NCBI GenBank assembly: GCA_018433675.1
Contig: JAHDQS010000015.1
Location: 126,170 to 158,888, forward strand
Reading direction: 5' to 3'
Length of the DNA: 32,719 bases
DNA from: Clostridia bacterium
GTDB lineage: Bacteria; Bacillota; Peptococcia; DRI-13; SM3-B62
Part shown: positions 1-32,719 of the stretch, piece by piece
How the letters are laid out: every line of letters starts with the position of its first letter
Position numbering within the stretch: position 1 is the first letter of the stretch
Program-made: the position numbers and the translations under genes
The notes under the pieces: generated by a model
The model's input: the letters and a program-made list of their open reading frames with translations, nothing else
Databases searched by the model: none
What the model was told of the DNA's origin: nothing

Positions 1-3000
1 AGGGTTTACCTCTTCTTAAGAGCGAGGAGGAGCTTAGTTGCGATTATTCTTTTTCTTTTGAAACTGCTGAAGAAAAAGAAGGCAAAGTCAAATATGAGTT
101 TGATATTTTAGATAAAACGGCTGCCTTTGCCGGAGGCGAAGAGCCTGTGTTTACGGCGTACTACGTTCCTCAAAATCCGATGCCGTCTTTAAATATTAAG
201 GTTTATCGCTATGCGGGCTATCGAGAATATATTGCCGCCTTGGAAAAAAACGATGCAGTACCGGAGTGGGCGCCGGTGACAAGAGTTAAAAACAAGGAAG
301 ACTTTACCGAGCTGACCAAGGCAGGAGAATATAACACAGAATTATTGACGGTCAATGATCATCAGCATTACATTGTGTTTCCCGAAGCGTTACCGTTAGG
401 CTACTACGCTGCAGAGATTAAGGTGGGGGAAGCTTCAACACAGGTTAGATTCCAGGTAAGTAATCTTGGGGTTTATCAGGTTGCGGACAGTGAGAAAAAC
501 ATTTTGTGGGTAAATGATCTTGTGACAAAAGTCCCGGACTCCGGTGCACGTGCGCGCTTGTTGGTTAGTGGCAGGACTGTAACAGCCGATGGGAACGGGG
601 TTATTTGTATTAATAATGCCTTATTGCCTGACGGCGAGGACGATGAGCAGAATGGCACGGTTGCTGAACCTGCTTATGCTTTCGTCAGTGGTTCTTCCGG
701 TGAAGTAGTAGTGAAGCTGGAGAATGTTATTAATGCGGCCCGACAGGAGGAGAGATTACAAAGCAAAGATTATTGGCGCTACTTGTACCTTGACAGGGTG
801 TTATATAAACCCGGCGATATGGTGAATTATTGGGGGGTTTTAACGGCGCGTGGGGAGGATATCCGAGAAATAGAGGAAGTTGAAGTCGAGCTGGAAGGGG
901 CAGGCCGGTACTATCATGGCGAGGCCTGGGGCAATGCCCCCATTGTCTCCGAAACAATTCCCCTAGAAGGAAATACTTACACCGGGGCGATCGCATTGCC
1001 GCAGTTAAAACCGGGCTACTATTACCTAACCGTTAAAGCCGATGGGGTGAGTATAGCTTCACGTGGCTTTTCGGTGGAAACTTATCAGAAACCTTCTTAC
1101 CAATTGACGGTTGAACCTGAGAAAAAGGCTGTTTTTGCCGGGGAAGCGACACGCTTTAAGGCTGCCGCGCATTTTTTTGAAGGAACACCGGTCCCGCAGT
1201 TGAGTTTGGAATGCCGAATCAATGATGAAACCAAAGCAGTTGTGACCGATAAAGAGGGTGTCGCAGAAATATCATACACCGGAAGGATGGCCGGCGCTCA
1301 ATTGAGTGCTTATCGCATCAATTATCTGGGCGTAAGAACGGCGTTGCCTGAATATGGGGAGATTACGGCTGAAAGCGGTATCTATGTATTTAGAAGCCGA
1401 ATATATTTACAGGCAAAAGCCGAATGGAAAGCTGATTATGTAGTGGTCAATGCCGTTCTTTCTCAGGTGGATTTGAGCAGAATCAATGAGGGCGAGTATC
1501 CCAACGAGGAGAATTTTATAGCGGAGCCTGTGCCTAATAGCACAATACAGGGTAAGATATATCGGGATGTATGGGAAAAAACGGAGCAAGGTGAGAGATA
1601 TGATTATTTGAGTAAAAAGGTCGTTAAGCAATACCTGTGGAAGCATTCTGCCGAGCATGTCGATGATATCACTGTGACTACGGATAGCAAGGGCAGGGCA
1701 ACTGTAAGTATTGAATTGCCTCAGCATGATTCATATTATATTGATTTGACAGCAGTGGATAATGAGGGTTACGAATTTTCAAGGCGGGTTTGGCTTGGTA
1801 AAGGGAATAGTAATCAGGGATATTATGATGCTTACCAGTATTACCACCTTGAAACAAAACAAGGAGAAGAGCAGTTTGCGCCTGGGGAAGAAGTAGGTCT
1901 TCTGTTTTTGAAAAATGATGAGCAACTGACAGAAAGGGCAAACGGGTATTTTTACTTCCGTGGTGGGGATGTAGCGGAGGAATACTCAGTTTCCGATAAT
2001 CCGGAATATACGTTCACTTTTACCGATATGCACATACCTAACGTCAATGTCAAAGGGGTGTATTTCGATGGAAGGTTTTATCATGAAACACCGACCAGAT
2101 TGATTCCTTTTGCCAGAGAAAATAAAGCTCTTAAGGTTGAGATAGCAACAGATAAAGAAGAATACAAGCCCCAGGAAGAGGTCAAACTGGTGGTGAGTGT
2201 TACAGATGATAACGATAGGCCTGTGCAGGCCAAGGTGTGTCTCAGCCTTGTCGACGAAGCACTTTTTAGTTTGAAGGAGCAAAGTGTTGACTTCTTATCT
2301 GAGCTATACACAAAATATATTTATGGAGATTTCCGTACAAGTGTATCCCATGGATACCCACGAGAGCTTAATTATGCCGAAGGCGGCGGTGAAGGCGGCG
2401 GTGAACGCAGGGAGTTTAAGGATGCCTTGCTGTTTTCCAGCCTGGAAACCGATAGTAAAGGGAAAGCTGTTACAGAATTTGTTTTACCTGATAATCTGAC
2501 TTCCTGGCGTATTACTTATCATGCCTTGACGGACGATTTGCAGGCGAAAAGCGGTACCGAGCTTTTACCGGTACGGCTACCTTTCTTTGTAGAAATGAAC
2601 ATTAACGATGTCTATTTGGACGGGGATAAACCGGTAGTAATCCTTCGTTCCTTTGGGGAAGGAATAAAGGCAGGAGAACGTGTGGAGTATAAACTTAAGC
2701 TTGTTGCCCCGGATGGTAAGACGGTCGAAAGAAGTGGTAGTGGGCTTTCCTTTGCTTCATATGACTGGGTTCTGCCCGCTTTGGAAAAAGGTACTTATAT
2801 CCTGACGGCGGAAGCGAAAGGGAACGGTTATACTGATATAGTTACCAAGGATCTAAATGTTGTCGATTCGTTACTGGAGCGGACTATTACAACTTTTAGT
2901 ACTGCAGTGGAAGGGCAAATAATTGGGATCCCCGAAGGTGTTAAGGAGCCTCTCGTAGTAGTTTTTAGCGATTATGAAAGGTCGCAATATTTGAAGGGCT

Positions 3001-4271
3001 TATATAAAACGGCTTGTCAGAATGGCAACCGCCTGGAACAGAGGCTTGGAGGCTATGAAGCTATGCGGCTGCTCGATGATTATTTTGCTAATGAGGGTTA
3101 TTTCCATGCTACAGTAGAAGAGGTCGGATTGTTACAATACCAACAGGAGGATGGGGGAATAGCGATACTGCCTTATGCTGAAAGCGAACCTGTGTTATCT
3201 GCGTTGGCCGCTTCGGTAAATGCGGAGGCTTTTGACAAAAAGGCTTTAATTGGGTATTTCTATGAGCTCTTAGAAAAGGACGAGATTGAGGATAAGACGC
3301 CGGCATTGTGGGGTTTAGCCGTTTTAGAAGAGCCGGTCTTGCTTAAGATAAACAAGTATTTGGAGAAGAAGGAACTTTCGCCGGAGGAGAAGTTCCGTCT
3401 GGCGTTAGCTTCTTTAGATGCAGGGAATGGGGCATATGCTTCTGTTGTATATGCGGAATTACAGGAAGCATATGGTGAAGAATTGGGAGGAACACTTCGG
3501 ATGAAAGTCGGAAGCAAACAGGATGATATTATCCTGGCAACAGCCCAGATGGCCTTGCTGGCGGCACGGCTTGACCGGCCGGAAAAGTACGGGCTCTACC
3601 AGTATCTGCTGGAAAACCCTGCGGATAACATTCTGATATCATTGCATGAGGCAGGGATTTTAAAGTATCTCTTGCAGTACATGGATCCCACAATAGCAAG
3701 TTTAACCTACGAAAGGAACGGACAGATCGCGAAGGAAACACTGGATGACAGTCGGATTTTGAGTTTAACCCTGTTGCCGGAGGATGCGGAGGAAATCGTA
3801 TTAAATAGAGTTGTGGGTAAGGTTGGCGTGTTAAACGCTTATACTGTGCCCTATAAGACAGAAAGCATTAATCAAAGGAAGGGTATGGGTATTGACAGAG
3901 AATACACAGTTGGGGATGCTGCAACAAGGAGCTTTGACAGGTCGGATCTGGTTAAAGTGATTATCACCTACAGTGTGAGTGAAGAACAGCCTGCAGGAGA
4001 TTATCAAATAGTAGATATTCTTCCCGCAGGGCTGCGATATATTGAAGGAGCGGCTGCCATGCCGCGTGATAGAGCATGCTGGTTGAAGTATCCCTCGGAA
4101 GTAAAGGGGCAAAAAGTGGTCTTTACGGTGAGAGAAAAAACAGGGACGATAGAGTATTATGCTCGTGTCGTATCACCCGGTGGGTTTGTGGCTGAGCCCC
4201 CGTTGATAAGTCATATGAAGTATGATGAGATATGTGCCTTTGGGCAGGAAACCAGGATTGCCATAAAATGA
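1..4271 (+). CDS. Alpha-2-macroglobulin-like protein (5' end outside window)
   Basis: The reading frame is open from base 3 with no start, so the gene is truncated by the left edge; about 1,420 residues are visible. Beta-rich macroglobulin (MG) repeats dominate. An MG2-type motif, YLDRVLYKPGDMVNYWG, lies near 790-830. A Gly/Glu-rich stretch (about 2380-2410) sits in the bait-region position. The A2M signature with LPDNLTSWRITYHAL lies near 2486-2530. A helical stretch from about 2990 to 3680 corresponds to the thioester/TED domain, followed by a C-terminal MG10-like domain. The usual Cys-x-Glu-Gln thioester is not intact: Cys is encoded at 3015-3017 and the nearest Glu-Gln at 3036-3041, six residues apart instead of one. 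Bacterial A2Ms are cell-envelope protease traps. The export signal would lie upstream and cannot be seen. The stop overlaps the next gene in an ATGA junction, so the two are probably translationally coupled. Family call is strong; loss of thioester chemistry is inference. Confidence 0.87.
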   Translation, partial: GLPLLKSEEELSCDYSFSFETAEEKEGKVKYEFDILDKTAAFAGGEEPVFTAYYVPQNPMPSLNIKVYRYAGYREYIAALEKNDAVPEWAPVTRVKNKEDFTELTKAGEYNTELLTVNDHQHYIVFPEALPLGYYAAEIKVGEASTQVRFQVSNLGVYQVADSEKNILWVNDLVTKVPDSGARARLLVSGRTVTADGNGVICINNALLPDGEDDEQNGTVAEPAYAFVSGSSGEVVVKLENVINAARQEERLQSKDYWRYLYLDRVLYKPGDMVNYWGVLTARGEDIREIEEVEVELEGAGRYYHGEAWGNAPIVSETIPLEGNTYTGAIALPQLKPGYYYLTVKADGVSIASRGFSVETYQKPSYQLTVEPEKKAVFAGEATRFKAAAHFFEGTPVPQLSLECRINDETKAVVTDKEGVAEISYTGRMAGAQLSAYRINYLGVRTALPEYGEITAESGIYVFRSRIYLQAKAEWKADYVVVNAVLSQVDLSRINEGEYPNEENFIAEPVPNSTIQGKIYRDVWEKTEQGERYDYLSKKVVKQYLWKHSAEHVDDITVTTDSKGRATVSIELPQHDSYYIDLTAVDNEGYEFSRRVWLGKGNSNQGYYDAYQYYHLETKQGEEQFAPGEEVGLLFLKNDEQLTERANGYFYFRGGDVAEEYSVSDNPEYTFTFTDMHIPNVNVKGVYFDGRFYHETPTRLIPFARENKALKVEIATDKEEYKPQEEVKLVVSVTDDNDRPVQAKVCLSLVDEALFSLKEQSVDFLSELYTKYIYGDFRTSVSHGYPRELNYAEGGGEGGGERREFKDALLFSSLETDSKGKAVTEFVLPDNLTSWRITYHALTDDLQAKSGTELLPVRLPFFVEMNINDVYLDGDKPVVILRSFGEGIKAGERVEYKLKLVAPDGKTVERSGSGLSFASYDWVLPALEKGTYILTAEAKGNGYTDIVTKDLNVVDSLLERTITTFSTAVEGQIIGIPEGVKEPLVVVFSDYERSQYLKGLYKTACQNGNRLEQRLGGYEAMRLLDDYFANEGYFHATVEEVGLLQYQQEDGGIAILPYAESEPVLSALAASVNAEAFDKKALIGYFYELLEKDEIEDKTPALWGLAVLEEPVLLKINKYLEKKELSPEEKFRLALASLDAGNGAYASVVYAELQEAYGEELGGTLRMKVGSKQDDIILATAQMALLAARLDRPEKYGLYQYLLENPADNILISLHEAGILKYLLQYMDPTIASLTYERNGQIAKETLDDSRILSLTLLPEDAEEIVLNRVVGKVGVLNAYTVPYKTESINQRKGMGIDREYTVGDAATRSFDRSDLVKVIITYSVSEEQPAGDYQIVDILPAGLRYIEGAAAMPRDRACWLKYPSEVKGQKVVFTVREKTGTIEYYARVVSPGGFVAEPPLISHMKYDEICAFGQETRIAIK

Positions 4272-5206
4272 AGACATTCAGGGGAAAGGCAACCGTATTT
4301 TTCTTTGCTTTTATGGTGGCGCTTAACAGTTGCGCGTGCGGGCAAAGAAATACCGATGGGAGCCCCAAACGGTCCTTTGACGTTGGCCATAAGGCTGCTT
4401 CGGCGCATGTTGAGGTCTTTGTGACAGAACAACAACTTAAGGAATTTGTTCTGCAGACGGAGGGACAATGCGAGGATGACGAAGGTGGACGTTATAAAGG
4501 ATTTGGCGAAATATGTTCCGGTGTTTTGCCTCATCATTTAGTGGCCGGGGAATTAATTGCTCGTTTCATGAAAATCCTTGCTCTGCAAGAACCTGAGATA
4601 ATCGTGCTTGTTGGACCTAACCACAAGCACGCGGGTGAGAGGGTCATTACAGGGCTGTATGACTGGCAAACGCCGGAGGGGATTGTAAACACACAGAAAG
4701 ATATTGTGTCTAGACTTTTGGAAAAAGGGTTGGCGGCTCGTGATGAAGAAGTCCTAGGCAGCGAGCATTCCATCGGTGTTGTGGTGCCTTTTCTTGAGCA
4801 TTATTTGCCGGATGCGGAAATAGTACCTTTGATATTGCATCGTGATGTAAGTATAGCGGAGGTTGATAGAATACTGGAGGTTGTGTTATTCGAAGCTGAA
4901 GGAACTGTCAGAAAGAATGTCGTTGTGCTGGGTTCGATTGATTTTTCCCACTATTTGCCCCAAAATGAGGCGGAGAGAAGGGATGAGGAGACCCTAGATG
5001 CGATAAGGTGTTTTAACTATCCTGCTCTCTACCGTTTCGGTAGTGATCATCTTGATTCTCCGGCGTCTCTTTCTTTTGTCTTGCGTTCGGCAGAAAAGAA
5101 TGGAGTCAAGGATCTTGAGATCGTTGATCATACCAATTCGGGAAGGATATTGCAAAACGATGCGATTGAAACAACCAGTTATTTCACTCTTGTGTATGCC
5201 GAATAG
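4268..5206 (+). CDS. Memo-family protein (AmmeMemoRadiSam system protein B), putative lipoprotein
   Basis: A 312-residue Memo-like protein (PF01875 type). Conserved blocks are VGPNHKHAG (after about residue 100), EHSIGVVVPFLEHYLPDAEIVPL and SIDFSHYLP, which carry the metal-site histidines of the family, and a C-terminal SYFTLVYAE typical of the fold. I chose ATG 4268, which overlaps the preceding stop as ATGA; an in-frame ATG at 4232 would add 12 residues and is less likely. The 4268 start gives MKTFRGK, a hydrophobic stretch and LNSC at about residues 19-22, which resembles a lipoprotein signal with a lipobox. Family members are usually cytoplasmic, so a secreted, membrane-anchored version next to an envelope A2M is notable. 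The AMMECR1 and radical-SAM partners of the system are not in the window. The function of bacterial Memo proteins is poorly defined; dioxygenase-like or redox chemistry has been proposed. Confidence 0.85.
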   Translation: MKTFRGKATVFFFAFMVALNSCACGQRNTDGSPKRSFDVGHKAASAHVEVFVTEQQLKEFVLQTEGQCEDDEGGRYKGFGEICSGVLPHHLVAGELIARFMKILALQEPEIIVLVGPNHKHAGERVITGLYDWQTPEGIVNTQKDIVSRLLEKGLAARDEEVLGSEHSIGVVVPFLEHYLPDAEIVPLILHRDVSIAEVDRILEVVLFEAEGTVRKNVVVLGSIDFSHYLPQNEAERRDEETLDAIRCFNYPALYRFGSDHLDSPASLSFVLRSAEKNGVKDLEIVDHTNSGRILQNDAIETTSYFTLVYAE

Positions 5207-5227
5207 AGAATTACGCACGATAGGTAT

Positions 5228-5617
5228 TCAGAGGATGTTTTTCAGATTAAGAGATTCCTTTTCCGGAATATGTTTGATATAGAAAATGAGGTTGTAGAGT
5301 TCGACTACGGCCTCATTGCTGCTTTTGTAATGCAAATGGCTTTTCAAGCTGTTGAGGCATTCCTCGATATTATCCATTTCCTGATGGTTAATAAGTATTG
5401 GCCAGTATTTGTTTTCCGTTTGCCATGTATTTACCGTTTCGCGAAAGTGTTTTTCGGCTGACTCCCAATCTTCCCGCAAAACGGATTCTTTTATTCTTTC
5501 AACAGGGAGGAGTAAGTCGGCGGCACCTTTTTGCAGGAGATGGTAGCTGCCATATCCTAAGGAAACTATTAATGCTATCAGTAAAAAAAGTGCCAGGGGG
5601 ACAGACCAGCTTTTCAT
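5228..5617 (-). CDS. DUF4363 family protein
   Basis: A 129-residue protein with one N-terminal membrane segment (residues about 5-27) and a helical extracytoplasmic remainder. The block WPILINHQEMDNIEECLNSL is typical of DUF4363. It overlaps the end of the DUF421 gene by 4 nt (5614-5617), so the two form a coupled minus-strand operon. DUF4363 genes commonly sit beside YetF/DUF421 genes in Firmicutes, which supports both calls; the molecular role is unknown. It is convergent with the Memo-family gene, with only 21 bp between the stops and no obvious hairpin between them. Confidence 0.8.
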   Translation of the reverse strand: MKSWSVPLALFLLIALIVSLGYGSYHLLQKGAADLLLPVERIKESVLREDWESAEKHFRETVNTWQTENKYWPILINHQEMDNIEECLNSLKSHLHYKSSNEAVVELYNLIFYIKHIPEKESLNLKNIL

Positions 5618-6297
5618 GGCTTAGCACTCTCCTTCCGCTGCCAGTGTAGAGTTCCTGCTTTATCAAGGCTGGCAAAGAATACTTCCTTGATGCTTTGTAC
5701 GCCTTCTTGACGTAGTGCATGGTACAGTTTTTCCTCGGTCATTTCTGTTATTGTGAGGTTGTGTTTTATTATTTTTCCGTCTACGATGAGGGTGAGTGGC
5801 AATCCTTCGTCCTCTGTTATAATATTGAGGTCATTTGGCACTAGGGAACGGTTTTGGCCTTTGGGGATTATACTTAGCTGTCCGTTGGTTTCCATGATTG
5901 CGTAGTCTACCTTGGTAATATCGGCATAGTTTTTTACCCGCAGTTGCTCCATCAGGTCATTGATATTCAGGCGTAAACGACGTAGTTCACTTTCGCTGAT
6001 GCGGCCCTTTTCGATCAGGATACTGGGACGACCGCAAAGTACACAACGAGCGCTATTGCTCTTCATATTTACATATGAGAGTGTCACCTGAGCAAAAAGC
6101 AGGGTTAAGATAGGAATAACGCCGCTTAATAAGGGGATATCCGTATCGGACATAGGAATCGCTGCCAGTTCGGAGATCATAATGGCGATAGCGAGTTCAA
6201 AGGGTTGCAGCTCTCCAATCTGGCGTTTGCCCATAATGCGCATTACTACCACAACAAGCATATAAAGGATGAAAGCACGAAGTGCGATAACCAGCAT
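5614..6297 (-). CDS. DUF421 (YetF-like) membrane protein
   Basis: A 227-residue protein with three predicted N-terminal membrane segments (residues about 5-85), including the family block RIMGKRQIGELQPFELAIA, followed by a soluble YetF C-terminal domain with GRPSILIEKGRI and the DVxYA-like stretch KVDYAIMETNGQLSIIPKG. Length fits the family (about 220-240). The start ATG (complement of 6295-6297) follows GGAGG at a good distance. First gene of a two-gene operon with DUF4363. Family members in Bacillus have been linked to spore germination and membrane physiology, but no biochemical activity is settled. Confidence 0.9.
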   Translation of the reverse strand: MLVIALRAFILYMLVVVVMRIMGKRQIGELQPFELAIAIMISELAAIPMSDTDIPLLSGVIPILTLLFAQVTLSYVNMKSNSARCVLCGRPSILIEKGRISESELRRLRLNINDLMEQLRVKNYADITKVDYAIMETNGQLSIIPKGQNRSLVPNDLNIITEDEGLPLTLIVDGKIIKHNLTITEMTEEKLYHALRQEGVQSIKEVFFASLDKAGTLHWQRKESAKP

Positions 6298-6399
6298 TGT
6301 TCCTCCAAACTAAAGACTTTAAGGTTAATATAAGGTTTATGTATTATTCTAACTGGAGAGCGCCTCATTTATACCGGTTGCTTTTTGAGATAAATTGTG

Positions 6400-6429
6400 T
6401 TGTGTAATCTGATGTTTTCTTGATAAGAT
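6400..6429 (+). promoter_or_regulatory. Possible sigma-A promoter for the 6460 gene
   Basis: TTGTGT (6400-6405), an 18-bp spacer, then TAAGAT (6424-6429), about 30 bp before the start codon and just upstream of the AAGGAG site at 6443-6448. The -35 box is poor. It lies in the 162-bp divergent gap between the DUF421 gene and this one. Confidence 0.3.
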
Positions 6430-6459
6430 AGATACTGAAAGAAAGGAGAAAATTGACAT

Positions 6460-6918
6460 ATGAATGAGAACCTAGTGTTGGAAGCCAGAAACAAAGCAGG
6501 AAACTATTTTAGAGAGGGATATAATTGTGCCGAATCCGTCTTCAAGGCCTTTATGGAATATGTGGATCCTGATATGGAGTCGGACGTATTGAAAATAGCC
6601 ACGGGTTTTGGCGGAGGTTTGGGACATGCAGGTTGTATGTGCGGCGCGCTGGCAGGATCGGCGATGATATTAAGCCTGCTTAGGGGTCGAAAAGACATTC
6701 AAGAAAGCCGTGAGCCGGCTTATGAATTAGCCAACGAGTTTCACAAGGTTTTCGAAGAAAATTTTGGCACCACGTGCTGTCGTGCTTTGAATCCGTTCGA
6801 GTTCGACACCCGTGAGCATTTAAGGAATTGCTTAAAGATAACCGGTACCACGGCCATGCTCTTAATGAGATTCATGCAGGAGAAAGGATTACTTGACGAT
6901 GAGGGGCAAGTGCTTTAA
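6460..6918 (+). CDS. C_GCAxxG_C_C family protein
   Basis: A 152-residue protein of the C_GCAxxG_C_C family (PF09719 type). The signature is visible in order: YNCAESVFKAF, FGGGLGHAGCMCGALAGSAM, then FGTTCCRALNPFEF and HLRNCLKITG, giving the spaced conserved cysteines and the CGAxxG core. These cysteines probably bind a metal or act in redox, and the family is common in anaerobes; its function is not established. AAGGAG at 6443-6448 supports ATG 6460. It is followed after 35 bp by the DUF2953 gene, so co-transcription is likely. Confidence 0.88.
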   Translation: MNENLVLEARNKAGNYFREGYNCAESVFKAFMEYVDPDMESDVLKIATGFGGGLGHAGCMCGALAGSAMILSLLRGRKDIQESREPAYELANEFHKVFEENFGTTCCRALNPFEFDTREHLRNCLKITGTTAMLLMRFMQEKGLLDDEGQVL

Positions 6919-6953
6919 CTGTTTCCATCCTTGCAAGTGAAACGGGTGAGATA

Positions 6954-7589
6954 ATGGTTGTTTTATGGGTAATACTGGGGGCGATATGTCTCGTTTTGCT
7001 TTTACTGATGATGCCGATCAGTTATGAAATTTTTGGGCGTTGGGGGCAAACATTTGGCGGGGAGGTCAGCCTTCAAACAGGGCCTTTACGGGTAATTGTT
7101 GTCTTTGGCAAGGAGAAGGAGAAAAAATTAGTTATCAGCGTATTTGGTATTGTGGTGAAAAAGACGCTACATAAAGAGGATAAGGAAGACGACGAAGGAA
7201 AGGATAAGACAAAGAATAAGGAGCAAAGAAAAAAACGAGTAAGAAAAAGACCTTTCGGTATCAGTGATTTAGCGGTATTAAATGATAAAGGGTTTTTAGA
7301 GGAACTTTTTAAAACAGTTAAATTAGTAATCTATCGTATATTGCCTCAAAAATGTGAGGTAAAAGGAACCTTAGGGTTTGATGACCCTTATTACACCGGG
7401 CTGTTGGCTGCAGTGAGGGCAGCAATTCCGGGAATAAAAATAACCCCGGATTTTACGGGGGAAGTGCGGGACCTTAGCATTTATTTGTTGGGGAGGTTCA
7501 GGCCGGTTGTTTTGCTTTTTTACGTTCTGCGCTTTATCGTCTCTAAGAGTGGCAGAACAGTACTATGGAAATTATGGCGAACAAGTTAA
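6954..7589 (+). CDS. DUF2953 membrane protein (YtfI-like)
   Basis: A 211-residue protein with an N-terminal membrane anchor (about residues 3-22), a beta-rich segment, a highly charged Lys/Glu/Arg linker at about 76-102, and the C-terminal DUF2953 block (VKGTLGFDDPYYTGLLAAV, then GIKITPDF), ending in a hydrophobic stretch and a basic tail. The pairing with a GerW/YtfJ gene 44 bp downstream matches the Bacillus ytfI-ytfJ arrangement and suggests a sporulation- or spore-related role, though none is proven. GTGAG just upstream serves as a weak ribosome site. Confidence 0.82.
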   Translation: MVVLWVILGAICLVLLLLMMPISYEIFGRWGQTFGGEVSLQTGPLRVIVVFGKEKEKKLVISVFGIVVKKTLHKEDKEDDEGKDKTKNKEQRKKRVRKRPFGISDLAVLNDKGFLEELFKTVKLVIYRILPQKCEVKGTLGFDDPYYTGLLAAVRAAIPGIKITPDFTGEVRDLSIYLLGRFRPVVLLFYVLRFIVSKSGRTVLWKLWRTS

Positions 7590-7633
7590 TGCCTTTTGGG
7601 CATAGCATGATAAAAACATGAGGAGGTAGAAAA

Positions 7634-8038
7634 ATGGAAAAAATAGAAGGAACGCTGAATACGATTTTTGAGAGGCTAGAGAACTTCTTTAAGACCGAGA
7701 CGATTGTTGGAGAACCGAAGACCATTGGCGAGGTTACGATTGTACCCATCATTGACATCGGGTTCGGAGTAGGTTCGGGAGGCGGAACCGGCAAGGACCC
7801 CAAGGGAAACGACGGTACGGGAGAAGGTGCCGGAGTCGGGGCGAAAATTACGCCCAACAGCATCCTTGTGATAAAAGGGAAGGAAGTATCGATCATTCCT
7901 CTTAAAGGCAGGAATAATATGGAGAAGGTACTGGAAATGGTTCCCGATATTCTGGATAAGATCATGGAAAAGGTAGATAAAAAAGGGGACAATGAAGGCA
8001 AAGAAGAGAAGGAAAGCAAAGAAGGGACCGAAGGATAA
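7634..8038 (+). CDS. gerW: GerW (YtfJ) family spore protein
   Basis: A 134-residue protein matching the GerW/YtfJ family: N-terminal helical LNTIFERLENFFKTETIVGEPKTIGEVTIVPI, a glycine-rich segment FGVGSGGGTGKDPKG at about residues 47-65, then GAGVGAKITPNSILVIKG and VSIIPL. The C-terminus is a charged Lys/Glu/Gly tail, probably disordered. In Bacillus the protein is needed for proper spore germination, so this gene is the window's best evidence for sporulation. A GAGGAGG-like ribosome site precedes ATG 7634. The gene is followed by a hairpin at 8057-8080. Confidence 0.92.
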   Translation: MEKIEGTLNTIFERLENFFKTETIVGEPKTIGEVTIVPIIDIGFGVGSGGGTGKDPKGNDGTGEGAGVGAKITPNSILVIKGKEVSIIPLKGRNNMEKVLEMVPDILDKIMEKVDKKGDNEGKEEKESKEGTEG

Positions 8039-8056
8039 AAAATACCGTAAAACAGA

Positions 8057-8080
8057 GAGAGCCTGGTATTTCAGGCTCTC
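8057..8080. terminator. Hairpin between convergent genes (gerW and the 8112 gene)
   Basis: GAGAGCCTG (8057-8065) and CAGGCTCTC (8072-8080) form a perfect 9-bp stem with a 6-nt loop. Only a short T-rich run follows on the plus strand, so it may act for one or both of the convergent genes. Confidence 0.65.
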
Positions 8081-8111
8081 ATATTTATTGAGAAAACAAG
8101 AAGGTTCTTAA

Positions 8112-8651
8112 TTATAGCAATGTGCTTAATTCGAACTTTGCATAGAAGTAGAGAGAACAAAGGAACAAGAGGATAAAAGTGTAAAGGAGTGCGCTTTTTA
8201 AGGTGGGGGTTTCACCCTCGCAAGATTTTGAGAAAAGATAGCCTATGAAGTAAAAGGGAATAGCATAATGTGTGAAGTTCCCGATCCACAAAAGAACGGA
8301 ATGCACAGTTGAAAGTGACCAAAAGGACCAAAGGAACGGTTCCGATGGTAGGAGTGGTACGGCTCTTTGCTGCAACAGTGAGGATAAATAGAAAGTATGG
8401 ACTATCGGATCGGAAAGCATTAGAATTATGGGAAAAAGCATGAAAACAAGGGCAAAACCTTCTTTCCATGGCTTCAAAGGCCACAAGTGTTTTAAGGCTG
8501 TCGGCATAAGGAGCAACAGGCAGATAACGGCTATCATACCGGTAAGGAGCGAGGCGGCTTCTGCGTCGGAGATGCCCAGCAGGATAAGAGCGATTTTAAT
8601 TGTAATTACGGCAAACAGGGAATTAAAAAACACAGCCCTTTGTTTTCGCAT
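8112..8651 (-). CDS. Membrane protein of unknown function
   Basis: A 179-residue hydrophobic protein with about five predicted membrane segments (residues about 8-27, 32-50, 65-85, 115-142 and 155-173) and no signal or catalytic motif that I recognise. The N-terminus MRKQRAVFFNSL is basic, so the N-terminus is probably inside. The start at 8651 is preceded by AAGGAA/GGAAG. A second ATG 5 bp upstream is out of frame. It is convergent with gerW and divergent from iorA. It looks like a real gene (long, membrane-type composition, ribosome site), but the function is unknown. Confidence 0.6.
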   Translation of the reverse strand: MRKQRAVFFNSLFAVITIKIALILLGISDAEAASLLTGMIAVICLLLLMPTALKHLWPLKPWKEGFALVFMLFPIILMLSDPIVHTFYLSSLLQQRAVPLLPSEPFLWSFWSLSTVHSVLLWIGNFTHYAIPFYFIGYLFSKSCEGETPTLKSALLYTFILLFLCSLYFYAKFELSTLL

Positions 8652-8761
8652 AGCATAACTTCCGTTCCTTGATTTTGATATAATCTATTTTAATACATGA
8701 TAACAAAAGTTGAGGAAAAAATGTCGATTTTATGAAAAAAATGATGGAAGATGAAAAAGTA

Positions 8762-8791
8762 TTGACCAGGGGTGTAAATAATGTAATTATT
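8762..8791 (+). promoter_or_regulatory. Possible promoter with overlapping dyad upstream of iorA
   Basis: TTGACC (8762-8767), 17 bp, then AATTAT (8785-8790) is the best sigma-A candidate in the 210-bp divergent gap 8652-8861. A perfect inverted repeat AATAAT-GTA-ATTATT (8777-8791) covers the -10 area and could be an operator. Both are low-complexity AT sequence, so chance is possible. Confidence 0.35.
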
Positions 8792-8861
8792 ATGTAGGGT
8801 GACGGTTATGATTATTGATAATTGTAATACTGCATTAGGTAAGGAAGGCGGGATTTAATCA

Positions 8862-10622
8862 ATGAAAGTATTGCTTACAGGGAATGAGGCTATAGCCAGA
8901 GGAGCATACGAGGCAGGAGTGGGAGTAGCAGCCGGTTATCCGGGTACACCGAGTACGGAAATACTGGAGAGCATTGTTCAGTATCCGAGAATTTACAGTC
9001 AGTGGTCTCCTAACGAGAAGGTAGCCTTTGAAGTCGGTGTAGGTGCAAGCATTGCCGGTTCTCGAACTCTTGTTACGATGAAACATGTGGGCGTCAATGT
9101 AGCCGCCGATCCTCTTTTGACCTTTTCTTATACGGGGGTTAACGGGGGTTTTGTTCTTGTCTCGGCTGATGACCCGGGAATGCATAGTTCGCAAAATGAA
9201 CAGGATAATCGCAGATACGGAAGATTAGCTAAAATACCGGTGCTTGAGCCTGCCGACAGCAGGGAAGCTAAAGAGTTTGCCGCAAAAGCCTTTGAAATCA
9301 GCGAGGCTTTCGATACGCCGGTGATGCTGAGAATCACAACACGTATTGCACATTCACAGGGTATGGTTGAACTGGCAGAGCCGGTTCCTGTGGTGAAGAA
9401 GGAATACATTAAGAATGCTCAAAAGTATGTCATGATTCCGGCCTATGGGCGCATCAGGCATACGGTCGTGGAGGAACGTACAGAGAAACTGGTGCAGTAC
9501 GCCGGTGAAACAGAGTTGAATGTTACTAAGATCAAAGACCGGAAATTTGGGATCATTACCAGTGGTATTTGTTATCAATATGTTAAAGAAGCGTTTCCAC
9601 AGGCCAGCATTTTGAAGCTGGGGATGACTTATCCCTTATCCCAAAAGCTTGTGAAAGACTTTGCTTCCCAAGTGGACCGGGTATTTGTCGTTGAAGAATT
9701 AGAGCCCTTTCTGGAGGAAACGGTCGTAACTATGGGGCTAAAGGTAGATGGAAAAAGGCTTTTTCCGCTAATAGGTGAGCTCAGCGCTAAAATGGTCAGG
9801 GAAAAGATAAATAGAGAGATGGGGTTAGCTTCGTCCCCTGATGAGGAAAAAACAAGGGAGGGATTGCCATCAATACCGGCTAGGCCTCCTGTGCTGTGTC
9901 CCGGTTGTCCGCACCGGGCAGTCTTTTATGTTTTGAAAAAGCTAAAAATGGTAGTTACCGGTGACATTGGCTGTTATACCTTAGGAGCCCTTCCGCCTCT
10001 GGAGGCTATGGATACGACCATTTGCATGGGTGCCAGTATCGGTACAGCTTTGGGCATGGAAAAATCAAACCCCGAACTGGCTAAGAGGATCGTGGCGGTG
10101 ATAGGGGACTCCACCTTCTTTCACAGCGGAATAACCGGGTTGGTTGATATGTTGTACAATAAAGGAAAAGGAACCGTGCTGATTCTGGATAACAGCACGA
10201 CGGCCATGACAGGACACCAGCAGCACCCGGCAACGGGGAAAACACTCAAGAATGAGCCGACAGAGGCCGTTAACATTGCCGGCTTAGTGAGAGGATTAGG
10301 TGTAAAACGGGTCGTGGAAGTAGATCCTTTTGAGCTTGCCCGTTTGGAAGCCCTCATCAAGGAGGAAACGGCTGCGGAGGAAGTGTCGGTGATAATAGCC
10401 AAAAGGCCTTGTGCACTTTTGGAAAAAGCGGCCTCCGGCTACATGGTGATCGATGAGTCAAAGTGTATCAATTGTAAGCAGTGTATGGCTTTGGGCTGTC
10501 CTGCCATTGCGTTAAGGGATGGACGAGTAACCATAAATCCCGAGATATGTAACGGTTGTAATCTGTGCACACAGGTCTGCAAGGTAGGAGCAATCAGAAA
10601 GGCGGGTGAAGATGTTGAATAA
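8862..10622 (+). CDS. iorA: Indolepyruvate:ferredoxin oxidoreductase, alpha subunit
   Basis: 586 residues, normal for IorA. It decarboxylates aryl pyruvates (from aromatic amino acid transamination) to aryl-acyl-CoA with reduction of ferredoxin. The N-terminal pyrimidine-type domain starts LLTGNEAIARGAYEAGVGVAAGYPGTPSTE. The thiamine-diphosphate domain shows CPGCPHRAVFYVL (about residue 346), GDIGCYTLGALPP (about 366) and GDSTFFHSGITGL with a downstream Asn. The C-terminus has two ferredoxin-type cluster motifs, CINCKQCMALGCP (about 534) and CNGCNLCTQVC (about 562). AAGGAAGGCGGG precedes ATG 8862. The 3' end overlaps iorB, so the two subunits are translationally coupled. The enzyme is oxygen-sensitive, fitting an anaerobe that ferments or synthesises aromatic amino acids. 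Confidence 0.95.
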   Translation: MKVLLTGNEAIARGAYEAGVGVAAGYPGTPSTEILESIVQYPRIYSQWSPNEKVAFEVGVGASIAGSRTLVTMKHVGVNVAADPLLTFSYTGVNGGFVLVSADDPGMHSSQNEQDNRRYGRLAKIPVLEPADSREAKEFAAKAFEISEAFDTPVMLRITTRIAHSQGMVELAEPVPVVKKEYIKNAQKYVMIPAYGRIRHTVVEERTEKLVQYAGETELNVTKIKDRKFGIITSGICYQYVKEAFPQASILKLGMTYPLSQKLVKDFASQVDRVFVVEELEPFLEETVVTMGLKVDGKRLFPLIGELSAKMVREKINREMGLASSPDEEKTREGLPSIPARPPVLCPGCPHRAVFYVLKKLKMVVTGDIGCYTLGALPPLEAMDTTICMGASIGTALGMEKSNPELAKRIVAVIGDSTFFHSGITGLVDMLYNKGKGTVLILDNSTTAMTGHQQHPATGKTLKNEPTEAVNIAGLVRGLGVKRVVEVDPFELARLEALIKEETAAEEVSVIIAKRPCALLEKAASGYMVIDESKCINCKQCMALGCPAIALRDGRVTINPEICNGCNLCTQVCKVGAIRKAGEDVE

Positions 10623-11190
10623 GATAAACCTCTTACTCGTCGGGGTAGGCGGACAGGGAACAATCCTGGCCAGTAAGATCTTAGCTGAGGTTGCCCTGTT
10701 GAGTGGATTGGATGTTAAAATGTCGGAAATACACGGGATGGCTCAGCGTGGCGGTAGTGTTGTAACCCATGTAAAAATGGGGGATGAAATCTATTCGCCC
10801 CTTGTAGAGAAAGGAGAAGCTGATATTATCCTCTCCTTTGAGCAATTGGAAGCACTGCGTTGGTTGTCGTTCCTTAAACCGGACGGTGAGATCATAACCG
10901 GTACCCAGGTGATTGAACCGGTTCCGGTTATCATGGGCAAGGCGGTTTACCCCAGTGGCATTGTGAAGACTATACAAGGGAGGGTGCAAAAGCTGATCTC
11001 CCTCGATGCCTTGGCTTTTGCTACGGAATGCGGTAACGCGAAGGCCTCTAATGTTGTACTGATGGGGGTTTTGGCGCGTCGGTTGGGTTTTGCAAAAGAA
11101 ATATGGTTAAAAGCCCTGGACAATAAAGTTCCGGCAAAATTCCTGGATATTAACAAGAAAGCCTTTACCCAGGGATATGAGTTAGTATAA
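10612..11190 (+). CDS. iorB: Indolepyruvate:ferredoxin oxidoreductase, beta subunit
   Basis: About 192 residues. It begins MLNKINLLLVGVGGQGTILASKIL, the gamma-domain glycine motif of 2-oxoacid:acceptor oxidoreductases, followed by EIHGMAQRGGSVVTHVKMG, the family signature. I prefer ATG 10612 because AGGCGGG sits about 6 nt upstream; an in-frame GTG at 10606 would leave almost no ribosome-site spacing. It overlaps the end of iorA by 11 nt. It pairs with IorA to form the active complex. Confidence 0.94.
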   Translation: MLNKINLLLVGVGGQGTILASKILAEVALLSGLDVKMSEIHGMAQRGGSVVTHVKMGDEIYSPLVEKGEADIILSFEQLEALRWLSFLKPDGEIITGTQVIEPVPVIMGKAVYPSGIVKTIQGRVQKLISLDALAFATECGNAKASNVVLMGVLARRLGFAKEIWLKALDNKVPAKFLDINKKAFTQGYELV

Positions 11191-11210
11191 AGAATAATAC
11201 GAATAAAGCG

Positions 11211-11240
11211 GCGAAAAGCAGAAATAATGTTCGCTTTTTT
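11211..11240 (+). terminator. Weak intrinsic terminator after iorB
   Basis: GCGAA (11211-11215) and TTCGC (11230-11234) form a short stem with a 14-nt loop, followed directly by six T (11235-11240). An alternative AAAGCG/CGCTTT pairing is possible. The short stem keeps confidence low, but the T-run just before the pur promoter is suggestive. Confidence 0.4.
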
Positions 11241-11241
11241 C

Positions 11242-11270
11242 TTGACATGGTACCGTGTTGTGGGTAAGAT
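11242..11270 (+). promoter_or_regulatory. Sigma-A promoter of the pur operon
   Basis: TTGACA (11242-11247), exactly 17 bp, then TAAGAT (11265-11270): a perfect -35 and a 5-of-6 -10. Transcription should start near 11277, giving a leader of about 105 nt before purE. Confidence 0.85.
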
Positions 11271-11301
11271 ATGAATATAAGTTCGTTGGCGTTATTTATA
11301 G

Positions 11302-11339
11302 GTGAGTCTTAGTATATCGTCCGGAGAGGCTCACTTTTT
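11302..11339 (+). terminator. Leader hairpin (candidate attenuator) upstream of purE
   Basis: GTGAGTCT (11302-11309) pairs with AGGCTCAC (11327-11334), 8 bp with one G-T wobble and a 17-nt loop, followed by five T (11335-11339). It lies about 25 nt after the predicted start of transcription and 42 bp before the purE ATG, where it can only act on the operon's own leader RNA. No guanine-aptamer core was recognised. Confidence 0.6.
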
Positions 11340-11381
11340 GTTTTCGGATAGCGTTAACTTTTTGGTAAGGAGGAAAAAGCC

Positions 11382-11885
11382 ATGAATAAAGTTCTTATTG
11401 TCATGGGCAGCGATTCGGATTGGCCTGTCATGAAAAAGGCCGTGCAGGTTCTAAAGGATTTCAAAGTCGAATTTGAGCTTCATGTCGCTTCGGCTCACAG
11501 AACGACCGCAGAAGCTCTTAAGCTGGCTCAGGAAGCGGCAGAACGTGGTTTCGACGTCATTATCGCCGGTGCCGGGGCCGCGGCCCATCTGCCGGGTGTT
11601 TTGGCGGCGGTGACTCCGCTGCCGGTAATAGGGGTGCCGCTAAATGCTACGGCTTTGCAGGGTGTGGATGCTCTTTATGCTATTGTGCAGATGCCCTCCG
11701 GAGTGCCGGTGGCTTCCATGGGTATAGACGGAGCCAAGAACGCTGCGCTGTTTGCCGTGCAGATTTTAGGGGTCAATGATACTTCTTTACGGGAGGCTTT
11801 TAAAAATTACAAGGCTGAAATGGCCAAGGAAGTAGCCGTCAAGAACGAAAAAATCGGGCGGCTTGTTGAGGAAATGGAAGGTTAA
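11382..11885 (+). CDS. purE: N5-carboxyaminoimidazole ribonucleotide mutase (PurE, class I)
   Basis: 167 residues, the usual size. Motifs are GSDSDWPVM near the N-terminus, SAHRTT, AGAGAAAHLPGVLAAVTPLPVIGVP and IVQMPSGVPVASM, all of the class I type that converts N5-CAIR to CAIR. AAGGAGG is placed just before ATG 11382. It is the first gene of the operon. The N5-CAIR synthetase PurK, which normally supplies its substrate, is not encoded beside it or anywhere in this window. Confidence 0.96.
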   Translation: MNKVLIVMGSDSDWPVMKKAVQVLKDFKVEFELHVASAHRTTAEALKLAQEAAERGFDVIIAGAGAAAHLPGVLAAVTPLPVIGVPLNATALQGVDALYAIVQMPSGVPVASMGIDGAKNAALFAVQILGVNDTSLREAFKNYKAEMAKEVAVKNEKIGRLVEEMEG

Positions 11886-11904
11886 AAAGAGGTGAGGGTT
11901 TCAG

Positions 11905-13200
11905 ATGATTGATCGCTACACGTTGCAAGAAATGGGGAAAATATGGACGGAGGACAACCGTTGGGCATGCATGCTGGAGGTAGAGCTTTTAGCCTGCGAG
12001 GCCATGGCGGAATTAGGAATGATTCCGACAAAGGCCGCCCAAAACATTCGTAGTAAGGCCGCCTTTGATGTGGCTAGGATCAAGGAAATTGAGGAAACGA
12101 CAAAACATGATGTTATTGCTTTTTTAACAAATGTTGGGGAATATGTGGGAGAGGACGCAAAATACATACATATGGGAATGACTTCCTCTGATGTCCTGGA
12201 TACTGCTCTGTCTTTGCAGCTGAAACAGGCAGGTGAGCTGATTTTAGTTGAATTAGAAGCGTTAAGTGATACTTTGCAAGAAAAGGCGCGTACGTACAAA
12301 GATGCCTTGATGATGGGACGAACACACGGGGTCCATGCCGAACCTGTCACTTTTGGCTTGAAGATGGCTCTGTGGTATACGGAAAACGAGAGAAACATCG
12401 GACGGATGAGGGAAGCTATTAAGACGGTGAGTGTAGGGAAAATATCCGGTGCCGTAGGGACATTTGCCAATATCCCTCCGCAAATCGAGGAATATGTTTG
12501 TGATAAGTTGGGATTAAAGCCGGCTCTGGTGGCAACACAGGTTATTCAGCGCGATCGTCATGCGCAGTTTATGTCTGTCTTAGCTGTTATTGCCGGTTCT
12601 TTGGAAAAGTATGCTATTGAGCTGAGACACCTGCAGCGTACCGAGGTGTTGGAGGTTGAAGAGCCCTTTGGCAAGGGGCAGAAGGGTTCCTCTGCTATGC
12701 CTCATAAGAAAAACCCCATCATCGGGGAAAGGGTCACAGGTTTGGCAAGACTTATTCGCGGCAATACGACAGCTGCTTACGAAAACATCGCTCTTTGGCA
12801 TGAAAGGGATATCAGTCATTCCTCAGTGGAAAGGGTAATCCTTCCCGACAGCACGATCCTTATGCATTATATGCTGCGTCAAATGAGAAAGGTCTTGCAA
12901 GGGCTTAAAGTGAATACCGAGACAATGCGCGATAATGTGGAAAAAACCCACGGCCTTATTTTTTCTCAACGTGTAATGCTTGCCTTGGTGGGGAAAGGCT
13001 TAGCAAGGGAAAAGGCTTATGAGATGACACAGCGTAACGCCATGCGGGCTTGGGACGAGAAGAAGGATCTGAAGTATTTGGTATTTGAAGACAAAGAGGT
13101 TATGTCGTTTTTGAGTGAAGAAGAGGTGGACGACCTCTTTGATTATGCTCATCATACCAAAAATGTCGACTACATTTTTAAAAGGGCGGGCCTGTCTTGA
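11905..13200 (+). CDS. purB: Adenylosuccinate lyase
   Basis: 431 residues, typical of PurB. It cleaves SAICAR to AICAR plus fumarate and adenylosuccinate to AMP. The fumarase/aspartase superfamily signature SSAMPHKKNPI lies at about residue 262. Other conserved blocks are MTSSDVLDTALSLQ, GRTHGVHAEPVTFGLK and RDISHSSVERVILPD. It starts 19 bp after purE with a GAGGTGAGG ribosome site and belongs to the same transcript. It serves both the IMP pathway and the AMP branch. Confidence 0.97.
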   Translation: MIDRYTLQEMGKIWTEDNRWACMLEVELLACEAMAELGMIPTKAAQNIRSKAAFDVARIKEIEETTKHDVIAFLTNVGEYVGEDAKYIHMGMTSSDVLDTALSLQLKQAGELILVELEALSDTLQEKARTYKDALMMGRTHGVHAEPVTFGLKMALWYTENERNIGRMREAIKTVSVGKISGAVGTFANIPPQIEEYVCDKLGLKPALVATQVIQRDRHAQFMSVLAVIAGSLEKYAIELRHLQRTEVLEVEEPFGKGQKGSSAMPHKKNPIIGERVTGLARLIRGNTTAAYENIALWHERDISHSSVERVILPDSTILMHYMLRQMRKVLQGLKVNTETMRDNVEKTHGLIFSQRVMLALVGKGLAREKAYEMTQRNAMRAWDEKKDLKYLVFEDKEVMSFLSEEEVDDLFDYAHHTKNVDYIFKRAGLS

Positions 13201-13236
13201 TTTTGGCAGATAATAAGAGAAGAAGGGGGTTTGTTT

Positions 13237-13959
13237 ATGATGGAGGGGTTAAAAATGCTCTATGAAGGGAAGGCCAAGAAGATTTATGAAACGGCCGATC
13301 CCGAATTGCTTTTGGTGCACTATAAAGACGATGCCACCGCGTTTAACGGTCTTAAAAAGGGTTCAATAAAGGATAAAGGGTATTATAATAATCAGATTTC
13401 GGCTATATTTTTTAGAATACTGACAGCACAAGGGGTGCCCAATCATTTTGTAGAGTTGACCGGAGAAAGGGAAATGCTGGTCAAAAACTTAGAAATAGTT
13501 CCGGTGGAGGTTGTTGTCCGCAATATTGCAGCCGGTTCTCTGGCTAAACGTCTCGGTAAGTCTGAGGGCACAAAGCTACCTTTTCCGGTCGTGGAATTCT
13601 ACTATAAAGATGATGAACTGGGCGACCCCATGATAAACGGGTATCATATCAAAGCTCTTGAACTGGCAAGCCCAAAAGAGATGGATACCATCGAGGAAAT
13701 GGCTCTGAAGATAAATGAGATACTGCTCTCATATTTAAAACCCCTGGGGCTTGAACTGGTGGATTTCAAATTGGAGTTTGGGAGACACCAAGGAAAAATC
13801 ATGTTGGGAGATGAAATTTCTCCTGATACGTGCCGTTTTTGGGATGCGAAAACCCACGAAAAGCTGGATAAAGACAGGTTTCGGCGCGATCTCGGCAAGG
13901 TCGAAGAGGCATATCAGGAGATACTAAAACGTCTAAAAGGAGAAAAAACAGATGTTTAA
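13237..13959 (+). CDS. purC: SAICAR synthetase
   Basis: About 240 residues. It joins CAIR and aspartate using ATP. Family blocks are [70 protein letters not shown] and [13 protein letters not shown] chose ATG 13237 because AAGGGGG (13223-13229) lies 7 nt upstream and the N-terminus then matches the usual length. ATG 13255 behind GGAGGGG (13242-13248) is a real alternative, and a TTG at 13231 is less likely. The 3' end overlaps purS by 8 nt. Confidence 0.96.
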
Positions 13960-14203
13960 AGCGGTTGTAACCATTACTTTCAAAAAAAATATCCTCGATC
14001 CGCAAGGCAGTGCTGTGCATAAAGCCCTGCATTCCCTCGGTTATCCTGAGGTTTCTGATGTACGAGTAGGAAAACACATCGAGGTTGTAATGGATGTCGA
14101 TAGCGATGAGGAAGCACATAAAAGAATCGAAGAGATGTGCACCAAGCTTTTGGCGAATCCTGTTATTGAAGATTATCAAATCGATGTGGCGGTGGTCGAA
14201 TAA
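13952..14203 (+). CDS. purS: FGAM synthase subunit PurS
   Basis: 83 residues, normal length. Begins [18 protein letters not shown] and contains the [18 protein letters not shown] block. PurS bridges PurQ and the small PurL, helping channel ammonia in formylglycinamidine ribonucleotide synthesis. AAGGAG lies within the end of purC, 9 nt from the ATG. Its TAA overlaps the purQ ATG (TAATG). Confidence 0.96.
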
Positions 14204-14907
14204 TGAGATTTGGAGTTGTGGTTTTTCCAGGGTCAAACTGTGATGCCGATTGTTATCATGTTATTGATAAGGTCTTGGCAGAGCCTGTGGAATACTTGTG
14301 GCATGGTGATAGAGATTTAAAGGAAGTTGATTGTGTTATCCTGCCGGGAGGGTTTTCTTACGGCGATTATCTGCGGGTCGGGGCAATCGCCCGTTTTTCA
14401 CCGGTGATGGAGAAGGTTCTGGAACATGCCGCCGAGGGCGGGCTGGTTATCGGTATTTGCAACGGTTTCCAAATCCTGACCGAGGTAGGTCTTTTACCAG
14501 GAGCTCTAGTAAAAAACCCCAGTTTGAAGTTCCAGTGTCATAATACCCGACTGAGGGTGGAGAGAAACGATCTCCCGTTTACCTCTTTATACAAAAAAAA
14601 GGAGATAGTGGAAATCCCTATCGCCCACGGGGAAGGAAGTTTTGTGGCGGATGAGGAAACCCTGGGGCTGTTAGAGAAAGAAAACCGGGTGGTTTTTCGT
14701 TATTGCGATGAAAACGGCGAGATTACTGGGATAGCGAATCCCAATGGATCTCTCAACAACATTGCCGGCATCTGTAACGAAAAGGGCAATGTGCTGGGAA
14801 TGATGCCCCATCCGGAAAGGTGCGCGGAAGAAATGTTAGGCGGTTTAGACGGAGAAATATTGTTTAGGTCGCTTGCCGGATGGCGGCAGGGAGGTGATGT
14901 GGCGTGA
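14203..14907 (+). CDS. purQ: FGAM synthase glutaminase subunit PurQ
   Basis: 234 residues, a class I glutamine amidotransferase. The nucleophile is Cys86 in [11 protein letters not shown]. The His/Glu partners are in the C-terminal [22 protein letters not shown] at the N-terminus and the oxyanion-type [10 protein letters not shown] are also typical. It hydrolyses glutamine and passes ammonia to PurL. It overlaps purS by one base and purL by four (GTGA), so the three subunits PurS, PurQ and PurL are translationally coupled. Confidence 0.97.
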
Positions 14908-17102
14908 AGAAGGAATTCTGGCGTAAAATGGGGCTTTCTGAAGAGGAATATGGGATGATTAAAGGTATCCTGGGAAGAGAGCCTAATGAGGTTGAACTGG
15001 GAATTTTCGGGGTAATGTGGTCCGAGCACTGCAGTTATAAAAATTCCAAAGCCGTGCTGCGGTCTTTCCCTACTACCGGGGAACGTGTTGTGCAGGGTCC
15101 GGGGGAAAATGCCGGTGTATTGGACATCGGGGACGGGCAAGGGGTAGTCTTTAAAATAGAGAGCCATAACCATCCGTCGGCCATCGAGCCATACCAAGGA
15201 GCGGCGACGGGAGTAGGCGGTATCATCCGTGACATTTTCACGATGGGGGCCAGACCGATAGCCTCCCTTAATTCGCTGCGTTTCGGTTCTTTGAAAAGCA
15301 AACGGTCACGCTATCTCTTTAGCGGTGTTGTGGCGGGGATTGCCGGTTATGGCAATTGCATCGGCATTCCAACTATCGGCGGCGAGGTGTATTTTCATCC
15401 GTCATACGAAGAAAACTGTCTGGTGAACGCCATGTGCATTGGGCTGATCGATATCAAGGACATTGCCAAAGGAGTGGCCCAAGGGCCCGGAAATCCGGTG
15501 CTGGTCGTGGGAGCTAAGACCGGCAGGGATGGGATTCATGGGGCGACCTTTGCCTCAGAAGAATTGAATGAAAAATCGGAGGAAAAACGCCCGGCTGTTC
15601 AAGTAGGGGATCCGTTCATGGAGAAGCTGCTTTTGGAGGCTTGTTTGGAACTGATCAAGACCGGTTACGTGGTTGGTATGCAGGATATGGGAGCTGCAGG
15701 TTTGACCAGTTCTTCCAGTGAAATGGCCTCTCGGGCCGGGACCGGTATGGAAATGGATATAGCTAAGGTGCCCCGCCGGGAGACGGGGATGACACCTTAT
15801 GAGATAATGCTTTCTGAGTCCCAGGAAAGAATGTTGGTGGTGGCAAAAAGCGGAGCGGAAAAAGCGGTACAGGACATTTTCGCCAAATGGGGCCTGGAGG
15901 CGGTCGTTATCGGGAAGGTTACGGATGACGGCTACTTGACTGTTAAGGAAGGGGATGAAGTAGCAGCTCGTATACCAGCCAAAGCCTTGACAGAAATGTG
16001 CCCTGTTTATGCAAAAGAGGCCAAAAAGCCTGAGTATTTGATAAAGGCACAGGAATATGATTTAAGCACCTTACCCGAGTTGGGGGATTACGGACAGGTT
16101 ATTATGACTTTGCTGGGTACGGGCAATATTGCCAGCAAGGAATGGGTTTACCGCCAGTACGATTATATGGTGGGGTTAAATACTGTGGTGGGACCCGGTT
16201 CGGATGCCGCCGTGCTGAGAATAAAGGGGACAAACAAAGGGATTGCCGCTACAACGGATTGTAATGCTCGCTACGTGTATCTCGATCCTTATCAGGGGGG
16301 GCAGATTGCCGTGGCCGAAGCCGCCAGAAACCTGGTCTGTGCTGGGGCATTGCCCTTGGGAGTTACTGATTGTCTGAATTTCGGCAATCCGGAGAAACCG
16401 GAAATATTTTGGCAGTTTAAAGAAGCGGCAGCCGGCATCAGCGAGGCCTGTCGTACGCTTGATACTCCCGTTACCGGCGGTAATGTCAGTTTTTATAACG
16501 AAACAAAGGGAGAGTCAATCTATCCGACACCTGTTATAGGCATGGTCGGTTTGCTGGAGGACATCTCCCGGGTCATGACGATGGGCTTTAAAGATGAGGA
16601 TGATATTATAATTCTTTTAGGAGAGAGTAAGGATGAGTTGGGCGGTACAGCCTATCTCAGCGTTATTCACGGTTTAGAGGCCGGAAAGCCGCCGAGTATT
16701 GACTTGGAGGCGGAAAGGATTATCCAGAGGACAACCCTGGCCTTGATTAAGGAGGGGTTAGTGAAATCCGCTCATGACTGTGCCGAAGGGGGTTTGTCGA
16801 TTGCCCTGGCGGAATGCTGTATGGCGGGAGGCATCGGTGCGGATGTTGTGTTGTCGGAAGAAATGAAGGCCAGTAGCTTGCTTTTTGCGGAATCACAGTC
16901 CAGGATCATTGTAACGGCTCACAAAGAAAAAATGGATAAGGTATTGAGCAGATTGAGTATCAACAAGGTGCCGTATAAGGTGTTAGGCAATGTGGGCGGT
17001 GAAGACCTGAAAATCACCGGTTCGGGCTGGAAGGTACGCTTGGCTGTATGCGATATGGAGGAAAAGTATCGGGGGGCAATAGCATGTTATATGGACATGT
17101 AG
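14904..17102 (+). CDS. purL: FGAM synthase subunit PurL (small type)
   Basis: 732 residues, the small PurL that works with PurS and PurQ, not the 1,300-residue fused form. Conserved blocks are [50 protein letters not shown] and [10 protein letters not shown]. It converts FGAR to FGAM using ATP. The GTG start overlaps the purQ stop, with GGAGGTGATG about 8 nt upstream. The 3' end overlaps the chosen purF start by 19 nt. Confidence 0.97.
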
Positions 17103-18541
17103 ATTGGGAGGAACCGGCAGATAAGATGGAAGAGGCCTGTGGTGTTTTTGGCATCTTTGCGCCCGGCAGAGATGTTGCCAGGCTGTCATATTACGGGTTG
17201 TATTCTTTACAGCACCGCGGTCAGGAAAGTGCGGGCATTGCGGTTACCGACGGACGTGAGGTTAAGCTGCATAAGGAAATGGGTTTGGTTTCCGAGGTTT
17301 TTTCGGAGGATATTTTACAGAGATTAAAGGGCATCGGAGCAATCGGTCATGTACGTTATTCTACAACGGGTGCCAGCCTGGCCGTTAATGCCCAACCTTT
17401 GGTATGTCAATACCTTCAGGGCAGCTTAGCGATTGCCCATAACGGGAATCTGACTAATGCGGATGAATTAAGGGAAAAATTGGCGGCCAACGGTTCTGTC
17501 TTTCAGTCAACCATAGATTCCGAAATTATCGTGAATTTGATAGCCCGCTATGGACAGGGGACCATTGAAGACGCCTTGATGAAATGTATGATCGATCTCA
17601 AAGGGACATATTCTCTGGTGGTAATGACAGAGGATAAGGTTATCGGGGTGAGGGATCCGTACGGCAATCGGCCTCTCTGTATCGGAAGGTTGGGGGAAGA
17701 TTATCTCATTGCCTCCGAATCCTGTGCTTTGGACCTGTTGGGGGCTGAATTTGTCCGGGATGTAAATCCGGGTGAAATAGTGACCCTTGATAAGAACGGT
17801 CTATGCTCGAAGCAGTTTGTTCTGCCGGTACAAAAGGCTGTTTGTATTTTTGAGTATGTCTATTTTGCTCGACCGGATTCGAATATTGACGGGCTCAATG
17901 TTATGCAGGTGCGCAGGGCGATGGGCAGGGAATTGGCCAAGGAACACCCCGTAGAAGTCGATTTGGTGGTGCCTGTTCCCGATTCAGGGATTGCCGGAGC
18001 CCTGGGTTATGCGGAACAGTTAGGATTGGTGTTTGATATGGGGTTGATAAAAAATCGCTATATCGGACGAACCTTTATTAAGCCTGACCAGAGCGAGCGT
18101 GATTTGGCGGTAAGGATGAAGCTCAATCCGGTTACCAATCTGGTGAAGGACAAACGATTAGTCCTCCTTGACGATTCGGTGGTGAGAGGGACCACAAGCA
18201 AAAAAATCGTAGAAATGCTAAAATATAAGGGGGCGAAAGAAGTTCATTTGCGAATTACTTCGCCGCCGGTAAAGGGTCCATGTTATTATGGAATTGATAC
18301 CTCGGAACGTTCGCAATTGATTGCGGCTCAGAAAACTCTTGATGAAGTACGGGAGTATATTGGTGCCGACTCTTTAAAATATTTAAGCATAGAAGGGTTA
18401 TACAGGGCGGTAGGTAAGAAAACAGGTTTTTGTACGGCTTGTTTTGATGGACGGTATCCTATCGAGGTTTCAGCCAGAGCGGGTCTGGGCAAGCATGTTT
18501 TAGAAATACCGCGAAATGTACGAAGGGAGGCTGGAACATGA
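17084..18541 (+). CDS. purF: Amidophosphoribosyltransferase
   Basis: 485 residues. It makes 5-phosphoribosylamine from PRPP and glutamine, the committed step. I chose ATG 17084 because GGGGGG sits 7 nt upstream. It gives an 18-residue propeptide ahead of Cys19 in [10 protein letters not shown], which would become the N-terminal nucleophile after processing. ATG 17126, closer to the Cys, lacks good ribosome-site spacing; an in-frame ATG at 17048 is less likely. The PRPP loop is [13 protein letters not shown]. Cysteines in [17 protein letters not shown] and FCTACF match the four ligands of the Bacillus-type [4Fe-4S] cluster that controls stability, so this is the oxygen-labile Fe-S form. Coupled with purL and purM by overlaps. 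Confidence 0.96.
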
Positions 18542-19587
18542 AAAAGGAAGAGGGTATGACCTACCGTCAGGCAGGGGTGGATATCAGCAAGGGCAACGAG
18601 GCTGTGGAGATGATCAAGCCGTTAGTGGAAAAGACATATCGCCAAGAGGTGCTGGGTGGCTTAGGCGGCTTCGGCGCTTTATTTGCTCCTGATTTGAAGG
18701 ATTATCAATGTCCCGTGCTGGTGGCAGGGACAGACGGTGTAGGGACGAAATTAGCCGTAGCTCACAAGGTAGGAAAACACGATACAATCGGAATTGACTG
18801 TGTAGCAATGTGTGTAAACGATATCCTTGTTTCGGGCGCGGAACCGTTATTCTTTCTGGATTATCTGGCAGTAGGCAGGCTTGAACCAAGTCAGGTATCT
18901 GCAATTGTTGCGGGTATAGCAGAGGGCTGCAGGCAGGCCGGTTGTGCTCTAATCGGGGGTGAAACGGCAGAAATGCCCGGTTTTTACCGTCCGGGTGAAT
19001 ACGATGTGGCTGGTTTTGCCGTCGGCGTGGTCGATAAAGAAAAGATTATCGACGGCAGTTCGGTGAAGGAAGGGGACGTGGTTGTCGGCTTGGCCTCAAA
19101 CGGGTTGCATTCCAATGGGTATTCTCTGGCCCGCAAAGTGTTTTTCGATGCTTGCGGTTGGGGGACGGACAAGTACCTGCCGGAACTCGGTCGAACACTG
19201 GGAGAAGAGATGTTAAGACCCACCAGAATATATGTGAAGTTGATTAAAGAACTACTGAAGGAAATAAGGATAAAGGGCATGGCCCATATTACAGGGGGAG
19301 GGCTTTTAGAAAACCCCGCCCGTAACATTCCTCCGGGAACTCATATTGAGATTGAGTATGGTTCCTGGAAAGTGCCGCCTGTTTTTGAACTGCTTTCCCG
19401 GGAGGGCAAAATTGCTGTCAGGGAAATGTTGCGTACCTTCAATATGGGTATTGGCTATATATTAATTGTCGCCGCTGAGGATGTCGACAGGTTGCAGGAG
19501 GTCTTGCAGGCCAAAGGGGAAGAATGCAGCATTATCGGCAGGGTTGTTCAGGGAGAACCGGGTGTTACAATTGGAGGGATTGAATAA
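18538..19587 (+). CDS. purM: AIR synthetase
   Basis: 349 residues, normal for PurM. It closes the imidazole ring, FGAM to AIR, using ATP. Conserved [55 protein letters not shown] and [16 protein letters not shown]. Start ATG 18538 overlaps the purF stop in ATGA, and its own stop overlaps the purN ATG (TAATG). A second ATG at 18556 would remove six residues (MKKEEG); the overlap and the AGGGAGG site favour the upstream one. Confidence 0.97.
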
Positions 19588-20213
19588 TGTCTCGTTTAAG
19601 GCTTGCGGTACTGGCATCGGGAAGAGGCAGTAATCTTCAATCAATTATTGAGGGCTGTGAAAGCGGCGTCTTGGATGCTCGTGTGGTAGCCGTCTTAAGC
19701 GATAAAGAAGAAGCTAAGGCTTTGGAAAAAGCAAGTCTGTATGGAATCCCCGCTTATTGGGTCAATCCGCGTCGGCATGGAAAGAAAGAAGATTACGAAA
19801 AGGAATTACTTGATATTATCCGGAAATATGATGTTGGCTATGTTTTATTGGCAGGATATATGAAGGTGTTAAGTCCTTACTTTATTGAAAATGCCGATGT
19901 TCCTATCTTGAACATCCATCCTTCGCTTCTGCCGTCTTTTCAGGGGCTTAATGCTCACCGGCAGGCACTGGATTACGGTGTTCGTTACAGTGGTTGTACG
20001 GTGCATTTTGTCGACAGTGGAGTGGATACGGGTCCGATTATCATGCAAGCCGTGGTGCCGGTCGAACAGGATGATGACGAAGAAAGCCTGGCGGCTCGTA
20101 TCTTAAAAGAGGAACACCTTATTTATGTTAAGGTTATACGTTTGTTGTGCGAAGGACGCATCAAATGTGAGGGTAGGAAAGTTAAGATTATTGGGGAAGG
20201 TGATAAGGGATGA
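19587..20213 (+). CDS. purN: Phosphoribosylglycinamide formyltransferase
   Basis: 208 residues. It formylates GAR using 10-formyl-tetrahydrofolate. The N-terminal [15 protein letters not shown] and the catalytic block [14 protein letters not shown], with Asn and His, are followed by [13 protein letters not shown], which carries the Asp. It overlaps purM by one base and purH by four. There is no formate-dependent PurT in the window. Confidence 0.97.
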
Positions 20214-21745
20214 AAAAGCGCGCATTAATCAGTGTCTCAGACAAAAGAGGATTGAAGGAGTTTGCCGGCGGATTGACTGAATTAGGTTATGAAATAGTGT
20301 CGACGGGAGGAACGGCCAAAGCTTTAAAAGGGGCTGGGGTCAAAGTTACCATGGCTTCGGAGGTTACCGGTTTCCCTGAAATATTAGAGGGAAGAGTAAA
20401 AACCCTTCATCCCAATATTCATGCCGGAATACTAGCCAGGGGTGATAAAAGCCATATGCAGCAACTGGAAGAACTGGGGATCGAACCATTTGATATGGTG
20501 GTTGTTAATCTCTATCCCTTCAGAGAGACAGTCGCTAAGCCGGGAGTAAATCTGGAGGAAGCCATAGAAAACATCGATATCGGAGGGCCATCGATGGTCA
20601 GAGCTGCGGCTAAGAACTTTGCCAGGGTCGCGGTTATCGTAAATCCGGAGCGCTATGAGGAAATATTAAACATGCTGAAAGAAAACGGTGATTTAGACGG
20701 TATGGTGCGTCTCGAATTGGCCTTGGAAGCCTTTACACATACCGCGGAATATGACATGGCCATCAGTACTTATTTAAGCGGGATTATGAAGCCCGGCGAG
20801 TTTCCCGATACTTGGTTTACCAAAGGGGAGAAGATCCAAAAACTGCGTTACGGCGAGAATCCTCACCAGCAGGCTGCATATTACAAGCTTAACGGAAACA
20901 TCGAGGGGACCTTGGCCCAAGCCAAACAGCTCCACGGCAAGGAGCTGTCATATAACAATATTGTAGATGTACAGGCCGCCTGGAATATTGCCGCCGAGTT
21001 TGAGGGGCCGGGGGCTGTGGTTATTAAGCATACAAATCCCTGTGGTGCGGCCATTGCCGATGATCTTTGTACCGCTTATAAACGTGCTTTTGCGGCCGAT
21101 TCAATCTCCGCTTATGGGGGAATAGTCGGTTTGAATAGGGCGGTTGATGAGGATACGGCCAAGGAGATTGAAAAGACTTTTTTAGAGGCTGTGATTGCAC
21201 CTTCCTTTACACCGGAGGCCTTAGCTGTGCTGACAGCGAAGAAAAACCTGCGTTTACTGGAAATGGGTAACAAGAAGTCAGAGTCACAAGAATACTGGAT
21301 CGAACCGGTGAGCGGCGGCTTTTTGGTGCAGGAAATCGATAAGGTGCTGATGCAGGAAGAAGACATTAAGGTCGTGTCTCAGAAGGAACCTGACGAAGAG
21401 ATGCTTAAAGAACTGCTCTTTGCCTGGAAGGTGGTTAAGCATGTAAAATCCAATGCTATTGTCATTACCGGGGATAAACAGACCCTTGGCGTTGGGGCGG
21501 GTCAAATGAACCGAGTCGGAGCAGCTCGGATTGCTCTTGAACAGGCCGGTGACAAGGCTCGGGGTGCTGTTCTTGCTTCGGATGCCTTTTTCCCGTTTTC
21601 TGATACCGTTGAGTTGGCGGCAAGGCGCGGAATCAGGGGTATCATCCAGCCCGGCGGTTCTATTCGTGATGAGGATACGATCAAAAAGGCCAATGAGTAC
21701 GGCTTAGTTATGATATTCACCGGAATGAGGCATTTTAAGCACTAG
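20210..21745 (+). CDS. purH: AICAR transformylase / IMP cyclohydrolase
   Basis: 511 residues, the bifunctional enzyme for the last two steps to IMP. The N-terminal MGS-like domain (residues about 1-150) carries [39 protein letters not shown] and [16 protein letters not shown]. The C-terminal transformylase domain has [34 protein letters not shown] and the ending GMRHFKH. ATG 20210 overlaps the purN stop. A 36-bp gap follows before purD, the largest in the 3' half of the operon. Confidence 0.98.
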
Positions 21746-21781
21746 TAAATAATATCAGTCGGAGTGTAGAGGTGGTTTGGT

Positions 21782-23065
21782 GTGAAAAAGATGAAAGTGC
21801 TTATCATCGGAGCAGGCGGGCGCGAGCACGCCTTGGCTTGGAAACTGTCCCAGAGCAAACTTGTAGAGAAATTGTACTGTGCGCCCGGCAACGGCGGTAT
21901 TGCTGAGCTTGCAGAGTGTGTTGCTCTGCACGTTGATGATATAGAAGGGATAGTGGCTTGGGCCAAAAAAGAGGGTATCGACCTGGTGGTGATTGGTCCG
22001 GAGTTGCCGCTGACGCTGGGTTTGGCGGATAAACTGGAGAAGGCAGGCATCAAAGCCTTCGGCCCGAAGGCAAAGGCCGCCGCAATAGAAGGCAGCAAGG
22101 TTTTTGCCAAAGATTTATTAATGAAATATGAGATACCAACAGCGCGTTATGGAGCTTTTAACGAGGCCATGAAGGCTAGGGAATTTATCCGTGAGTTGCC
22201 GGGTCCATGGGTCGTGAAAGCTGATGGATTGGCCGCGGGAAAAGGTGTTTTTATCTGCTCAACTTATCAGGAGGCGGATGAGGCCGTAGGTAGTCTGTTG
22301 TCAGGTAATGTCTTGGGTGCTGCCGGGAATAAAGTGGTGGTTGAGGAGTATCTGGAGGGCGAAGAACTAAGTATTTTGGCCTTCTGTGACGGGAAAACGA
22401 TTGTTCCCATGGTGCCTTCCCAGGATCATAAACGGGCCTATGACGGCGATAAAGGACCGAATACCGGCGGAATGGGGGCCTATACCCCTGTGCCGGTTGC
22501 ATCGCCGGAGTTGATGAAGGAGATAGAAGAGAAAATCCTCAAACCGGTTATTGCCGCAATGGAAAAAGAGGGCAGAACATATCAGGGAGTGTTGTATCCG
22601 GGTTTAATGCTAACAAAGGAAGGACCCAAAGTCTTAGAATTCAATTGCCGGTTTGGCGATCCCGAGACTCAGGTTGTTTTGCCGCGACTGGAATCTGATC
22701 TGGGAGAAATCATCCTGGCTGTGGTAGAGGGCAGGCTGGCGGATGTTGAGATAAAGTGGAAAAATGAAGCGTGTATTACCGTTATCATGGCTTCGGGAGG
22801 CTATCCCGGCAGCTATGAAAAGGGTTATACTATTGAGGGATTGGCTGAGGCGGCAACCGAAGGTAATGGGGTGCTCGTATTTCACAGCGGAACAAAAAGG
22901 CATGAGGGCAAACTATTAACCGATGGGGGTAGGGTTCTGGCTGTGACGGCGTGTGCCGGTGATTTGACTGAGGCTAGGGAATATGCTTATCGTGCGGTAG
23001 AGAGAATATCATTTAAGGATAAACAATACCGCAAGGATATTGCTTATCGTGCCCTAAGAAAATAA
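21782..23065 (+). CDS. purD: Phosphoribosylamine-glycine ligase
   Basis: 427 residues. It condenses phosphoribosylamine and glycine using ATP. An ATP-grasp fold is evident: KVLIIGAGGREHALAWKLSQS, VIGPELPL, VVKADGLAAGKGVFIC, SQDHKRAYDGDKGPNTGGMGAY and FNCRFGDPETQVVLPRL. GTG 21782 is chosen because AGAGGTGG lies about 7 nt upstream; ATG 21791 would shorten the protein by three residues. Last gene of the pur operon. No convincing terminator follows in the next 90 bp. Confidence 0.97.
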   Translation: MKKMKVLIIGAGGREHALAWKLSQSKLVEKLYCAPGNGGIAELAECVALHVDDIEGIVAWAKKEGIDLVVIGPELPLTLGLADKLEKAGIKAFGPKAKAAAIEGSKVFAKDLLMKYEIPTARYGAFNEAMKAREFIRELPGPWVVKADGLAAGKGVFICSTYQEADEAVGSLLSGNVLGAAGNKVVVEEYLEGEELSILAFCDGKTIVPMVPSQDHKRAYDGDKGPNTGGMGAYTPVPVASPELMKEIEEKILKPVIAAMEKEGRTYQGVLYPGLMLTKEGPKVLEFNCRFGDPETQVVLPRLESDLGEIILAVVEGRLADVEIKWKNEACITVIMASGGYPGSYEKGYTIEGLAEAATEGNGVLVFHSGTKRHEGKLLTDGGRVLAVTACAGDLTEAREYAYRAVERISFKDKQYRKDIAYRALRK

Positions 23066-23100
23066 CTAAAACAACTCATAATAATAGAAAAAAAGAGGAA

Positions 23101-23129
23101 TTGTCGAAGTATTAGTGAATTAGTTTAAT
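23101..23129 (+). promoter_or_regulatory. Possible promoter for the diguanylate cyclase
   Basis: TTGTCG (23101-23106), 17 bp, TTTAAT (23124-23129) in the 92-bp gap after purD. Four of six and five of six matches to the sigma-A consensus. Read-through from purD is also possible. Confidence 0.4.
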
Positions 23130-23166
23130 AAGACTCAACGTACGGCAGCCGGAGGAGATGGAAATA

Positions 23167-24114
23167 TTGTCTAATTCCACCAAACCGAAACTTTATCAGG
23201 TGCTAATTAGGCTGTCATTGGTGGCTGTTATTGTATCTGCTGTTTTTAGTCTCCTCGTCTGTTCGTATCTTTATTACCATGCGGCATCGGAGGAAGGGTA
23301 TCTTATTACTATCAAAGCGGCACTGCTTGTTGTTTTTATCTTGGTGCTTGTTATGTATCCGTTGATAAGGTATTATGCAAAAAAAATAGTTTATCCTATA
23401 ACGAAGATAGCCGGGAAGGCCGATGCTTTTAATGAAAATTACAGAGCTGATATGATTTCATGGACGGTGCTTGAGGATCCGGTCTACGAGGAAGTAGCTG
23501 TTCTTAACAGGTCCTTCCAACAAATGGGCGAAAAGGTTGCCCAACTCATGTATATCTTGGAAAAACACGCACATTATGATCATTTAACGGGCTTGGCGAA
23601 TCGTTTTTATTTTTTTAAACGCGGCAAGCAAATACTGGAGTTGATTCAAAGAAGCGATAGATATTGTGCAATGCTCTTTCTGGATGTAGATGATTTCAAA
23701 AGCGTCAACGACAGATTTGGACATATTGTGGGAGATGAGGTTCTGGTGCATATCTCTTCACTACTGGAAACTAATATTCGTGTCAGCGATTTGGCAGGAA
23801 GGGTCGGTGGTGAGGAGTTTACCATAGCACTGCCGGATACGGATGTTGAAGGGGCAAAACTGTTGGCGGAACGCCTTCGTCGCATAATTGCCGAAACTCC
23901 GTTTTTTGTGGGAAAACATCAGTTGTATACTACGGTTAGTATCGGTATTTCAGTTTATCGTGGCAATAAGGTGAGAACCGATGTGGACGAGATTTTGAAA
24001 AACTTGATGAGTGAAGCCGATGCGGCTATGTATAAAGCAAAAGGAAAAGGACGCAATAGGGTATACATTTATGGCGAAGAGGAAACATCCGAAGAAAAAG
24101 GATTCGAAGAATAA
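23167..24114 (+). CDS. Membrane-bound diguanylate cyclase (GGDEF)
   Basis: About 315 residues. Two membrane segments (about 16-36 and 48-68) enclose a short extracytoplasmic loop. A HAMP-like linker (YYAKKIVYPITKIAGKADAF) and a GGDEF domain (about 140-300) follow. The domain begins HYDHLTGLANRFYFFKRG, and the catalytic motif is GGEEF (214-218), an active variant. RVSD at 205-208, five residues before it, is an intact inhibitory I-site. It should make cyclic di-GMP from two GTP and be product-inhibited. No EAL or HD-GYP domain is attached. For the start, GGAGGAG (23151-23157) abuts ATG 23158 with no spacer but is 9 nt from TTG 23167, so I prefer TTG; ATG 23158 would add three residues. The signal sensed is unknown. 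Confidence 0.9.
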   Translation: MSNSTKPKLYQVLIRLSLVAVIVSAVFSLLVCSYLYYHAASEEGYLITIKAALLVVFILVLVMYPLIRYYAKKIVYPITKIAGKADAFNENYRADMISWTVLEDPVYEEVAVLNRSFQQMGEKVAQLMYILEKHAHYDHLTGLANRFYFFKRGKQILELIQRSDRYCAMLFLDVDDFKSVNDRFGHIVGDEVLVHISSLLETNIRVSDLAGRVGGEEFTIALPDTDVEGAKLLAERLRRIIAETPFFVGKHQLYTTVSIGISVYRGNKVRTDVDEILKNLMSEADAAMYKAKGKGRNRVYIYGEEETSEEKGFEE

Positions 24115-24174
24115 TGAGAGTATTTCGGGAATATCTCTTGTGGAGTGTGCCGTTATAATGTAAAATTGTTATAT

Positions 24175-24215
24175 AAAGTTGCCGAAGCGCTGAACAATGA
24201 CAGGCAACTTTTTTT
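24175..24215 (+). terminator. Strong intrinsic terminator between the GGDEF gene and glmS
   Basis: AAAGTTGCC (24175-24183) and GGCAACTTT (24203-24211) form a perfect 9-bp stem with a 19-nt loop, and the T-run reaches 24215. A TATAAT box lies just upstream (24154-24159), without a clear -35 box, so the hairpin could also sit in a glmS leader as an attenuator. Confidence 0.85.
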
Positions 24216-24269
24216 ATGGTATATATTATATTAACTATGGTTGCGTCGATGAATGGGGGAAATACTAAT

Positions 24270-26096
24270 ATGTGTGGTATTGTAGGTTATATTGGTTCAA
24301 AAGAGGCGACCCCTTTATTGCTTGCAGGGCTCAAAAAGCTGGAATACAGGGGTTACGATTCGGCAGGTGTTGCGGTAATAGAAGATGGTGGGTTAACAGT
24401 CGTAAAAACAGTTGGCAAATTGGATAAATTAGAAAAAAAACTGGAGGAGTTTAATCCTTCCGGTTTCCTTGGTATCGGACACACGCGGTGGGCTACCCAC
24501 GGCAGACCCAATGATGTAAATTCTCATCCCCATAAAGGCTATTCAGATGATTTTGCCGTAGTTCACAACGGAATAATTGAGAACTACCTGGAATTAAAGG
24601 AACAGCTGATTGAAGAGAGAGGCGATGTGTTCGCCTCGGAAACGGATACGGAAGTAATAGCTCACCTGGTGGAAAACTATTATGCGGGAGATTTGGTGGA
24701 AGCAGTCAGAAAAGCCATGGCGGTAATAAAGGGTTCGTATGCATTAGGCGTGGTATCAATCCATGAACCTGATAAATTGGTTGCGGCACGGAAGGACAGC
24801 CCGCTCATCGTTGGGCTGGGGGAAGGGGAGAATTTTATTGCCTCTGATATTCCGGCCATTCTCAATCACACCAGGGATGTCTATCTTATTGAAGACGGCG
24901 AAGTTGTGCTGTTAACAAAAGACAAGGCTACAATCCTCGATAAGGATAACAAGCCTGTCGGGCGTAAAGTGTTTCGCGTTGAATGGGACGCCGAGGCAGC
25001 GGAAAAGGGTGGCTTTGAGCATTTTATGCTTAAAGAAATTTTTGAACAGCCTGAAGCCTTCAAAAAGACTCTGAGCGGACGGATTCAAGATGGGAAGGTC
25101 AAGCTGGAGGAACTGGAATTTACAAAAAAGCAAGTAGATAATTGGGAAAAAGTATTTATTGTGGCTTGCGGAACCGCTTATCATTCCGGTTTAATTGGCA
25201 AGCCGCTTATTGAGGGGTTTTTGCGTATCCCGGTGGAGGTGGATATCGCTTCGGAATTTCGTTATCGCGAACCGTTGGTTAATGAAAAAACATTAGCCTT
25301 GTTTATCAGTCAATCGGGAGAAACTGCCGATACCCTGGCTGCGCTACGGGAAGCAAAGGCCAAAGGGGCAACCACTATCGCGATTACAAACGTAGTAGGC
25401 AGTACCATTTCACGGGAAGCCCACAAAACTGTGTACTTGTGGGCAGGGCCGGAAATAGCCGTGGCTTCGACCAAGGCATATACGACGATGCTTATTGCAC
25501 AATACCTTATATGTGTTTATCTCGCCCAGGTCAAAGGGACAATCGAAAAAGAAAAAGCGGACAGCATACTCACGGCTTTACAGGAACTGCCTGATAAAAC
25601 AAAGAAGGTATTAGGGCAGAAGGATTATTATCTGAGATTAGCGGAAAGTCTTAAGGGTTGTGAACATCTTTTTTTCATTGGGCGTGGTTTTGATTACCAT
25701 ATCGCTCAGGAAGGGTCGCTTAAGCTTAAAGAAATATCCTATATTCATGCCGAGGCTTACGCCGCAGGAGAGATGAAACACGGCACCTTGGCTTTAGTGA
25801 CGGCCGATACCCCTGTTGTTGCTATTGCCTTGCAGGAGAGGACTTACGAAAAAACCCTCAGTAACATCAAAGAGGCTACTGCTCGTGATGCTTATGTGAT
25901 CGGACTGGCGAATGAGGGTGACACTGAGATATTAAAGACCGTTAATGAGGTTATTTATATCCCGCGAATCGAGAACATTGTTAGCCCCGTGCTGGCGGTA
26001 ATTCCGTTACAACTGTTGGCGTATTATGCTGCATGTGTGCGGGGGTGTAATGTTGACCAACCAAGAAATCTGGCCAAGAGTGTGACGGTGGAGTGA
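24270..26096 (+). CDS. glmS: Glutamine-fructose-6-phosphate aminotransferase (isomerizing)
   Basis: 608 residues, the family norm. It makes glucosamine-6-phosphate for peptidoglycan. ATG 24270 is chosen so that the N-terminus is MCGIVGYIGS, exposing Cys2 as the glutaminase nucleophile after Met removal. GGGGGA lies 10 nt upstream; an in-frame ATG at 24216 would add 18 residues and bury the Cys. The glutaminase domain has LEYRGYDSAG, HTRWATHG and VHNGIIENY. Two SIS domains follow with ISQSGETADTLAALREAK, STKAYTTM and IGRGFDYHIAQEG. The C-terminus is the canonical DQPRNLAKSVTVE. No glmS ribozyme is recognised in the upstream gap. Confidence 0.97.
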   Translation: MCGIVGYIGSKEATPLLLAGLKKLEYRGYDSAGVAVIEDGGLTVVKTVGKLDKLEKKLEEFNPSGFLGIGHTRWATHGRPNDVNSHPHKGYSDDFAVVHNGIIENYLELKEQLIEERGDVFASETDTEVIAHLVENYYAGDLVEAVRKAMAVIKGSYALGVVSIHEPDKLVAARKDSPLIVGLGEGENFIASDIPAILNHTRDVYLIEDGEVVLLTKDKATILDKDNKPVGRKVFRVEWDAEAAEKGGFEHFMLKEIFEQPEAFKKTLSGRIQDGKVKLEELEFTKKQVDNWEKVFIVACGTAYHSGLIGKPLIEGFLRIPVEVDIASEFRYREPLVNEKTLALFISQSGETADTLAALREAKAKGATTIAITNVVGSTISREAHKTVYLWAGPEIAVASTKAYTTMLIAQYLICVYLAQVKGTIEKEKADSILTALQELPDKTKKVLGQKDYYLRLAESLKGCEHLFFIGRGFDYHIAQEGSLKLKEISYIHAEAYAAGEMKHGTLALVTADTPVVAIALQERTYEKTLSNIKEATARDAYVIGLANEGDTEILKTVNEVIYIPRIENIVSPVLAVIPLQLLAYYAACVRGCNVDQPRNLAKSVTVE

Positions 26097-26546
26097 TGGG
26101 TTTCTTGAATAAATGATAAAAAGCGGTAGTGGCGATAGCTGCCTTGACGGTTATTCTGGTGCATACAACCGCTGTTTCTATATTCTCCGAAACAGCCGGT
26201 GTAACCACCAGACTTCTTTTTTCGTTAATAAACAGATATTTAAAATTCACTACCCCTACTTTTATTTTTATTAGCGATTGTTTATTACTATTATTTCATC
26301 TATAAGGGGTATGAAAACTTTTCATTTGATTATTTCTTAGACAAACTGCTTTATGCGGATATGGTCTATAACCTTTATTTTGTTTTGATTATCACTCAGT
26401 TTTATTTGTTTTTGGTTGATATTTTCCGTGTTTGCGATTTTGTTCTATTTTTACCTTTGATGCTCTATATGGCTCAGGATATTGTGACGAGCTTATTGGT
26501 ACCTTCCACGACAATAAACTTTTTGCTTATGCTGCTGATAGTTTAA
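26096..26546 (+). pseudogene. Decayed acyltransferase-3 family membrane protein
   Basis: Two fragments in different frames read as one membrane acyltransferase. The first frame starts at ATG 26096 (touching the glmS stop), hits TGA and TAA at 26114-26119, then reads VVAIAALTVILVHTTAVSIF and LKFTTPTFIFISDCLLL until TAA at 26303. From about 26292 the frame shifted by one base reads YFIYKGYENFSFDYFLDKLL, then YADMVYNLYFVLIITQFYLF and ends at 26546. The segments ILVHTT, FTTPTFIFIS followed by a hydrophobic run, and NLYFVLIITQFYLF match successive parts of Acyltransf_3 proteins, with an internal deletion before LLYADM. Two stops, a frameshift and a missing C-terminal half mark it as a pseudogene. 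The family O-acylates cell-wall or capsular sugars. Based on remembered family patterns, not a search. Confidence 0.65.
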
Positions 26547-26917
26547 GGGATATGTGCGACGGTTGGTGGAGAGGTTTATCAGGTTTTAAACGATTGTATG
26601 TTAAACATTTCGTATAAATCAAGTTCAACAGTAATTCTTTTATTACATGGAGGGATATTGTTTTACCAGTATGCTACATTCCCTAAATAAAATCTATCAA
26701 AATTATCTAGAAAGCATTAATCCATCAATATGAGCTATCTGAGGCTGAGAGACTTCGTGAACGGGGGAAAATTTGAATATAATGTAGTGCTTGATGTAGA
26801 AAGGGCTTACTAAACTAACATTGAGAATAAGAATTATCAATGTTAGCAGTTAAGACATGTGAATTTCAGGAGGCTTCTATAACACCAATAAAAGATGCTT
26901 ATTAAAACACCGATTTA
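26547..26917. other. AT-rich, apparently non-coding debris
   Basis: I see no intact gene in this 370-bp stretch. Short fragments occur in all three forward frames, for example MLHSLNKIYQNYLESINPSI from about 26673 and a frame reading SLRDMCDGWWRGLSGFKRLY up to 26617. I could not assign any of them to a family. The base composition is visibly richer in A/T than the flanking operons, consistent with continued decay of the segment that begins at 26096. Confidence 0.5.
26815..26846. repeat. Perfect inverted repeat upstream of the antitoxin gene
   Basis: CTAACATTGA (26815-26824) and TCAATGTTAG (26837-26846) are perfect 10-bp inverted arms around a 12-nt centre, about 75 bp before the antitoxin's TATAAT box. 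No T-run follows, so an operator or leftover dyad is as likely as a terminator. Confidence 0.6.
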
Positions 26918-26920
26918 TTG

Positions 26921-26926
26921 TATAAT
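26921..26926 (+). promoter_or_regulatory. -10 box (TATAAT) of the antitoxin gene
   Basis: A perfect TATAAT at 26921-26926 with no good -35 box. Transcription would start near 26933, after an in-frame ATG at 26918 and before the AAAAGGGGG ribosome site at 26943-26951, so the true start is ATG 26960. Confidence 0.5.
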
Positions 26927-26959
26927 ATATATAAGAACATCCAAAAGGGGGATGATGTT

Positions 26960-27169
26960 ATGGTTAAGCTTAGGAAAAGAGCACATGAGATGATTGATAA
27001 TATATCAGAGAAAAAGATTGCCCAAGTAGTAGATTATTTGGAGTTTTTAAGAGTGAAAGAAGAAGTTGAAGCAACAAATGAAATAATGAGTGATAGTGAA
27101 TTAGTGAAAGCGATTCAAAAGGGAATTTCTCAAATGAACAGCGAGGATCTAGTCAGAATGGAGAATTAA
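26960..27169 (+). CDS. Small antitoxin-like protein (RelB/DUF2281-type)
   Basis: 69 residues starting [19 protein letters not shown], then [20 protein letters not shown] and a C-terminus [20 protein letters not shown]. This layout, a short N-terminal dimer/DNA-binding helix pair followed by a charged, probably disordered tail, is typical of antitoxins paired with RelE-type toxins in Clostridia. ATG 26960 is preceded at 8 nt by AAAAGGGGG. The reading frame is intact, but the downstream toxin is only a remnant, so this appears to be an orphan antitoxin. Family assignment is from general pattern, not from a search. Confidence 0.6.
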
Positions 27170-27282
27170 CCGGATTATACAGATATAGAGTTGGGAGCTT
27201 AAGAGTTATTTATAGTATTAAAGATGAAGAAGCTGTAATAATTATTGTCGCAATAGGAAGCAGAGGAGATATTTATAAATGA
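27163..27282 (+). pseudogene. RelE/ParE-type toxin, C-terminal remnant
   Basis: In the frame shifted from the antitoxin, from about 27163, the sequence reads [20 protein letters not shown], then an acidic turn, [15 protein letters not shown] and a stop at 27280-27282. This is the C-terminal half of a RelE-fold toxin: the LYRYRVG strand, RVIYSI strand and the ending IGSRGDIYK with its conserved Arg and Tyr. About 40 residues remain of roughly 85-90. No start codon or ribosome site is available for a full toxin, because the antitoxin ends inside the fragment (27169), as if a deletion joined them. It should be inactive. Confidence 0.72.
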
Positions 27283-27362
27283 AGCTGCCATCTTTGGTGG
27301 CTAATTTATTTCATAAAAGATTACAACACCAAAGATAATAGTAACTGTCTGCATTTACAAGG

Positions 27363-27368
27363 TATAAT
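27363..27368 (+). promoter_or_regulatory. Possible -10 box upstream of the sigma-54 activator gene
   Basis: TATAAT at 27363-27368, 57 bp before the activator ATG, without a good -35 box. The gap 27283-27424 also holds a short GCCATC/GGTGGC hairpin near 27286-27300 that may end the toxin-remnant transcript. Confidence 0.35.
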
Positions 27369-27424
27369 TTAAGCAAGAAGTAGTATAAAGCAGGGGACTT
27401 GTTTGACCGGATTGGAGGGGGAGC

Positions 27425-29524
27425 ATGAAGAAAGCCAAGGACATCATGACAGCGAAGCCTTTTTGTTTAAAAGTTTCAGACAGTGTTAAACATGCGGCTT
27501 TTGAGTTCAGGAAAAAGAAAATTGACGGAGCTCCTGTAGTTGATGAAAGGGGTAAACTGGTGGGCCTTTTTACCAAAGGGCATGTAATGGATGTGGTTGG
27601 TTTAGGACTTCCCGACGATACTCCCGTAGAAAAGCTAATGACTACCGAAGTAGTGACGGCATCAATGGGAACCCCTGTAAAAGACATCTGGGATACAAAA
27701 GTGGGTCGTATGCCTGTGGTGGACAAGACCGGAAAAGTAAAAGGAATAATCACCCGTACCGACTTGTTGAAGACATATGTTCGTGAGATTGAGCTTTCCC
27801 ATGATAAGCTGGAGGTTATACTGAATGCGGCATATAATGCAATTATCGCTGTGGACAAGGAAGGCAACATTACAAATTGGAATCAGGCGGCGGAAAGGAT
27901 AACGGGAATTTTGGCTAAAGATGCCGTGGATAAACGTGTTATGGATGTTATCCCTACAACAGGGCTTTTAGATACCCTGCGTACAGGAGAGTGCAAGTAT
28001 AGTAAAAAAATACAGTTTGGTAATGTAACGGCTATTACTAACCGTTCACCCATAATAAAGGGCGGTAAAACTATTGGGGCTGTATCCGTATTTCAGGATA
28101 TATCCGATCTGGAACATATAGCTTCCGAATTAAAAGCTTCCAAAGAATTGAACAAGGAGCTAAATTCCCTTATCGATTCGGTCTATGATGGCTTGTACAT
28201 TACTGACGGCAAGGGATATACGACACGCATCAACAAATCTTATACTAGGATAACAGGTGTTAAGGCGGAAGAAGTAATCGGCAAACACATGCAAGAACTT
28301 GTTGATGTAGGCTATTATTCGCAGTCAGTAACACTGATCGTGTTGGAAAAGAAACAGCCGGTTACAATCATGCATACCATTAAAGGTTCGAAACGTTGTT
28401 TGATAACCGGGAATCCCATTGTCGATGAAAATGGCGAGATAATAAGTGTTGTTACTACAGTGCGGGACATTACCGAGCTTATAAATCTAAAAGAGAAGCT
28501 GGAGAAGACGGAAAGGCTGACGCGAAAATATCATTTTGAGCTGGAGCATCTACGTCAGCAACAAATGGGCAGTACAGAAATCATTGGGCAGAGCAAAGAG
28601 ACAAAACAGCTACTTGATTTGGCTTATCGAGCCTCTCAGGTTGACGCCACTGTGCTTCTTTTAGGCGAAACCGGGGTTGGCAAGGATGTTATAGCACTGA
28701 CCATACACAAAAATAGTCCGCGCAAGAATGGACCTTTTATTAAGTTAAACTGCGCAGCTATTCCCGAGAGCTTACTGGAATCAGAATTATTCGGCTATGA
28801 AAAAGGAGCATTCACAGGTGCGCAGAGTAAAGGCAAACCCGGTATGTTTGAACTTGCCGATACAGGTACTATTTTGCTTGACGAGATTGGGGATTTGCCG
28901 CTAAATCTTCAAGGCAAACTGTTGAGAGTCTTGCAAGAAATGGAGGTCACGCGTATCGGAGGGACAAAGCCTCAAAAACTGGACACCAGAATCATCGCGG
29001 CAACAAATAAAGACCTAAAGCTTTTAGCGAAAAAGGGAGAGTTTCGCGAAGACCTGTTTTATAGATTAAATGTTATTCCGATAGAAATTTCACCTCTCCG
29101 GCGGAGGCGTGAAGATATTCCGCTTTTGATCATACACTATTTAAACTTTTTTAATAGCAAATATGGTAGTGTAAAACAGTTCAGTAGTCAGGCTTTGGAA
29201 GTTCTCTATGACTACGACTGGCCCGGTAATGTCCGGGAGTTGAAAAATCTGATAGAACGATTGGTTGTTATTGTACGTGAAGATCTGATTGACCGTGAGA
29301 ATATCTGGGCTTTATTATATAAACAGAATTTGATAGGGCCTGACATCCTGTCCCAGGTGCAGGATATGTCTCTGGAGGAGGCTGTGGCCGATTTGGAAAG
29401 ACACATGATAACTAAGGCGCTGGACAGACACAAAAGTACCCGCAGGGCTGCGGCCGTATTAAGGGTAAGCCAGCCTACCGTAGTCAGGAAAGCCAGAAAG
29501 TATGGAATAAAGAACAACTCCTAG
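27425..29524 (+). CDS. Sigma-54-dependent transcriptional activator (CBS-PAS-PAS-AAA+-Fis)
   Basis: 699 residues. Two CBS motifs (about residues 1-125; AKDIMTAKPFCLKVSDSVKHA and VEKLMTTEVVTASM) may bind an adenine nucleotide or related ligand. Two PAS domains follow (about 130-230 and 245-355). The AAA+ domain (about 380-610) has Walker A GETGVGKD at 414-421, the sigma-54 contact loop GAFTGA at 461-466 and Walker B-like ILLDEIGDLP. A Fis/TyrR-type helix-turn-helix (about 665-695; STRRAAAVLRVSQPTVVRKA) ends the protein. All ATPase motifs look intact, so it should be active. GGAGGGGG is just before ATG 27425. Position directly upstream of a -24/-12 promoter and the CoA-transferase/thiolase genes suggests it controls them. 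There is no receiver domain, so the signal probably enters through CBS or PAS. Confidence 0.93.
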   Translation: MKKAKDIMTAKPFCLKVSDSVKHAAFEFRKKKIDGAPVVDERGKLVGLFTKGHVMDVVGLGLPDDTPVEKLMTTEVVTASMGTPVKDIWDTKVGRMPVVDKTGKVKGIITRTDLLKTYVREIELSHDKLEVILNAAYNAIIAVDKEGNITNWNQAAERITGILAKDAVDKRVMDVIPTTGLLDTLRTGECKYSKKIQFGNVTAITNRSPIIKGGKTIGAVSVFQDISDLEHIASELKASKELNKELNSLIDSVYDGLYITDGKGYTTRINKSYTRITGVKAEEVIGKHMQELVDVGYYSQSVTLIVLEKKQPVTIMHTIKGSKRCLITGNPIVDENGEIISVVTTVRDITELINLKEKLEKTERLTRKYHFELEHLRQQQMGSTEIIGQSKETKQLLDLAYRASQVDATVLLLGETGVGKDVIALTIHKNSPRKNGPFIKLNCAAIPESLLESELFGYEKGAFTGAQSKGKPGMFELADTGTILLDEIGDLPLNLQGKLLRVLQEMEVTRIGGTKPQKLDTRIIAATNKDLKLLAKKGEFREDLFYRLNVIPIEISPLRRRREDIPLLIIHYLNFFNSKYGSVKQFSSQALEVLYDYDWPGNVRELKNLIERLVVIVREDLIDRENIWALLYKQNLIGPDILSQVQDMSLEEAVADLERHMITKALDRHKSTRRAAAVLRVSQPTVVRKARKYGIKNNS

Positions 29525-29525
29525 A

Positions 29526-29541
29526 GATACGATGCTGTATC
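29526..29541. promoter_or_regulatory. Half-spaced dyad, possible activator site 1
   Basis: GATAC (29526-29530) and GTATC (29537-29541) are perfect arms around GATGCT. The core CGATGC followed closely by TGTATCG resembles the two longer sites downstream but is 5 bp shorter, so it may be a weak or partial site. It lies at the activator's stop codon. Confidence 0.4.
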
Positions 29542-29546
29542 GGATG

Positions 29547-29564
29547 CGATGCAATATCGTATCG
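29547..29564. promoter_or_regulatory. Upstream activator-binding site 2 (candidate)
   Basis: CGATGCAATATCGTATCG, an 18-bp imperfect dyad. It differs at only two positions from the site at 29627-29644. Its centre is about 150 bp from the -24 GG, a usual distance for a sigma-54 enhancer. Confidence 0.6.
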
Positions 29565-29605
29565 AAATAAGACGTGCGTTATGACGGAGTTAGCTGCATA
29601 TTTTT

Positions 29606-29665
29606 AGAAAGAAGAGGGAACAAGTGCGATGCAAAATTGTATCGCACCTGTTCCCTCTTCTTTCT
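29606..29665. repeat. 60-bp near-perfect palindrome enclosing an activator site
   Basis: Arms at 29606-29622 and 29649-29665 pair over 17 bp (AGAAAGAAGAGGGAACA with its exact complement). After one A/C mismatch a further 10 bp (one G-T) close on an AAAT loop at 29634-29637. As RNA this would be a very stable hairpin that could end the activator transcript, but it lacks a clean T-run. Confidence 0.85.
29627..29644. promoter_or_regulatory. Upstream activator-binding site 3 (candidate)
   Basis: CGATGCAAAATTGTATCG, at the exact centre of the 60-bp palindrome. With the site at 29547 it gives the consensus CGATGCAAWATYGTATCG. The two are 80 bp apart, and this centre is about 72 bp upstream of the -24 GG. 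Confidence 0.65.
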
Positions 29666-29704
29666 TTGAAACAGAAATACCAAGGCTTTTGAGGCATGTT
29701 GAGA

Positions 29705-29721
29705 TTGGCATGGTATTTGCT
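29705..29721 (+). promoter_or_regulatory. Sigma-54 (-24/-12) promoter of the CoA-transferase operon
   Basis: TTGGCATGGTATTTGCT matches the consensus YTGGCACGRNNNTTGCW at all defined positions but one. GG (29707-29708) and GC (29719-29720) are separated by exactly 10 bp. It is 46 bp upstream of the first gene and just downstream of a sigma-54 activator gene. Confidence 0.9.
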
Positions 29722-29767
29722 AGGTTATATAGGCAGAGCATGAAAACAAAAAAAGGGGTGAGTCTGA

Positions 29768-30451
29768 ATGAGCAAGATAAGTGACTTGAAGACAGTCATG
29801 GATCGCATCAAAGATGGTAATGTGATAATGATAGGAGGATTTTTAGCTGTCGGAACACCGGAGGGATTTGTAGATGCGATAGTAGAAAAGGGAACACGCA
29901 ATTTAACTGTAATTGGGAACGATACGGGCTTTTTAGACAAGGGCATAGGTAAGCTTGTTGTCAGTAAACAGATCAAGAAGGCTATTGTGTCGCATGTCGG
30001 AACTAATGCTGAGACTGGGCGCCAAATGAATGCTAAAGAGATGGACGTAGAGCTGGTGCCGCAGGGAACGCTGGCTGAAAGAATTAGAGCCGGCGGCGGC
30101 GGACTTGGGGGTATTTTGACTCCGACAGGGGTAGGTACGATTGCGGAAGAGGGAAAACAAAAGATGATTATTAATAATAAGGAATACGTGTTGGAATTAC
30201 CGATACGAGCAGAGATAGCTTTAATAAAAGCCTATAAAGCCGATAAAAAAGGGAATTTAGTTTTCCGAGCCACCAGTAGGAATTTTAACCCCTTAATGGC
30301 GATGGCAGCCGACTATGTTGCTGTTGAAGCAGAGAATATTGTCGAGGTCGGTGAGATTGATCCTGATGAAGTGATGATGCCCGGCGTTTTCGTGGACGCT
30401 ATTGTCCTAGCGAAACAACCGGCAATTGATGAAGTGAAAGGTGGTGCGTAA
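29768..30451 (+). CDS. ctfA: Acetate/butyrate-acetoacetate CoA-transferase, subunit A
   Basis: 227 residues of the 3-oxoacid CoA-transferase alpha family (CtfA/AtoD type). The N-terminal [31 protein letters not shown] is followed by [32 protein letters not shown] and TPTGVGT. It moves CoA between acyl-CoA and free acids such as acetate, butyrate or acetoacetate. AGGGGTGAG stands before ATG 29768. It is first in an operon with subunit B and a thiolase and read from the -24/-12 promoter. Direction (making or using acetoacetate/butyrate) cannot be told from the sequence. Confidence 0.93.
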
Positions 30452-30452
30452 A

Positions 30453-31106
30453 ATGAATAGTCGGGAGATTATTGCCAGAAGAGTGGGACAGGAATTTAAA
30501 AATGGCAACCTAGTAAATTTGGGGATTGGTATGCCTACAATGGTAGCCAATTATGTACCGGAGGGAGTTGAAGTCACTTTCCAGTCGGAAAACGGTATCG
30601 TCGGTATGGGTCCTGTCCCGCCTAAAGGACAGGAAGATCCGGATATCAGTAATGCGGGAGGCCAGCCTGTTACGATTCTTCCCGGTGGAGCCTATTTTGA
30701 CAGTTGTTTTTCCTTTATGGTTATTAGGGGAGGACGTTTAGATATTACTGTGTTAGGCGGATTGCAGGTTGACGAGAAGGGGAATTTAGCGAATTGGATG
30801 GTACCGGGTAAAATCGTACCGGGTATGGGCGGAGCGATGGATTTAACAGTTGGAGCTAAGAAGGTAATCATTGCGATGGAGCATTGTGCGAAAGACGGCA
30901 GTCCTAAAATCCTGAAAAAATGCACTTTGCCTCTGACTGCTAAGGAAGAAGTAGATTTGATCGTAACGGAAAAAGCGGTAATACAAGTTACAAAAGAGGG
31001 ATTCCTCTTGAAGGAGTTAGGGCCGGGGGTAACGGTAGACGAGGTGAAAAAAGCAACAGGGGCTGAATTGATAGTTAGCCCTGAACTGAAAGAAATGGAA
31101 ATATAG
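30453..31106 (+). CDS. ctfB: Acetate/butyrate-acetoacetate CoA-transferase, subunit B
   Basis: 217 residues. It carries the catalytic glutamate in [10 protein letters not shown] (Glu46), followed by [17 protein letters not shown] and the [18 protein letters not shown] block typical of the beta subunit. ATG 30453 is chosen because AAGGTGG lies 8 nt upstream and one base separates it from the subunit A stop; the in-frame GTGs at 30441 and 30444 overlap subunit A and lie inside or before that ribosome site. It forms the active enzyme with subunit A. Confidence 0.93.
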
Positions 31107-31137
31107 TGTTATGTAAAATTAGAAAGGAGATAACATT

Positions 31138-32313
31138 ATGCGGGAAGTTCTAATAGTTGGGGCGGTAAGGACGCCAGTCGGTTCGTTTGGTGGGAGTTTG
31201 AAAGATATACCAGCGCAGGAATTGGGAAGCATCGTCATTAAAGAGGCCTTGGCCAGAGCGAAGGTCAAACCGGAAGCGGTCGAAGATGTGATTATGGGAT
31301 GTGTATTGCAGGCAGGCTTAGGGCAGAATGTGGCCCGGCAGGCTTCTTTGAAGGCCGGAATACCTGATAATGTACCGGCTATGACAATAAATAAAGTATG
31401 TGGTTCCGGGCTGAAAGCAGTATGCTTGGCAGCACAAGAAATTGCCCTTGGTGATGCGGATATCGTTGTGGCCGGCGGGATGGAGAATATGTCCATGGCA
31501 CCGTATGCATTACCCAAGGCTCGCTTCGGCTACAGGATGGGACAGGGTCAGATAGTTGATACCATGGTTAATGACGGACTGTGGTGTGCGACGAACAACT
31601 ATCACATGGGAATCACGGCTGAAAATATTGCGGAAAGATGGAATATCAGCCGTGAAGAGCAGGATGCTTTTGCTGCCAAAAGCCAAAATAAAGCAGAAAA
31701 AGCCATCGTAGAAAATCGGTTTGCCGAGGAGATTGTGCCTGTGCAGATACCTGTTAAAGGCGGGGTGAAAGAATTTGCTGTTGATGAGTTTCCACGGGCG
31801 GGAGTTACGGCTGAGTCTTTGGCTAAGCTAAGGCCTGCCTTTAAAAAAGACGGAACGGTCACAGCCGGAAATGCCTCGGGTATCAATGACGGAGCGGCGG
31901 CATTAGTACTTGTTTCGAGGGAAAAGGCTGAAAAAATGGGCTTGGAACCTTTGGCAGTCTTTAAGGCCGGAGCCTCTGCTGCGGTGGATCCCGCAATCAT
32001 GGGCATAGGTCCGGTGGAGGCTACAAAGAAAGCCCTGAAAAAAGCCGGCTGGCAATTAGGTGACGTGGAACTGATCGAAGCAAATGAAGCTTTTGCCGCT
32101 CAATCATTGGCCGTAGCAAAAGACTTAGGGTTTAAGATGGATATTGTCAATGTCAATGGTGGCGCAATTGCTTTAGGTCACCCGATAGGAGCAAGTGGAG
32201 CCCGTATCTTGGTAACCCTTCTTTATGAAATGCAGAAACGGGGAGCGAAGAAAGGTTTAGCCACCCTATGCATCGGAGGAGGACAGGGAACGGCCGTATT
32301 GGTTGAAAAATAG
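31138..32313 (+). CDS. atoB: Acetyl-CoA C-acetyltransferase (thiolase)
   Basis: 391 residues, standard length. Active-site Cys88 is in [11 protein letters not shown], the histidine in [18 protein letters not shown], and the second Cys in [11 protein letters not shown] near the C-terminus. It condenses two acetyl-CoA to acetoacetyl-CoA or does the reverse. AAAGGAG precedes ATG 31138 by a good spacing. Together with the CoA-transferase this covers acetoacetate activation and cleavage or butyrate-type C4 metabolism. The hydroxybutyryl-CoA and crotonase genes are not in the window. A small GGTTG/CAACC hairpin follows at 32313-32327. Confidence 0.96.
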
Positions 32314-32328
32314 GTTGCAAATCAACCC

Positions 32329-32357
32329 TTGATGAATAAATTGGTTTGTGATAGTAT
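32329..32357 (+). promoter_or_regulatory. Promoter of the glycine riboswitch transcript
   Basis: TTGATG (32329-32334), 17 bp, TAGTAT (32352-32357), ending about 25 bp before the first recognisable riboswitch sequence. Confidence 0.6.
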
Positions 32358-32380
32358 CTAGTTAAATCCATATGATATTC

Positions 32381-32551
32381 GGAAGAAGGGCAACGGGAGA
32401 GACTTGCGAAAGCAGGCGCCGAAGGAGCAAATGGCAGAAACTCTCAGGCAAAAGGACCGACCCTGACGAACTCTGGAGAGCTCGCAACAGTTGTTGCGGC
32501 ACCGATGGGGAAACCGGCAAAACCGGCAATCTCTCAGGTTACAGGACAGAG
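32381..32551 (+). promoter_or_regulatory. Tandem glycine riboswitch
   Basis: Two glycine aptamers in series. The first has GGGAGAGAC (about 32395), CAGGCGCCGAAGGAGCAA (32413-32430) and ACTCTCAGGCAAAAGGAC (32440-32457). The second has ACTCTGGAGAG (32470-32480), GCGGCACCGATGGGGAAAC (32497-32515) and ATCTCTCAGG followed by ACAGGACAGAG. Both match the gcvT-type class. The closing P1 stem of aptamer 2, CTCTG (32471-32475) with CAGAG (32547-32551), shares its 3' strand with the terminator, so glycine binding should prevent termination and turn expression on. The regulated gene is beyond the right edge; glycine cleavage or transport is usual. Confidence 0.95.
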
Positions 32552-32581
32552 GCCTACTTATTAAGCAGGCCTCTGTTTTTT
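32547..32581 (+). terminator. Riboswitch expression-platform terminator
   Basis: CAGAGGCCT (32547-32555) pairs with AGGCCTCTG (32567-32575), extended by CTT/AAG after one mismatch, followed by six T (32576-32581). The left arm overlaps the aptamer-2 closing stem, making the two structures mutually exclusive. Confidence 0.92.
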
Positions 32582-32584
32582 ATG

Positions 32585-32719
32585 GTGCGCCCGGTGAGCG
32601 CACGTTCTAAAGGGTGAAAGTCCCGAGCCCACCCGGTAGCGGGAAGGGTATAGCCGAACACCAAGGGTGTCCATCGCGAGGTGGAATCTGGAGAAAGGTG
32701 TAAGCAAATCTCTGGCCTG
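32585..32719 (+). mobile_element. Group IIC-like intron, 5' part (runs off the window)
   Basis: From GTGCG at 32585 the sequence follows domain I of bacterial class C group II introns: GTGCGCCCGG, AAAGGGTGAAAGTCCCGA, ATAGCCGAACACCAAGGGTG and GAGGTGGAATCTG, in the order and spacing I recall from the Oceanobacillus-type IIC intron. The position is diagnostic as well: class C introns insert just after intrinsic terminator hairpins, and this one begins 3 nt after the riboswitch terminator's T-run. The reverse transcriptase ORF, domains V-VI and 3' end are outside the window, so completeness and activity cannot be judged. Confidence 0.85.

Follow-up and report, generated by a model that had tools for sequence, protein, structure and literature searches.

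Class C group II introns insert after intrinsic terminators, according to PMC4424553, which cites Robart, Seo and Zimmerly 2007, and two arrangements described in PMC9481103 place a metabolite-binding aptamer next to an intron. In Clostridioides difficile, a c-di-GMP-II aptamer lies upstream of a self-splicing group I intron in a 5' leader and acts by direct allosteric choice of splice site; PMC9481103 describes this RNA as the only natural unimolecular true allosteric ribozyme known. The second arrangement is a SAM-I aptamer adjoining a group IIC intron, which the authors judged to be a selfish insertion, setting coupling aside because the terminator was uninterrupted. Tandem glycine riboswitches (Rfam RF00504), for their part, stand before glycine cleavage genes and have two aptamers, with the P1 stem of the second overlapping the terminator. 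The locus reported here combines a tandem glycine riboswitch of this kind with a group IIC intron behind its terminator, a pairing of glycine riboswitch and group II intron for which our literature search found no published case.

The window, that is the whole stretch of DNA analysed (32,719 nt), carries near its right edge, all on the + strand, an acetyl-CoA acetyltransferase (thiolase) gene (31138-32313; Pfam Thiolase_N 2.2e-112, Thiolase_C 1.9e-51), the riboswitch and the 5' end of the intron. The thiolase gene lies outside the riboswitch operon and served as synteny anchor. A candidate promoter of the riboswitch unit, picked by eye (32329-32357; TTGATG, 17 nt, TAGTAT), scored under the threshold of the promoter scanner, whose own proposal was 32348-32376; a sister species, different but of the same genus (G001), reads TAATAT in the former. 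The two glycine aptamers occupy 32384-32469 (RF00504, 59.8 bits, E 3.7e-10) and 32463-32559 (59 bits), and these were the only two RF00504 matches across the genome. Their expression platform is an intrinsic terminator (32547-32581), formed by a hairpin at 32547-32575 (dG -16.7 kcal/mol) and six T at 32576-32581, and the stretch from aptamer 2 to terminator had a folding z of -4.9 against shuffles. In the P1 stem of aptamer 2, CUCUG (32471-32475) pairs with CAGAG (32547-32551), which is also the 5' foot of the terminator, so that P1 and terminator are mutually exclusive; the ligand-free fold prefers the terminator (-49.2 kcal/mol vs -34.9 kcal/mol with P1 enforced). As judged from these modelled folds, the layout is that of a glycine-ON transcriptional switch. 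Overlaps of P1 and terminator of similar layout were present in many relatives' leaders, most of them upstream of gcvT. Unlike the RF00504 tandem riboswitches of gcv genes, however, the operon here starts with sdaAB-sdaAA and its leader is split by the intron.

The 5' exon ends in ATG (32582-32584), and the intron begins with GTGCG at 32585, 3 nt past the T-run, an insertion point between 32584 and 32585 that was fixed by gap-free alignment with an empty site in G001. Its first 135 nt (32585-32719), the start of domain I, reach the right edge of the window, which is also the end of contig C50, and include a match to RF02001 at 32670-32719, which at 37.2 bits exceeds the gathering score and is cut off by the contig end. 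A search of the window's own genome (G000) with the last 160 bases found copies at many contig ends: one, at the end of contig C38, was identical (128/128 over the intron), and a second intron family accounted for eight copies at 81% at eight more contig ends; three further matches were short and partial. Matches to RF00029 (domain V/VI) in this genome likewise lay mostly at contig ends. Because the intron is a repeated element, the assembly broke and its interior is missing; contigs end within the intron both in G000 and in G001. Separately, three lone class C 5' fragments of about 28-81 nt in the window's genome (L014 and L016 on contig C5, L015 on contig C40) run abruptly into unrelated sequence, which is unusual since the remnants of incomplete reverse transcription would be expected to come from the 3' end instead.

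The locus of the sister species supplied the empty site. There, the same thiolase gene is followed by the two aptamers, the terminator and then, without interruption, sdaAB, and joining the flanks from the window's genome rebuilds this locus without a gap (...CTGTTTTTTATG followed directly by TTTTCTT...). By this comparison the intron extends from GTGCG to ...CTCGAT, with no target duplication at the insertion. Between the two species the aptamers show no difference and the terminator shows two, both near its loop, whereas the sequence flanking them is roughly 10% different. Thus, as read from the alignment, the intron insertion is precise and separates the terminator of the riboswitch from the operon under riboswitch control. 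Both intron ends, the aptamers and the terminator are intact, and the host ORFs are open.

The matching intron 3' end opens contig C40 (L101:1-140), which begins with the reverse transcriptase (RT) C-terminus LAQAGYYSILDRYESLHLCA and a stop codon, continues with D5/D6 (RF00029, 44.1 bits, cut-off 40) and then enters the operon sdaAB-sdaAA-gcvT-gcvH-gcvPA, whose ORFs, open and 80-93% identical in amino acids to those of G001, we take from reading their sequences to encode L-serine dehydratase beta and alpha, GcvT, GcvH and GcvPA. The assembled part of this RT comprises the last 20 codons and the stop, full-length RTs being present in related introns, and the closest RT matches were in introns of Desulfosporosinus, Paenibacillus and Brevibacillus, a result of little value for placing the host. 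The 3' ends on contigs C23 and C40 share one sequence, which is unlike the second family's 3' ends, and the family of the window's intron (family A) thus has exactly two 3' ends (C23, C40) and two 5' ends (C50, C38); the pairing of 5' and 3' ends by family rests on copy number and the empty site, because no assembled copy is whole. The C50 and C40 halves are, on the strength of synteny with G001, one intron copy. Joining C50 to C23 instead was rejected, as the empty site continues into C40 sequence. Taking the interior from the other RT genes (on C14, C57, C51 and C28) was also set aside: these may not belong to the family, and the C57 3' end matches over 44 nt only. That the contig end merely joins unrelated pieces is a concern for any sequence ending in a repeated element, as C50 does, but the 5' junction lies inside C50, the 3' exon of C40 and the 5' exon of C50 rebuild the G001 locus gap-free, and the intron ends are as expected for class C, so we consider such an artefact highly improbable.

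The element is a group IIC (class C) intron: it has a 5' GTGYG, a 3' AY and no target duplication, it gave covariance-model matches to domain I (RF02001) and D5/D6 (RF00029), and it is inserted directly behind a terminator-like hairpin. The preliminary description had proposed, from the window, a two-aptamer glycine riboswitch with its terminator and, 3 nt later, a group IIC-like 5' end, and this was borne out by RF00504, the folds, RF02001 and the empty site for the arrangement, and by both covariance models, the end sequences and the hairpin target for the class. The further elements that it had named for checking were in substance all recovered, namely the covariance match, the RT C-terminus, domain V/VI, the 3' boundary and the host operon. 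Like other class C introns, this one starts with GTGCG, stands only a few nt past the stem of a terminator and in the same orientation, has the RT C-terminus followed by D5/D6, and belongs to an element with several copies per genome. It departs from the usual class C sites in having as its target terminator the expression platform of a riboswitch, which shares its transcript with an operon immediately downstream.

We therefore consider it very probable that a family A group IIC intron retrohomed into the terminator hairpin of the glycine riboswitch, any gating by glycine being a by-product. The intron, one of two near-identical family A copies, would have used the DNA hairpin of the terminator as its target, and it now sits in the same direction as its surroundings, with the terminator on one side and sdaAB-sdaAA-gcvT-gcvH-gcvPA, a set of genes for serine and glycine breakdown, on the other. 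The riboswitch would have been targeted because class C introns target terminators, and not because of glycine. The targeting itself, which the preliminary description had invoked as known, recurs in the genomes surveyed, consistently with PMC4424553. All remaining nine full intron 5' ends in the window's genome lie behind hairpins, mostly terminators, and an Rfam scan of their flanks gave no riboswitch. Among related introns from other genomes, 102 start with GTGNG and have a 5' flank that can be read; a crude test for a stem plus T-run was passed by 75/102, and many of the others have clear hairpins by eye. An Rfam scan of about 115 related-intron flanks placed two introns directly behind another regulated leader (L122 and L219), a rate that is only indicative because the independence of the sample is compromised by several genomes that contributed many copies. 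This rarity fits terminators being used whatever they regulate, and most likely ordinary class C targeting met a regulated terminator by chance.

The same figures bear on whether the arrangement is a selected device, in which co-option of the intron has brought it and the operon under joint control by glycine, as an AND gate of glycine and splicing or as a regulated retroelement. Such a device would account for the intactness of riboswitch, terminator, intron ends and operon, and for the repeated use of regulated leaders (c-di-GMP-I in L122, a T-box in L219, SAM-I in PMC9481103). We nevertheless regard it as very unlikely: regulated-leader cases are as rare (2/~115) as expected without a preference among terminators, the intron is absent from the sister species and so is recent or was lost there, the two identical copies in the genome resemble ordinary transposition, and the start signals of the operon lie outside the intron.

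These start signals also limit what splicing may contribute. For sdaAB, both the ribosome-binding site (AGGAG) and the start codon fall in the 3' exon, about 40-55 nt from its beginning and entirely beyond the intron, and the operon should thus be translatable from spliced or unspliced RNA. The preliminary description, in which the host gene would need splicing to recover a normal leader, was accordingly too strong: with both translation signals carried by the 3' exon, splicing would help to restore the normal leader and would not be required for translation. Under the retrohoming account, transcription from the riboswitch promoter would end at the terminator, ahead of the intron, when glycine is low. 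With glycine present, aptamer-2 P1 would capture CAGAG, the terminator would fail, and intron and operon would be transcribed together; the intron would then splice out, perhaps incompletely, giving back the normal leader. From the glycine-ON anatomy, entry of transcription into the intron is expected chiefly in the presence of glycine. The idea of glycine gating follows solely from the position of the intron behind an ON-type terminator, and as such is plausible. We propose only tentatively that glycine, through the riboswitch, switches on the transcription of this copy and hence also its splicing and, possibly, retromobility, with the operon expressed from spliced or unspliced RNA. Glycine-dependent transcription of the intron copy would in that case be a plausible by-product and no new kind of system.

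The intron might instead be expressed independently of the riboswitch, from its own or an internal promoter or by a trans-acting RT from other copies, in which case gating would have no practical relevance; such a view accords with the insertion history given above and departs from that account on gating only. Since class C introns are mobile although they sit mostly behind plain terminators, their expression must come from read-through or from promoters of their own; outward promoters have been described in class C-attC introns. In contrast, no sigma-70-like site was detected by a consensus scan of the intron's last 140 nt and the start of the 3' exon, and an outward promoter within the intron 3' end was discarded on this basis. 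Riboswitch-independent expression appears to us rather unlikely, if far from negligible.

A direct action of the glycine aptamer on intron folding or splicing, as in the C. difficile c-di-GMP-II/group I RNA, is suggested at first sight by the juxtaposition of aptamer and ribozyme on one strand. However, the C. difficile system described in PMC9481103 is a group I intron under direct allosteric control, whereas here a complete, uninterrupted terminator separates aptamer 2 from the intron, and any control would be transcriptional; this is the argument that PMC9481103 applied to SAM-I and group IIC. Moreover, the intron-less sister locus has almost the same aptamer and terminator. An allosteric ribozyme of this type was hence rejected as extremely improbable. 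The present locus belongs with the SAM-I case (PMC9481103), both consisting of a riboswitch, an uninterrupted terminator and then a group IIC intron, and differs from it in that the ligand is glycine and that the host operon is known here along with an exact empty site.

An intron behind a regulated terminator is thus not unique, as SAM-I is published (PMC9481103) and two further cases emerged from our survey. In Brevibacillus panacihumi W25 (L122), a c-di-GMP-I aptamer (2463-2540) is followed by a terminator and a class C intron at 2597; the downstream gene presumably encodes a secreted repeat protein, by our own reading. In genome G156 (L219, contig 5), a T-box leader (RF00230, 1079-1391) is followed by a terminator and, within about 30 nt, a group IIC intron. 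Together with the glycine locus, these cases suggest that introns behind regulated terminators form a small class that recurs, and the exact empty site shows that class C introns use regulated terminators as well as those at gene ends. An intron thereby becomes part of a leader under ligand control, which allows splicing, read-through and retroelement expression to be tested jointly; if gating were true, a retroelement copy would be under metabolite control.

Some minor observations concern other insertion sites. The T-box leader of L219 (1079-1391) contains a complete tRNA-Ala (GGC) gene (L219:1255-1330), and a brief literature search found no description of a tRNA-Ala within a T-box leader before a group IIC intron. 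Head-to-tail class C tandems were found at G113:C1:2164883-2167038 and 2880946-2881779, at L195:644 and 2529, and at L231:528-616, with periods of about 662 nt, the size of an ORF-less intron, or about 1885 nt. At L231 the incoming copy lies directly behind the D5/D6 end of the resident intron, so that an intron's own terminal hairpin seems usable as a target. Finally, at the locus L222:1-1417 (G226, contig 3) a class C intron begins about 40 nt past the last detected repeat of a CRISPR array, and the hairpin before it may be CRISPR spacer sequence.
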